From IMG/VR virus record IMGVR_UViG_3300028198_000257, positions 1 through 48,459 of that record: a stretch of DNA of 48,459 nucleotides, one strand, 5' to 3'. Made by a program: the position numbers and the translations under genes. Below the pieces are notes generated by a model, which had not been told where the DNA came from, did no database searches, and saw only the letters and a program-made list of their open reading frames with translations. The DNA comes from a virus. Below, one piece after another: positions 1 through 48,459 of the stretch; the stretch's first letter is position 1, and each line of letters opens with the position of its first letter.

Positions 1-1
1 A

Positions 2-2182
2 TATGATGTCAATAAAATCCGTATCTGGAATATTGATATCGAGGTAGAATCTGAAAGAGGATTTCCTTCACCAGAATCTGCCTCTGCCGTAGTTAATGCT
101 ATCACCGTTTATGATTCTATTGAAGATAGATATTTTACTTGGGGTCTTGACGAGTGGACAAATACCCGTGATGATATTAAGATAGAATATTTTCAGATGG
201 ATTCGGAAGAGGAATTGCTCAAGCATTTTCTTGACCTATATCAACAATCCCCACCTCACATTTTAACAGGTTGGAATATTGAGAATTTTGATATTCCGTA
301 TTTGGTCAATAGACTAACTCGACTGTTTGGTCAAAAGGAAGTCAAGCGACTTTCGCCTTTCGGTTGGATTAAAGAACGAACAATAAGGGGGATGTATGGT
401 AAAGAATCTGTGGCGTATGATATATTTGGCGTGGCTACGATGGACTATCTCCAACTCTATAAGAAATTTACGTATGCGAATCAGGAATCGTTTAGACTAG
501 ACCATATCGCCTTTGTTGAATTGGGCGAGAGAAAGATTTCATACGAAGAGGCAGGCACCCTCTTTAAACTTGCCCGCACAAATCACCAGAAGTTCATTGA
601 CTATAATATCAAAGACGTTGAATTAGTTCAGCGGATTGATGATAAGTTAAAGTTAATCGATTTGGGTATGACGATGGCATATGATGCCAAGATTAATTTC
701 GTAGACGTATTCGGCACCGTTAAGATGTGGGATGCAATAATCTATGACCACCTACGAAAGCAAGATATAGTCTGCCCTGCGAGTAACAGAAACCAAAAGA
801 ACACTTCCTTTGTCGGTGCTTATGTTAAAGAACCAATTACTGGGTTCCACGACTGGGTAGTATCTTTTGACTTGAACTCTCTATATCCGCATTTGATTAT
901 GCAGTACAACATCTCTCCCGAAACGATTGTTGGACACAAATCAGGTGTGGATGTAGAGAACCTTTTGAAAAAAGAGGCTGACTTATCAGATGTTCATAAG
1001 AAGGGATATGCCGTTGCTCCAAACGGAACGATGTATCGAAAAGATAAGCGTGGATTTCTCCCAACTTTAATGGAGAAAATCTATGCTGACCGAGTGGTCT
1101 TTAAGAAGAAGATGCTCGATGCCCAGAAGCGAAAGGAAGAAGGAGAAGATACGGATAACGAGATATCAAAATATCTCAATATTCAGATGGCCAAAAAGAT
1201 TCAGTTGAACTCTGCCTATGGAGCAATTGGTAATCAGTGGTTTAGATATTTTGATATACGCAACGCCGAAGCAGTCACCACTGGTGGTCAATTAGCGATT
1301 CGATGGATTGAAAAGGCTCTTAATGATTTTCTAAACAAATATTTGGAGACCAAAGATTATGATTATGTTGTTGCTATTGATACTGATTCGGTCTATTTAC
1401 GCCTAGGGAAGTTTGTCGATAAGTACATCAAATCGGATGATAAGAATAAGATTTGTGATGTTATCGACAAAGCAACTCAAGAAGCATTTGAACCATACAT
1501 TACCAAGTCCTATCAGGAACTAGCAGATTACGTTAATGCCTACGAGCAAAAAATGTTTATGGGCAGAGAGGTGATTGCCGACAAAGCCGTATGGACTGCA
1601 AAGAAACGCTATGCCCTTAACGTCTATGACTCTGAAGGAGTTCGATATAAGAAGCCTAAGATGAAGGTTATGGGTATGGAGATAGTCAAATCCTCTACAC
1701 CAGCGAATGTCCGTGGTAAGTTGAAAGAAGCAGTTAATATAATGTTGACGGGAAATGAGCGTCAATTACAGTCCTTGGTGCATAAATATAAGAAAGAGTT
1801 TGTTGGTTTAGCAATACCCGAGATTGCCTTTCCGAGAGGATTAAGCGATTACACAAAGTATGAACACGCAACGAAATCCGTGCCAATTCACGCACGAGCG
1901 GCCAAAGTGTATAATGGGTTGTTAAAGAAACACGATATTAAGAATGTCGAGAAGATTGGAGATGGTGCCAAGTTAAAGTTCGTATACTTGAAAACACCTA
2001 ATCCATTTGGTAGTAATGCAATTGCTTTCATCGATGGACTCCCGCCAGAGTTCGAGGTTGAACGATGGGTAGATTATGATACACAATTTGAGAAAGCGTT
2101 CCTCTCTCCTTTAGAAGGAGTTCTTCATCCCGTAGGTTGGGATTGGGAAGAAAAGAGTTCGCTTGAATCATTTTTTGGATAA
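2..2182 (+). CDS. 43: DNA polymerase gp43 (family B), 5' truncated by the window edge
   Basis: Replicative DNA polymerase with 3'-5' proofreading. The frame is open from base 2 with no start, so the gene begins outside the window; 726 codons remain, against about 900 residues in T4. Exonuclease motif I (D-I-E-V) is at visible codons 12-15, motif II is the W-N-I-E-N-F-D-I-P-Y segment and motif III is Y-N-I-K-D-V-E-L-V. Polymerase motif A is F-D-L-N-S-L-Y-P, motif B is K-I-Q-L-N-S-A-Y-G, and motif C is D-T-D-S-V-Y. All catalytic acids appear present. An internal ATG at 197 lies after exonuclease motif I and is not the true start. About 110 N-terminal residues are missing, judging by the position of motif I in T4 gp43. 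It is followed by the UvsX and gp41 genes, a usual T4-like neighbourhood. Confidence 0.97.
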   Translation, partial: YDVNKIRIWNIDIEVESERGFPSPESASAVVNAITVYDSIEDRYFTWGLDEWTNTRDDIKIEYFQMDSEEELLKHFLDLYQQSPPHILTGWNIENFDIPYLVNRLTRLFGQKEVKRLSPFGWIKERTIRGMYGKESVAYDIFGVATMDYLQLYKKFTYANQESFRLDHIAFVELGERKISYEEAGTLFKLARTNHQKFIDYNIKDVELVQRIDDKLKLIDLGMTMAYDAKINFVDVFGTVKMWDAIIYDHLRKQDIVCPASNRNQKNTSFVGAYVKEPITGFHDWVVSFDLNSLYPHLIMQYNISPETIVGHKSGVDVENLLKKEADLSDVHKKGYAVAPNGTMYRKDKRGFLPTLMEKIYADRVVFKKKMLDAQKRKEEGEDTDNEISKYLNIQMAKKIQLNSAYGAIGNQWFRYFDIRNAEAVTTGGQLAIRWIEKALNDFLNKYLETKDYDYVVAIDTDSVYLRLGKFVDKYIKSDDKNKICDVIDKATQEAFEPYITKSYQELADYVNAYEQKMFMGREVIADKAVWTAKKRYALNVYDSEGVRYKKPKMKVMGMEIVKSSTPANVRGKLKEAVNIMLTGNERQLQSLVHKYKKEFVGLAIPEIAFPRGLSDYTKYEHATKSVPIHARAAKVYNGLLKKHDIKNVEKIGDGAKLKFVYLKTPNPFGSNAIAFIDGLPPEFEVERWVDYDTQFEKAFLSPLEGVLHPVGWDWEEKSSLESFFG

Positions 2183-2192
2183 GGAAATCGAA

Positions 2193-2324
2193 ATGGGAAA
2201 AAGAAACATAGCAGGAATAATAAACAAAAAGGGTGCCCCTAAGTTGAAAAAGAATATGAGTCACAGTACGTTTACGGCTAAACGGCATCCAAACAGCAAG
2301 AGAGTGAAAAATGGCCAAAATTGA
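2193..2324 (+). CDS. Small basic hypothetical protein, 43 aa
   Basis: Starts 8 bases after the polymerase stop and overlaps the start of the next gene by 14 bases. An AAGGAAA stretch about 9 bases upstream can serve as ribosome binding site. The product is very rich in Lys, Arg and Asn with no hydrophobic segment, as expected for a small nucleic-acid-binding or ribosome-contacting peptide, but no family is recognised. Function unknown. Confidence 0.5.
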   Translation: MGKRNIAGIINKKGAPKLKKNMSHSTFTAKRHPNSKRVKNGQN

Positions 2325-2757
2325 TTTAAACGCTATCGCTCAAGCCAGCCAAGCAAAAACTTTTGATAAGTTCACCGAGAAGTTTCAAGAGAAGATTGCT
2401 AACCTATCCGTACGAAGTAAATTCGGAACGATACAAACGGATAATGAATATGTCCTCGATGAAGATGGATATATTGTTGGTGATATGTGGAACGAAGGTA
2501 TTGCCTCTGAACTAATGTCACTGAATGGATTTCAGGCAACTACTGTCCGAATAGACACGCTAATCGAAGCAAGAGATATTTTTGGAGAGGGTTCAGTACC
2601 AACTGACCACACCCTAGTCGCAAAAGGAATGGGACATACTACTGCCGAATTCTTGAAAATGTTTCCAAAATATCCAATTATTTACTTTACCCGTTGGGGA
2701 AACCTGAGGAAACCATATGATTTGAAAGATTTATTGGACAATCCAGTAAAAAGATAA
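2311..2757 (+). CDS. Hypothetical protein, 148 aa
   Basis: Lies between the DNA polymerase and uvsX, ahead of the uvsX promoter. It is a soluble mixed alpha/beta-type sequence without transmembrane segments. A C-terminal block K-Y-P-I-I-Y-F-T-R-W-G-N looks like a buried strand plus a conserved surface. It is not RegA, which often sits near gp43 in T4: neither length nor sequence matches. Start chosen at the ATG preceded by a GAGAG stretch. Function unknown. Confidence 0.8.
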   Translation: MAKIDLNAIAQASQAKTFDKFTEKFQEKIANLSVRSKFGTIQTDNEYVLDEDGYIVGDMWNEGIASELMSLNGFQATTVRIDTLIEARDIFGEGSVPTDHTLVAKGMGHTTAEFLKMFPKYPIIYFTRWGNLRKPYDLKDLLDNPVKR

Positions 2758-2765
2758 GAAAAGAC

Positions 2766-2794
2766 TTGACAACACCTGTCAATTGGTGTATAAT
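2766..2794 (+). promoter_or_regulatory. Consensus sigma70 promoter for uvsX
   Basis: Perfect TTGACA (2766-2771), 17-bp spacer, perfect TATAAT (2789-2794). The spacer carries inverted arms ACACC (2772-2776) and GGTGT (2785-2789), a likely operator. The promoter at 37169 is almost identical, including these arms. The transcript would have a leader of about 29 bases with a GGAG site before the uvsX ATG. Confidence 0.9.
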
Positions 2795-2829
2795 GTACTA
2801 CAAAATTGACGTATATTATGGAGAAATAA

Positions 2830-3912
2830 ATGAGTGATGCAATAGTTGCCCAAAAGAGATTGTTGGATAAACTGCGAAAAGCAGGTTCAATCAAATCTAC
2901 CCAGTTAACAAAATCCTCTCTATTCACAGAGAAGGATGTAATCCCCACCTCAGTCCCGATGATTAATGTCGCATTAAGTGGCAAATTAGACGGCGGACTG
3001 ACCAGCGGCCTGACAGTTCTTGCAGGTCCCTCGAAGCATTTCAAAACAGCATTTGGTCTATTAATGATGAAGGGATATATGGATAAATATCCAGAATCAA
3101 TATGCCTCTTCTATGACTCTGAATTCGGAACTCCACAGGCCTACTTTAGTTCTTTGAAGATTGATACCGATAGAGTCCTTCATATTCCAACTAAGAATAT
3201 CGAAGAATTGAAGTTTGACCTAGTCAAGCAACTTGACGGCCTTGAAGTGGAAGATAAAGTATTCGTTATGATAGACTCTATTGGCAATCTCGCTTCCAAA
3301 AAGGAAGTCGAAGATGCACAGAATGAAAAGAGTGTTGCGGATATGACACGAGCAAAACAACTCAAGTCACTCTTCCGAATGATAACCCCCTATCTCACAT
3401 TAAGAGATGTTCCTCTTATTGCTGTAAACCATACTTACCAGACACAGGAGATGTTCTCAAAAGCAGTTGTTTCTGGTGGTACTGGTGTCTATTATTCCTC
3501 AGATAATATTTGGATTATAGGCAGACAACAAGACAAGAAGGGAACAGAAATCCAAGGATACAACTTCATTATCAACGTAGAGAAATCCCGCTTTGTTAAA
3601 GAGAAGAGTAAGATTCCTATTTCAGTAACTTGGGAAGGTGGAATCAAGAAATACTCTGGACTACTAGATGTTGCCCTTGATGGTGGATATGTTGTTAAGC
3701 CCACTATGGGATGGTACTCAAAGGTAGATATGGAAACTGGCGAAGTATCAGAGAACAAGGTCAGAGAGGCCGGTACACAGAGTAAAGATTTTTGGGAGGA
3801 CATTCTCGCTAATCCAAAATTTCAGAAATTCATTGAGGATAGATATTGTATAGGAACTGGACTCCTTCAGTCAATTGATGCTGAAGATGAAGTCGAGGTT
3901 GCCAATGGCTGA
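2830..3912 (+). CDS. uvsX: UvsX RecA-like recombinase
   Basis: Strand-exchange protein for recombination-dependent replication and repair, forming filaments on ssDNA with ATP. The Walker A motif G-P-S-K-H-F-K-T is at residues 66-73, close to the T4 UvsX form. The Walker B strand V-F-V-M-I-D-S-I and the N-H-T motif after P-L-I-A-V follow in RecA order. At 360 residues the length is close to T4 UvsX (about 390). It is the first gene behind a perfect sigma70 promoter and has a GGAG site 7 bases before the ATG. It heads an overlapping set with the small gene at 3905 and the gp41 helicase at 4135. Confidence 0.96.
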   Translation: MSDAIVAQKRLLDKLRKAGSIKSTQLTKSSLFTEKDVIPTSVPMINVALSGKLDGGLTSGLTVLAGPSKHFKTAFGLLMMKGYMDKYPESICLFYDSEFGTPQAYFSSLKIDTDRVLHIPTKNIEELKFDLVKQLDGLEVEDKVFVMIDSIGNLASKKEVEDAQNEKSVADMTRAKQLKSLFRMITPYLTLRDVPLIAVNHTYQTQEMFSKAVVSGGTGVYYSSDNIWIIGRQQDKKGTEIQGYNFIINVEKSRFVKEKSKIPISVTWEGGIKKYSGLLDVALDGGYVVKPTMGWYSKVDMETGEVSENKVREAGTQSKDFWEDILANPKFQKFIEDRYCIGTGLLQSIDAEDEVEVANG

Positions 3913-4138
3913 TACTGACGTTTTTTATGTCAAGACCAAAGACAAAACAACCTTTGCGATATATGATTTGACTTTGTCCGATGATTGTGATAAAATAAGT
4001 TTCGGATATAATTTCATAGATGAGAATGGTCTTGACAAGTCTCATTATGAAGAGGAGATAAATGCTATCGTAAAGCAACAAGTGGAGAGAGCAATTAAAC
4101 TAGAAGTAGCAGAAGCAAATTTGAGGGAAAATACGTGA
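3905..4138 (+). CDS. Small acidic hypothetical protein, 77 aa
   Basis: The ATG overlaps the end of uvsX by 8 bases, and the stop overlaps the gp41 GTG start, so the three genes look translationally coupled. The product is acidic with a predicted C-terminal helix. Upstream in-frame ATGs exist but lie inside uvsX. Small genes between uvsX and 41 are usual in T4-like phages; no specific function is recognised. Confidence 0.75.
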   Translation: MADTDVFYVKTKDKTTFAIYDLTLSDDCDKISFGYNFIDENGLDKSHYEEEINAIVKQQVERAIKLEVAEANLRENT

Positions 4139-5535
4139 ATATAGAAGCAACGATATTATCCAATCTATTACATAATGAAGAGTTCGCCAGAAAGTCAATT
4201 GTCTTTCTGAAGGATGAGTATTTCCACGATGTCACCGAGAAGGCGGTATTCCACGAGATACAAACATTCTTTGCAAAATACAATGATGTGCCAACACAAC
4301 AGGCACTCAAAATTGCTATAGATGAAAGGGAAGATTTATCTTCAACGATATACGAAGAATCGGAAGCATTAATCAAGACTCTTGTAAAGACAGAAGCCAA
4401 TGAGCAATGGCTCCTTGACGAAGCCGAAAGGTTCTGTAAGGACAAGGCAGTCTATAATGCTATTATGGAGTCCATTGAAATTATCGATGGTAAGCACAAG
4501 AAGAAAACTGATGGTGCGATACCCGAATTATTGTCCGATGCTCTAGCAGTAACATTCGATACACATATCGGTCACGATTTCTTAGAGGATTCCGATGAGC
4601 GATATGACTTCTACCATACAAGGGAAGAGAAGATTCCGTTTGACATTGAATATCTGAATAAGATTACCCAGGGCGGAGTTACTCGAAAATCACTAAACAT
4701 TCTTATGGCTGGTACTGGTGTTGGTAAGACTATCGGTATGTGTCATATGGCCGCATCGAATCTGACAATAGGTAAGAATGTTCTATACGTCACGATGGAG
4801 ATGGCAGAGGAACGTATTGCTGAAAGAATAGACGCCAATCTCCTTGATATCGAATTGAATCGCCTGAAAGATTTAACTAAGGTTATGTATGACCGCAAAA
4901 TGGACCAACTTAAACAGAAAGTAAAGGGTAAGATAATAATCAAGGAATTCCCAACATCTCAAGCACATACTGGCCATTTTAGACACCTATTAAACGAATT
5001 ATCATTAAAGAAAGACTTCAAACCAGACATTATATATGTCGATTATCTTAATATATGTGCATCCCAGAGACTCGTAGGTTCTCAATCTGTTAACTCATAT
5101 ACATACGTTAAGGCGATAGCAGAGGAACTCCGAGGTCTGGCAGTTGAATTTAACGTGCCAATTTGGTCAGCAACACAGACCACACGTTCTGGTTTCGGCA
5201 ATTCAGATGTAGGATTAGAAGATACGTCTGAATCCTTCGGTCTGCCAGCAACTGCCGACCTCTTTCTTGCTCTTATTCAGACGGAAGAACTAGAGGAACT
5301 GAATCAGATAATGGTGAAACAGTTGAAAAATCGTCACGGCGACATTGCTATCAATAGACGATTCGTTATAGGCATTGATAAACCCAAAATGAAGTGGTAC
5401 GATGCTGAACAATCCGCACAGGAAGACATCATTGGAACGACTTCCGTAACTACTGGACCACGCTCCTATGAAGAAGCAGAGTCGATGTTCTCTGGTGGTA
5501 ATAAGAAGAAGGCCTTTAAAGATTTCAAGATGTAG
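4135..5535 (+). CDS. 41: Replicative DNA helicase gp41 (DnaB/RecA-fold)
   Basis: Hexameric 5'-3' helicase of the replication fork, partner of the gp61 primase encoded at 16842. Walker A G-T-G-V-G-K-T is at residues 193-199 and the Walker B strand D-I-I-Y-V-D-Y lies near residue 300. A downstream S-A-T-Q-T-T-R block matches the helicase sensor motif. Its 466 residues match T4 gp41 (about 475). The start is GTG at 4135, supported by GAGGG 7 bases upstream and a TGA overlap with the previous gene. It is the last gene before the late-promoter region. Confidence 0.96.
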   Translation: MNIEATILSNLLHNEEFARKSIVFLKDEYFHDVTEKAVFHEIQTFFAKYNDVPTQQALKIAIDEREDLSSTIYEESEALIKTLVKTEANEQWLLDEAERFCKDKAVYNAIMESIEIIDGKHKKKTDGAIPELLSDALAVTFDTHIGHDFLEDSDERYDFYHTREEKIPFDIEYLNKITQGGVTRKSLNILMAGTGVGKTIGMCHMAASNLTIGKNVLYVTMEMAEERIAERIDANLLDIELNRLKDLTKVMYDRKMDQLKQKVKGKIIIKEFPTSQAHTGHFRHLLNELSLKKDFKPDIIYVDYLNICASQRLVGSQSVNSYTYVKAIAEELRGLAVEFNVPIWSATQTTRSGFGNSDVGLEDTSESFGLPATADLFLALIQTEELEELNQIMVKQLKNRHGDIAINRRFVIGIDKPKMKWYDAEQSAQEDIIGTTSVTTGPRSYEEAESMFSGGNKKKAFKDFKM

Positions 5536-5546
5536 TGTTTGAATTA

Positions 5547-5554
5547 TATAAATA
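5547..5554 (+). promoter_or_regulatory. T4-type late promoter
   Basis: Exact TATAAATA with no sigma70-like -35 box in front, as in T4 late promoters read with gp55 and gp33. It sits between the gp41 stop and the first capsid-targeted gene at 5597, so that cluster is probably expressed late. Confidence 0.75.
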
Positions 5555-5596
5555 TGTAATAGAAGCACATTATTACATATTCGTTAAAGGTCCAAT

Positions 5597-6895
5597 ATGA
5601 AGAAATTTAGTACATTCTTAGTAGAAGCAGTTACCAGTGAAACCAAAGCACTAAAATCCCTAGTTAACGTAAGAGTAAAAGAACAAGGTATTAAAACCAT
5701 TGGTTCTGGCAGGGGAGATTATCACATTCGTTTCGCAATGAAGGGTGACGGGAAGGCTTTCTCTGCGTTTTTTCTTGGTATGGGACTTAAAGTAAAAGAT
5801 GCCGATATCATAGTTAGTGATAAATATCCTACCTATACGCTTACAGCATCTACCGATTTAGACGATGGTAAGATTCCGAAGGGTACATCACTCTATTGGG
5901 TGAATTCCGAAATTTCTCAGACCTCATCCGGCGGTCAGATATTCGCAAACAAAGACTTAACTCCAGACACTCTTGGCTTGGCAGGGCAACAAGTAGATAA
6001 TAAAACTCTCATAAAGTTAACGAGTTCCGCGTTAAAGGCCAAGTACCCCGAAGGAAACACAGCAAAAGAATTAATTAAACTGTTAAAGTTGGCAAATACA
6101 AAGAGTACATCAATATCATTAGATGAACTTGACTTTTCAAAGAAGGATTTAGCCAAAGTATCAGCAGATTTCGGAGAAATCCTTTCTGCAATTTGGGCAA
6201 TGAACGCCCTCCGTTTTAGAGAAGCATATTTCCCTACAGCAAGTAATGAAAAACTAATTGATTTTTATGGAGTCCGTATGGGAATACAATATCCCATTTC
6301 AGTTAAGTCTGGCGGTGGCGGTAAAGTTACTGTCCAAAATATCATCGATGCTATTAAAAATCGTGCCAAAACAGCAAACGCTGACCATTCCCAAGAGGTT
6401 GCTCTACAAGTATTCAATATTGTTGGAAATTTCGGTGCTAAAGAACAAATGATTCTGTTGCACCAATATCTCAAAACTAAAGTTATTAAAGACCTCTCCA
6501 AGATAATGGGAATGAGTGTAGACCAAATAACTTTGGAATCTGTTGACCTCTGGTGTAAAAAATTCGATAACAAAAAACTAGCAAAAAAATTAGCGCCTTG
6601 GCATAAGAAATATTCAATGCCGGGCAAAAAGACTCTTGAGGGGAGAGACTTAAAAAGATTTGTTCTATCTCCACTAGGAGAGACAATATACAAGATATTA
6701 AATAAAGATAAAGCGATTAAACAATCATTGACAAATGTGGCTAGACAAGTTACACTAATACAAATGAATGTAAATGTCCTATCCAATAAAATGACTTTCG
6801 CAAGTAACCATTTCAAAGATGCTGATTTCCAATTCGGATGGCCGGGGTACTCTTCTGGCAATAAACTCGGCTTTAAAATGAAGTTGAAAAAATAA
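5597..6895 (+). CDS. Putative head-packaged protein with capsid-targeting leader, 432 aa
   Basis: The N-terminus M-K-K-F-S-T-F-L-V-E-A closely matches the T4 internal-protein capsid-targeting sequence, with cleavage by the prohead protease expected after Glu10. The body is basic and has no membrane segment. Around residues 190-240 it has F-G-E-I-L-S-A-I-W, then K-L-I-D-F-Y-G and P-I-S-V-K-S-G. This spacing of E, D and (S)xK weakly recalls a PD-(D/E)xK nuclease core with Ser in place of the second acid; treat that as a guess. It starts 42 bases after a TATAAATA late promoter, and its stop overlaps the next ATG by one base. Confidence 0.85.
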   Translation: MKKFSTFLVEAVTSETKALKSLVNVRVKEQGIKTIGSGRGDYHIRFAMKGDGKAFSAFFLGMGLKVKDADIIVSDKYPTYTLTASTDLDDGKIPKGTSLYWVNSEISQTSSGGQIFANKDLTPDTLGLAGQQVDNKTLIKLTSSALKAKYPEGNTAKELIKLLKLANTKSTSISLDELDFSKKDLAKVSADFGEILSAIWAMNALRFREAYFPTASNEKLIDFYGVRMGIQYPISVKSGGGGKVTVQNIIDAIKNRAKTANADHSQEVALQVFNIVGNFGAKEQMILLHQYLKTKVIKDLSKIMGMSVDQITLESVDLWCKKFDNKKLAKKLAPWHKKYSMPGKKTLEGRDLKRFVLSPLGETIYKILNKDKAIKQSLTNVARQVTLIQMNVNVLSNKMTFASNHFKDADFQFGWPGYSSGNKLGFKMKLKK

Positions 6896-8145
6896 TGAAA
6901 AAATTTACTACATACCTAGCAGAAGCAAAACTAACTCACCTAGAGCATCTCGAAGATGCTATTTTTAATGATGGTTATAATGGTGGTGTCGAAGCATTGA
7001 AAATCCTTAATGGAGTTATTACAACTCTTCAAGGAAATACCTCAAAGGGACTCAACATAACAAGTAAGGTTGATGGAGCGCCATCGATTATTGCTGGAAC
7101 CAATCCAGAAAATGGAAAGTTCTTTGTGGCTACTAAAGCCTTATTCAACAAGACTCCAAAAATTAATTACACGCCCGCTGATATTGATGCTAATCACGGA
7201 CACGCGGCATCTCTAGCAGATAAAATGAAAACTGCTCTTAAACTTTTTCCTCAATTGGGGATTAAAGGAATCTGGCAAGGCGATTTTATGTTTATTGCTT
7301 CAGACATTAAGAAAGAAACAATTGATGGTGAGAAGATGATTACCTTCACACCTAATACGATAACATATGCAGTACCTATAGACCAGCCTCTTGCAAAGGA
7401 AATCTCCTCTAAGAAAGTCGGAGTTATCTGGCATACACAATATAGTGGTAAAACAATAGCAGACCTCTCGGCAGTATTTAATGTCAATGTAGGCTCACTG
7501 AAGAAATCTAAAGACGTATGGGCAGGAGATGTTAATTTCCAAGACGTATCAGGAACTGCTACACTAACTACGGCAGAATTGAAGGCAGTTAGACAAAGCA
7601 TTGCAAATGCTGAATCAAGACTGAAGAAATTTGATAAGAAGGCAATGGGTGTACTATTCGACCCTGCTACTGCAAAGGAGGAAGGAAGTATTGCTTTCAA
7701 CCTAAATATCTACATAAACTCACTAACGAGAGATGGTAAAGGATTCGTAAACAAGCAAAAGGCAGTCGGTGGATTTATTGACTTTATGCGAAAACGATAT
7801 CAACCAAAGATTGATAAATTGAAATCTGCAAAGGGTAAAGCCAAACAACAGGCAGAACTTGATGGGATGATTAAGATAATCAACGGCAATAGGAAAATGG
7901 GAGCCACTCTAGCCTATGCGATTGAATGGCATAACGATGTTGCTGAAATTAAATTGGCCCTGATTAAGAAAATGGAACAAGTTCAATCTCTTCCAGCATT
8001 TATTAAAAAAGGAAATGGATACGAAGTAACAGGTCCTGAGGGATTTGTTGCTGTAGACCACGCTACTAATGGAGCAGTTAAATTTGTTAACAGACTAGAA
8101 TTTAGTAGGAACAACTTCAACGCTATAAAGAATTGGGGAAAATAG
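6895..8145 (+). CDS. Putative head-packaged ligase-like nucleotidyltransferase, 416 aa
   Basis: Leader M-K-K-F-T-T-Y-L-A-E-A predicts capsid targeting and cleavage after Glu10. The body has K58-V-D-G-A-P, the form of motif I (KxDG) of the covalent nucleotidyltransferase superfamily of DNA/RNA ligases and capping enzymes. It is followed by F-F-V-A-T-K-A-L-F, G-I-W-Q-G-D-F-M and a later A-V-P-I-D block. I recall proteins of this kind as conserved hypotheticals in T4-like cyanophages. A polynucleotide ligase or adenylylating role is inferred from the motif only; a classical motif V (KxK) is not obvious. The ATG overlaps the upstream TAA by one base. Confidence 0.85.
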   Translation: MKKFTTYLAEAKLTHLEHLEDAIFNDGYNGGVEALKILNGVITTLQGNTSKGLNITSKVDGAPSIIAGTNPENGKFFVATKALFNKTPKINYTPADIDANHGHAASLADKMKTALKLFPQLGIKGIWQGDFMFIASDIKKETIDGEKMITFTPNTITYAVPIDQPLAKEISSKKVGVIWHTQYSGKTIADLSAVFNVNVGSLKKSKDVWAGDVNFQDVSGTATLTTAELKAVRQSIANAESRLKKFDKKAMGVLFDPATAKEEGSIAFNLNIYINSLTRDGKGFVNKQKAVGGFIDFMRKRYQPKIDKLKSAKGKAKQQAELDGMIKIINGNRKMGATLAYAIEWHNDVAEIKLALIKKMEQVQSLPAFIKKGNGYEVTGPEGFVAVDHATNGAVKFVNRLEFSRNNFNAIKNWGK

Positions 8146-8164
8146 GGGAAATTTGGGAACACTG

Positions 8165-9172
8165 ATGAGAACTGCCAGCGAATATAGAAAATCACTTCAA
8201 GAGGCACCGAAGAAGCCATATAAGTTAGTAATTCTTTCTCACGATGATGGAGATGATTCTAATGACACGGGCGAACTTGTAAAAAAGGTCGCAGATGGTA
8301 TGGGTATTAAAACTTTCCTTGGTGAATTTCGTGGTCTTTACGAAGAGAATGGAACTCTTAATAGTTTTCCTGTCGAAGAGGGCAAGACGATATATCCTAC
8401 CCCTAAAGCAGTTGGCAGAGGCGAATCTCAATATGATAAACCCTTTCCAATCAGTCCAGAAGATACTATTATTATGGCACGAGGAGTTGGTCGACCGGGA
8501 TTAAGTGGTAATCATTCTTGGTATGACAAGTGTAAGAAGTGGGAACACGAAGGATATACACTTGTTAACAATATGAACTGCCACGACCTATGCTCGAATA
8601 AAGTAATGACACAGATGATTTTTGAGAGGGAGAAATTCAATACGCCAAAGACTGTATTGCTTGCCCATTCAGAAGATACAGAAAGAGCATTAAAAGAATT
8701 AGGCAGTAAGTTCCCTATCATATTAAAAACTGGTACAGGAACAAATGGCATTGGAGTTATCTTAGTTGAATCTGCGGCCTCCCTACAATCTATTGTACAA
8801 CTATTGTATAGAGAAAGTGGATTCCAAGATATCTTGTTACAAGAGTACATTAAATCGGACTATGATGTTCGTGTAATAGTATTCAGAGATGAAGTAATAG
8901 GGGTAATGAAGCGACCAGTTGTAAGTGGAGATTTTAGGTCTAATGTATCTCAAGGCTCCAAACCAAAGCCCCATAAGTTAACGGAATTTGAAAGAACTGA
9001 ATCCATTAGAGCGGCCCAGGCCGTTGACGGCGTGATAGTCGGAGTGGATTTTATACCAGGAAAGACGCCCTATTTTATTGAAGTTAATAATGTGCCGGGA
9101 TTAGTCGGTATAGAAGATGCCTTGGAAGGAAGTATTGTGAAAACATTGTTAAACAAACTTAAAGAAATGTGA
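8165..9172 (+). CDS. RimK-like ATP-grasp ligase with capsid-targeting leader
   Basis: ATP-grasp carboxylate-amine ligase of the RimK type; RimK adds glutamate to ribosomal protein S6. Matching parts in order are I-I-L-K-T-G-T-G-T-N-G-I-G-V (ATP loop), L-L-Q-E-Y-I, D-V-R-V-I-V-F, G-D-F-R-S-N-V-S-Q-G, and the metal-binding F-I-E-V-N-N-V-P-G-L. The N-terminus M-R-T-A-S-E-Y-R-K-S-L-Q-E-A looks like a diverged capsid-targeting leader with cleavage after the Glu of L-Q-E. A TTG at 8153 with AGGGGA close upstream is an alternative start; the ATG at 8165 was chosen because it places the leader first and has GGGA 6 bases upstream. Substrate unknown. Confidence 0.9.
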   Translation: MRTASEYRKSLQEAPKKPYKLVILSHDDGDDSNDTGELVKKVADGMGIKTFLGEFRGLYEENGTLNSFPVEEGKTIYPTPKAVGRGESQYDKPFPISPEDTIIMARGVGRPGLSGNHSWYDKCKKWEHEGYTLVNNMNCHDLCSNKVMTQMIFEREKFNTPKTVLLAHSEDTERALKELGSKFPIILKTGTGTNGIGVILVESAASLQSIVQLLYRESGFQDILLQEYIKSDYDVRVIVFRDEVIGVMKRPVVSGDFRSNVSQGSKPKPHKLTEFERTESIRAAQAVDGVIVGVDFIPGKTPYFIEVNNVPGLVGIEDALEGSIVKTLLNKLKEM

Positions 9173-10497
9173 TGAAAACTTATACCGAATACCTAGAAGA
9201 AGCAAAAAGTAAACCAGTCGTATTTACGTTCGGGCGATTTAATCCTGTGACTAATGGCCACGAAATAGCAGTTAATGATATCATAAAGAAAGCAAAGGCC
9301 AAGAATGGTCAGCCTATGATATTCACTTCACAGACACAGGACAAGAAAAAGAATCCTCTGCCCTATAACGACAAGACGAAATTTCTAAAGAAATTTTGGG
9401 GAAAAATGGTAGTAAAGGACACTAAAGTTCGTACTGCATTTGAAGCCTTAAAGTATCTTTCAGATAAAGGATATAAAGACGTAACAATGGTTGTTGGAAG
9501 TGATAGGGTTGATTCCTTTGAGAAGAATATCCGTCCGTATATCAAGCACAAAGACAAAAAGAAATCATACGAATTTGATAATTTTGAAGTGGTACAAGCA
9601 GGAATTGCCAGAGGTAAAGGCAACGCAATGAGTGCCACGCTTATGAGAAAGGCCGCAACTGATGGAGATTTTGAATTCTTCCGTAAGGGATGCCCATCGA
9701 TGTGTGATGAGAAAACCGCTAAAGAGATGTACGATTCAGTACGAAGAGGTATGGGCATCAAGGAAGATTGGCACGATACTCTACGCCATCTAAGGACAGA
9801 GATGACATTCAAACATCATAAAGGTTCGGCAGAACAAGAGAAGTGGAGAGATATTGTGATTCCAAAGAAACTTACTCACGCCTTTAAACGACTAGTACAC
9901 GGCAAGAAATATGGAAAGGCCCTCAAAATCTACAAAGAGATTATGAGAGAATATGAGAAGAATCCGAAGGAACTCCAGAAGCAGGGAGCAATGATAATGA
10001 ATCCTCAAGGACGTGCCCTTCAGATAACTGCTGATATTGTAGGCATTTCCGTAGGTGAATTAAAGAAAGTATTCGACAGAAACACGAGATATAATAGTAC
10101 GGATTACAACAATCCATTTACTGATTATTTAAAAGAAGAGATTACAAAGGCAGATTTAGTAGATGTGGAGAAATTTGCAGATAAAATATTCTCCAAAGTT
10201 GGTATAGATGTAGAGTTTACCCGTCACTTTTTAGAGAGAGCGAATGATAAGCGAAATGGTAAATCTATTAACGTAGCAGAGTTGACACGCCTATTTAAGC
10301 AAACGTACAAGAAGTATGGCAAGAAAATACCGAAACTTGGACCAGATGCTGAAGCAGTGTTAAATGATACTCAAACAGACCTAAACTTACCATTCGTACT
10401 CAAATATGACTCTAAAACACAGGAATTTGACTTGATTTCCAAGACCATAATGCGTAAGAAGGACTTCAAGACCTCTAACCCGAAGTTAAAAGTATAA
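9172..10497 (+). CDS. NMNAT/cytidylyltransferase-like enzyme with capsid-targeting leader
   Basis: The leader M-K-T-Y-T-E-Y-L-E-E-A is the closest in the window to the T4 internal-protein signal; cleavage is expected after Glu10. The catalytic N-domain has G-R-F-N-P (residues 21-25) and T-N-G-H (27-30), the HxGH-type motif. T-M-V-V-G-S-D-R-V follows, then M-S-A-T-L-M-R, the (I/S)SxTxxR motif of NMN and pantetheine-phosphate adenylyltransferases. The C-terminal 240 residues are a separate basic region of unknown role. Similar proteins occur in T4-like marine phages. A role in NAD or cofactor synthesis is inferred, not shown. The ATG at 9172 overlaps the upstream TGA by one base. Confidence 0.9.
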   Translation: MKTYTEYLEEAKSKPVVFTFGRFNPVTNGHEIAVNDIIKKAKAKNGQPMIFTSQTQDKKKNPLPYNDKTKFLKKFWGKMVVKDTKVRTAFEALKYLSDKGYKDVTMVVGSDRVDSFEKNIRPYIKHKDKKKSYEFDNFEVVQAGIARGKGNAMSATLMRKAATDGDFEFFRKGCPSMCDEKTAKEMYDSVRRGMGIKEDWHDTLRHLRTEMTFKHHKGSAEQEKWRDIVIPKKLTHAFKRLVHGKKYGKALKIYKEIMREYEKNPKELQKQGAMIMNPQGRALQITADIVGISVGELKKVFDRNTRYNSTDYNNPFTDYLKEEITKADLVDVEKFADKIFSKVGIDVEFTRHFLERANDKRNGKSINVAELTRLFKQTYKKYGKKIPKLGPDAEAVLNDTQTDLNLPFVLKYDSKTQEFDLISKTIMRKKDFKTSNPKLKV

Positions 10498-10500
10498 ATA
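10493..10500 (+). promoter_or_regulatory. T4-type late promoter
   Basis: Exact TATAAATA overlapping the stop codon of the upstream gene. The expected start of transcription, about 6 bases downstream, falls 3 bases before the ATG at 10509, so the transcript would be almost leaderless. Confidence 0.65.
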
Positions 10501-10508
10501 GTGATGAA

Positions 10509-10844
10509 ATGAAATTTAAAAACTACAGTCAAATGCTCAACGAGGCCTTACCTGCGGGACAAATAGACCCGAAGAGTGCCGACCCTAGTGACCCGACCGT
10601 TATTATAAGCGGATTTGGTACTATGTTATTGAGCCAATTAAAGACTGATGTGGAAAAGAAATTAGGGGATTTGCATAAGCGTTCCAAACGGGGCGACTTT
10701 GAAATGGCTTGGTATCAGATATCTGGTAAAAATGGCCTAAGTCAAATTCTACCACATAAGTTGCAGGCTATAAAAGATGCCGATGAAGCAATGCAGAAGC
10801 CACAGTGGAAACGGCGTATTACGAATTTTAAGAAGGGTAGATGA
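10509..10844 (+). CDS. Small putative head-packaged protein, 111 aa
   Basis: The N-terminus M-K-F-K-N-Y-S-Q-M-L-N-E-A has the capsid-targeting form, with cleavage expected after the Glu of L-N-E. The mature part is about 99 residues, basic at the C-terminus and helical, with no recognised domain. It follows a TATAAATA late promoter almost directly, and its end overlaps the next ATG by 4 bases. Confidence 0.8.
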   Translation: MKFKNYSQMLNEALPAGQIDPKSADPSDPTVIISGFGTMLLSQLKTDVEKKLGDLHKRSKRGDFEMAWYQISGKNGLSQILPHKLQAIKDADEAMQKPQWKRRITNFKKGR

Positions 10845-11095
10845 ACAACCAGATTATTTCAATGTTAATAGGTATACTCATTATGTTGGGTGGCTGGAAC
10901 TTAACGCAAACCTTTTCATTGAGTACCAATCAAGCAGTGCAACTTGACAAAGTTGCCAAATTAGAACGGAGTGTGGAAAAGTTAATAGAAACTATGGACG
11001 CACTTAAAGACAAAGAAGAAGAAATAATGGAACAGCATAAGAAATTGTTTGACGCATTAGAGGAGGACAGTAGTAGAAGTTCGTATAACTACTAA
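10841..11095 (+). CDS. Membrane-anchored coiled-coil protein, 84 aa
   Basis: One hydrophobic segment at residues 4-23 is followed by a charged, heptad-like helix (residues 35-75), giving an N-in, C-out single-pass topology. This plan resembles an i-spanin or other small phage envelope protein, but no partner outer-membrane lipoprotein overlaps it, so the function is open. ATGA overlap with the upstream gene. Confidence 0.7.
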   Translation: MNNQIISMLIGILIMLGGWNLTQTFSLSTNQAVQLDKVAKLERSVEKLIETMDALKDKEEEIMEQHKKLFDALEEDSSRSSYNY

Positions 11096-11220
11096 TGGAA
11101 CCATATGCTTATTTAAGCGAATTGGGTGTAATTTTAGTTTTGATATATTTTCTTAACACGTGGAACAATAAGAGAAAGCGATTGAGAAATGAAAACATTG
11201 CACATAAGAAAAGGCGATGA
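11095..11220 (+). CDS. Small single-pass membrane protein, 41 aa
   Basis: The ATG shares its A with the upstream TAA stop. A hydrophobic stretch (residues 10-21) is followed by a strongly basic tail, so the C-terminus probably stays in the cytoplasm. It overlaps the start of the cyclic-nucleotide-binding gene by 32 bases. Function unknown. Confidence 0.55.
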   Translation: MEPYAYLSELGVILVLIYFLNTWNNKRKRLRNENIAHKKRR

Positions 11221-11542
11221 TATAATAGTCGAAGGCGATAATACAAATTTTGATGCTTATATCATACTAGAAGGGGAGATTGACGTAACGAAAGGCGGGA
11301 AACACTTAGCAACATTATCCGAGAATTCATTATTCGGAGAGATAGCAATGGTTGACGATTCACCAAGAACTGCTACTTGTACTGCTAAGACACCTAAAGT
11401 GACCTTAGGAGTTGTGACGAAAGAAAATTATGGAAGAATTCTTAAGGACAAGCCAGGAGCGTTGAATCCAATATTAAGATTAGCCGTAGAACGATTACGA
11501 AATACATTAGAAAGAACGAATGAAGTAATAAAAATAACATAA
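11189..11542 (+). CDS. Stand-alone cyclic-nucleotide-binding domain protein, 117 aa
   Basis: The whole protein is one CAP/CRP-type beta-roll domain. The phosphate-binding cassette F-G-E-I-A-M-V-D-D-S-P-R-T-A-T is at residues 49-63 and keeps the Glu (51) and Arg (60) that contact ribose and phosphate in cAMP-binding proteins. The DNA-binding or effector domains found in CRP, PKA-R or channels are absent. It could sense or sequester a cyclic nucleotide; the ligand is unknown. It overlaps the small membrane gene upstream. Confidence 0.9.
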   Translation: MKTLHIRKGDDIIVEGDNTNFDAYIILEGEIDVTKGGKHLATLSENSLFGEIAMVDDSPRTATCTAKTPKVTLGVVTKENYGRILKDKPGALNPILRLAVERLRNTLERTNEVIKIT

Positions 11543-11555
11543 TTTAAGGAGGTTT

Positions 11556-11660
11556 ATGACTAAGATTAAACCTTGGTGGATTATAAAATGCAGAATTTAC
11601 AATTTCCTCTGGATTAGCCAGTGGAAAATACAAAGAGCCATAAAGGAGATATTTAAATGA
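11556..11660 (+). CDS. Very small Trp-rich basic peptide, 34 aa
   Basis: An AAGGAGG ribosome binding site lies 4 bases before the ATG, which is the main support. The product has W-W-I-I-K and other Trp/Ile/Lys pairs, so it is amphipathic and may sit at the membrane. The stop overlaps the next ATG (ATGA). Function unknown. Confidence 0.5.
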   Translation: MTKIKPWWIIKCRIYNFLWISQWKIQRAIKEIFK

Positions 11661-11809
11661 GTTATATTTTAGACAGAATGCACGAAAAAGCATCACACGG
11701 CGGAATTGGCCTAGTGGTAGTTGGTGTAGCAATGCTAATAATGCCAATGGATTTGTTCGCATACGCGGCAATTGCCTACGGGACGTGGCAAATTCTCACA
11801 GAGGGTTAA
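11657..11809 (+). CDS. Small membrane protein, 50 aa
   Basis: An AAGGAG site lies 8 bases upstream of the ATG. A glycine- and valine-rich hydrophobic segment (about residues 16-45) could be one long or two short membrane helices. The start overlaps the previous stop. Function unknown. Confidence 0.6.
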   Translation: MSYILDRMHEKASHGGIGLVVVGVAMLIMPMDLFAYAAIAYGTWQILTEG

Positions 11810-11810
11810 G

Positions 11811-12038
11811 ATGAACTATCTTCAGATAATTGAAAACTTGGAAGAGGGTTCCTTTAGCGACAAGCAAATGGACCAGTTGAAAAAAGAATACAGTAAGATT
11901 CCAAAGTTAACCTATGAACAAGGAGAAAAACTCAAGAAGAAAGTTGAGAGTTTTCCTACGGCTGTGTTGAAGCAATTAGCAGACGCAGACATTCCTTGGT
12001 TAACAATGTTTGCTAAACTTAAATTGAATAAGAAATAA
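11811..12038 (+). CDS. Putative head-packaged small helical protein, 75 aa
   Basis: The N-terminus M-N-Y-L-Q-I-I-E-N-L-E-E-G resembles a shortened capsid-targeting leader with an L-E-E cleavage point. The body (F-S-D-K-Q-M-D-Q-L-K-K-E-Y and V-L-K-Q-L-A-D-A) resembles a small helical domain I recall in marine T4-like phages. An in-frame start at 11772 exists but lies inside the upstream gene. It begins one base after that gene's stop. Confidence 0.7.
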   Translation: MNYLQIIENLEEGSFSDKQMDQLKKEYSKIPKLTYEQGEKLKKKVESFPTAVLKQLADADIPWLTMFAKLKLNKK

Positions 12039-12040
12039 CA

Positions 12041-12988
12041 ATGGAACGATTTAAGAATTATCTGGTAGAGCAACAACAACTAGATGAGAAGTTAATTCTT
12101 TTGTCCAACGGTAAAAAGTATGGACAGATATGTTTCTTGGCAGGCGGTGCTGGCTCTGGAAAGGGCTTCGCCGCAGCCAATTTTATGGAACGAGAGAAGT
12201 TTAAAGTACGTGATGTAGACGAGTGGAAGAAAGCCTTATTGAGAATGGCAGATATCCAAGACCATCCAGAAGAATGGGCAAAAAAACTTGCTACTGGTAC
12301 ACAGTTTAAACCAGAAAAATGGGCAGAAATTAAAGGATTAGACTTAACAAAGCCAGAAGATGTTTTCACACTACATAAATTTGTAGAGAAAATCGGGCTC
12401 AAGGATAAGACTCTGAATCAGATGTTAGATGGAATGGTTAAAAAAGAGATTCTTCCTAATATAATGTTTGATATTACAGCAAAAAATATCAATGATATTG
12501 CTAAGTTTATGCCTAAATTATTACTTACAGGATATAATCCTGCGAATATACATATAGTATGGATATTAACAAATTATAAGATAGCATTAAGTAACAATTT
12601 GGACCCATCAAGAGGTCGTATCGTACCAGAAGATATTATGTTACAAACCCATAGGGGTGCGGCACAGACGATGTACGACTATATTGGTGGATATGGTAAG
12701 AAATTAGCCATTAATGGACAAATCCACGTAGTGCTAAATAATAGAGAGAATACTATATGGTATGGAGACAGTAAGAAAGCAGAACGTATCTCTGCTATTA
12801 CTGGCAAGAAGAACGATGGTGTAATAAAAGATTTTAAATACTTAACTCTCAAAGAGCGAGGGAAGAGTATAAAGAAAGAAAAGAGTATACAGAAACAGTT
12901 GTATAGATGGATTGTAGATAATATTCCAACTGGCGACTTATTGAAGAGCCTCGTTGATAGGGGTGCGAAAAAAGGATTAAAAAGGTGA
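12041..12988 (+). CDS. P-loop kinase-like protein with capsid-targeting leader, 315 aa
   Basis: The leader M-E-R-F-K-N-Y-L-V-E-Q fits the capsid-targeting form, with cleavage after Glu10. A Walker A loop G-G-A-G-S-G-K-G is at residues 35-42, preceded by a hydrophobic strand (I-C-F-L-A), as in zeta-toxin and polynucleotide-kinase-like P-loop enzymes. D-E-W-K-K near residue 60 and a central I-H-I-V-W-I-L-T-N strand fit that fold. The substrate cannot be read from sequence: zeta-type sugar-nucleotide kinase and RNA/DNA kinase are both possible. Start two bases after the previous stop. Confidence 0.85.
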   Translation: MERFKNYLVEQQQLDEKLILLSNGKKYGQICFLAGGAGSGKGFAAANFMEREKFKVRDVDEWKKALLRMADIQDHPEEWAKKLATGTQFKPEKWAEIKGLDLTKPEDVFTLHKFVEKIGLKDKTLNQMLDGMVKKEILPNIMFDITAKNINDIAKFMPKLLLTGYNPANIHIVWILTNYKIALSNNLDPSRGRIVPEDIMLQTHRGAAQTMYDYIGGYGKKLAINGQIHVVLNNRENTIWYGDSKKAERISAITGKKNDGVIKDFKYLTLKERGKSIKKEKSIQKQLYRWIVDNIPTGDLLKSLVDRGAKKGLKR

Positions 12989-12993
12989 CCGTT

Positions 12994-13242
12994 ATGAATA
13001 AAAAGGAACTATTGAATCGACTTGATGCTGGACCAGTAAGAGTGATTATTGATGGAAAACTCCGTCAGTTGACTCGTGTGGCTGCCACTCAAGAACAAAA
13101 GAAAGCGTACTACGACTTAGACACAGGACCAAATATAGGTGTCTGGGATATGGGGGCCGCTGAAGTAACTAGTATACAAAACAAAGATATCGAATCTATG
13201 ATTGGATATGGTAGGGACACAGATAAACCAAAAAAGGGTTGA
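12994..13242 (+). CDS. Small hypothetical protein, 82 aa
   Basis: The ATG at 12994 has AAAGG 7-9 bases upstream; a GTG at 12985 overlapping the previous stop is less likely. A short beta-rich sequence with V-R-V-I-I-D-G-K near the start. Its TGA stop lies inside the -35 box of the promoter at 13239. No family recognised. Confidence 0.7.
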   Translation: MNKKELLNRLDAGPVRVIIDGKLRQLTRVAATQEQKKAYYDLDTGPNIGVWDMGAAEVTSIQNKDIESMIGYGRDTDKPKKG

Positions 13243-13267
13243 CTTTTGATGGAACATAGAGTATAAT
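13239..13267 (+). promoter_or_regulatory. Near-consensus sigma70 promoter for a leaderless transcript
   Basis: TTGACT (13239-13244), 17-bp spacer, TATAAT (13262-13267). Six bases then separate the -10 box from the ATG at 13274, so the expected +1 is the A of that ATG. The TGA stop of the upstream gene is inside the -35 hexamer. Confidence 0.85.
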
Positions 13268-13273
13268 AGAGAT

Positions 13274-14731
13274 ATGACAATGGGCACATCACAACATAAA
13301 GCAATCTTAAAATCCAAGCGAGGTCGTACAATGACTGAGGCCGAATGGGAATTTGCAACCGACGAATATAAGGAACTAAGGAAGGTGCGTAAAATGAAAG
13401 CGACACAATTTAAAGATTACCGTGACGATATCACGGAAGGCAAGTTTCCCAAAGGGCTAATCGCTAAGGCATTGAAGATTGCGAAGAAGAGTGGTGGTCA
13501 AATGACCAAGGCTTGGAAACAGATTGAGAAAATTAAAAAGGGATTAGGTGATGACCCTATTGTAGCAGATGCGTTGAAACTAGCAAACGAAGAAGCGATG
13601 GCTGAATGGAACACTGGTTCTAGACGTACTGCTGGCGGAGATGGACGTAGGAAATTAGTCAAGGCTCAACGAGCATTGGAAGTATCTGAAGATGATGAAA
13701 TCGAAGAAGGATATTCATCCTCACAGATTAAGAAAGCCATTAAGATTGCCCACGATATGGGTGGCAATATGACAGGTGCTACTAAAAAGATTGAACGAAT
13801 CAAAAGAGGCCTCAGTGACGAACAAGAAGTAATGGATGCGTTGAAACAGGCCAATGAAGGACTAATGGATGCGTTGGCACAAGCCAATGAAGGAGCACGA
13901 AATTATCGTAAGGAATATGATGATTATCAAGGAAAGCCCGAACAAATCGCTAGAAGGTCCTCAAGAAACAAGGCAAGACGAGTTATGGGTGATGACTGCG
14001 AAGAAGGAAAGGATGTTGGTCACAAAGACAATAATCCTATGAATAACGATAGAGACAATCTACGCAACGAGGACCCTTCCGTTAATCGCAGGGAGCCTAG
14101 ATTGAGAAAGGAGGCGCAGACCGGGAACAATAAGAAATTGCTCAAGCAGTATAAGAAGAACGAAGATGGTAACGCACACAGCGAAAACTATCTCCTGTTA
14201 GCAAAAGCGTTTGGTACTCCAAAAGAAGTTAAAGAAGTCGAAGCCATTCTAAAGCGTAATAGAAAGCAAGGTCACACTTCTGAAAAAGATAATAAGTGGA
14301 TGTATAAAAACATTAATCCTTATTATAAGAAACTAGTCAGTTCGGCTAAAAACGAATCATTCAGTGGTTTTCGGGAAGCGTTAGATATGCCCGAGGCTCT
14401 AGAATTTGGAACTGACGAAACAACAAAGAATTATAAAGATAAGACTCCTGGTGAAGTGGACGAAGCGAAAGCCAAGTACAAAATTGACCATAAGACTTAT
14501 AGTTCTGCTGTGGATGAGGCCCTTAAAGTGGCAGACAAGCAAGGATATGAAGTGGATATGGATGATTATTTCAACCAAATCGCTACAGGACCTCGCAAAC
14601 CAAGTGAAGGAAAGACTAACACATTTAAGATTTCCTTAACCAAACGGGGCAAAGAGCAAAAAAAGAAACTTCAAATCCAGATTTACGGAAAAGGTAAACA
14701 CGGATATGAACTTAATTGTTATATCGCATAA
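13274..14731 (+). CDS. Multidomain putative head protein with HNH-like segment and repeated protease sites, 485 aa
   Basis: Residues about 41-56 (M-K-A-T-Q-F-K-D-Y-R-D-D-I-T-E-G) form a capsid-targeting-like leader. A unit of about 60 residues beginning D-D-I-T-E-G is repeated as D-D-E-I-E-E-G; both have an (I)xE|G site followed by A-[LI]-K-I-A and I-E-[KR]-I-K-[KR]-G-L. A central basic segment with V-G-H-K-D-N-N-P-M-N-N and N-L-R resembles an HNH endonuclease core. The C-terminus (I-A-T-G-P-R-K-P and Y-E-L-N-C-Y-I-A) resembles proteins I recall from cyanophages. The start at 13274 would be leaderless; an in-frame ATG at 13394 has AAGGTG in front and would start exactly at the leader. Confidence 0.8.
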   Translation: MTMGTSQHKAILKSKRGRTMTEAEWEFATDEYKELRKVRKMKATQFKDYRDDITEGKFPKGLIAKALKIAKKSGGQMTKAWKQIEKIKKGLGDDPIVADALKLANEEAMAEWNTGSRRTAGGDGRRKLVKAQRALEVSEDDEIEEGYSSSQIKKAIKIAHDMGGNMTGATKKIERIKRGLSDEQEVMDALKQANEGLMDALAQANEGARNYRKEYDDYQGKPEQIARRSSRNKARRVMGDDCEEGKDVGHKDNNPMNNDRDNLRNEDPSVNRREPRLRKEAQTGNNKKLLKQYKKNEDGNAHSENYLLLAKAFGTPKEVKEVEAILKRNRKQGHTSEKDNKWMYKNINPYYKKLVSSAKNESFSGFREALDMPEALEFGTDETTKNYKDKTPGEVDEAKAKYKIDHKTYSSAVDEALKVADKQGYEVDMDDYFNQIATGPRKPSEGKTNTFKISLTKRGKEQKKKLQIQIYGKGKHGYELNCYIA

Positions 14732-14741
14732 GGAGAATATT

Positions 14742-14918
14742 ATGGCATTACCAGAAACACATAAGCCAGACGAAGCGTTGAAGAAGGCCGTTCATTTACA
14801 GAACGAGAAATTAGCAGAAAATACGAAGTACAGAAGGGAGGTCCCGACTTATAAAGACCATACTGCAACCTCTTCAGATACATTGATAGAGGAATTGCAA
14901 AAAAATGGACAAAAGTAG
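14742..14918 (+). CDS. Small hydrophilic protein, 58 aa
   Basis: AAGGAG lies 6 bases before the ATG, which decides this start over an upstream in-frame one. The protein is charged and helical with no hydrophobic segment. It overlaps the next gene by 14 bases. Function unknown. Confidence 0.65.
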   Translation: MALPETHKPDEALKKAVHLQNEKLAENTKYRREVPTYKDHTATSSDTLIEELQKNGQK

Positions 14919-15324
14919 GACCCAACTAGGTAAACTAAGTAAAGACGAACTTGAAGAATACGGTCGTACCATAGGTATTGAACTGGACAAACGTCTTAAA
15001 CACGATACATTAGTAGATGATATCGAAGCGGTCGAAATGGCAAATCGGCTATCCAAAAAACAACTTGAAGATTATGGAAGAACCATTGGTATTGAGTTAG
15101 ACAGAAGGTTGAAAAAATCTAAATTAATAAAGGAACTCATAGAGCATATGGCAAAGAAAAAAGGAAAATCCATAATCAAAAAGGCTAAGGAGGCAGTTCA
15201 AAAGGCCACCTCAAAGAATGTTTTGTTGCGTGACGCTAATACGGGAACTTGGTCAGAAGGACCACAACCTAAAGGCAAAAAACAGCACGGAACATCACAA
15301 GGTGTACCTTACTGGTCAATCTAA
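14905..15324 (+). CDS. Tandem HeH/SAP-like helical repeat protein, 139 aa
   Basis: Two copies of a unit of about 30 residues are present: L-S-K-[DK]-[EQ]-L-E-[ED]-Y-G-R-T-I-G-I-E-L-D at about residues 10-28 and 50-68, each followed by R-L-K and an aliphatic helix. This is the form of the HeH/LEM, SAP or Rho-N helix-extension-helix DNA-binding motifs common in phage proteins. The C-terminal part is Lys/Gly-rich and ends in V-P-Y-W-S-I. A DNA- or RNA-binding role is inferred. Start overlaps the preceding gene by 14 bases. Confidence 0.75.
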   Translation: MDKSRTQLGKLSKDELEEYGRTIGIELDKRLKHDTLVDDIEAVEMANRLSKKQLEDYGRTIGIELDRRLKKSKLIKELIEHMAKKKGKSIIKKAKEAVQKATSKNVLLRDANTGTWSEGPQPKGKKQHGTSQGVPYWSI

Positions 15325-15513
15325 ATGTTTTTAAAGGTATTGCAGACAATTGTTACACAAGAAGTTGAACCTAAATGCCCATATAAACTTGAGCCTAAAG
15401 TAAATGATGCTATTAAAACCGAACACAAAAGAGAGTTACTTCCCAACTCTGAACAATCAAAATATGATGTTCTATATGGCGATGAATTATCAGGACCGTC
15501 AGACAGAGGGTAG
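15325..15513 (+). CDS. Small hypothetical protein, 62 aa
   Basis: The ATG follows the upstream TAA without a gap. Hydrophilic sequence with no recognised motif. Its end overlaps the next gene by 32 bases in another frame. No clear ribosome binding site, so expression would depend on coupling. Confidence 0.45.
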   Translation: MFLKVLQTIVTQEVEPKCPYKLEPKVNDAIKTEHKRELLPNSEQSKYDVLYGDELSGPSDRG

Positions 15514-15805
15514 TGAAGAATTCTATGAGGATGTTAATAGGATAAAATACATCAAGCGACTTATCTCAAAGTATTGCGATACTGGAGTATTAAAGAGTCG
15601 TTTATTGATGAATCATTTACTGGTATTAGTTAATGTTTTTGGCCCCTTTCCGTGTACACGTATATTGATGTACAAGATTGACCAGAAACATCACGAGATT
15701 ATCGCTACATTTTTGGATGAGTTAGACGCATTAACTCCAGAGATGAAATCGTTAACGACTATAGATGTTAATGTAAGAGACATAATACGAAAAGATATGA
15801 AATAA
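15482..15805 (+). CDS. Conserved T4-like marine phage protein, 107 aa
   Basis: The sequence F-Y-E-D-V-N-R-I-K-Y-I-K-R-L followed by L-L-M-N-H-L-L-V-L-V-N-V-F-G resembles a small conserved protein that I recall in T4-like cyanophages, usually near head genes; the biochemical role is unknown. The ATG at 15482 was chosen because it begins the conserved block; in-frame ATGs at 15404 and 15464 are possible. The stop overlaps the next ATG by one base. Confidence 0.7.
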   Translation: MNYQDRQTEGSEEFYEDVNRIKYIKRLISKYCDTGVLKSRLLMNHLLVLVNVFGPFPCTRILMYKIDQKHHEIIATFLDELDALTPEMKSLTTIDVNVRDIIRKDMK

Positions 15806-16260
15806 TGACTGACCTAGACGAACAAATGTTAACAGAAGCAAAGAGCCAAGGTGGTGGGTCAGCAATGATGGACTTGTATTTCGTATACAAGTTTGCCAAG
15901 TTTATAGCAATGCCTTGGGAAGATTGGCCAGCGTTCAAGTTGGGCATCATTGATGAAAAAGGTGACGTTATTAAACGTCAGCGGACAACAACAGAAGAGA
16001 AGCAAAATTATACTCTCTTCCATCGCCTTCTTCGTAAGTTAAAACAATTATTAGAGAAAGTGCCTGGAATGAAGGGCAAACTCGGTAAAGCGGTCGCCGC
16101 ATATTTTCTATTTAAAGAAGGTATGATGAAGCACGGTGCGGATGGTGTCTTGCTAGATGAAGCATTTATTGATTATATAAATGATAATATGACGTTAGAT
16201 GAATCAATGCAAATTAAATCATTGATGTCACAATACGTACTTTTGGAGAAAGTGAAATGA
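15805..16260 (+). CDS. Putative structural or head-packaged protein, 151 aa
   Basis: The N-terminus M-T-D-L-D-E-Q-M-L-T-E-A ends in an L-T-E|A prohead-protease-like site. The body has F-V-Y-K-F-A-K-F, F-K-L-G-I-I-D-E-K-G and Y-T-L-F-H-R-L-L-R-K-L-K, a pattern I recall in T4-like phage virion proteins of unknown role. A hydrophobic stretch (A-A-Y-F-L-F) lies near residue 95. Overlaps both neighbours by 1-4 bases. Confidence 0.75.
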   Translation: MTDLDEQMLTEAKSQGGGSAMMDLYFVYKFAKFIAMPWEDWPAFKLGIIDEKGDVIKRQRTTTEEKQNYTLFHRLLRKLKQLLEKVPGMKGKLGKAVAAYFLFKEGMMKHGADGVLLDEAFIDYINDNMTLDESMQIKSLMSQYVLLEKVK

Positions 16261-16565
16261 TTGATGATAATATTATAGAGGTTAACGTAGCAGGCGATGG
16301 CTCAGCCCCAATAAGTCTAAAAAAAGATATACCCCTATTCACAAAACCTTGTGGTAAAGCATTCGGGAGCAACTATTGGACGGCTCCTGACAGTGATACA
16401 TACGATGGAGTCAGACTTGGTAGACAAAAATACCAACGTTGGAATTCATTTGTAGGCAAAGGTGAGTGGGCTAAAGGAGTTTCTGCATACGCAAAGAAAT
16501 ATCCTAAGGGTGGTATGTTGATGAAACATCCTACGGACCCAGTATTTCAAGTTATCAGAAGATAA
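16257..16565 (+). CDS. Small conserved hypothetical protein, 102 aa
   Basis: ATGA overlap with the upstream gene. Contains R-L-G-R-Q-K-Y-Q-R-W and a C-terminal Y-A-K-K-Y-P-K-G-G-M-L-M-K-H-P-T, similar in plan to a small hypothetical family in T4-like cyanophages. No catalytic motif visible. Confidence 0.7.
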   Translation: MIDDNIIEVNVAGDGSAPISLKKDIPLFTKPCGKAFGSNYWTAPDSDTYDGVRLGRQKYQRWNSFVGKGEWAKGVSAYAKKYPKGGMLMKHPTDPVFQVIRR

Positions 16566-16570
16566 CTACA

Positions 16571-16807
16571 ATGGCCCAGGAAGTCAAACTACTATTCTGT
16601 AGTAGTCCAATTATACCTGTTATATGTCCTTTCCGAAACTCCACTCCAAAAGTGTGTTGTTGTACGTGTCCTCTGAAGTGGGAATGCCATACAAAACAAA
16701 AAGAAATCGCTGAAGCAAACAACGATTACAGCAACATATTACCGTGTGTCCGCCTGGACGACTCGGATGAGATAGATTATTGTAATGATTGTGACTATTT
16801 GACTTGA
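16571..16807 (+). CDS. Cys-rich small protein, probable zinc binder, 78 aa
   Basis: Nine Cys residues, including a central C-C-C-T-C-P-L-K-W-E-C cluster and a terminal C-N-D-C-D, suggest one or two metal sites. The TGA stop lies inside the -35 box of the primase promoter. Function unknown. Confidence 0.65.
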   Translation: MAQEVKLLFCSSPIIPVICPFRNSTPKVCCCTCPLKWECHTKQKEIAEANNDYSNILPCVRLDDSDEIDYCNDCDYLT

Positions 16808-16832
16808 CATTGGGCCATAGGTAGTGTATAAT
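16804..16832 (+). promoter_or_regulatory. Consensus sigma70 promoter for primase gp61
   Basis: Perfect TTGACA (16804-16809), 17-bp spacer, perfect TATAAT (16827-16832). Only 9 bases separate the -10 box from the gp61 ATG, giving a leader of about 3 bases. The upstream stop TGA is part of the -35 box. Confidence 0.9.
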
Positions 16833-16841
16833 GAACACATT

Positions 16842-17873
16842 ATGGATTATATTGACTCAAAATACATCGGAATCCTTGGGGTTCGTCTAGAACAATTCAA
16901 AAAGAAGGGTAAAGCACTCTGGAATTTCAGGTGTCCATACTGTGGCGACTCCCAGAAAGACAAATTAAAAGCACGAGGATATCTCTTTGAGAATAAGGGT
17001 GATGTGTTGTATAAATGTCACAACTGTGGAATAGCAACTGGATTGACACAATTAATAGACCACGTGGCTCCGCCTCTGAAAAAAGAGTATGTGCTTGAGA
17101 AGTTTAGCACTCGTGGAGCAGGAAAGAAAATATCTCTTGGTGCTGGAGACCAGACTGCTTTCTTTAAGACAAACAAAACACCAGTATTTGAGACTAATCC
17201 TTTAAAGCATATTACTTGCTTGGAGTTGTGTGATATTAATCATCCAGCACGATTATATGTTCACGAGCGAAAAATACCACAACGTCAGTGGAAGAGGCTA
17301 TACTACACAGAGACTTTTAAAGCCTGGACCAATTCGATTGTTAAGAATAAATTTAAAGATATAGATAAAGACGAGGGTCGCCTCGTCATTCCATTCTTTG
17401 ATAAGAAGGGAAAGATGGTGGCATTTCAAGGCAGGAGTCTTGACCCGAACAATCCTGTACGCTATATAACTATAAAGATAACAGAAGATGAATGTAAATT
17501 ATTTGGTATGGAGTTGATGGATGAGTCGAAGCCCGTATATGTCACAGAGGGACCTATCGATTCTCTCTTTCTAGACAATGCAATTGCTATGGCTGGGAGT
17601 GATTTATCCAACTCTTGTAATCTAAATAGTGAGACAGAATTTGTCATTGTGATGGACAATGAGAATAGGAATAAGGAAATAGTCAAAAAAATTGGTGCGT
17701 TTATTGAGAGAGGCTATGCCGTATGTATCTGGGATGAGAAAATTCCACAAAAGGATATAAACGATATGGTACTTAGTGGAATGAGTATTGAAAATCTACA
17801 CAAATCAATAAAAACGAGGACGTTTAAGGGACTACAAGCAAAGATGGCCTTAAATAAGTGGAAACGTGTATAG
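16842..17873 (+). CDS. 61: DNA primase gp61
   Basis: Makes RNA primers for lagging-strand synthesis together with gp41. An N-terminal zinc ribbon uses C31, C34, C59 and C62. The TOPRIM core is V-T-E-G-P-I-D-S-L-F-L around residue 235 and the acidic V-I-M-D-N-E motif about 45 residues later. At 343 residues it matches T4 gp61 (342). The ATG at 16842 was chosen over an in-frame start at 16824, because 16824 lies upstream of the expected transcription start. Confidence 0.95.
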   Translation: MDYIDSKYIGILGVRLEQFKKKGKALWNFRCPYCGDSQKDKLKARGYLFENKGDVLYKCHNCGIATGLTQLIDHVAPPLKKEYVLEKFSTRGAGKKISLGAGDQTAFFKTNKTPVFETNPLKHITCLELCDINHPARLYVHERKIPQRQWKRLYYTETFKAWTNSIVKNKFKDIDKDEGRLVIPFFDKKGKMVAFQGRSLDPNNPVRYITIKITEDECKLFGMELMDESKPVYVTEGPIDSLFLDNAIAMAGSDLSNSCNLNSETEFVIVMDNENRNKEIVKKIGAFIERGYAVCIWDEKIPQKDINDMVLSGMSIENLHKSIKTRTFKGLQAKMALNKWKRV

Positions 17874-17887
17874 AAAGGTAATCACCA

Positions 17888-18169
17888 ATGTCATATCTAG
17901 GACTCGCCATCGCCGCAAACACGGTGACGGCCCTAACGATATATCTATTGTCAAAGGGCAATATACGTTATGGTGCTTACAGCGGATTCGGAGGGCAATG
18001 TCTCTGGCTGACATACATATACTTAACTTCTGCGTGGGCTTTTCTACCGGGAGATATATTCATATTTGGAATCTATTGCAGGAAACTGGGACAGATGGGA
18101 AGGGAGAAGTATGGAAGAAGAATTAAAGGAAGCAAAGGAACAGATAACGGCACTGAAGAAGGAAGTTAA
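17888..18169 (+). CDS. Small multi-pass membrane protein, 93 aa
   Basis: AAAGG lies about 11 bases before the ATG. Three hydrophobic segments at about residues 2-20, 28-49 and 50-68 are followed by a charged tail. A competing reading frame from 17866 is strongly basic without plausible structure and was rejected. Similar small membrane proteins follow the primase gene in some marine T4-like phages. Function unknown. Confidence 0.65.
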   Translation: MSYLGLAIAANTVTALTIYLLSKGNIRYGAYSGFGGQCLWLTYIYLTSAWAFLPGDIFIFGIYCRKLGQMGREKYGRRIKGSKGTDNGTEEGS

Positions 18170-18281
18170 CGAACTAGAAAAGATTATTACAAACTTTAAA
18201 AAATACTATAATAATTGGTCTAAATATAAACACGCACTCGACAATAGACCACCTAAGGAGAAAAATAATGCCGTACTTTGA
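18111..18281 (+). CDS. Small coiled-coil protein, 56 aa
   Basis: AGGGAG precedes the ATG at 18111; an earlier in-frame start at 18066 lies inside the upstream gene. Almost the whole protein is a charged heptad helix (E-E-E-L-K-E-A, I-T-A-L-K-K-E-V). It overlaps its neighbours by 59 and 14 bases. Function unknown. Confidence 0.6.
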   Translation: MEEELKEAKEQITALKKEVNELEKIITNFKKYYNNWSKYKHALDNRPPKEKNNAVL

Positions 18282-18477
18282 TTTTGAATGTAAGAAGTGT
18301 GGTAAGGTCGTTAACGAACTAATGAAGTGGTCCGAAGATATGCACAAAGATATAGATAAGTGTGAATGTGGTGCAAAGAAATGGAAAAGAATTATAACAG
18401 TATCTCATAGTAAAATCGGTGATATAGATGCCGAAACTAGAGAGGCTAATGATATGATAGGACGGGGTTGGAGTTAA
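18268..18477 (+). CDS. FmdB-like zinc-ribbon protein, 69 aa
   Basis: Begins M-P-Y-F-D-F-E-C-K-K-C-G and has a second C-E-C-G pair about 24 residues later, the four-cysteine zinc ribbon of the FmdB/CxxC family of small regulatory-like proteins. AAGGAG lies 8 bases before the ATG. Targets are unknown. Confidence 0.8.
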   Translation: MPYFDFECKKCGKVVNELMKWSEDMHKDIDKCECGAKKWKRIITVSHSKIGDIDAETREANDMIGRGWS

Positions 18478-18480
18478 TAT

Positions 18481-18891
18481 ATGGCACGTGAGTTTGATGA
18501 GGTAATGCAGGCCTATTATAAGCAAACTGCAAAAAAAATGATGGCCAATGAAGTACGAGCGAAAACGAATAAAAAGGTTTTCGGTTCTCTTGGCACAAAA
18601 ATGACTTGTGATGAAATACAAGATATTTTCAAAGCAGGCGGTTACATTATTGATGTGAGAGGTCCAGTTGAATACATATCAGGAGGAAGAATACACAATT
18701 CAGTGAATGTTCCTTCCGTAAACATTCTCAGGTGGGCTAAAGAACATCCAAATATTAATTCAAATACTCCTCTCCTTGTTTATTCAAACGAGGGAAACAG
18801 TGCCGACCAGGCACAGAAAAAGTTAGAGAACCACGATTATGCTAACGTGACAAATATCGGTACTCATAAATGGTATAACCTCTGTAGTTGA
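18481..18891 (+). CDS. Rhodanese-like protein lacking the catalytic Cys, 136 aa
   Basis: After about 40 helical residues comes a rhodanese fold: I-I-D-V-R-G-P-V-E-Y at 56-65, G-G-R-I-H-N-S-V-N-V-P at 68-78, and the active-site loop L-L-V-Y-S-N-E-G-N-S-A at 98-108. In active sulfurtransferases the loop starts with Cys (CxxGxR); here Ser102 replaces it and the Arg is also missing, so sulfur transfer is unlikely. A binding or scaffold role is inferred. Starts 3 bases after the zinc-ribbon gene. Confidence 0.85.
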   Translation: MAREFDEVMQAYYKQTAKKMMANEVRAKTNKKVFGSLGTKMTCDEIQDIFKAGGYIIDVRGPVEYISGGRIHNSVNVPSVNILRWAKEHPNINSNTPLLVYSNEGNSADQAQKKLENHDYANVTNIGTHKWYNLCS

Positions 18892-18906
18892 ATATTAATT
18901 TGTCGT

Positions 18907-18914
18907 TATAAATA
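18907..18914 (+). promoter_or_regulatory. T4-type late promoter
   Basis: Exact TATAAATA in the gap between the rhodanese-like gene and the small zinc-ribbon gene at 18942, followed by AGGAG before that ATG. Likely drives 18942-19648. Confidence 0.7.
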
Positions 18915-18941
18915 CGACTTAAAGAGTTAGGAGTATTTTTA

Positions 18942-19088
18942 ATGATAATAATAAACGTGCAATGTGATGAATGTCAAGCGACCTGCACAATAGAACACGA
19001 TTTAGATGACGAGTTATATGAAATAACAGTATGCCCCTTTTGCCAGGGAGAAGATATCCAAATAGATATTGATGAAGAAATCATATGA
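18942..19088 (+). CDS. Small zinc-ribbon protein, 48 aa
   Basis: C-D-E-C near the start and C-P-F-C at residues 31-34 make a minimal zinc ribbon inside an otherwise acidic protein. A TTAGGAG site precedes the ATG. The stop overlaps the RuvC-like gene. Partner unknown. Confidence 0.7.
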   Translation: MIIINVQCDECQATCTIEHDLDDELYEITVCPFCQGEDIQIDIDEEII

Positions 19089-19648
19089 TGATTATTGGAA
19101 TAGATTATTCAATGACATCCCCTGCCGTTTGCGTAGCACAATCTCCCTTCACATATGACCGTTGTTCTTTTATGTTCGTTACAAAGAACAAAAAACTAGC
19201 AGTCAAGCACACCGATAAGATAGAAGGCCTTCTATCATACGAATACACAGATAATTTAGAACGATTTACACACCTTGCCAATCAGACCGTTGATTGGATT
19301 ATGGCTCAACCCACTGCCCTAATGAAAAGAAATCATATTGGAATCGAAGGATATGCCTTCGGTGCTAAAGGACAGGTATTTAATATAGGTGAAAATACAG
19401 GAATATTAAAATTTAAACTAGCAGAAAGAGTAGCAAATACTATGTCTGTTTTCCCACCATCCACAATAAAGAAATTTGCCACTGGAAAAGGTAACGCCAA
19501 TAAAGAATTAATGTACGAAGCATTTGTAGAAGAGACTGGTGATGACCTTGCAAAATTATTTGAATTCAACCCATATAAAGGACAGTCTCCAGTGTCTGAT
19601 ATCATAGATTCTTATTATATAGCCAAATACCGTAACGAAAACTCATAA
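19085..19648 (+). CDS. RuvC-like nuclease or Holliday junction resolvase
   Basis: RNase H-fold nuclease of the RuvC/YqgF group, likely cutting branched DNA in recombination and packaging, where T4 uses endonuclease VII. First acidic strand M-I-I-G-I-D-Y-S-M-T-S-P, second strand I-G-I-E-G-Y-A-F-G-A-K-G, and C-terminal D-I-I-D-S-Y-Y-I-A carry the three or four catalytic acids in RuvC order. P-P-S-T-I-K-K-F-A-T-G-K-G matches the conserved region before the last helix. 187 residues. Two consecutive ATGs at 19085 and 19088; either may be used. Confidence 0.85.
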   Translation: MMIIGIDYSMTSPAVCVAQSPFTYDRCSFMFVTKNKKLAVKHTDKIEGLLSYEYTDNLERFTHLANQTVDWIMAQPTALMKRNHIGIEGYAFGAKGQVFNIGENTGILKFKLAERVANTMSVFPPSTIKKFATGKGNANKELMYEAFVEETGDDLAKLFEFNPYKGQSPVSDIIDSYYIAKYRNENS

Positions 19649-19651
19649 ATA
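19644..19651 (+). promoter_or_regulatory. Variant late promoter placing +1 on an ATG
   Basis: CATAAATA, one base from the late consensus. With T4 late-promoter spacing the start of transcription falls on 19657, the A of the adhesin ATG, so the mRNA would be leaderless. It overlaps the TAA stop of the upstream gene. Confidence 0.5.
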
Positions 19652-19656
19652 TCTAT

Positions 19657-22584
19657 ATGAGTGATATTCTAACATATAAACCAATATCCGTCCCTAATGG
19701 CTTAGTCATAGATTTTGGTATGCCTACAAGTGCAGGCAATATGCTTCTGACAGAAATTGTCACTGGCTCTACAGGTGCGTTAGAAGCCACAGACAAAGCG
19801 AATAAACTCGCGGCATCTGTAGGACCGTATTGGCTAGCAAATTCACCAGAAAATCTAGGAATTATTCGCCTGTTCTTCTCTGGAGAAGGTGCCGCCTCGG
19901 GCGTGAATGTATCAGAATTTGAGCAATACTTTGATGGAGAAATCTACGAGGTTGTCACGAATGTTTCGGTACTTAGTTCTTTTGTAGAAAAATATTATGA
20001 AATATCTACGTTTGATAAGCAAGTCTTACTAGGCAAAGAATTTCTTTCCTATACTCATAAGTCAGCAGAGAACCCTCGTAATTTTACTGAAACTCACGGC
20101 ACAGTATCAGACCCATCTAAAGACTTAAACGGAGTTCCATATATCACTTTGTCGTGGGATAGCATCACTACTCAACATTGTTCTGACCCGGCTTATACAA
20201 ATCAAGGTTCTTGTGAGGCTTCTTCAATGGGTGGATATTGTAGAGAAGTAGACACTTTTCCTGCCCATTGTTCTGACCCGGCATTACTTACTGAACCAAC
20301 CTGTACTTGGACAGGATGTTCTGACCCACAGTTTACAAATCCTACTGATTGCCAAGCCTCAGGATGTTCTGACGGAATATCAGCAAATCCTACGGCTTGT
20401 GCGGCCGCAGGCTCTTGTGATACTGACCCAACAACAAATATTACACAGGCTCTTTGTCTGGCGGCATCTGGAGTGTGGACTTTCGAGACTTGGACTTATC
20501 CTTCTACGTGGACTTATCCTTCTACGTGGTATCCTTTAGTGACAGACCAAAAAGGTCCTGTTATGTGTGTCAGGAAGAATGACGAAGAACTAGGGCTTAT
20601 GGAAGTTCAATTTAATCCATCAAGTATCAGTTCTCATTGTCTAGGTTCTGGTGGAAACAATGGTGGAAAATGTAAGTACTCCGTGAACAATGATGAAACT
20701 GCTAGTTGGAATCATTATAACTCAAATGCTACTAAAGAATGGTGTATGGAAACAACCCAGACAGTGGGTGGATGGAATCACTTATTCTGGGCTTGGTTCG
20801 ATGATGATAATACTTTTAATACAATAGACAACAACTGGTTGCCAATGGGTCCCACCACGTCTATGTGGAAACAATACAATATAATGACTTCCCCTACACC
20901 ACATTTCGTTCCGGGAAAACATATAGAGCAAACAAGTAATTCAATAACAATTCTTGCTACTGATAATCATAATGGTTATGGAGATTTTTCTGCTGTCGGA
21001 CAAGCGGTTCATCCTTGGTGGATAACAAATACGTTTGATTTTGAAAACCCAGTTCCTGAGTATGTTCCTACTTCTGTTACGACTTATGAGTGTTCAGACA
21101 CAACTGATACCTGTTCAGATGGAGTAACGATTACACAGGCGGCCTGTGAGGCCGTTCCTGCTACTTGGACAGTAGTAACACACACTAATCAAACGGATTG
21201 TGAAAATGCGGGATTTACGTGGGACGGAACAACTGTAACAACGTGGAATACAGTATGGGACACATACGAACACGATGTCAAAATAGAAATAGACGATTAT
21301 ATAACACAAGGATTTCCGCCACACGGATTTGCTGGTACTACTGCTAGTTTGACTCAGCCAATGATGAATTTCGGATATTCTGACCCAACAAATACTGAAC
21401 ACAATCCTTTGATACGTTTCTTAGCAGTACAGCAAAATTATTTTGTGACGGGTAGAACTTTCTGTACTCCAGACAGATATAGGATATATCGTTCACCTGC
21501 TTGGTTCGATGGAACTTATCATCATTCTGATTCAGACCACATACGTGGTATATGGACATTAGCGGGCGAGATACCTCATACTGACGATACCGGATATATG
21601 TATTTTGCCGATGACAAACAAGAGTTATTGAGACTGGGAATAAAAAAACAGGAACACATCTATTATAAAATGACGGCTGTTTGGGACAGATGGGAATGGA
21701 AACAAGGGATAGATTATACTAGATGGAAAATTAGTCCAAATAAATGGGACCCTGCTTATAATGGTAATAATTCATTTTCAACTTTGTACAATGCAGGCTA
21801 CGGTTACTGCTCCGATGGCGGTAATTCGGGTTACTCCACTTGTGTCAATGCAGGGTGGTGTGATGGCGGTGGCTCTAACGGACAGGGAAATAGTGCCTAC
21901 AATGGTAATCCGAGTGGTTGTACATCTACAGGTGGTGGTAGTTGGAATAACGGACACTGCCCATCTCATTGTGATGGAAGTGGAAATTTAGGTTATTCTG
22001 GAACCGAAGAATGGCTTTGTACACTTGATTTCGGAAATTGGATGGAATGTCAAAGTAGTTCTTGGGGAAATTACACATACACATATGCAGGCAACACTTG
22101 GCAAACTAACGCCATTGACCAACAATATTCAGCAAAGGCAGTAATACTTGATGATAATACAAATAAGCGGTCACATAGAATAAAAGGATATTTTAAAGCA
22201 CAATCGACAGAAACGTATACATTCAGAGTAGTAGGAGATGACTCCATCTATCTGTGGATAGGAACAACGAGCCAGAATCCAACACAAGTTGAAACGAGTG
22301 TTACAGCAAACAACGCCATCGCATCGGCTCCCGGTTCTCATCCAGACGTTAGTAACTCTGGGACAATAAGTATGATAGAAGGTGAAATATATCCTATTGT
22401 CTTATATAATGGGAATCACTATGGAAACCATACTTGTCATTTGTATTGGTCTACTCCTACGATAGCAGAACAATCAAATGGCGCAGATATATTCCACAAA
22501 GAGCAAACTTTTCATACAAATGATGGCCAGGACAATGTAGAGGGTCACCCAAGTGTAGAAGTATGGAGTTGGTTCAATACTTAA
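19657..22584 (+). CDS. Large Cys-rich tail-fibre-like adhesin with PA14 domain, 975 aa
   Basis: Probable virion surface protein for host binding. The N-terminal 160 residues form a unique beta-rich domain. Residues about 170-270, 495-535 and 710-780 carry repeats of the form C-S-D-P-x(4)-N-x(3)-C with following Trp or Cys residues. The C-terminus (about 820-960) matches a PA14-type carbohydrate-binding domain, with F-K-A-Q-S-T-E-T-Y-T-F and the signature G-D-D-S-I-Y-L-W-I-G. Trp, Asn, Thr and Gly are very frequent. Two identical 18-base units at 20491-20526 encode a doubled W-T-Y-P-S-T. Cys-rich extracytoplasmic repeats are unusual for a cytoplasm-assembled virion. Start is decided by the late promoter just upstream. 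Confidence 0.8.
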   Translation: MSDILTYKPISVPNGLVIDFGMPTSAGNMLLTEIVTGSTGALEATDKANKLAASVGPYWLANSPENLGIIRLFFSGEGAASGVNVSEFEQYFDGEIYEVVTNVSVLSSFVEKYYEISTFDKQVLLGKEFLSYTHKSAENPRNFTETHGTVSDPSKDLNGVPYITLSWDSITTQHCSDPAYTNQGSCEASSMGGYCREVDTFPAHCSDPALLTEPTCTWTGCSDPQFTNPTDCQASGCSDGISANPTACAAAGSCDTDPTTNITQALCLAASGVWTFETWTYPSTWTYPSTWYPLVTDQKGPVMCVRKNDEELGLMEVQFNPSSISSHCLGSGGNNGGKCKYSVNNDETASWNHYNSNATKEWCMETTQTVGGWNHLFWAWFDDDNTFNTIDNNWLPMGPTTSMWKQYNIMTSPTPHFVPGKHIEQTSNSITILATDNHNGYGDFSAVGQAVHPWWITNTFDFENPVPEYVPTSVTTYECSDTTDTCSDGVTITQAACEAVPATWTVVTHTNQTDCENAGFTWDGTTVTTWNTVWDTYEHDVKIEIDDYITQGFPPHGFAGTTASLTQPMMNFGYSDPTNTEHNPLIRFLAVQQNYFVTGRTFCTPDRYRIYRSPAWFDGTYHHSDSDHIRGIWTLAGEIPHTDDTGYMYFADDKQELLRLGIKKQEHIYYKMTAVWDRWEWKQGIDYTRWKISPNKWDPAYNGNNSFSTLYNAGYGYCSDGGNSGYSTCVNAGWCDGGGSNGQGNSAYNGNPSGCTSTGGGSWNNGHCPSHCDGSGNLGYSGTEEWLCTLDFGNWMECQSSSWGNYTYTYAGNTWQTNAIDQQYSAKAVILDDNTNKRSHRIKGYFKAQSTETYTFRVVGDDSIYLWIGTTSQNPTQVETSVTANNAIASAPGSHPDVSNSGTISMIEGEIYPIVLYNGNHYGNHTCHLYWSTPTIAEQSNGADIFHKEQTFHTNDGQDNVEGHPSVEVWSWFNT
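20491..20526 (+). repeat. Tandem 18-bp repeat, two copies
   Basis: Two perfect head-to-tail copies of an 18-base unit beginning TGGACTTATC inside the adhesin gene, encoding W-T-Y-P-S-T twice. A partial third copy (TGG) follows. Probably a recent slippage event. Confidence 0.85.
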
Positions 22585-22589
22585 ACCAC

Positions 22590-22618
22590 TTGACAAATGG
22601 TACGAATGTATGTATAAT
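22590..22618 (+). promoter_or_regulatory. Consensus sigma70 promoter
   Basis: Perfect TTGACA (22590-22595), 17-bp spacer, perfect TATAAT (22613-22618), placed just after the adhesin stop and 21 bases before the ATG at 22640, with AGGAG in between. Confidence 0.9.
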
Positions 22619-22639
22619 ATACAACAAATAGGAGAAATT

Positions 22640-22873
22640 ATGTACATAGAGCCGTGGCAAATGATTTTTATACCGTGTATCGCCGCGTGTGCGTACTTTT
22701 CCTATCGAAGTGGTTGGAAGGCAGGAGTTAACGTAGGAATTCATATGGTCATCAAAGATTTGGCCCATAATACGATAATCTCTGTTTATGAAAATGAGGA
22801 AGATGAAGAAGTTACAGTCGGCAGATATGATGCTGACCCGAAGGAGATGAAGAATGACGATAGAAGCCGTTAG
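22640..22873 (+). CDS. Small membrane-anchored acidic protein, 77 aa
   Basis: A hydrophobic N-terminal segment (about residues 5-20) carries two Cys, then a soluble acidic tail with a run of Glu and Asp. The ATG at 22640 follows AGGAGAAA; an earlier in-frame ATG at 22610 lies within the promoter -10 region and is not used. First gene of an early transcript. Function unknown. Confidence 0.65.
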   Translation: MYIEPWQMIFIPCIAACAYFSYRSGWKAGVNVGIHMVIKDLAHNTIISVYENEEDEEVTVGRYDADPKEMKNDDRSR

Positions 22874-23093
22874 CCCAAGATGGTCACAAGAATGTACCTG
22901 TGGGATGCCGAAAGAAGAGTGTATATGCTGTGGTTCAGATTGTGAGTGTCACGATGAGCCATTGGTAGAGGTTATGCCTAGAGTGTATACAAATACGAAT
23001 GGTGGCTCTGGCCAGAGCGACCATATCAAGGAATTGATAGCCAGAAAGGAGAAAAAAGCAAAAGAATTGAAAATAGTTCAAAAAAAGACTTGA
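22854..23093 (+). CDS. Cys-rich small protein, 79 aa
   Basis: C-T-C-G-M-P-K-E-E-C-I-C-C and C-E-C near the N-terminus suggest a zinc site; the C-terminus is a Lys-rich helix. Its TGA stop is inside the -35 box of the next promoter. Overlaps the upstream gene by 20 bases. Function unknown. Confidence 0.65.
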   Translation: MTIEAVSPRWSQECTCGMPKEECICCGSDCECHDEPLVEVMPRVYTNTNGGSGQSDHIKELIARKEKKAKELKIVQKKT

Positions 23094-23118
23094 CAAACGG
23101 CACCATTCCTAGTATAAT
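23090..23118 (+). promoter_or_regulatory. Consensus sigma70 promoter with operator-like dyad
   Basis: Perfect TTGACA (23090-23095), 17-bp spacer, perfect TATAAT (23113-23118). Arms CACCAT (23101-23106) and ATGGTG (23117-23122) form a dyad across the -10 box. Drives 23159 and probably the topoisomerase genes. Confidence 0.9.
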
Positions 23119-23158
23119 GGTGTTATAAATTGAAGAAGTGACTGAAGGAGATTAGATT

Positions 23159-23515
23159 ATGTCAAATTATAAGATTTTTGTTACGGAAGAAGGTCTCGAA
23201 AAAGACCTCACACGAGAGGACGTAGTAGAAATGCTACGGAATGACGTAGCGACCGTTACGTTTACCAAAGCAGACGGAACTGAACGAGTGATGGAATGTA
23301 CCTTGCTCAACGAAGTTCTCACCCAGCGAGTGCCACCAGGTATGGCCGCAGATAAGCCAGAGAAACGCAAGAAGGCACCAAATCCCCACACATTAGCAGT
23401 ATATGATATTCCAGCAGATGGCTGGCGTTCATTCAGACTAGACTCCGTAAAGAGTATTGGTTTCCCAACTAGTATTTTTACCGATGAAGGCATAACTTAT
23501 CCAACTTTTGAATAA
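23159..23515 (+). CDS. Small phage protein with TFTKADGT/WRSFR motifs, 118 aa
   Basis: Contains V-T-F-T-K-A-D-G-T-E-R-V-M-E-C-T-L and, near the C-terminus, W-R-S-F-R-L-D-S-V, the two blocks of a small beta-barrel-like domain found in many phage proteins (DUF2693-like, from memory). A role in binding nucleic acid is plausible but unproven. AAGGAG lies about 10 bases before the ATG. First gene of the topoisomerase transcript. Confidence 0.8.
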   Translation: MSNYKIFVTEEGLEKDLTREDVVEMLRNDVATVTFTKADGTERVMECTLLNEVLTQRVPPGMAADKPEKRKKAPNPHTLAVYDIPADGWRSFRLDSVKSIGFPTSIFTDEGITYPTFE

Positions 23516-23524
23516 GGAACGTCT

Positions 23525-25348
23525 ATGACGATGCGAAAGAACGATGTAAAGGTTCTTTCTGAAATTGAACACGTTCTGCATCGCCCAGGAATGTATGTCG
23601 GAGATACCACTATTGGTTCTCACGACAAATGGGTGATGCGGGACGGGTCAATTGTGAAAGAATCCGTTGAGATTGTACCAGCATTCTTGAAACTATTTGA
23701 TGAGATTGTATCGAATAGTATTGATGAAGGCTTCAGGACCAATTTCAAATTTGCAAACGAGATTAAAATCTATCTAGAAGATAACGGCAAGATTACCATA
23801 TCAGATAATGGTCGTGGTATTCCTGTTGTAGATGTTCCAGAGTTGGGGAAAACCCAAGCAGAATTGGCATTCACGAATCTACGTGCTGGAGCCAATTTTG
23901 AAGATGATGGTCACGTTTCAATCGGGACGCACGGACTAGGTTCAACTCTAGTTAATATCTTATCTAAGAAATTTATCGCTCACACAGACGATGGCAAAAA
24001 GCATTTCAGACTCCATTGTTCTAATAATTTGAGTGAGATAGATACAGAGATTACGAAGTCGAAAGGTCCAATTGGTACCAACGTATCATTTTTCCCAGAT
24101 TTTCAGAGACTCGGTATGAACAAAATTACTGAGGACCATAAAAATCTGATTGAAAAACGAGTACACGATTTGGCTGTATGCTTTCCTAAGATACGATTTA
24201 AATACAATGGTCGTGTTGTTCAAGCATCCACGTTTAAGCAATATCTAAAGAAAATAGGCGATAACTATGAAATTATTGAAACACCTAAATTCAAGGTGGC
24301 AGTTATTCCATCCGAGACTTACGAGCATATATCATTCATTAATGGTATTGACACTTTCGGAGGTGGAGTACATTGTGATATTGTCTCTGGTGATATTTCT
24401 TGGACACTGAAAGAGGCTATTAAAAAGAAACATCGCCTCACAGTACGTCCATCAGACATTAAAAATCACCTCACATTCGTGACTATCACGAATTCAGTGG
24501 GCGACCCAAAATTTGATTCTCAAACGAAGGAACGCCTCACCAACAATGCAAACGATATCAAACCAATCTTTGACGGGCTCCTTGATGAGAAATTCATTGC
24601 TAGAATTCTAAGGAATGATGAGATAATACAACCTATTATCGAAACGCTCCTTCTGAAAAAGCAGTTGGCAGAGGCACGAGCCTTACGAAAAGCCAACAAG
24701 GGTATGAAGAAGAAAAAGGTTGCTACCCATATCTCTGCATCTTCCAAGAATCCTGATGATAAGATTTTGTTTATCACAGAAGGCCAATCAGCAATATCCA
24801 ATCTAATCAATGTACGTAAAACAGACATCCACGGTGGATTCCCATTGCGTGGTAAAGTGCGTAATGTAAGAGAACTAAAACCCACCGAGGTTATGAAGAA
24901 CAAAGAATTATCTGAATTGATGTCCATTATAGGATTGGAACTGGGTGAGCCAGCAGTTGATTTGAACTATGGTCAAATAGGAATACTTGCAGATGCCGAC
25001 TATGATGGATTCTCTATCGCCGCTCTGCTGGTCAACTTCTTTTCTAACTGGAAAGAGTTGTTCGAGGATGGCCGAGTGCTACTGATTAAGTCTCCAATCG
25101 TTATCGCCAAGAAGGGGAAGGCAGTCAAGCGATACTATGACCTGAAAGATTTCGAGGAGGCAAGACTTGACACGGACTGGAAAATAGAGTATAATAAGGG
25201 GTTAGGTAGTTTATCAGTAGATGAATATGACTTGATGATAAACGACCCAGTGACGGAGGTCATTGACTACGACAGTGGAGCGGGTTCTTCACTCGAAACA
25301 GCGTTTGGGAAAAACTCAATCCCACGTAAACAATGGTTAATGCAATGA
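23525..25348 (+). CDS. 39: DNA topoisomerase II large subunit (gp39/gp60 fused form)
   Basis: ATPase and TOPRIM subunit of the phage type II topoisomerase. The GHKL ATPase motifs are E-I-V-S-N-S-I-D-E-G, I-S-D-N-G-R-G-I-P-V and G-T-H-G-L-G-S-T. The TOPRIM domain has I-T-E-G-Q-S-A (usual form E-G-D-S-A) and L-A-D-A-D-Y-D-G. T4 splits this protein into gp39 and gp60; here it is one uninterrupted 607-residue gene. A perfect sigma70 promoter is embedded at 25167-25195 inside the 3' end. The stop overlaps the gp52 start (ATGA). The first ATG at 23525 is used, with a second at 23531. Confidence 0.95.
   Translation: MTMRKNDVKVLSEIEHVLHRPGMYVGDTTIGSHDKWVMRDGSIVKESVEIVPAFLKLFDEIVSNSIDEGFRTNFKFANEIKIYLEDNGKITISDNGRGIPVVDVPELGKTQAELAFTNLRAGANFEDDGHVSIGTHGLGSTLVNILSKKFIAHTDDGKKHFRLHCSNNLSEIDTEITKSKGPIGTNVSFFPDFQRLGMNKITEDHKNLIEKRVHDLAVCFPKIRFKYNGRVVQASTFKQYLKKIGDNYEIIETPKFKVAVIPSETYEHISFINGIDTFGGGVHCDIVSGDISWTLKEAIKKKHRLTVRPSDIKNHLTFVTITNSVGDPKFDSQTKERLTNNANDIKPIFDGLLDEKFIARILRNDEIIQPIIETLLLKKQLAEARALRKANKGMKKKKVATHISASSKNPDDKILFITEGQSAISNLINVRKTDIHGGFPLRGKVRNVRELKPTEVMKNKELSELMSIIGLELGEPAVDLNYGQIGILADADYDGFSIAALLVNFFSNWKELFEDGRVLLIKSPIVIAKKGKAVKRYYDLKDFEEARLDTDWKIEYNKGLGSLSVDEYDLMINDPVTEVIDYDSGAGSSLETAFGKNSIPRKQWLMQ
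25167..25195 (+). promoter_or_regulatory. Sigma70 promoter inside the topoisomerase large-subunit gene
   Basis: Perfect TTGACA (25167-25172), 17-bp spacer, perfect TATAAT (25190-25195) within coding sequence, about 150 bases upstream of gp52. It would allow separate expression of the medium subunit. Confidence 0.75.
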
Positions 25349-26634
25349 ATGTAACTGAACTGATAGACGGACAATATAAAGATTATAGTAAGTACGTTCT
25401 GTATTCACGGGCAATTCCTCATATGATTGATGGTCTCAAGCCATCACAGAGGAAGATTCTGTATACAGCATTGAAAACGGCCAAATCGAATCGTATCAAG
25501 ACCGCCTCATTAAGTGGTAACACAATCTCAAGTGCTAATTATCATCACGGTGATGCCTCTCTGAATGAAGCAATCACGAAAATGGTCCAGTCTCACTCGA
25601 ATAATATACCATTATTGAGGGGTGAGGGGAGTTTCGGGTCGAGACTGGTACCAGATGCCGCGGCACCACGATACACGTATGTCCAAATGAGTGATAATTT
25701 TGAGACATATTTTGCTGATACAATGGTGGCTGATAAGAGCATCGACCCGGAAGACCCAGAACCAGCATTCTATCTGCCTATCATTCCGTGGGTGCTAGTG
25801 AATGGAATCAAAGGAATCGCTGTCGGATTTGCTACAGAGATACAGCCTCGCAATCCGAAAGAGGTTGCGAAGTTATGTCAAGCATATTTGAGAGGCAAGA
25901 ATATTGATAAGGAGAAACTCCTTCCATACTTCCCAGACTTTTCTGGAAAGGTTTATGAAGAACTAGATTCTGTTTATTGTGAGGGCAACTTCACACTAAC
26001 GGGGCAAACTAAGTTAGAGATTACAGAGGTTCCAGTTGGATTCAATAGAGAAACCTATGTTCAAATCCTCGATAAACTAGAGGACACTGGAAAGATTGTA
26101 TCGTATACAGATAAATGTGATAAAACGGGATTCAATTTCGATGTGACACTCAAGCGTGGTAAGAAAATGAAAGACCACCAGATTGTCACCCTATTCAAAC
26201 TAAAGAAAAAGATTAACGAGAATATTACGGTCATCGACCACGAAGGAAAGTTGAAAGTATATGACTCACCTATTGGAATCATCAAAGACTTCTGCGACTA
26301 TCGAATCGGCAAATACGAAGAAAGATACGAATATCTCATCGAAGAAGGCACCTCCAGGCTTGGAACGATTCAAGCAAAGGTACGGTTCATCGAAATGGTT
26401 ATCTTCGGAAAACTCGAATTCAAAAACAAGAATCGAGAAACCATCAAAAAAGAGTTGACAAAGACCTTTAAACCTGATATAATAGATATATTAATCAAAA
26501 TGCCAATTTATTCCCTCTGCCAGGATGAGATGTCTAAACTGATAGATGAGGGCACGGCATTAAATAAGCAGATTGAAGAGTGGAGAATTATCGATACGAC
26601 CAAACAATTTATTAACGAACTGAAGGTAGTCTAA
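25345..26634 (+). CDS. 52: DNA topoisomerase II medium subunit gp52
   Basis: DNA cleavage-religation subunit (GyrA/ParC-like N-terminal half). G-L-K-P-S-Q-R-K-I-L-Y at residues 30-40 and N-Y-H-H-G-D at 65-70 are conserved, and the catalytic tyrosine is Tyr110 in A-A-P-R-Y-T-Y. At 429 residues it matches T4 gp52 (about 440); the GyrA C-terminal DNA-wrapping domain is absent, as expected for a T4-like enzyme. The ATG at 25345 overlaps the upstream TGA; an in-frame ATG at 25333 is less likely. A second embedded promoter lies at 26455. Confidence 0.95.
   Translation: MNVTELIDGQYKDYSKYVLYSRAIPHMIDGLKPSQRKILYTALKTAKSNRIKTASLSGNTISSANYHHGDASLNEAITKMVQSHSNNIPLLRGEGSFGSRLVPDAAAPRYTYVQMSDNFETYFADTMVADKSIDPEDPEPAFYLPIIPWVLVNGIKGIAVGFATEIQPRNPKEVAKLCQAYLRGKNIDKEKLLPYFPDFSGKVYEELDSVYCEGNFTLTGQTKLEITEVPVGFNRETYVQILDKLEDTGKIVSYTDKCDKTGFNFDVTLKRGKKMKDHQIVTLFKLKKKINENITVIDHEGKLKVYDSPIGIIKDFCDYRIGKYEERYEYLIEEGTSRLGTIQAKVRFIEMVIFGKLEFKNKNRETIKKELTKTFKPDIIDILIKMPIYSLCQDEMSKLIDEGTALNKQIEEWRIIDTTKQFINELKVV
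26455..26483 (+). promoter_or_regulatory. Sigma70 promoter inside gp52
   Basis: Perfect TTGACA (26455-26460), 17-bp spacer, perfect TATAAT (26478-26483), about 150 bases upstream of the gene at 26636. Likely promoter of the 26636-28186 group including RNase H. Confidence 0.75.
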
Positions 26635-26635
26635 A

Positions 26636-26833
26636 ATGGAATTCGTGAATGAGATTAATGAGAAAGAGAATCCGCCAGAGAAAAAGGTAGAGAATTCTTT
26701 AGAGATTGGTCACATAAAATATAAGAATGATGGGCATATGTTTGAAATCAAAGATGTTAAAGTCAAAGATTTTGATTCTTTACGTGACTTCATATATGAA
26801 TTAATGGATGAGTGGGAGAGGACACAAAAATGA
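26636..26833 (+). CDS. Small acidic hypothetical protein, 65 aa
   Basis: Starts one base after the gp52 stop and ends in an ATGA overlap with RNase H. Charged, with a short beta hairpin-like centre (I-G-H-I-K-Y, H-M-F-E-I-K) and a helical C-terminus. Function unknown. Confidence 0.65.
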   Translation: MEFVNEINEKENPPEKKVENSLEIGHIKYKNDGHMFEIKDVKVKDFDSLRDFIYELMDEWERTQK

Positions 26834-27675
26834 TACTAGTAGACTTTAATCAAGTAATGATTGGGTCCTTGATGATGAACGCCAAGACACAGGCAGACGT
26901 ATCAGAGGACTTGTTAAGACATATGATATTGAATACACTTCGGAATTATAGGAAGCAATTCAATAAGACTTATGGTGAATTAGTAATATGCAACGACAGT
27001 AGACACTACTGGCGAAAGGACGTATTTCCTCTATACAAAGCAGGTCGTAAAGCGGGACGAGAGAAGTCTCCTTTTGATTGGGAAGTTATCTTTAAAATCT
27101 TTGATACACTACGGTCAGACCTACAAGAGTTCTTTCCCTACAAATACATTGAAGTTATGGGTGCTGAGGCAGATGATGTCATTGGTGTGATATGTAAGTA
27201 CCATCACGCCGAAGAGAAAATTCTTATTCTCTCATCCGATAAAGACTTTATTCAGTTACACAAATACAAAGGAGTTCAGCAATATTCTCCTATGCAAAAG
27301 AAGTTTGTGAGGCACCCATCTCCGATAGCATATCTTAAAGAACATACTATACGTGGTGATAGGGGTGATGGAATACCAAACTTCTTATCGCAAGATGATT
27401 GTCTTGTAGAGGGAGTTCGACAAACTCCAGTTGCGAAGAAAAAACTCGAAGTGTGGCTTACACAAAAACCCGAAGAAATTTGTACAACAGATGAAATGAT
27501 GTTGAGATGGCAGAGAAATGATAAACTGGTCAACCTCGAGAAAATTCCACAATTACTGATAGATGATATACTACGAGCGTTCAGTAAAGAACCGAAAGGC
27601 TCTAGGAAAAAGTTGTATGACTATTTCATTATGAATAGGCTATCAAGATTAACCGATGTTATTACAGATTTCTAA
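26830..27675 (+). CDS. rnh: RNase H (FEN/5'-3' exonuclease family)
   Basis: Removes RNA primers from Okazaki fragments. The N-terminal M-I-L-V-D-F-N-Q and the I-C-N-D-S-R-H-Y-W-R-K-D block match T4 RNase H. V-M-G-A-E-A-D-D-V-I and L-I-L-S-S-D-K-D-F give the metal-binding acids, and R-G-D-R-G-D-G-I-P-N-F is the helix-hairpin-helix acidic motif. Length 281 against about 305 in T4. The ATG at 26830 overlaps the upstream TGA; the in-frame start at 26812 lies inside the previous gene. Confidence 0.95.
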   Translation: MILVDFNQVMIGSLMMNAKTQADVSEDLLRHMILNTLRNYRKQFNKTYGELVICNDSRHYWRKDVFPLYKAGRKAGREKSPFDWEVIFKIFDTLRSDLQEFFPYKYIEVMGAEADDVIGVICKYHHAEEKILILSSDKDFIQLHKYKGVQQYSPMQKKFVRHPSPIAYLKEHTIRGDRGDGIPNFLSQDDCLVEGVRQTPVAKKKLEVWLTQKPEEICTTDEMMLRWQRNDKLVNLEKIPQLLIDDILRAFSKEPKGSRKKLYDYFIMNRLSRLTDVITDF

Positions 27676-27689
27676 TGGAAGGTGAATCT

Positions 27690-27947
27690 ATGAAAGTCGA
27701 TATAGGGTATGATGCAAGTGATAAGATTCTAGTAGAAGCATTAAAAGAACAATATAGTGATATTAGTAGGATGTTAGAACAACGAGGTGTTGGTACATCA
27801 AAAGATAATTATGGTATGTTCCATCACAATAAGAAAAAAGATATTGTTGCAATGAAAAAACTACTGAAATCATTTGAAGAGGTTTTAAGATACAATATGC
27901 TGGAAGAAGATTTAGATTTGTTTTTGAGCAAACTGGGAGGAAAATAA
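27690..27947 (+). CDS. Small hypothetical protein, 85 aa
   Basis: The ATG at 27690 is preceded by AAGGTG; a start at 27675 overlapping the RNase H stop would add five residues. Helical, charged, no recognised motif. Its stop overlaps the glutaredoxin start. Function unknown. Confidence 0.65.
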   Translation: MKVDIGYDASDKILVEALKEQYSDISRMLEQRGVGTSKDNYGMFHHNKKKDIVAMKKLLKSFEEVLRYNMLEEDLDLFLSKLGGK

Positions 27948-28186
27948 TGATGGAATACGAGAAGTTTGTCGTATACGGCAAGCCTGGATGCCACTTTTGT
28001 AGAGAAGCGAAGAAACTCTTGGAAAGTAAGGGTTTAGACTATGAATACAAAGAGATAGGAGTTCAAATATCTCTTGGAGAGTTTTTCCACGAAATAGGTG
28101 AGGAAGTTCGTACTGTACCGCAAATAATGGTTGACAAACACCTCATAGGAGACTATAATAGTCTAGTAAGATACTTAAAGACATAA
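27947..28186 (+). CDS. Glutaredoxin
   Basis: Small thiol-disulfide oxidoreductase that could reduce the phage ribonucleotide reductase (40392-43913). Redox motif C15-H-F-C18 follows G-K-P-G, cis-proline loop T-V-P-Q-I and C-terminal G-D-Y-N-S-L complete the glutaredoxin fold in 79 residues. The CHFC dipeptide differs from the commoner CPYC. A perfect promoter is embedded in its 3' end. A second ATG at 27950 may be used. Confidence 0.9.
   Translation: MMEYEKFVVYGKPGCHFCREAKKLLESKGLDYEYKEIGVQISLGEFFHEIGEEVRTVPQIMVDKHLIGDYNSLVRYLKT
28131..28159 (+). promoter_or_regulatory. Sigma70 promoter inside the glutaredoxin gene, for DNA ligase
   Basis: Perfect TTGACA (28131-28136), 17-bp spacer, perfect TATAAT (28154-28159). 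The hexamers overlap codons of the conserved V-D-K-H and G-D-Y-N blocks. The DNA ligase ATG is 43 bases downstream, with GGAG in between. Confidence 0.75.
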
Positions 28187-28202
28187 TATTGGAGATGTAT
28201 AT

Positions 28203-29624
28203 ATGATGCCAGCAACTAAAGAAGATATGGTCAAATTAAGAGATGGTGTGCCATTTGACTCATATGGCGAGAAAGTAATACCAGAGCAAGTTCACGAGAT
28301 TTTAACGAGACTTGAAAGTGATAATTCACGATTGTTTAAAGAGACTGTCCTCACGATTAATGAGGAACATAAGCAACTGAAACGAGTTCTGAAGGCCGCA
28401 TTAGACCCTTATACCCAGTATTATCAGAGAAAGATTCCTGAATTCGAGAGGTCTTGTGAAATGACTACCAAGACGCTTGATTGGGCATTAGACCAGTTAG
28501 TACCATTGACTAAACGAGAGTACACTGGTAATGCGGCCATAGAGCATCTCCAGAAGATTCTAGTATCATTAACAGATGAAAACGCTGAGGTGATAAAGCG
28601 TGTGATAACGAAGGATTTGAAGTGTGGTGTGAGCATCAAAACGGTGAACAAGGTATTTGGTAAGGATTTCATCGAAACCTATCCTTGTATGTTAGCGAGT
28701 GCTTTCAACCAAAAAAGTTTCGAGGCCATCAAATATCCCGCTCTCCTTCAGACGAAAATGGATGGTATGAGAGCAAATATTATCATCGATAAAGAGGGTA
28801 ATGTAGATGTACGTTCTCGAAATGGCAAGCAGATTATGTTAGATGGACATTTTGATAACTTTGTGAAAACAGTATTCTACAAGTCTGCAACATTGGACAA
28901 CTTAAATCATTTTCACGGTGCTGTCCTTGACGGTGAACTACTGGTCCTGGATGAGAAGGAAGAGAAAGTTCTTGACAGAAAAACTGGTAATGGAATCCTA
29001 AATAAAGCAGTAAAGGGTACTATAACACCAGAGGAAACTAAACGAGTTAGATTAATGTGTTGGGATATGATTCCGTTAGAACATTTCAAAAAAGGATTCT
29101 CTGCAATACCCTACTTTGACCGATTAGATGTATTACAAGAACGTATGGATGCAGTGTATAATGTACAAGAAAAACAACTGATAATGGTTCTTAAAACTGC
29201 AATGGTAGCCTCTTATGAGGATGCCGAAGTGATATTCAATGAAGCATTAGCAGATGGCGAAGAGGGAGTTATCGTAAAGAATGGTGATTCTCCTTGGGAA
29301 AATAAGCGTTCTAAATATCAAGTGAAGATGAAAGCAGAATTAGAGGCAGACCTCTTAGTGGAAGCAGTAAATTATGGCACTGGTAAATACGAGCATCTGG
29401 TAGGTTCCCTATCGTGTGTATCGAAAGATGGAAGCCTCACAGTGAATGTTGGCTCTGGACTTACAGACGAAGATAGAAAGAAACCGTTTAAAGATTACGT
29501 TGGCAAGATAGTTTCAGTTAAGTACAATGAAAAAATTAAAGATAAGAACTCCGACAGTTGGTCGTTGTTTTTACCAATCTTTCAAGAACTAAGGTTGGAT
29601 AAATCGGAAGCAGATAACATATGA
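28203..29624 (+). CDS. 30: ATP-dependent DNA ligase gp30
   Basis: Seals nicks between Okazaki fragments. Motif I with the adenylated lysine is K-M-D-G-M-R, followed by V-R-S-R-N-G (motif Ia-like), D-G-E-L-L-V (III), E-E-G-V-I-V-K-N (IV) and K-Y-Q-V-K-M-K (V). 473 residues, close to T4 ligase (487), with the usual N-terminal DNA-binding helical region and a C-terminal OB-fold part. Two ATGs in tandem at 28203 and 28206. It has its own promoter inside the glutaredoxin gene. The stop overlaps the next small gene by 4 bases. Confidence 0.95.
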   Translation: MMPATKEDMVKLRDGVPFDSYGEKVIPEQVHEILTRLESDNSRLFKETVLTINEEHKQLKRVLKAALDPYTQYYQRKIPEFERSCEMTTKTLDWALDQLVPLTKREYTGNAAIEHLQKILVSLTDENAEVIKRVITKDLKCGVSIKTVNKVFGKDFIETYPCMLASAFNQKSFEAIKYPALLQTKMDGMRANIIIDKEGNVDVRSRNGKQIMLDGHFDNFVKTVFYKSATLDNLNHFHGAVLDGELLVLDEKEEKVLDRKTGNGILNKAVKGTITPEETKRVRLMCWDMIPLEHFKKGFSAIPYFDRLDVLQERMDAVYNVQEKQLIMVLKTAMVASYEDAEVIFNEALADGEEGVIVKNGDSPWENKRSKYQVKMKAELEADLLVEAVNYGTGKYEHLVGSLSCVSKDGSLTVNVGSGLTDEDRKKPFKDYVGKIVSVKYNEKIKDKNSDSWSLFLPIFQELRLDKSEADNI

Positions 29625-29800
29625 TACCTCCAAGAATTCTTAAAGAATTACAGGCTCCAAGTGACCCTCATAATAGACAATACAAATTAATGGTAAGAGA
29701 TGTCGGTGAATATGAGGAAGATTCATTATTGAAATTGTGGTTTACAATATTTAAACATCGTCTAAATCACCTAATTAAGGGTGAGGGTTGGCGAGATTAA
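29621..29800 (+). CDS. Small hypothetical protein, 59 aa
   Basis: ATGA overlap with the ligase stop. An amphipathic C-terminal helix (L-L-K-L-W-F-T-I-F-K-H-R-L) is the only notable feature. Sits between the ligase and ribosomal protein S21 genes. Function unknown. Confidence 0.55.
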   Translation: MIPPRILKELQAPSDPHNRQYKLMVRDVGEYEEDSLLKLWFTIFKHRLNHLIKGEGWRD

Positions 29801-29812
29801 GGAAGGATGTAG

Positions 29813-30013
29813 ATGGAAGTAGTTGTTCGTCACGGTAACGTGACAAAGGCTTTTAGAGTTCTAAAGAAAAAACTTCAAAAGGATGGATTATTTAGAGAAC
29901 TCCGCTTACGTAAATTTTATGAGAAGCCTTCAGAGAAGCGGGCAAGAAAGAAAAAGGAAGGCATTAGACGGGTTGCAAAAGAGCAACGACTTAAACTTAA
30001 ACGAGAGGAATGA
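29813..30013 (+). CDS. rpsU: Ribosomal protein bS21 homologue
   Basis: Small basic protein of the 30S platform near the anti-Shine-Dalgarno end of 16S rRNA. It keeps the S21 signature V-x-x-G-N-V-x-x-A-x-R-x-L-K-K-K-L and F-x-E-L-R-L-R-x-F-x-E-K-P-S-E-K-R-A-R. The E-K-P-S-E-K-R-A-R wording is the one usual in alphaproteobacterial S21. 66 residues, full length. GGAAGG precedes the ATG. Phage S21 copies are known in marine viruses; replacing host S21 could bias initiation toward phage mRNAs. That role is inferred. Confidence 0.93.
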   Translation: MEVVVRHGNVTKAFRVLKKKLQKDGLFRELRLRKFYEKPSEKRARKKKEGIRRVAKEQRLKLKREE

Positions 30014-30016
30014 CCT

Positions 30017-30256
30017 ATGCAGATAACTGCGAACCGAGACATTTATAATGTCAAAAACGTAGCAACGAGAAAAGTTGTGGCTGTTGATTTTGATAACAAG
30101 ATGGACGCTAAAGATAAGCGTAATGAGTTATCAGCAAAGATTTGGGACAAGTGGAAGAAGAAGAAAAAGGACAATCCTGACCTTGCTAAACCCTTCCCTT
30201 ATATTGTAGTTAAAGGGAAAGAGCATCCAAAATATCGAGTAGATGTTACTGTCTAA
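30017..30256 (+). CDS. Small basic hypothetical protein, 79 aa
   Basis: Starts 3 bases after bS21. Lys-rich with a central W-D-K-W-K-K-K-K-K helix and beta strands at both ends. May bind nucleic acid. The TAA shares a base with the next ATG. No family recognised. Confidence 0.65.
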   Translation: MQITANRDIYNVKNVATRKVVAVDFDNKMDAKDKRNELSAKIWDKWKKKKKDNPDLAKPFPYIVVKGKEHPKYRVDVTV

Positions 30257-30552
30257 TGGCTAAACAGAAGAAAGGCCTAAATCCTTGGACTCTAAAGACG
30301 TATGATGTTAAACATTGTCCGACTTGCAAAGAAGAGGCTGCCGATTGGTCGGCAGTAGGCAAATCAGTAATGAATATAAGTAGTGATGAAGCAAAACAAC
30401 TCTCGGAAGAGCGTTTGGCAATTTGTAAGAAATGTCCTCATTCACGGGACTTGTTCTCACGAGGTTGGATTAATTACTGTGATATTTGCGGATGTATGCT
30501 CAAAGCCAAAACGAGATTAGCATCAAGCAAATGTCCTGACGGAAGGTGGTAA
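30256..30552 (+). CDS. Zinc-ribbon protein, 98 aa
   Basis: Contains C-P-T-C near the N-terminus and a C-terminal C-K-K-C-P-H-S-R, then Y-C-D-I-C-G-C-M-L-K-A-K-T-R, then C-P-D-G-R-W. The last block is a conserved small zinc-ribbon domain in many phages. Role unknown; sits directly before purM. Confidence 0.8.
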   Translation: MAKQKKGLNPWTLKTYDVKHCPTCKEEAADWSAVGKSVMNISSDEAKQLSEERLAICKKCPHSRDLFSRGWINYCDICGCMLKAKTRLASSKCPDGRW

Positions 30553-31569
30553 ATGGATTATGAATCAGTAGGAGTTAATCTCCACGAACAAGACTTGTTT
30601 AACGTAAAATTGGCTATGAGAATGCCCTGGCTGGGAGGACACTCTGGAGCATTTGATGTTGGTTCAGACTACCTTGTATCAGGTTGTGATGGAATAGGAA
30701 CAAAGATTAAGTTATATCAAGATAATTCAGATGTTGAGGGAGTAAGCATCAAGAACCTAGGGCAAGACCTAGTAGCAATGGTGTTTAATGATATAGTTTG
30801 TAGCGGAGCAACGCCTCTGTTTATGAATGATTATCTAGCAGTACCTAAGATTGATGATATATATCTAGAATTGATAGACGGCATTCGTGATGCACTAAAA
30901 GGATTAGAAGGGAGTCCACCATTAATCAGTGGTGAGACTGCTATACATCCTGACATAAAAACTTTCGATATTGCAGGGTTTGGTGTCGGTGCTTGTCCCA
31001 AAGCGAACTATATAGATGGAAAAGAGATTGTTGCTGGAAATGTAATGCTTGGCTTAAGGTCTAGTGGGTTTCACGCTAATGGATATACGTTGATTAGAAA
31101 AGTTTGGCAAGACAGACGTTATCTGTATACTGACTCACACCCAGATATGCTCAAGCGATTATTAACGCCAACACGAATCTATGTTAATACAGTGTTGTCC
31201 ATATTACGAGAATTCGCACCGTATGTTAAAGGTATTTGTCATATCACTGGTGGTGGCCGTGATAATCTTCTTAGGCTTTTAGGAGAAGATTTAAATTTAC
31301 GCCCGAACTGGAACAATAATTGGACTAAACCAGAAGAGTTTAAGTTCATTCAAGAGAAGGGTGAGATATCGGACGAAGAAATGGTCCGAGTCTTTAATGA
31401 TGGAATCGGGATGATAATGGTGGTCGACCCCGAAAAAGTTGCTGATATCGTTAATAGACTAGAGAAACTTGGAGAGGATGTTATTGTTTGTGGAACTATT
31501 ATGAAACGACTAAAGCAAACCAGAAATGAGACCACGGGCCGAATAGACTCGGAGGAGGTATTGTCTTGA
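30553..31569 (+). CDS. purM: Phosphoribosylformylglycinamidine cyclo-ligase (AIR synthetase) PurM
   Basis: Purine biosynthesis step that closes the imidazole ring of AIR using ATP. Conserved blocks are G-C-D-G-I-G-T-K, D-L-V-A-M-V-F-N-D-I with G-A-T-P-L-F, I-S-G-E-T-A, R-S-S-G-F-H-A-N-G-Y, H-I-T-G-G-G-R-D-N and a late F-N-D-G-I-G-M. 338 residues, close to bacterial PurM (about 345). purM is a known auxiliary metabolic gene of T4-like cyanophages. It starts directly after the previous stop and its TGA overlaps the TTG start of the HAD gene. Confidence 0.95.
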   Translation: MDYESVGVNLHEQDLFNVKLAMRMPWLGGHSGAFDVGSDYLVSGCDGIGTKIKLYQDNSDVEGVSIKNLGQDLVAMVFNDIVCSGATPLFMNDYLAVPKIDDIYLELIDGIRDALKGLEGSPPLISGETAIHPDIKTFDIAGFGVGACPKANYIDGKEIVAGNVMLGLRSSGFHANGYTLIRKVWQDRRYLYTDSHPDMLKRLLTPTRIYVNTVLSILREFAPYVKGICHITGGGRDNLLRLLGEDLNLRPNWNNNWTKPEEFKFIQEKGEISDEEMVRVFNDGIGMIMVVDPEKVADIVNRLEKLGEDVIVCGTIMKRLKQTRNETTGRIDSEEVLS

Positions 31570-31937
31570 GCAAGAAGCAGTTGATTTTCGTGGATATCGA
31601 TGGTACGATATGCACACAATCTGATGACCACGCCTATCTCGAAGCAAAACCATATCCAGATAGAATCAAAGAGATAAACAAATTATATGATGAGGGACAC
31701 ATCATCACATACTGGACAGGTCGAGGTGGTTCGTCAGGAATGGATTGGAGAAGCAATACATTAATGCAACTCGAAGATTGGGGTGCTAAATTTCACGATT
31801 TGATTGTGGGAGAAAAGCCTCATTTTGATTTGTATATTTGTGACAAGAGTGTTAATTCTGAAGCATATTTTAAACAGAAAAAATATCACGTTACTCACAC
31901 ATCGTTTGATGAAAAAGATTACGGATTTCATTTATAA
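31566..31937 (+). CDS. HAD-family phosphatase, 123 aa
   Basis: The N-terminal nucleophile motif is V-D-I-D-G-T-I (DxDGT), followed by Y-W-T-G-R-G (motif II region) and D-L-Y-I-C-D-K-S-V-N (acidic motif). Small cap-less HAD similar to those acting on sugar phosphates or nucleotides; substrate not known. The start is TTG at 31566: a strong GGAGGAGG ends 7 bases upstream and no ATG lies near. Overlaps the purM stop by 4 bases. Confidence 0.88.
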   Translation: MSKKQLIFVDIDGTICTQSDDHAYLEAKPYPDRIKEINKLYDEGHIITYWTGRGGSSGMDWRSNTLMQLEDWGAKFHDLIVGEKPHFDLYICDKSVNSEAYFKQKKYHVTHTSFDEKDYGFHL

Positions 31938-31943
31938 TGGAAA

Positions 31944-31965
31944 TGAACCCCCCATAGGGGGTTCA
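31944..31965 (+). terminator. Hairpin after the HAD gene, possible terminator
   Basis: Nine-base stem TGAACCCCC/GGGGGTTCA with a 4-base loop, directly after the HAD stop. There is no T-run behind it, so it may instead protect the 3' end of the mRNA. Confidence 0.55.
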
Positions 31966-32004
31966 TAACCCACCGAATATAAGTACCCGCCTAGAAAAAA
32001 ATAG

Positions 32005-32012
32005 TATAAATA
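32005..32012 (+). promoter_or_regulatory. T4-type late promoter
   Basis: Exact TATAAATA 16 bases before the small gene at 32029; likely also transcribes the porin gene at 32249. Confidence 0.7.
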
Positions 32013-32028
32013 AAATAGCAGGAATAAT

Positions 32029-32214
32029 ATGACTAAAGACGAATTACGAGACAGTGTAATTAGGGCCGATGCCATTGATTGGACAAAGGACTCTGAATAC
32101 ATAAGGCTCTTCGGAGATAGTGAAAGAATTGGAGTGGAGGAGGATAACCCAGAAGTGCGTCATCCGCCTCGACCTCCTATGTCACCATTTGGTGACAAAC
32201 CATCGAAGGATTGA
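32029..32214 (+). CDS. Small acidic hypothetical protein, 61 aa
   Basis: Lies directly behind a late promoter, with AGGAATA before the ATG. Charged N-terminus and Pro-rich end (R-H-P-P-R-P-P-M-S-P). Similar in plan to small acidic proteins of marine T4-like phages. Function unknown. Confidence 0.6.
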   Translation: MTKDELRDSVIRADAIDWTKDSEYIRLFGDSERIGVEEDNPEVRHPPRPPMSPFGDKPSKD

Positions 32215-32222
32215 TGGTTTTT
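32197..32222 (+). terminator. Hairpin with T-run before the porin gene
   Basis: Stem AAACCATC (32197-32204) and GATGGTTT (32213-32220) with an 8-base loop, extending into TTTTT. It overlaps the end of the small gene and could attenuate transcription into the porin. Confidence 0.5.
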
Positions 32223-32248
32223 AATGTAATAATGAACGGAAAGGAACT

Positions 32249-33142
32249 ATGAAAAAAACCCAAATCGCCCTAATGATGGGCATTGTCTTAATGACAACTA
32301 CTGGCCTTAGAGCAGACACCTCTGTTTTCGGGTCTATCGAGCAAGGATTACAGGTGTCAGATAATGGTACATCGGAAATCGTAGCGAAAGGAACAATTAT
32401 TGGTGCTAGGTTTAGTACCGATGTTAATTCGTCTACAGAAGAGGGTCGACTTGGACCTCGTATTTTCGGTACATTGTCGGCAGACGTTGACCCAAGCGGA
32501 CCAAACGCACTCACAACTAGAGATGCTTTTGTAGGTATTGGCACAGAAAACGTCACGTTATCCTTAGGCCGTATGCAAAACATACAAGATAGTATCAGTG
32601 AAGCCACTGTAGGCATTTTCGCAGAAGGTACAGATTTAACGAGTAGGAATGCGACTCGCAATTCAAACACTGCGAAAGTATCCTTATCTCTTGGAGATGA
32701 TATCAATCTAGCGGCAAGTGCCGTTGTAGATGGCTCTGCTGGTAAAGATAGTGTTGATTCGTGGGAAGTTGGTTATTCTCACACAATTTTCAGTCGTGTT
32801 AATCTTGTATCGGCTTACGCAAAAGACGAAAATACAGGTATCCGTACAATATTAGGTGGTGCTACTACTGATATTGGTCCGGTAACTGTTGGAGGTATAT
32901 TCGAGCAGGATAAAACTTCTGCTGGTACTACAACGGATTCTATAACTGGTGTTGCTTCTATGGATGTTGGAAAGGTTACTCTGAAGGGTGGTTATCAAAC
33001 TATCGCTGATGGTGCCGATTCATATCTAGCAGAAGCAGAACATAAGTTTAGTTCTTCGGCTAGTGCCTTTGTCAATGGTAAACATATTGATGATACCAGC
33101 GACTCACAAGTGTATACTGTCGGATTTAGATATTCTTTCTAA
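32249..33142 (+). CDS. Outer-membrane porin (Gram-negative porin-like beta-barrel)
   Basis: The signal peptide M-K-K-T-Q-I-A-L-M-M-G-I-V-L-M ends in a G-L-R-A cleavage site at residue 22. The mature protein starts D-T-S-V-F-G-S-I-E-Q-G-L-Q-V, as in bacterial general porins. The rest alternates polar and hydrophobic residues in about 14-16 strands with D/G-rich turns, and ends in R-Y-S-F with C-terminal Phe, the signal for BAM insertion. At 275 mature residues it is shorter than typical trimeric porins (about 330-350). AAGGAA precedes the ATG. The gene is flanked by a hairpin and a strong terminator. Base composition resembles its neighbours. Confidence 0.88.
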   Translation: MKKTQIALMMGIVLMTTTGLRADTSVFGSIEQGLQVSDNGTSEIVAKGTIIGARFSTDVNSSTEEGRLGPRIFGTLSADVDPSGPNALTTRDAFVGIGTENVTLSLGRMQNIQDSISEATVGIFAEGTDLTSRNATRNSNTAKVSLSLGDDINLAASAVVDGSAGKDSVDSWEVGYSHTIFSRVNLVSAYAKDENTGIRTILGGATTDIGPVTVGGIFEQDKTSAGTTTDSITGVASMDVGKVTLKGGYQTIADGADSYLAEAEHKFSSSASAFVNGKHIDDTSDSQVYTVGFRYSF

Positions 33143-33160
33143 AACGATACACACAAAGAG

Positions 33161-33189
33161 AAAGGAGCCCTTAGTTGGGCTCCTTTTTT
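33161..33189. terminator. Strong bidirectional terminator after the porin gene
   Basis: Stem AAAGGAGCCC (33161-33170) and GGGCTCCTTT (33177-33186), 6-base loop, then a T-run on the + strand; the A/T-rich other side lets it also end the converging minus-strand genes. Confidence 0.88.
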
Positions 33190-33377
33190 GTTTCGTGTCT
33201 CCACTCCCATTTGGGGTCGTCAATGATTTTATGTCTAATGGCAGGATATGCCTTGGACATTAATTCTTTTCTGGCAGCCTGACGCCCTTTCGCTTTAACT
33301 GATTTGCGTTGTGCCTTTTCATCTTTTCTAGACAGAGAATGCCGTCTTTCATTTCCTAGTGGTTTCAAAATGAACAC
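33171..33377 (-). CDS. Small basic hypothetical protein, 68 aa
   Basis: Downstream of the minus-strand gene at 33433-33993 and ending in the shared terminator, which supports an operon. The product is rich in Arg and Lys (R-R-H-S-L-S-R-K-D-E-K-A-Q-R-K-S). The start in this reading is GTG with only weak ribosome binding potential. Function unknown. Confidence 0.5.
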   Translation of the reverse strand: MFILKPLGNERRHSLSRKDEKAQRKSVKAKGRQAARKELMSKAYPAIRHKIIDDPKWEWRHETKKEPN

Positions 33378-33432
33378 CTTATGGTATAGATTTGATTTCC
33401 TTCATCATCTTCAGAAATCCAGAGAAAGCATC

Positions 33433-33993
33433 TCACCAATTTGTTAAAATTGCCATTTGCTCTGTGCCATTATCAATACGCTTGATATCGTTTGGCTTGA
33501 CTTTTTCTGGTTCTTTTAATTTCTTCTTCCATTCTCCTGGTGGCATTGATGTACTAACTCCGCCAGCGGGTTTGAGGCCGTGACCAAACAACAATATGCA
33601 AGAGTATCCATTTTGAAAATTGGATACTATTGTATACGTACCTGTTTTCCCATTAAAATATTGAGTAATGGGAGCCTGCATCATTCGAGGCGGACTTTGT
33701 GGTGTATCACCTGGGATTTGAAGAACTCCAATGGATTCAACCATTGGCATTTCACCATTTCGTTTAATTAGTTCGTGAATTATTGGGGATGGACCACAGT
33801 CATAAAACGCAGGCCATTTACTCATTGGATTTTTCTCACCTTGAACTTCTGGCATAGGTGTTTTACTTCCACTGCCCTCGTTCCGATTATGGTCATCGTG
33901 ATTGCCTGCTATAACGGGCATTGCTACAAAACTGATTACTAGCATTACAAATACGCTCACGATGAGCGGAAAATATTCCTTGATGTGCTTCAT
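33433..33993 (-). CDS. Exported or membrane-anchored protein, 186 aa
   Basis: An N-terminal hydrophobic segment (residues 9-29) ends in M-P-V-I-A-G, consistent with a signal peptide or anchor. The mature part contains C-G-P-S-P-I-I-H and Y-S-C-I-L-L-F-G-H-G-L, with two Cys that could pair in the periplasm. I recall similar secreted small proteins in marine T4-like phages; function unknown. A TATAAATA on the minus strand at 34051-34058 gives it a late promoter, and AGGAG precedes the ATG. Confidence 0.75.
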   Translation of the reverse strand: MKHIKEYFPLIVSVFVMLVISFVAMPVIAGNHDDHNRNEGSGSKTPMPEVQGEKNPMSKWPAFYDCGPSPIIHELIKRNGEMPMVESIGVLQIPGDTPQSPPRMMQAPITQYFNGKTGTYTIVSNFQNGYSCILLFGHGLKPAGGVSTSMPPGEWKKKLKEPEKVKPNDIKRIDNGTEQMAILTNW

Positions 33994-34050
33994 TATACGT
34001 ACTCCTTTATAATCTTATTTATTTAAACCCGAATGTAGTGGTCTAATAAG

Positions 34051-34058
34051 TATTTATA
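34051..34058 (-). promoter_or_regulatory. T4-type late promoter on the minus strand
   Basis: TATTTATA on the + strand reads TATAAATA on the minus strand, 57 bases upstream of the ATG at 33993. It sits back to back with the early promoter at 34157. Confidence 0.7.
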
Positions 34059-34060
34059 TT

Positions 34061-34118
34061 GTAACTAGTTACAAAGTGCTTTATAACTAGTTCCAAACAG
34101 CATTGGCACTAGTGCCAA
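34061..34118. promoter_or_regulatory. Array of three CTAG-centred dyads, 22 bp apart
   Basis: GTAACTAGTTAC (34061-34072), a partial dyad ATAACTAGTT (34083-34092) and TTGGCACTAGTGCCAA (34103-34118) have centres at 34066.5, 34088.5 and 34110.5. The even 22-bp spacing, about two helical turns, between divergent early and late promoters looks like an operator array for a dimeric regulator. Confidence 0.65.
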
Positions 34119-34120
34119 TT

Positions 34121-34136
34121 GTTGCAAAAATACAAC
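34121..34136. promoter_or_regulatory. Inverted-repeat element upstream of an early promoter
   Basis: GTTGCA-AAAA-TACAAC, nearly a perfect dyad; its twin is at 44532. Both are centred about 28 bases upstream of a -35 box. Confidence 0.55.
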
Positions 34137-34156
34137 AAAAAAAGAGCAAAAAAGAC

Positions 34157-34185
34157 TTGACAAAGGGCACCAGGTACAGTATAAT
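34157..34185 (+). promoter_or_regulatory. Consensus sigma70 promoter
   Basis: Perfect TTGACA (34157-34162), 17-bp spacer, perfect TATAAT (34180-34185). The TACAGTATAAT ending is shared with promoters at 44567 and 45492. Confidence 0.9.
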
Positions 34186-34210
34186 AGACTTATAAAATGA
34201 GTAAAATCGC

Positions 34211-34218
34211 TATAAATA
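34211..34218 (+). promoter_or_regulatory. Possible second, late promoter
   Basis: Exact TATAAATA between the early promoter and the ATG at 34233. Its expected +1 (about 34224) would cut into the GAGGAG ribosome binding site, so a functional role is uncertain. Confidence 0.35.
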
Positions 34219-34232
34219 ATGAGGAGAATCCT

Positions 34233-34838
34233 ATGACAGATTTGAAGGTCAAAGGCGACTTAGGGGGTGTAGATGTAGAGAAATTTCTCGAAATACGGGC
34301 CTCCTACGAAGGGACCAATCCCTTCATCAAAGACGTTCTCTTTAACGTGGAGAAATGGAAGACGGCCTCTGGCAAACAGATGGCCGCGGTAATAAAGTGT
34401 TTTAAGCAAGACGAGGACTGGGCCAAAAAGAACAAAGCCCGATTAGAGCGGGTAGTCCCAATGGTCGATGGAAAAGGCGAAGTCATTGGAGAGGTAGTCT
34501 CTATTAAGCAATATGAGAGCCGATGGTCAGCGTATACATATAAGATGCTAATAGAAGATTTCAAGGGGTATCGAGTTTTCGGTACTGTACCAGCATTCTT
34601 CTTAGAGGCAGATGTAAAGGTTGGGGATTTCGTTAAATTCAATGCGAAACTCCGTCAGAAAGAATTGGGATTCGGATTCTTCTCATATCCTAAAAAGGGT
34701 GTATTTGTCGATAGTGATTCAGCGACAATCACCAAAGAAGAGATAGAATCGAAGCGTCCAAAAATTACGGAAGAATCAAAAGAAGTCAAAAAGAAGGCTG
34801 AAGTAACAAGAGAATTAATGGACTTCTTGAGTGCATAA
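34233..34838 (+). CDS. Hypothetical protein, possibly OB-fold nucleic-acid binding, 201 aa
   Basis: The second half has K-M-L-I-E-D-F-K-G-Y-R-V-F-G-T-V-P, then V-G-D-F-V-K-F-N-A-K-L and G-F-G-F-F-S-Y-P-K-K, strand-turn-strand blocks of the kind found in small OB-fold proteins of phages. The C-terminus is charged. It is not recognisably gp32: too short and without the zinc motif. The ATG at 34233 was chosen for its GAGGAG site 6 bases upstream; an in-frame ATG at 34197 lacks one. A single-strand-binding role is a guess. Confidence 0.7.
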   Translation: MTDLKVKGDLGGVDVEKFLEIRASYEGTNPFIKDVLFNVEKWKTASGKQMAAVIKCFKQDEDWAKKNKARLERVVPMVDGKGEVIGEVVSIKQYESRWSAYTYKMLIEDFKGYRVFGTVPAFFLEADVKVGDFVKFNAKLRQKELGFGFFSYPKKGVFVDSDSATITKEEIESKRPKITEESKEVKKKAEVTRELMDFLSA

Positions 34839-34949
34839 GGGCAAAGAGTGAAGTCCGGAACAAGCAAAAGTCTTGATGGGAAAGTTGCAGAGTGCAACGT
34901 GAAACACTTGACGAAGAACTCACCAATTAAATCGGGGAAAAGGCTGAAT
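34839..34949 (+). other. Untranslated stretch with compact hairpins
   Basis: This 111-base gap contains CAAG/CTTG, then a perfect GTTGCA-GAG-TGCAAC hairpin (34884-34898), then GTG-AAA-CAC. A GTG-started frame runs through it in phase with the next gene but has no ribosome binding site. It may be a structured leader; no known RNA class fits. Confidence 0.35.
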
Positions 34950-35261
34950 ATGAGTTGTGATAATCTGAAGAAACACGAACACCCTCCACTATGGCTAGTC
35001 AAAGTCGAATGGTTGGATGCCTGTACATATAATGACGGTTGGCACGATTTGAGCGATTTGCCTATCGAAAATGATTATTTCGAGACATATGGGATTCATT
35101 TCCTAGATGATGATTTGTGTATGTACCTCACCGATACAGTGAGGCCAGACAAATGTGTGGGCACAATACATCAAATTCCAAAGGGAATGGTGAAGAAAGT
35201 GACTAGAATTAAGAAGATAAAAGAGGTCTGGAAGCACAAAAAAGATGAAAAAAAGACTTGA
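34950..35261 (+). CDS. Small conserved hypothetical protein, 103 aa
   Basis: W-L-V-K-V-E-W-L-D-A-C-T-Y-N-D-G-W near the start and I-P-K-G-M-V-K-K-V near the end form the two blocks of a small protein family recalled from many phages (W..D.....GW...I..VG...IPKG). The ATG at 34950 is preceded by AAAAGG. The TGA stop is inside the -35 box of the next promoter. Function unknown. Confidence 0.75.
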   Translation: MSCDNLKKHEHPPLWLVKVEWLDACTYNDGWHDLSDLPIENDYFETYGIHFLDDDLCMYLTDTVRPDKCVGTIHQIPKGMVKKVTRIKKIKEVWKHKKDEKKT

Positions 35262-35285
35262 CAAATGGCCGAAACCTGCTATAAT
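35258..35285 (+). promoter_or_regulatory. Consensus sigma70 promoter for a leaderless nucleotidase mRNA
   Basis: Perfect TTGACA (35258-35263), 16-bp spacer, perfect TATAAT (35280-35285), then AGTAGT and ATG at 35292. The same TATAATAGTAGTATG string recurs at 45515. Confidence 0.88.
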
Positions 35286-35291
35286 AGTAGT

Positions 35292-35828
35292 ATGATAAAG
35301 ATTAAGAAAGTTGAAAATGATAAAAATATGATTGTTTATTTAGATATGGATGGAGTTATTGCGAACTTCTTTAAAGCATTCGCTAAGAAAAACGGAGTAA
35401 ATCACTGGAAAGAAATCGATGATGTAGAGGCCAAAATACTGGAACTACAACAAACTGATTTCTTTAATACATTAGAGCAATATCCAACATCTAAAGAATT
35501 AGTTGAGTTTGTTAAAGAACTTGCTGGAGAAGATTGGGGAATTTGTTCAAGTCCGCTACGTGGAGATGCACGAAATTCTGCCTATTGGAAGGAAGTTTGG
35601 CTGAAAGAAAATGGCTTCACCCCACCCAAAAAGAAAAATCTCATATTCACCAGTAATAAGGCCAAATGGGCTACGTTCAATGGGAAACCAAATATTCTGA
35701 TTGACGATAAACCAAGTAATATCGCCCAATGGGAAGCCAACGGCGGTATTGGTATACGTTATCAAGCGAACGAGGACAGCCTCGCCGCGGTGAAAAAAAC
35801 TCTAAAAGAGAAGAAATTGAGTCTATAA
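35292..35828 (+). CDS. HAD-like 5'-nucleotidase, 178 aa
   Basis: Nucleophile motif Y-L-D-M-D-G-V-I-A-N-F-F, motif II region C-S-S-P-L-R-G-D, and acidic motif N-I-L-I-D-D-K-P-S-N-I match the small 5'(3')-deoxyribonucleotidase (NT5C) type of HAD enzyme found in T4-like phages. Probably adjusts deoxynucleotide pools during DNA synthesis. The ATG at 35292 coincides with the expected transcription start; an in-frame TTG start upstream lies inside the promoter. Confidence 0.88.
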   Translation: MIKIKKVENDKNMIVYLDMDGVIANFFKAFAKKNGVNHWKEIDDVEAKILELQQTDFFNTLEQYPTSKELVEFVKELAGEDWGICSSPLRGDARNSAYWKEVWLKENGFTPPKKKNLIFTSNKAKWATFNGKPNILIDDKPSNIAQWEANGGIGIRYQANEDSLAAVKKTLKEKKLSL

Positions 35829-35943
35829 ACCTCGACTCAAGAGATAAATATTTAAGGAACTCTCACCTTGTTGTTTGAACGAGAGACTGGGTTTGCTCTT
35901 ACGACCAGTATAAAAAGCGAGGAGGTTTATATAGGAGATGTTT

Positions 35944-36165
35944 ATGTTAGATAAAATCTTAAACGGCGTCAAAGGCGCACAAGAAGTTGGTGTGTCTTTA
36001 ATTGCCCTAGCCATCGTATTGCAAATAACCTTCGGTGGTACAGTACCTTTCTTAGGCGGTGACGTTATCGGAACCGTTCTCGGTATTGTTGGTCAATTAG
36101 GTGCCGCAGGTCTAGTTGGACTAATTTCAGCAGTTTTACTATGGAAATTATTCACACGAGACTAA
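35944..36165 (+). CDS. Small two-helix membrane protein, 73 aa
   Basis: The N-terminal amphipathic M-L-D-K-I-L-N-G-V-K-G-A-Q is followed by two hydrophobic segments (about residues 14-32 and 40-66) separated by a Gly/Pro turn. It could be a holin or a virion-associated membrane protein; a holin is attractive because an endolysin follows at 36526. AGGAG sits 6 bases before this ATG; an ATG at 35938 directly abuts that site. A weak GATAAATA late-promoter variant is at 35843. Confidence 0.75.
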   Translation: MLDKILNGVKGAQEVGVSLIALAIVLQITFGGTVPFLGGDVIGTVLGIVGQLGAAGLVGLISAVLLWKLFTRD

Positions 36166-36190
36166 AAGATTTGCTAAGTAGATAAATCTG

Positions 36191-36213
36191 GGGGGTGTCA
36201 CGACACCCCTTTT
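36191..36213 (+). terminator. Intrinsic terminator
   Basis: Perfect 8-base stem GGGGTGTC/GACACCCC with a minimal loop followed by TTTT, after the small membrane-protein gene. Confidence 0.85.
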
Positions 36214-36252
36214 ATAAGTGAAAGGATAGGTTGATTGATTTTGAGTTTCGTA

Positions 36253-36516
36253 ATGAAAAAATTAAGTCGAATTGAAGCGATGGTTTACAATAGAATGCTT
36301 ACACAATTTTTAGAATGGACTGGTACTGGCGTTGTCATTATTGGTGCATTAGCAAACAGTCTCGGATATCATCCCGAAGGCCCCTATCTTATGATAGCGG
36401 GTGGGCTTATCTGGGTATTAGTAGGAACCCGTTGGAAGAAAATGTCCATCGTTGTCACGAACTCCGTGATTACACTCGTATCAACTTTTGGACTGCTATA
36501 CTATTATTTCACATAA
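36253..36516 (+). CDS. Small membrane protein, 87 aa
   Basis: Three hydrophobic segments (about residues 21-37, 44-60 and 64-84) after a basic N-terminus, with a W-V-L-V-G-T-R-W-K-K loop. Similar small membrane proteins occur in T4-like cyanophages. The ATG at 36253 is used here, but a TTG at 36235 behind AAAGGATAGG is a credible alternative. Located between a holin-like gene and the endolysin. Confidence 0.65.
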   Translation: MKKLSRIEAMVYNRMLTQFLEWTGTGVVIIGALANSLGYHPEGPYLMIAGGLIWVLVGTRWKKMSIVVTNSVITLVSTFGLLYYYFT

Positions 36517-36525
36517 GGAACTAGA

Positions 36526-37158
36526 ATGATTATTAAAGTTTTTTCATTCGCCCTCTTGATGATTATGTTAGTCTGGGCACTGTCAGGTTGTTTACCTCAG
36601 GATTCAGTTGCCGCAAAAGTTACAGTTTCAGATATTAAGAAAGTAATCGCTGAACCTAAAAACTCTAGCAAATACTGGAGACCCTCTGAGGAACTGACTA
36701 CGTTCATAAAGACAATGGAGAATAAACCATTGCTTGACGGAGAAATTGAAGTATTAGAATATGACGATGTTGGCCATATAGCAAAAGGTTATGGCACTAA
36801 GGCATATCTATTTACAGATAAGAAGTCGAATATACAAGAAGCAGAACGAATTATGGTATACAAACTTCTCGAGGCCAATGGCTATATCGATAAGCACGTT
36901 ACCTATAAACTAAACGTACACCAAAGAGATGCTTTAGTGTCACTGATATATAATGTAGGCAGAGATGCTTTCAGAAATTCAGCGGCCCTCAAAGCGTTGA
37001 ATAAAGGAGACGAGAAGGAGTTCATACGACAAGCATTTGACCCAAAGATTGGATTTGTATGTGCTGATGGAAAGTTCAATCAAGGACTGATAAATCGTAG
37101 GGCACACGAACAAGAAATCTGGGAAAATGGTTCATATATCGTATGGGCATATAATTAA
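36526..37158 (+). CDS. Phage lysozyme/endolysin (GH24-like) with lipoprotein-type signal
   Basis: Muramidase-type endolysin. G-H-I-A-K-G-Y-G-T and H-Q-R-D-A-L-V-S-L-I-Y-N-V-G-x-x-A-F-R-N-S are the hallmarks of the T4-lysozyme/GH24 family; the catalytic Glu is probably in T-M-E-N-K. L-I-N-R-R-A-H-E-Q near the end also fits. Unusually, the N-terminus is hydrophobic and ends in L-S-G-C-L, a lipobox, so it may be exported by Sec and membrane-tethered instead of waiting for a holin. Starts 10 bases after the previous gene. Confidence 0.85.
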   Translation: MIIKVFSFALLMIMLVWALSGCLPQDSVAAKVTVSDIKKVIAEPKNSSKYWRPSEELTTFIKTMENKPLLDGEIEVLEYDDVGHIAKGYGTKAYLFTDKKSNIQEAERIMVYKLLEANGYIDKHVTYKLNVHQRDALVSLIYNVGRDAFRNSAALKALNKGDEKEFIRQAFDPKIGFVCADGKFNQGLINRRAHEQEIWENGSYIVWAYN

Positions 37159-37168
37159 AGAAAAAGAC

Positions 37169-37197
37169 TTGACAAACACCTCGAATTGGTGTATAAT
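37169..37197 (+). promoter_or_regulatory. Consensus sigma70 promoter with spacer dyad
   Basis: Perfect TTGACA (37169-37174), 17-bp spacer, perfect TATAAT (37192-37197). ACACC (37176-37180) and GGTGT (37188-37192) repeat the dyad of the uvsX promoter at 2766. Drives the glycosyltransferase island. Confidence 0.9.
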
Positions 37198-37223
37198 AAC
37201 AACTAAAATGATGAAGGTATATT

Positions 37224-37586
37224 ATGAGCGACAAAAAGCGAAAAGTTGAAGTGAAAGAGTCGGCCGAGTACGACAACTACCTAGGCGAAGTCAATGATGA
37301 AAATCTGCCGACTAGCCTAGGTTCTTTTATGGCAGATGGCGAATCTGGTATCAACGAAGAGGTTGATATTGAAGAGTGGAGAAAACACTGGAAGAATATG
37401 CCATCGTATACGCAAGAAGCGAATGAGCCATATAAGAAAGTCATAATGGCTTTCCGTACTAAGGAAGACTATGAAGATTTTCAGAATAAGATAGGCCAAA
37501 AACTGACCGAAAAGACCAAGTCTGCTTGGCACCCCCACCTAGATGTTACTGCAAATTCTCTCCTTCGTTGGATGGATGAGGAATGA
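37224..37586 (+). CDS. Hypothetical protein with a DNA-modification-associated domain, 120 aa
   Basis: The C-terminal half reads W-K-N-M-P-S-Y-T-Q-E, then Y-K-K-V-I-M-A-F-R-T-K-E-D-Y-E-D-F, then L-T-E-K-T-K-S-A-W-H-P. I recall this small domain next to phage DNA methylases and ParB-like proteins; its function is unknown. AAGG precedes the ATG. It overlaps the glycosyltransferase gene by 4 bases. Confidence 0.75.
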   Translation: MSDKKRKVEVKESAEYDNYLGEVNDENLPTSLGSFMADGESGINEEVDIEEWRKHWKNMPSYTQEANEPYKKVIMAFRTKEDYEDFQNKIGQKLTEKTKSAWHPHLDVTANSLLRWMDEE

Positions 37587-38440
37587 TTGAACGTATTTAC
37601 ATTCCAACTGTACGAAGGGCTGATAATCAGATAACATTTAATAATCTGCCCACGGAACTTCAGAGTAGAGTTGTAATGGTTGTAGAACCAGGCGAACGGC
37701 ATCTATATCGTTATGACTTGGCAGAATATCTAGAAATCCCAGAGTCCTTTGTTGGAGATTATTACCAACTATCACGAACACGGAAATTTATCCACGAACA
37801 CGCAGGTCCAATTAAGTATGCAGTCATCGATGATGACCTAACCATTAGACGAAGAAACTCTAAGTACTGGACTGGAGAGTCCAATATGGAAACGAGTAGA
37901 CGAGATGCCACTCAAACTGAAATACTAGAAGCATTCGCTACGTTTAATATATGGTTAGATGAATGTGATATAGGTATAGTTGGATTATCCACGCCAGATG
38001 CCCCACCAGCAACCGCAGAATATGTAGACACTAAAGGTGTATTCGGAATGCTATTCATCGATGGTAGAATGTTATCAGAACATTTGCCTGAAATGGACCT
38101 TACTTCTATCAGAGTTGCAGAGGATGTTCTGTTTATCTATGAATGCCTATCACGAGGTATTAACACTCGCCAGTCTACAGAATGGATGTATGACAATGGG
38201 TCACTTAAAAAAGATATGCAATCAACCAGAGTTGTTTGGACTGATATGCACGATGTTCAACCCAAGGACCATTTTCAAACAGATGAACATTATATGGCCC
38301 TAGAGCATATTCGCACCAAGTTTCCAGAAGGAATTAAGATTTATGAGAAGGATGGTAGACGTAAGAACACCAAATATTGGAAGAAAGTCTATCAATCAAT
38401 TAACCAAGGTCCATCACTGGAGGAATTTTTCGATGATTAG
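37583..38440 (+). CDS. GT-A-like glycosyltransferase, TET-associated type candidate, 285 aa
   Basis: Starts with an I-Y-I-P-T-V-R-R strand, then V-V-M-V-V-E-P-G-E, L-S-R-T-R-K-F-I-H-E and Y-A-V-I-D-D-D-L-T, which gives a nucleotide-sugar-binding Asp-rich motif in GT-A order. The protein at 38683 has the same succession of blocks. This pattern resembles the TET-associated glycosyltransferases described in phages with oxidised, glycosylated bases. The acceptor is inferred to be modified DNA. ATGA overlap upstream; the end overlaps a small membrane gene. Confidence 0.7.
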   Translation: MIERIYIPTVRRADNQITFNNLPTELQSRVVMVVEPGERHLYRYDLAEYLEIPESFVGDYYQLSRTRKFIHEHAGPIKYAVIDDDLTIRRRNSKYWTGESNMETSRRDATQTEILEAFATFNIWLDECDIGIVGLSTPDAPPATAEYVDTKGVFGMLFIDGRMLSEHLPEMDLTSIRVAEDVLFIYECLSRGINTRQSTEWMYDNGSLKKDMQSTRVVWTDMHDVQPKDHFQTDEHYMALEHIRTKFPEGIKIYEKDGRRKNTKYWKKVYQSINQGPSLEEFFDD

Positions 38441-38567
38441 AGCCTGGATATGTATTATTGGCACGATAGTGTTATACTGTTTTGCCTTTTATAGATGTGG
38501 CACCGTGGAGAAGTCATTCCCGAAGCATTGGATTGGCAACGCTGACCCCTTAACCCTACAGAAATAA
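38433..38567 (+). CDS. Small membrane protein, 44 aa
   Basis: A GGAGG site lies 9 bases before the ATG. A single hydrophobic N-terminal helix (residues 3-20), then a short soluble tail. Overlaps the preceding gene by 8 bases and shares its last base with the next ATG. Function unknown. Confidence 0.6.
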   Translation: MIRAWICIIGTIVLYCFAFYRCGTVEKSFPKHWIGNADPLTLQK

Positions 38568-38692
38568 TGAGTGACCGTGATATGAAAGTATTAACTATTT
38601 TTATTTTTATTACTACAATGGCCGTTGCATCAATGCTTGTATATGAAGATGTACAGGAAACACATTTCAAACAGGAGAGCAAATGCCCTTAA
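38567..38692 (+). CDS. Small membrane protein, 41 aa
   Basis: Start coupled to the preceding TAA. One hydrophobic segment (residues 8-25) and a C-terminal Cys. Overlaps the next gene by 10 bases. Function unknown. Confidence 0.5.
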   Translation: MSDRDMKVLTIFIFITTMAVASMLVYEDVQETHFKQESKCP

Positions 38693-39627
38693 ATAACCCT
38701 TGTACGGATATCACATATCCGCAATATCCTTTGTATACGATATCCAAGGGTCGGGCGGATAGTATGATTACTTCTAAGAGTTTATCTCGGATGAAGATTC
38801 ACCACTATATTGCTATTGAACCACAAGACGAAGAGCCTTATGAAAAAGCCCTTGATAAATTTAATCTTAGGCCGTATGCTACGCTTTTGCTTTTACCTTT
38901 TAGTAATCACGGTGATGGTCCAGGACGGGCGAGAAACTGGTGTTGGGACCACGCAAAAGATATACTCGGAGCCGAATGGCATTGGGTTATGGATGACAAC
39001 ATCGCAGACTTCTACCGACTACACAAGAACTTTAGATATCGAGTAGAGAATGGTGCCTTGTTCAGGTCGTGCGAAGATTTCTGCGACAGATACGAGAACA
39101 TCCAGATGGCTGGTCTACAATATCGTTTCTTTATTGCACCTAATCAGAAGTATCCTCCGTATGTGACTAACACTCGAATATACTCTTGTAATCTTATTAA
39201 GAATTCAGGAGAACATCGATGGAGAGGTCGCTATAACGAAGATACAGACTTATCGCTACGGATACTGAAAGATGGTGACTGCACAGTTCAATTCAACCAC
39301 TTCCTTCAAGGGAAATGTGCGACACAGACAGTAAAGGGTGGTAACACAGAAGAGTTTTATCACGCCGAGGGTACCGATAACGAGCAATTTGAAGAGACTG
39401 GGTACAATACTGATGGCACAATCAAAAAGTCTCAAATGCTTGTAGATATGCACCCAGACGTATGTAGAATTGTTTGGAAGTATGGTAGATGGCATCATTT
39501 TTGTGATTACAATCCGTTCAAGAAAAACAAATTAAAATATAAAAAGGGCTTACAGCCAATCCCAAAAAGGGACAACAATTATGGTCTTGTGTTAACAAAT
39601 ACAGACAAGCAGGGAAATAGAGTTTAA
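38683..39627 (+). CDS. TET-associated-type glycosyltransferase (GT-A-like), 314 aa
   Basis: Key blocks are Y-T-I-S-K-G-R-A-D, H-Y-I-A-I-E-P-Q-D, G-P-G-R-A-R-N-W-C-W-D-H-A and W-H-W-V-M-D-D-N-I-A-D-F. The last is the metal/nucleotide-sugar motif. G-R-Y-N-E-D-T-D-L-S-L-R-I-L lies about 110 residues later, as in GT-A enzymes. The combination matches the phage TET-associated glycosyltransferase family known from comparative genomics. Probably transfers a sugar onto a modified base in phage DNA. AGGAG precedes the ATG. Neighbours at 37583 and 39627 support a modification island. Confidence 0.78.
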   Translation: MPLNNPCTDITYPQYPLYTISKGRADSMITSKSLSRMKIHHYIAIEPQDEEPYEKALDKFNLRPYATLLLLPFSNHGDGPGRARNWCWDHAKDILGAEWHWVMDDNIADFYRLHKNFRYRVENGALFRSCEDFCDRYENIQMAGLQYRFFIAPNQKYPPYVTNTRIYSCNLIKNSGEHRWRGRYNEDTDLSLRILKDGDCTVQFNHFLQGKCATQTVKGGNTEEFYHAEGTDNEQFEETGYNTDGTIKKSQMLVDMHPDVCRIVWKYGRWHHFCDYNPFKKNKLKYKKGLQPIPKRDNNYGLVLTNTDKQGNRV

Positions 39628-40259
39628 TGATGAGAGAACAAAAAGGGATTTTCATTCCAGAACAAGATAAATGTAAGTTTTGGGGAGAGAATTTTGAGAT
39701 AAGGGAATATAATAAGATTAAACCAACAGGTTATCGGGCACTTGACATAGGTGCTCACGTTGGTATATGGACACGTAGACTAGCAGTAAATTTTTGTAGG
39801 GTAATTGCCTTTGAGCCGTTAAGTAAACATATTGAATGTCATATAAAGAATTGTGAAGGATTAGAACATATAGAATTACACCAAGTTGCTTTAAGTAATC
39901 AGGAAGAGAAAAATTATATGGTAACGAAAGATAATAATTCAGGTATGTCCACCCTACTTGATAAGACTTTCAATAAGCCTTTGCCCAAAGAGTTGGTGGA
40001 GACTCGCACTCTGGACAGTTACAATCTCCCTAAGATTGATTTCATTAAGATGGATGTAGAGGGGTGGGAAGAACAAGTCCTGGAAGGTGCAACGGAAACT
40101 ATCCTAAAATATAGACCTCGGATGTACATAGAAATTTGGCCAGACAAATATCAGAAAATATATGATATTTTACGAGATGATTTTAGGTACACTCTTCAGA
40201 GAGTCGGAAAGGCGAATTATATTTGTGAGCCAGGCACCAGAGAATCGCTCAAAATATAA
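39627..40259 (+). CDS. FkbM-family methyltransferase, 210 aa
   Basis: SAM-dependent methyltransferase. Motif I is A-L-D-I-G-A-H-V-G-I-W-T, F-E-P-L follows, and the FkbM signature is F-I-K-M-D-V-E-G-W-E. FkbM enzymes usually O-methylate sugars or other small groups. Placed directly behind the glycosyltransferase (one-base overlap), it could methylate the DNA-linked sugar; that is inference. Two start ATGs at 39627 and 39630. Confidence 0.88.
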   Translation: MMREQKGIFIPEQDKCKFWGENFEIREYNKIKPTGYRALDIGAHVGIWTRRLAVNFCRVIAFEPLSKHIECHIKNCEGLEHIELHQVALSNQEEKNYMVTKDNNSGMSTLLDKTFNKPLPKELVETRTLDSYNLPKIDFIKMDVEGWEEQVLEGATETILKYRPRMYIEIWPDKYQKIYDILRDDFRYTLQRVGKANYICEPGTRESLKI

Positions 40260-40262
40260 ATA
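40255..40262 (+). promoter_or_regulatory. T4-type late promoter upstream of nrdA
   Basis: Exact TATAAATA overlapping the FkbM stop, 11 bases before an early sigma70 promoter, so nrdA may be transcribed in both phases. Confidence 0.55.
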
Positions 40263-40272
40263 GTTATTCCTC

Positions 40273-40301
40273 TTGACAGAAAACAAGAAACATAGTATAA
40301 T
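40273..40301 (+). promoter_or_regulatory. Consensus sigma70 promoter for nrdAB
   Basis: Perfect TTGACA (40273-40278), 17-bp spacer, perfect TATAAT (40296-40301). The transcript has a leader of about 84 bases before nrdA. Confidence 0.9.
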
Positions 40302-40350
40302 ACATAAAAAGTCGCATATAGATATAATATGGGATATAATTAATTACTTA

Positions 40351-40374
40351 GGCACAGTACCCTTGTGCCGATTT
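40351..40374 (+). promoter_or_regulatory. Hairpin in the nrdA leader, attenuator-like
   Basis: GGCACA (40351-40356) and TGTGCC (40364-40369) form a 6-base stem with a 7-base loop, followed by GATTTT and then by the GGAG site of nrdA. It could act as a weak attenuator or an mRNA control element. Confidence 0.4.
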
Positions 40375-40391
40375 TGAATTATGGAGTTGAA

Positions 40392-42737
40392 ATGGTTGAA
40401 ACGAAAGAAAATCTAGTACGCAAAAGAGATGGGTCTTTGCAGTCGCTAGATTACGACAAAATACACACTATGCTGGAGTGGTGTAGTAATGGATTAAATG
40501 TATCCATTTCAGAAACAGCAATTAACGCCCATATCAAAATAGTTAACAAAATATCATCGGCTGATATTCAGCAAACGCTCATCAAAAGTGCCGCAGAGAA
40601 GATTTCCCCATCGGAACCTGACTACGATGTTTTTGCTGGTCGTTTATTGATAACCGATATGCGAAAGCAGGTCTATAAAGACATTAAACCTACCTCATTT
40701 TTGGCCTATATACAGAATCACGTAGCAAACAAATTATATTCCGCAGATATATTATCCAAATATACAGAAGCAGAGATTTCAAACCTAGGAACTTTCCTCG
40801 ATTATACGAATGATATGAATCGTGGCTATGCGTCCGTGGTGCAATTGTCCTCAAAATATTTGATTAGAGATTCAAAGAATAAAGACTTACTTCTGGAGAT
40901 GCCTCAGGAAACATTTATGATTATTCCTATGGTTATCTTTGCAGACGAAGTTAAAAACAGACAAGCATTGATTATTGATTTTTATACAGCATTAAAGAAT
41001 GATGAGATTTCCCTCCCTACACCTATCATTTCTGGTGTGCGTACACAACTGAAAATGTTCAGTTCTTGTTGTAAGATTAAGATGGGCGATAGTGCCGAAT
41101 CTATTCTCGCGGCCGAGTATGCAACATCACTAATGACAAGTCAGAGGGCTGGTATTGGTATCGATATGGGAATGGTTCGTGGCATTTTGGCACCTGTTAA
41201 ACAAGGTACCGTTAAGCATACTGGTGCATTACCCATTCTTAAAGCAATTGAATCAGTATCAAAACAGTTCACACAGAATTCCTTGAGGACTGGTGCTACT
41301 GTAGTTAACTATCCGATTTTTAATTGGGAGATTATGGATGTTCTTGAATATAAGAACAACCAAGGTTCCAATACAACACGAGCGAGGTTCATTGACTATT
41401 CAGTCGGTGTTCCAAACATCTTCATCGATAGAGTGATGAAGAAAGAGGATTTTACTTTATTTTCCTCTGAAGATGTACCTGAATTGTTCGAGCATTATGG
41501 AGACAGTAAAAAGTTTGAAGAAGCGTACCTCAGATATGAGACTAAACGTAATATTAGGAAAAGAACCGTCCCAGCAGTAGAACTTTTCAATAAACTTGTT
41601 AAAGAGCGAGTTGGAACTGGTCGTATCTATATCCATTTTGTTGATAATGTCAACAAGCAGGGTATGTTCGTGGAACCAGTGACACAGACCAATCTATGTT
41701 CAGAAATCTTTCTGCCAACTAAACCAATGATGTTTGAGGGTCTGAAACGTACCAGGAAAGAAAACATACACGATTACGACCCAGACAATGGGATGATATC
41801 TCTATGTATCCTTGGTTGCGTGAATTTTGGAAAACTAGCAAATATCACACGACTGGATGCTCTTACGAGTTTGATGGTCCGCTTTCTGGACAATCTAATA
41901 GACATACAAGAATATCCATTAGATGCGGCCGAATACCCTACAAGAGCATATCGATTCTTGGGTATTGGTATTTCAGACTTTGCCCATTTTCTAGCAAAGA
42001 ATGAAGCACGTTTAGGAACTGTAAAGGCAAATGAACTAGCACATAAGTGGGCAGAAAGATTCCAATATGGACTAATCAAAGCCTCGATGAAGTTAGCAAA
42101 AGAACGTGGTCCTTGCGAAGCATTTCATCAAAGTAAGTATTCGGAAGGTAAATTGCCTATCGATACATATAATAAGAATGTTGACCAACTCATTGATAAT
42201 AAATTGTTATGTGACTGGGAACACCTACGAAAAGAAATTAAGAAGTATGGAATGCGTAACACTACGTTATCAGCAATTCCACCAACCGCGAGTAGTAGTC
42301 TAGTATCTAATTCAACCCAAGGTATCGACCCGATTCAATCGGTCACCGATACATTTGAATCTGCGGTATATACCGTAAGGAGTCTAGTACCTGATTATGA
42401 TAAAGAAAATTACTATATGAAAGCGTGGGAGATGCCAGATAATTCATCTTCCGAGTATATTAAATTGATGGCAATTCTCCAGAAGTTTATCGACCAAGGG
42501 ATGAGTGTCAATCAGTGGTATGATTTAACAAAGATAGAAGGAAAAATACTGGATGCAAATAGAGTCAAGCGGGATATCTTAACCGCTTATAAATATGGAC
42601 TAAAGAGTTTGTATTATATCCGTTCTAAGGATAGAGAGAACACAAGCGAGATGGTACACAGAGCAATTACAGACGAACAAGAGGACATCCCGATAGACGG
42701 TGATGAAGCCTGTGAAGGCGGTGCTTGTGCGATATAA
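40392..42737 (+). CDS. nrdA: Ribonucleotide reductase class Ia, alpha subunit NrdA
   Basis: Reduces ribonucleoside diphosphates to deoxy forms for phage DNA. An N-terminal ATP-cone begins V-R-K-R-D-G-S. The catalytic N-L-C-S-E motif, the S-S-C-C cysteine in the first half and C-I-L-G after it are present, as are the radical-path tyrosines in S-L-Y-Y-I-R and the C-terminal shuttle pair C-E-G-G-A-C. At 781 residues it is full length. The ATG at 40392 has GGAG 5 bases upstream; the in-frame GTG at 40365 lies in the leader hairpin. NrdB follows after 12 bases. Confidence 0.97.
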   Translation: MVETKENLVRKRDGSLQSLDYDKIHTMLEWCSNGLNVSISETAINAHIKIVNKISSADIQQTLIKSAAEKISPSEPDYDVFAGRLLITDMRKQVYKDIKPTSFLAYIQNHVANKLYSADILSKYTEAEISNLGTFLDYTNDMNRGYASVVQLSSKYLIRDSKNKDLLLEMPQETFMIIPMVIFADEVKNRQALIIDFYTALKNDEISLPTPIISGVRTQLKMFSSCCKIKMGDSAESILAAEYATSLMTSQRAGIGIDMGMVRGILAPVKQGTVKHTGALPILKAIESVSKQFTQNSLRTGATVVNYPIFNWEIMDVLEYKNNQGSNTTRARFIDYSVGVPNIFIDRVMKKEDFTLFSSEDVPELFEHYGDSKKFEEAYLRYETKRNIRKRTVPAVELFNKLVKERVGTGRIYIHFVDNVNKQGMFVEPVTQTNLCSEIFLPTKPMMFEGLKRTRKENIHDYDPDNGMISLCILGCVNFGKLANITRLDALTSLMVRFLDNLIDIQEYPLDAAEYPTRAYRFLGIGISDFAHFLAKNEARLGTVKANELAHKWAERFQYGLIKASMKLAKERGPCEAFHQSKYSEGKLPIDTYNKNVDQLIDNKLLCDWEHLRKEIKKYGMRNTTLSAIPPTASSSLVSNSTQGIDPIQSVTDTFESAVYTVRSLVPDYDKENYYMKAWEMPDNSSSEYIKLMAILQKFIDQGMSVNQWYDLTKIEGKILDANRVKRDILTAYKYGLKSLYYIRSKDRENTSEMVHRAITDEQEDIPIDGDEACEGGACAI

Positions 42738-42749
42738 CGGAGAACATAT

Positions 42750-43913
42750 ATGAGTAAAATATTTTCATTAGGCGATACAGTCAACTCAAAGAAAACGAGA
42801 TTGTTTCTTGGTCCAAATTCAGACCATAGGAATATACAAACGTATCACGACCCAAAATACAAATGGATTTTAGACTTTGCAGAAGAACTAAGAGCCATAG
42901 GCAACTGGAGTAAAAATGAAATTGACCTGTCCAAAGAGAAAACGAACTACGATGGACTCGATGAAGCAGGTCGACATATCTACGAAGCAGGGTTAAAATT
43001 TGCAATAACACTAGACTCTTGTGCTGGCAGAGGAATGTTACAGTTATTCAATAACGGTGGTATCTCTAATAATCCTGAATGGGAATTGTATATCACGAAT
43101 CACCAGAATAATGAGTTGCTCCATTCTGAATCATACACAGAAATGGTCCGTGCTATCTATAATGATGTAGATGATTTCATCGAATCAATCACAAAAGACG
43201 AGCATATCCAAGCACGAGCCACTACGATATTAAAGGCATTTGATTATTCCAATGATGTCTTTGAGAAGAATGAGGCAAATAACACAGCCAAGGCACACGG
43301 AAAGAAGATATTATTTCCAGAAATAGACGATAAGGCGTTAAAGATTGCTATATACAGAGCGGCCCTTGTTGTCAATATGTTTGAGGGAATCAGATTTTTC
43401 GCTACATTTGTGGCCAACTGGTCATTCTCTGAACAACCTGTTAAATTAATGCAGGGTAGTTCCAACATATTTAAACTGATTGCACGAGATGAAATGATTC
43501 ACCTCGATGTATTCCAAAAAGTTATCAATATGTTGCAGAGTGATAAATCAGAGGGCTTTAAAGAGATAGCAAAGGAACAAGAAGAAGATACCTATAAGAT
43601 GTTTGCAGAAGCATATGAGGAAGAGAAGGTATGGATTGAATATCTCTTCTCTAAGGGTTCGCCACTTATTGGTATGAATGCACAAATATTACAGCAATAT
43701 ATGGACTACATTTTCGCAGTTCGTATGAAGAATATAGGATTAAATCCAAAGAAAATTGGACTGTCTGGTGACACTTATAATCCTGTACCGTGGGTAGATA
43801 ACTACCTCGACTCAAGCAATGTTAAATCGGCACCTCAAGAAATCGAGTCTGTCAATTATATTGCGGCCATTGATAACAGTAAAGATACTGATTTTACAAT
43901 GGATGAATTATAA
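42750..43913 (+). CDS. nrdB: Ribonucleotide reductase class Ia, beta subunit NrdB
   Basis: Diiron-tyrosyl radical subunit partnering NrdA. Metal ligands and radical site are visible: L-D-S-C-A-G-R (first Asp), N-N-E-L-L-H-S-E-S-Y (Glu, His and the radical Tyr), M-F-E-G-I-R-F-F (Glu) and I-A-R-D-E-M-I-H-L (Glu, His). The acidic C-terminus D-F-T-M-D-E-L is the tail that docks on NrdA. 387 residues. CGGAGA precedes the ATG. Confidence 0.97.
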   Translation: MSKIFSLGDTVNSKKTRLFLGPNSDHRNIQTYHDPKYKWILDFAEELRAIGNWSKNEIDLSKEKTNYDGLDEAGRHIYEAGLKFAITLDSCAGRGMLQLFNNGGISNNPEWELYITNHQNNELLHSESYTEMVRAIYNDVDDFIESITKDEHIQARATTILKAFDYSNDVFEKNEANNTAKAHGKKILFPEIDDKALKIAIYRAALVVNMFEGIRFFATFVANWSFSEQPVKLMQGSSNIFKLIARDEMIHLDVFQKVINMLQSDKSEGFKEIAKEQEEDTYKMFAEAYEEEKVWIEYLFSKGSPLIGMNAQILQQYMDYIFAVRMKNIGLNPKKIGLSGDTYNPVPWVDNYLDSSNVKSAPQEIESVNYIAAIDNSKDTDFTMDEL

Positions 43914-43930
43914 AATGAAAGGGTATTTGA

Positions 43931-44086
43931 ATGAAATCGATAGCAGTAACAATAGTTGTACTTAGCGTATGTTCCGCTTGTGCTTTTATTACGACCGCAA
44001 CGGGTTCACTAGTTGGTAATATTGGAGCAGATATAGTCAAGGAAAAAGGATTATTCAGCGACAAAGATGCTAAAGCGAAAGAATAA
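43931..44086 (+). CDS. Small putative lipoprotein, 51 aa
   Basis: AAAGGG lies upstream of the ATG. A signal-type N-terminus ends in L-S-V-C-S-A-C, giving a lipobox Cys. The rest is short with a Gly-rich segment and charged end. I recall very similar small lipoproteins in marine T4-like phages. The TAA overlaps the next ATG by one base. Confidence 0.65.
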   Translation: MKSIAVTIVVLSVCSACAFITTATGSLVGNIGADIVKEKGLFSDKDAKAKE

Positions 44087-44355
44087 TGAAAGAGGACAAA
44101 CATAAGGGCGTTATAAAAACTCTGGATGATGATACCACGATAATATCCATTACTGATATCATTGAGCAAAAAGTCCGTAAGGAAGCACAGTTAAGAGATT
44201 TTGAGGCCCAACTCGTAGAACTCTTGAATAAGAAGTTCTTCCTGGAAAAGGAAATCCAGATACACGAGTTTATCATTTCGGCAGTTCGAGATGAGATAAC
44301 ACCGCAAGCCTTTATTCAAGGGCTAATTAAGGCGGAATTAAAAGTTGAGAAATGA
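44086..44355 (+). CDS. Small helical protein, 89 aa
   Basis: Mostly predicted alpha-helix with coiled-coil character (E-A-Q-L-R-D-F-E-A-Q-L-V-E-L-L). No hydrophobic segment or catalytic motif. Function unknown. Confidence 0.65.
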   Translation: MKEDKHKGVIKTLDDDTTIISITDIIEQKVRKEAQLRDFEAQLVELLNKKFFLEKEIQIHEFIISAVRDEITPQAFIQGLIKAELKVEK

Positions 44356-44368
44356 TTTGGAGATTGAG

Positions 44369-44530
44369 ATGAGAGTACCATTCTTGAAGAAAAAAGAAGA
44401 TTATAAAAAGAAGTATGAATATGAGAAAGCAAGGGCAGATGCCGCGGAGAAAGAACTAATCTCCCTCGCTTCAGAATTGCAAGATAAACTGAACGAATTC
44501 AGCATTTTTAGACGAAAAAGAGTTGATTAG
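44369..44530 (+). CDS. Small coiled-coil protein, 53 aa
   Basis: GGAG lies about 7 bases before the ATG at 44369; an in-frame TTG at 44345 is inside the upstream gene. Lys-rich start, then a heptad helix, then a basic end. Function unknown. Confidence 0.6.
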   Translation: MRVPFLKKKEDYKKKYEYEKARADAAEKELISLASELQDKLNEFSIFRRKRVD

Positions 44531-44531
44531 T

Positions 44532-44547
44532 GTTGTAAAAATACAAC
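44532..44547. promoter_or_regulatory. Perfect inverted repeat upstream of an early promoter
   Basis: GTTGTA-AAAA-TACAAC, a perfect 6-base dyad with 4-base centre about 28 bases before the -35 box at 44567. The near-copy at 34121 has the same position relative to its promoter, so this may be a shared regulator site. Confidence 0.6.
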
Positions 44548-44566
44548 AAAAATAAGTCGAAAAAGG

Positions 44567-44595
44567 TTGACAAAAGGGGTGAGATACAGTATAAT
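44567..44595 (+). promoter_or_regulatory. Consensus sigma70 promoter for the glycine-zipper lipoprotein
   Basis: Perfect TTGACA (44567-44572), 17-bp spacer, perfect TATAAT (44590-44595), with the TACAGTATAAT ending shared with 34157 and 45492. Confidence 0.9.
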
Positions 44596-44629
44596 ATGTA
44601 TTGAATGGTTAAAAAATGAAGGAGATATT

Positions 44630-45211
44630 ATGAAAAAATATTTATTGTCTATGGGTATAGCGGTCGCTGTACTTTTCCCATTAACTGCTTGTGCAGGTGT
44701 AGTGGTTCAGCAACATACCACCAGTCATACCACCAGTCATACTACGCACAATAAAGCGATATCAGGTAACACCGCACACTATGTGGATTACGCCACAATC
44801 GTTTTTGTTGAGGCAGTATATAGAGAGTCTACCACGAAGAGACTCACAGATTGCCACGACCACACCAGTTCAGTTACGCACAAGGGTGATGGAAACCTCT
44901 TAAATGAGGCACTCGGAGGCATCATAGGTGGAGTTATCGGTAACCAGATAGGAAAAGGCTCAGGCAAGACTGCGGCCACTATCGCTGGTGTTATCATTGG
45001 TGGAACGATAGCAAACTCTAATGAAGGCACCCACACCACACAAGTTACTCAAACCATCTGTAATGGTGCAACCTACGACACTGTTAGGCACGGCATTTCT
45101 CACTATAACGTCACATATGAATATGGTGGAAAGCAGTTTACTATACGTGAATTAAATCGCCCGAACGGCACATCAAAGCGTATGACAATACAAATCACCC
45201 CTTACAGATAA
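44630..45211 (+). CDS. Glycine-zipper outer-membrane lipoprotein (17 kDa antigen/SlyB-like), 193 aa
   Basis: The signal peptide ends in the lipobox L-T-A-C-A. A His/Thr-rich linker with a repeated T-T-S-H follows. Then comes G-G-I-I-G-G-V-I-G-N-Q-I-G-K-G-S-G-K and I-A-G-V-I-I-G-G-T-I-A, the two-helix glycine zipper of the Rickettsia 17 kDa antigen/SlyB group. The C-terminal part is beta-rich with two Cys. AAGGAG precedes the ATG; the frame extends upstream only into the promoter. Early expression suggests an envelope-modifying role such as superinfection exclusion, which is inferred. Confidence 0.85.
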   Translation: MKKYLLSMGIAVAVLFPLTACAGVVVQQHTTSHTTSHTTHNKAISGNTAHYVDYATIVFVEAVYRESTTKRLTDCHDHTSSVTHKGDGNLLNEALGGIIGGVIGNQIGKGSGKTAATIAGVIIGGTIANSNEGTHTTQVTQTICNGATYDTVRHGISHYNVTYEYGGKQFTIRELNRPNGTSKRMTIQITPYR

Positions 45212-45270
45212 CAGAAAGGAGGGTCTCGAAGTACCTCAGTACCACTGCAACGAATTAATCGGAGGAATTG

Positions 45271-45483
45271 ATGAAGAAAGAGACTGCGAGAGCGAACAGG
45301 AAAAAGTATATCCTCAGGAATACGAAGGAAAAATTATCAGAGTTAGAAGGGGAGCGAATGACACCAAAGAAGAAAAATTTGGTAAAACGATTGAAAACGC
45401 TTATCAAATGGAATCTTAGGAAGACTCACGCACCAAAAGTAAAGAAAGGCCGTAATGCTGAAAAAAAGGTTGATTTAGACTAA
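45271..45483 (+). CDS. Small very basic protein, 70 aa
   Basis: A GGAGG site lies 5 bases before the ATG. More than a third of residues are Lys or Arg, mostly helical. Looks like a nucleic-acid- or ribosome-binding protein; no family recognised. Confidence 0.65.
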   Translation: MKKETARANRKKYILRNTKEKLSELEGERMTPKKKNLVKRLKTLIKWNLRKTHAPKVKKGRNAEKKVDLD

Positions 45484-45491
45484 AAAAAGAC

Positions 45492-45520
45492 TTGACAAAC
45501 CCTTGGACTTACAGTATAAT
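45492..45520 (+). promoter_or_regulatory. Consensus sigma70 promoter for a leaderless HD-hydrolase mRNA
   Basis: Perfect TTGACA (45492-45497), 17-bp spacer, perfect TATAAT (45515-45520), AGTAGT, then ATG at 45527, which is the expected +1. Confidence 0.9.
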
Positions 45521-45526
45521 AGTAGT

Positions 45527-46129
45527 ATGAGTGAGAAAATGACATTACAATTGATTGAAAAAGCAGAAAAGTTCGCTACAGAGGCCCACAAAGGCCAGAT
45601 GCGTAAGGGTGGCAAAGATGTACCGTATATAACCCACCCACTAGCCGTCGCCGACATTCTGAAGTCAATCAACTCACCAACAGAAATTGTTATTGGTGGG
45701 CTTCTCCACGATGTGGTAGAAGATACAGACAAGACACTCGAAGAAATCGGTGAGTTGTTTGGAAAGCAGGCTATGACTATTGTTGATTTTGTGACAGAGA
45801 AAGATACAATGTATCCTGTCAAAGGAATTCCTCGAGAGAAGAGTTGGAAATCACGAAAAGTCGAATACATATATCGAATTAAAGATGCTCCGTATCAGGC
45901 AGTTATTGTTGCCGCGGCTGACAAGTTACACAACTTGAGGGACACCTTCGCAGACTACAAGGAACACGGTGATGGTGTTTGGAAGATGTTTAATAGCCAG
46001 AAAGAAAGCCAGTGGTGGTACTATTCCACGCTAATATCAGTTTTTCATAAGCGTGAGGTACCAGAGGTTCTTCTGGATGAGATGAGAATGTTATTGTCTA
46101 AGATACACGAACGGGTCCTAGACGATTAA
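45527..46129 (+). CDS. Stand-alone HD-domain (p)ppGpp hydrolase-like protein, 200 aa
   Basis: Matches the hydrolase half of RelA/SpoT and the small alarmone hydrolases (MESH1-like). H-K-G-Q-M-R-K-G-G and Y-I-T-H-P-L (His37) are followed by L-L-H-D-V-V-E-D (His61, Asp62 metal ligands; Glu65-Asp66) and A-A-D-K-L-H-N-L-R (Asp134). No synthetase, TGS or ACT domain is attached. It would degrade the stringent-response alarmone and keep host ribosome and nucleotide synthesis active. Its own consensus promoter gives a leaderless mRNA starting at the ATG. Confidence 0.92.
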   Translation: MSEKMTLQLIEKAEKFATEAHKGQMRKGGKDVPYITHPLAVADILKSINSPTEIVIGGLLHDVVEDTDKTLEEIGELFGKQAMTIVDFVTEKDTMYPVKGIPREKSWKSRKVEYIYRIKDAPYQAVIVAAADKLHNLRDTFADYKEHGDGVWKMFNSQKESQWWYYSTLISVFHKREVPEVLLDEMRMLLSKIHERVLDD

Positions 46130-46133
46130 CTGT

Positions 46134-46141
46134 TATAAATA
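46134..46141 (+). promoter_or_regulatory. T4-type late promoter upstream of the tmRNA locus
   Basis: Exact TATAAATA just after the HD-hydrolase stop. A late transcript from here would run through the 23-residue gene and both tmRNA pieces to the hairpin at 46699-46739. Confidence 0.65.
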
Positions 46142-46181
46142 CTCAACAAGTAGTTACTTTAACAATTTTAAGGAGAACTAG

Positions 46182-46253
46182 ATGAAGCCCTGGATGATGT
46201 ATATGGGTATGTTCCTAGCAGGTTGGGGAGTAGCAGGTTTTATGTATCACTAG
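46182..46253 (+). CDS. Very small membrane peptide, 23 aa
   Basis: AAGGAG lies 6 bases before the ATG, and a late promoter is upstream. The peptide is almost wholly hydrophobic with five Met and two Gly, long enough for one membrane helix. It ends just before the tmRNA acceptor piece. Function unknown. Confidence 0.5.
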   Translation: MKPWMMYMGMFLAGWGVAGFMYH

Positions 46254-46255
46254 AA

Positions 46256-46323
46256 ACAAAAACAGCGTAAAGTTGTAAGTGGAGATATTCAAGACGAGGG
46301 TGCGACTCCCTCCATCTCCACCA
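46256..46323 (+). ncRNA. ssrA: tmRNA, acceptor piece of a circularly permuted two-piece tmRNA
   Basis: Holds the 3' half of the tRNA-like domain. T-arm stem GAGGG (46296-46300)/CCCTC (46308-46312) with 7-base loop TGCGACT, acceptor 3' strand CATCTCC (46313-46319), discriminator A, and encoded CCA (46321-46323). CATCTCC pairs with GGGGATG at 46556-46562, with the single G.U at position 3, which is the alanyl-tRNA synthetase identity pair. TATTCAA (46286-46292) pairs with TTGGATA (46575-46581) as the long P2-type helix. The second T-loop base is G, not T, a deviation. The 5' end of this piece is not visible in sequence and is set approximately. Confidence 0.85.
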
Positions 46324-46348
46324 TAAGAACACTGTAGGAGAATGTGAG

Positions 46349-46543
46349 TTGGAAATAGTTTGGCATATATTATTAACGGTATGTTTGAATGGGTATTCAA
46401 GTTGTTTGAAACAGGATGTCGAACACTTCAAAGATGAGGCAACCTGCGAAAAACAACTAAAAATGTACCGAGAAATGCCAACAGACGGTCATTGGGAATC
46501 TGTCTCTTATGACTGTAAACCACTCAATGCAGTAGAGGCATAG
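46349..46543 (+). CDS. Small exported protein lying between the two tmRNA pieces, 64 aa
   Basis: TTG start with AGGAG 7 bases upstream; no in-frame ATG near. A hydrophobic N-terminus (I-V-W-H-I-L-L-T-V-C-L) is followed by C-E-K-Q-L and a final Y-D-C-K-P-L. The protein at 47565 has the same length and plan, which supports a real gene. Its stop is 12 bases before the 5' end of the tmRNA coding piece. Function unknown. Confidence 0.55.
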   Translation: MEIVWHILLTVCLNGYSSCLKQDVEHFKDEATCEKQLKMYREMPTDGHWESVSYDCKPLNAVEA

Positions 46544-46555
46544 TGTTTTTATGAT

Positions 46556-46740
46556 GGGGATGATTTAGGTTCGATTGGATAGTCAAAGTTTATAATCGCT
46601 CGTGAACGTATACAAATCACGTAAACTTTGTATAAATAAAATTAACTGACAATGTTAATTACGCACTAGCGGCCTAGTATCGCTAGTTGAGGATTCCCGA
46701 GGGGTTACCTTATTACCAAATAACCCCTCCCATATTTTTG
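46556..46740 (+). ncRNA. ssrA: tmRNA, coding piece with proteolysis tag
   Basis: Starts GGGGATG-ATTTAGG-TTCGA, the conserved tmRNA 5' motif (acceptor strand plus D-loop). The nested stem CAAAGTTTA (46584-46592)/TAAACTTTG (46622-46630) with inner CGTG/CACG lies before the tag. The tag frame ends T-D-N-V-N-Y-A-L-A-A with TAG at 46675-46677, very close to the E. coli tag ending N-Y-A-L-A-A. A 7-base hairpin ACTAGCG (46665-46671)/CGCTAGT (46681-46687) encloses the tag stop as helix 5 does in E. coli. A GAGGGGTTA/TAACCCCTC stem plus T-run ends it. The resume codon is not certain. Confidence 0.9.
46699..46739 (+). terminator. Hairpin and T-run ending the tmRNA coding piece
   Basis: Nine-base stem GAGGGGTTA (46699-46707)/TAACCCCTC (46721-46729), then TTTTT at 46735-46739. 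Confidence 0.8.
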
Positions 46741-46814
46741 TTTTCTGCCCACTGACTACAAGGCAGAAGAAGAGTTTAAAAAACCGTGGTCATAGGTTGA
46801 AGGAGTTATAACCA

Positions 46815-46925
46815 ATGTCGGAGAATGAAAGTGTTGTCAACGAAATCATTACGATTTATACCGCAGCCATCATTTCTTGTCAAGGCGTTACTCCTGAGAT
46901 AAGGGGACACCTAGTAATAGAGTAA
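46815..46925 (+). CDS. Very small peptide, 36 aa
   Basis: AAGGAG lies 9 bases before the ATG. Short amphipathic sequence with one Cys (I-I-T-I-Y-T-A-A-I-I-S-C). Between the tmRNA and hsp20, no motif recognised. The following 136 bases up to hsp20 show nothing but a small GGTTG/CAACC hairpin. Confidence 0.4.
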   Translation: MSENESVVNEIITIYTAAIISCQGVTPEIRGHLVIE

Positions 46926-47061
46926 AAATCTTTACCCCCAATGGTTGTTTACGGTGCAACCACCGAATTCGATGATGCCCAATGGGATTATCGAATAAGG
47001 AGAGGTTCTTAATTAGAAGGCCTCACAATATAATCTTGCTTAACTATAAGGAGAAATAGCA

Positions 47062-47493
47062 ATGACTAGAAACTTAACAACTCGTAACGAGTTTTTTGAC
47101 CCTTGGATGCACCAATCTTTTGGATTGGATAACATCTTTAATGCCCTTCAGCAGTTCGATAGAAATCCACCAGCAAAGTACCCACCACATAACATCATTA
47201 GAAATGGTGACACATATGTGTTGGAATTCGCTTTGGCAGGATGGACTGAAAAAGAAATTACTGTAGAACTTGAGAAGAATATCTTGAGGGTAACCGGGCA
47301 GAAAAGCGACTCGGACAGTTCAGAAGAACAATTTGTTCATAGGGGAATTGCTAACCGCAGTTTCCAAAGTCAATTCACAATAGGTGATAACATCGAAATA
47401 GTCGGTGGTGATTTAAAGGATGGTGTGTTGACGATTAATATGAATATCGTGATTCCTGAAGAGGATAAACCTAGAACTATTAAAATTTCTTAA
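47062..47493 (+). CDS. hsp20: Small heat-shock protein Hsp20
   Basis: ATP-independent holdase chaperone with an alpha-crystallin domain. N-terminal P-W-M-H-Q-S-F-G-L-D-N-I-F resembles IbpA-type proteins. The domain runs from about residue 40 (N-I-I-R-N-G-D-T-Y-V-L-E-F-A-L-A-G-W) through V-H-R-G-I-A-N-R-S-F-x-x-x-F to L-K-D-G-V-L-T-I, with terminal P-R-T-I-K-I-S. 143 residues. AAGGAG is 8 bases before the ATG. hsp20 is a characteristic gene of marine T4-like phages. A strong terminator follows. Confidence 0.95.
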   Translation: MTRNLTTRNEFFDPWMHQSFGLDNIFNALQQFDRNPPAKYPPHNIIRNGDTYVLEFALAGWTEKEITVELEKNILRVTGQKSDSDSSEEQFVHRGIANRSFQSQFTIGDNIEIVGGDLKDGVLTINMNIVIPEEDKPRTIKIS

Positions 47494-47515
47494 TACGTTC
47501 TTTATTAACTTAGTG

Positions 47516-47543
47516 GAGGCGCCAGATGGCGCCTCTTCTTTTT
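47516..47543 (+). terminator. Intrinsic terminator after hsp20
   Basis: Perfect 8-base stem GAGGCGCC (47516-47523)/GGCGCCTC (47528-47535), 4-base loop, then TTCTTTTT. Confidence 0.9.
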
Positions 47544-47564
47544 GCCAAAATGGAGTTAGAAACA

Positions 47565-47759
47565 ATGTTGTGGCTTTTAGTAGTAATTACATTGAACTTA
47601 GATGTATCTCCTCCTCAAATAGAACAAATGGAAGTGTTGGAAATACTACAGAATGAGAAGGAATGTGCCGACAGGCATAAAGCGTTTTTTGAACACGCTC
47701 CAGTAGTCCCAGATAATTTCAATCTAGGCTGTGTGCTTCTGAAAAAGACTTTTAGTTAA
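47565..47759 (+). CDS. Small exported protein, 64 aa
   Basis: The ATG at 47565 has GGAG about 9 bases upstream; an in-frame ATG at 47550 lies directly after the terminator T-run. Hydrophobic start (M-L-W-L-L-V-V-I-T-L), then acidic helix with E-C-A-D-R-H and final G-C-V-L-L-K. Same length and two-Cys layout as the 46349 product. Its stop overlaps the converging minus-strand gene. Confidence 0.6.
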   Translation: MLWLLVVITLNLDVSPPQIEQMEVLEILQNEKECADRHKAFFEHAPVVPDNFNLGCVLLKKTFS

Positions 47760-48349
47760 CGGAACGGATTCCAACTAGATTTTTCTTCTTTTTCCTCTTT
47801 AACCTCAGGCTCATCCTCATAGAATTTTTCTTCTTGTTTTGGAGTTAATTCAACTATAGGAACATCCTTTTTCTCTGGCAGAGGAATGTTCTCTCCTTGT
47901 ACTATCTTACAAGAAAACGTATTAGTACCTAATTGATGACATTTTAATAGGGTATAGTGGGGGGAATATGTGTGTAAATCCTTTTCGTGATTGGCGATTG
48001 CCTCTTGAATGGCACGGCCGATTTGCTCATCAATCTCTTCACTAGTAACTCCTAGATGGATGATTTTCTCTTCTGGTGGCGGTGCTGGATTAATCAGTGT
48101 TATGTTACCATCATATCCATCATTTACTTGTGCTGGTTCCACTTCAACCACATCACCACTATTATCCAAATTACTACGAACTCTATCGTTGTCATCCTTA
48201 TTGAAATAGCCTCCAAGTGTAACACAAGCGGTGAGTACAGAAGCAAGGCATAAGAATGCCATTGCATAAAAGATTCCTCTAGAGAATCCTTGGACGTCTG
48301 CGGTCTTTTTGGTCGTTTTCTTCGCTGTCTTTCTCATCATCATCATCAT
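47756..48349 (-). CDS. Putative lipoprotein with long charged N-region, 197 aa
   Basis: After a Lys-rich 25-residue N-region comes a hydrophobic core ending in the lipobox L-T-A-C-V. The mature part is acidic and Pro/Glu-rich with C-H-Q-L-G-T-N-T-F-S-C-K (a possible disulfide) and a terminal W-N-P-F-R. Five consecutive ATG codons open the frame, behind AGGAATA; a shorter start at 48262 would give a more usual signal peptide. Convergent overlap with the gene at 47565. Function unknown. Confidence 0.7.
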   Translation of the reverse strand: MMMMMRKTAKKTTKKTADVQGFSRGIFYAMAFLCLASVLTACVTLGGYFNKDDNDRVRSNLDNSGDVVEVEPAQVNDGYDGNITLINPAPPPEEKIIHLGVTSEEIDEQIGRAIQEAIANHEKDLHTYSPHYTLLKCHQLGTNTFSCKIVQGENIPLPEKKDVPIVELTPKQEEKFYEDEPEVKEEKEEKSSWNPFR

Positions 48350-48434
48350 TATTCCTATTCGTGAACATCAGTTGTTCCTGGCGTAGTGCTTTCCTCTTTC
48401 TACGCCGCATCTTTTGGCGTGATTGCTTACTCAT
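48279..48434 (-). CDS. Small Arg-rich, acidic-centred protein, 51 aa
   Basis: ATG at 48434 on the minus strand, stop at 48279, overlapping the lipoprotein gene by 71 bases in another frame. The product has an Arg/Lys-rich start (M-R-R-R-K-R-K), a run of four Asp, then D-R-R-R-P-R-I-L. The same Asp codons are the ATG run of the neighbouring gene. A GGAGG lies 16 bases upstream, rather far. Uncertain. Confidence 0.4.
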   Translation of the reverse strand: MSKQSRQKMRRRKRKALRQEQLMFTNRNNDDDDEKDSEENDQKDRRRPRIL

Positions 48435-48459
48435 CTGTTATGGATTGAGTCCTCCCAAC

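Follow-up and report, generated by a model that had tools for sequence, protein, structure and literature searches.

Protein genes nested in the intervening sequence of permuted two-piece tmRNA genes in marine T4-like phages

Permuted tmRNA is usually understood to mature as two RNAs, with the spacer between them thrown away. The tmRNA locus of a marine phage described here raises the question of how a single molecule could be both translated and matured. The window, i.e., the whole stretch of 48,459 nucleotides that was analysed, comes from a marine virus of bacteria and, judging from its gene content, is part of a T4-like phage. It encodes a family-B DNA polymerase, UvsX, a primase, a DnaB-like helicase, both T4-type topoisomerase II subunits, a recombination exonuclease, a ligase, NrdA and NrdB, the last of which was less than 60% identical to that of any phage in the annotated collection. 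A 975-aa protein with a C-terminal GLEYA/PA14-like domain is encoded among the replication genes (19657–22584), and no PHROGs match was obtained for it.

Rfam and ARAGORN agreed that the locus is a genuine permuted two-piece tmRNA gene (Table 1). The permuted model RF04321 (tmRNA_permuted) matched over its complete length (model positions 1–213) at 78.5 bits with an E value of 1.7e-13 and a gathering cut-off of 47, and ARAGORN reported a tmRNA* at 46231–46768 with the tag DNVNYALAA. Both results support the identification made in an earlier sequence-only reading of the window. The elements named in that reading were also recovered: a CCA-ended acceptor/T-arm piece with the T-stem GAGGG/CCCTC, an acceptor stem of seven base pairs in which only pair 3, known as the alanine identity pair, is a G.U, a P2 pairing of seven base pairs including one G.U, a tag ending in N-Y-A-L-A-A-stop (46648–46677 as read by ARAGORN), and a helix-5-like hairpin of seven base pairs at the stop. 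That is, the two pieces are joined by an acceptor stem with G3.U70 and CCA, a T arm and P2. In the predicted precursor fold, the acceptor stem and T arm were present, with a z-score of -4.1 against shuffled sequences. The covariance-model check that the reading had proposed held for the permuted model; in contrast, the alpha_tmRNA model RF01849 gave no match at its gathering threshold in the window. The RF01849 cut-off was reached in the phages Melnitz (L002) and Mosig (L003).

In related phages, tmRNA genes were located with a finder that looked for a T arm followed by CCA and for a 5' acceptor strand able to pair with it; seven pairs and G3.U70 were obligatory. Compensatory acceptor changes, which the reading had expected among related phages, were found (GGGGATG/CATCTCC, GGGGTCG/CGACTCC, GGGGCTG/CAGCTCC, GGGCCTG/CAGGTCC and GGGGGCG/CGCCTCC); because the finder imposed the seven pairs and G3.U70, the acceptor columns lend support without being independent covariation evidence. 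The statement that no phage example is well described is out of date, as 53 two-piece phage tmRNAs have been reported, including 50 in phages from marine or aquatic settings; the same paper describes one in the Methylophilales phage Melnitz (PMC9004378). What the reading had missed is the content of the intervening sequence (IVS), which, on the sequence evidence given below, is a protein gene and not a spacer.

Table 1. Features of the tmRNA locus and its surroundings, in positions of the window.
Feature	Positions	Strand	Basis or remark
Permuted tmRNA gene, IVS included	46264–46677	+	Rfam model span; ARAGORN
Acceptor piece	46286–46323	+	Sequence, covariance-model alignment, fold
P2 5' strand TATTCAA	46286–46292	+	Within acceptor piece
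T arm	46296–46312	+	Stem GAGGG/CCCTC
Acceptor 3' strand CATCTCC	46313–46319	+	Sequence, covariance-model alignment, fold
A + CCA	46320–46323	+	CCA gene-encoded, 46321–46323
Intervening sequence (IVS) of 232 nt, not part of mature tmRNA	46324–46555	+	From CCA end to 5' GGGG
Closing helix 5' strand UAAGAACACUGU	46324–46335	+	12 bp with 46540–46551; shuffle p 0.003; MFE fold
Shine-Dalgarno-like AGGAG	46336–46340	+	Just apical to closing helix; predicted P(unpaired) 0.94 in precursor
Nested gene, family F1, 64 aa, TTG start, TAG stop	46349–46543	+	Homology, alignment, purifying selection in nested clade
Closing helix 3' strand AUAGUGUUUUUA	46540–46551	+	Overlaps TAG stop of nested gene; covariation in relatives
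UGAU linker	46552–46555	+	Precedes mature 5' end; conserved in permuted tmRNAs of phages and in many bacterial ones
Coding piece 5' end	46556–46581	+	Sequence, covariance-model alignment; conserved GGGGAUGA..GGUUCGA motif
Acceptor 5' strand GGGGATG	46556–46562	+	Within coding piece
P2 3' strand TTGGATA	46575–46581	+	Within coding piece
Tag reading frame (T)DNVNYALAA-stop	46645–46677	+	ARAGORN start 46648; tag start uncertain
Hairpin around tag stop, helix-5-like	46665–46687	+	ACTAGCG/CGCTAGT, 46665–46671 with 46681–46687, 7 bp
Hsp20 small heat-shock protein gene	47062–47493	+	PF00011, phrog_432; next gene downstream of tmRNA

Upstream of the tmRNA, the window encodes a small HD_4 hydrolase (45503–46129) similar in sequence to (p)ppGpp hydrolases (PDB chains 7qoe and 7qoc, MESH1 and the RelA/SpoT HD domains). 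Together with the tmRNA and the Hsp20 gene, it may form an alarmone, ribosome-rescue and chaperone cluster. The Hsp20 gene adjoined the tmRNA in four relatives (L004–L007), and the HD gene, tmRNA and Hsp20 gene occurred together in L007. A 23-codon open reading frame (ORF) with a good ribosome-binding site was also noted at 46182–46253, ending just before the acceptor piece.

The IVS of the window carries a real small protein gene, as judged from homology, selection and shuffling. In bacterial permuted tmRNA genes, the IVS had a median length of 30 nt and a maximum of 71 nt and contained no gene (n = 79 loci), compared with 232 nt here. The ORF of the window, which belongs to a family that we call F1, begins 8 bases downstream of AGGAG and matched gene 85 of Melnitz over its full length (44% identity, tblastn E value of 1e-13). 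The 23-member family alignment contained 17 invariant residues, four of which are Cys, and the TTG start of the window was aligned with the ATG of the others. Shuffling the window IVS 5000 times produced a 64-codon ORF in 15 cases, and the pooled pN/pS of the nested F1 clade was 0.27; the window copy itself was 44–56% identical to its relatives, with synonymous sites near saturation against all of them, which limits the precision of a selection estimate for that copy by itself. A chance ORF was thus ruled out by homology, selection and shuffles. No significant match to F1 was found in Pfam or PHROGs. AlphaFold predicted a beta-beta-alpha-beta arrangement (best pLDDT 83.6; about 50 for the other four models), and Foldseek with this model returned no hit with E ≤ 0.001 in the PDB or the viral set and no convincing fold match. 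A bacterial origin of F1 was considered and set aside, as no relative turned up when 84,980 genomes of bacteria and archaea were scanned for peptide patterns, an approach that detects close relatives only.

We then located F1 in related phages; the contig counts given here and below are lower bounds from pattern scans of a sequence collection and do not form an unbiased census. Scanning with the Melnitz protein yielded at least 80 marine-type phage loci. Structural search with a frame-by-frame check placed F1 strictly inside the tmRNA IVS in the window and at least 20 other contigs, and inspection by eye added L087. In these other strictly nested contigs, the IVS measured 202–205 nt and the UGA stop ended 1 base before the first G of the tmRNA; the corresponding distance for the window gene is 12 bases. 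F1 preceded the T arm of the tmRNA in at least 38 loci, usually by 67–68 nt and otherwise by about 485–546 nt, and Melnitz gene 85 is located directly upstream of the Melnitz tmRNA. For the remaining F1 loci among the matches listed, no tmRNA was detected by structural search. A scan for close relatives by T-arm sequence returned only four contigs, all found before. All nested loci of F1 and of the families F2–F5 described below were on metagenomic viral contigs, and the sole isolate group with F1, that of Melnitz, has the gene in the upstream position.

Several F1 copies were located elsewhere. In L033 (3913–4283), L058 (1443–1887) and L026 (3910–4189), F1 followed a tRNA-Thr gene, and in L033 and L058 a tRNA-Leu gene came immediately after it, a layout that resembles tRNA punctuation. 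An F1 copy in L048 (4007–4189) and L095 had the nested-type C-terminus S-V-S-L and a UAA stop with no surrounding tmRNA; the same contig bears a separate permuted tmRNA, and the gene has possibly left the IVS.

At least four further unrelated families under purifying selection, as estimated from aligned sequences, are nested in the IVS of other phages, sometimes with two genes per IVS. In L004–L006, the IVS is taken up by F2 (53 aa), with a dN/dS of 0.06 from one pair. The NrdB proteins of L004 and L005 were 85–90% identical to that of the window phage, and L004–L006 adjoin the same Hsp20 gene. L005, with an NrdB 90% identical to that of the window, carries F2 instead of F1, indicating that the IVS content changed between close relatives. 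F3, a hydrophobic protein of 38 or 83 aa, was nested in at least L104, L162, L172 and L449–L453 (dN/dS 0.20 from one pair). F4 (77–79 aa) was nested in at least 19 contigs among at least 26 relatives (pairwise pN/pS 0.11–0.14); in L354 and L355, it sits shortly before the tmRNA. F5 (68–69 aa) was nested in at least 11 contigs (pairwise pN/pS 0.08–0.22) and was upstream of the tmRNA in L380. The IVS measured 388 nt in L357–L359 and 443 nt in L378–L379, with two ORFs each. An unannotated ORF, F6 (MFKWL...KIPKYLSG), was observed in Melnitz (L002, 3286–3469) and in L008, L010, L012–L018, L020 and L111. F6 starts in the IVS, crosses the expected RNase P site without a prior stop and extends over the first 42 nt of the coding piece, which would make the processed IVS a nonstop mRNA. 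The IVS part of F6 had a pooled pN/pS of 0.27. The selection figures for F1–F6 indicate that these are protein-coding genes, which annotation had hidden inside tmRNA features. An assembly artefact was ruled out for the nested arrangement, as numerous contigs assembled from separate samples show it.

In phage permuted tmRNA genes, the bases following CCA pair in a fixed register with bases ending 4 nt before the mature 5' G, and this helix of about 12 bp, which played no part in the tmRNA finder search, closes the IVS. When 38 distinct loci were aligned without gaps, changes on both sides were observed in 13 of 13 pairs, 90.1% of cells were paired compared with 33–55% when the partner was slid, and none of 500 shuffles reached any of five measures. 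Among 15 nested sequences, 10 of 13 pairs had changed on both sides and 91.8% of cells were paired. Nested genes of other phages (F1, F2 and short F3) use the UGA of the UGAU linker that follows the helix as their stop codon. Alphaproteobacterial permuted tmRNA genes often have the same IVS-end pairing and UGAU linker with a much shorter IVS. The helix is also present in IVSs without genes, suggesting that its primary role is probably processing. In the simplest history, a processing hairpin, which is short in alphaproteobacteria, would have come first, and its loop would later have been enlarged around a small phage gene equipped with a ribosome-binding site and a stop of its own. In L007 (5391–5524), the IVS had no convincing ORF and its ends formed an unbroken 14-bp helix.

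We consider it probable that the locus yields a working two-piece tmRNA and that its precursor doubles as the mRNA of the nested gene, so that one RNA would potentially be both messenger and ribosome-rescue RNA. The acceptor piece, IVS and coding piece would be transcribed in this order as one RNA; a single transcript is likely because the parts are on the same strand and tightly spaced. No sigma-70-like promoter was found at 45900–47100, although phage promoters may differ. The IVS would be removed by RNase P and by tRNA 3' processing (tRNase Z), as proposed for permuted tmRNA (PMC3985003). The two pieces would then pair to form an alanine-accepting tmRNA that works with host SmpB, and the template for translation of the nested gene may be the unprocessed transcript or the released IVS of about 230 nt.

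Alternatively, the IVS may simply be a tolerated insertion site in a compact genome, the nested gene being tied to the tmRNA by position alone; we hold this as possible, with some reservation. The nested families are unrelated and are swapped between close relatives, and F1 also adjoins ordinary tRNA genes (L026, L033 and L058), as would be expected of passive nesting. Small genes are often kept among tRNA genes in phages. However, the helix keeps a fixed register, the UGAU linker is reused as a stop (F1, F2 and short F3), and Shine-Dalgarno-like sites are enriched inside the helix; these three features suggest adaptation to the site.

That enrichment bears on a further reading, a switch between translation and maturation, which we regard as doubtful. 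The helix would hide the ribosome-binding site so that the tmRNA matures, whereas an initiating or terminating ribosome would melt the helix and delay processing. Where the ribosome-binding site lies in the helix, each transcript would give either protein or tmRNA first, and the two outputs would hence be coupled. Among the loci listed, the first 11 nt of the IVS contained a Shine-Dalgarno-like 4-mer in 14 of 21 nested and 2 of 50 non-nested cases (Fisher p 4.5e-8, with related sequences counted as independent). In the F1 clade whose proteins end in S-M/V-S-L and in F3, the ribosome-binding site AAGGA is inside the closing helix, and its predicted P(unpaired) in F1 and F3 was 0.001–0.04 in the precursor compared with 0.4–0.8 without the 3' strand. 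In all strictly nested copies of this clade, the last codons, S-M/V-S-L-stop, form the 3' strand of the helix; elsewhere among the F1 copies listed, this ending occurred only in L048 and L087, and L048 was the only one with the ending and no tmRNA detected around it. However, these predictions were made without pseudoknots or co-transcriptional folding, and the sites of F4 and F5 are apical or at the helix end. In the window, hiding of the Shine-Dalgarno sequence by the helix was ruled out, as the site lies immediately apical to the helix and is predicted to be open (0.94). The presence of the helix in gene-free IVSs also points to processing and away from a switch as its primary role.

A broader version, which we consider rather improbable, is that these precursors are dual-output RNAs in which the IVS is a gene cassette site with expression tied to tmRNA maturation or activity, giving ArfA-like feedback. 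The helix would hide the ribosome-binding site, and the RNase P cut would leave a mini-mRNA ending 1 nt past the stop (F1, F2 and short F3) or, for F6, a mini-mRNA without any stop. Ribosomes on such mini-mRNAs would be potential substrates of the same tmRNA.

The tag of the window copy begins in an unusual way. Its C-terminus, ...NYALAA-stop, fits a proteolysis signal with a hydrophobic end; counting back the usual 10 codons from the stop would make ACT (Thr) the resume codon, in place of an Ala codon. One extra base, an A near 46644, was present upstream of the tag compared with the relative L007; tagging could be impaired as a result, or the base could be an assembly error in a single contig. 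That the window tmRNA is decaying and no longer tags, being kept as a processing scaffold for the nested gene, would agree with the unusual ACT codon, the one-base shift and the missed RF01849 threshold but is very unlikely, as the acceptor stem, G3.U70, T arm, CCA, P2 and in-frame N-Y-A-L-A-A-stop are intact and the relatives have intact tags.

Returning to the dual-use precursor that we favour, phage permuted tmRNA itself was already known, whereas no description of a protein gene in a tmRNA IVS was found in the open-licence literature, including a 2025 tmRNA database paper (PMC11915505). In these phages, selection acts on a protein gene in the supposed spacer, a place that unrelated genes have filled repeatedly. 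The closest known counterparts are the bacterial permuted tmRNAs of RF04321, which have the same order of acceptor piece, IVS and coding piece, the same G3.U70 acceptor, encoded CCA and P2, and a tag ending in ALAA, but a short and gene-free IVS. RF04321 models the IVS as unpaired, whereas the phage loci have a covarying helix that is absent from current tmRNA models. Melnitz and Pelagibacter phage Mosig (PMC9004378) are, like the window phage, marine T4-like phages with a permuted ssrA. In Melnitz, F1 also adjoins the tmRNA but lies upstream of it, and the IVS contains F6, which reaches into the coding piece, instead of F1. Melnitz has a glutamine riboswitch downstream of the tmRNA, whereas an Rfam search of the window found none.

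Genes inside tmRNA genes that are removed at maturation are also known from a tmRNA group I intron with a homing endonuclease and from the tRNA-Ala in an IVS (PMC11915505); among the bacterial permuted forms in that paper, one IVS holds a tRNA-Ala and one a repeat. Unlike these cases, the window has no intron, and small phage protein genes of several families occupy a processed IVS. Finally, arfA is expressed from a nonstop mRNA made by RNase III and is controlled by tmRNA (reviewed in PMC3985003). In both systems, RNA processing near the end of a small ORF may place ribosomes near an mRNA 3' end; however, nested F1 retains its stop, and only F6-type ORFs, as in Melnitz, cross the expected cut site.
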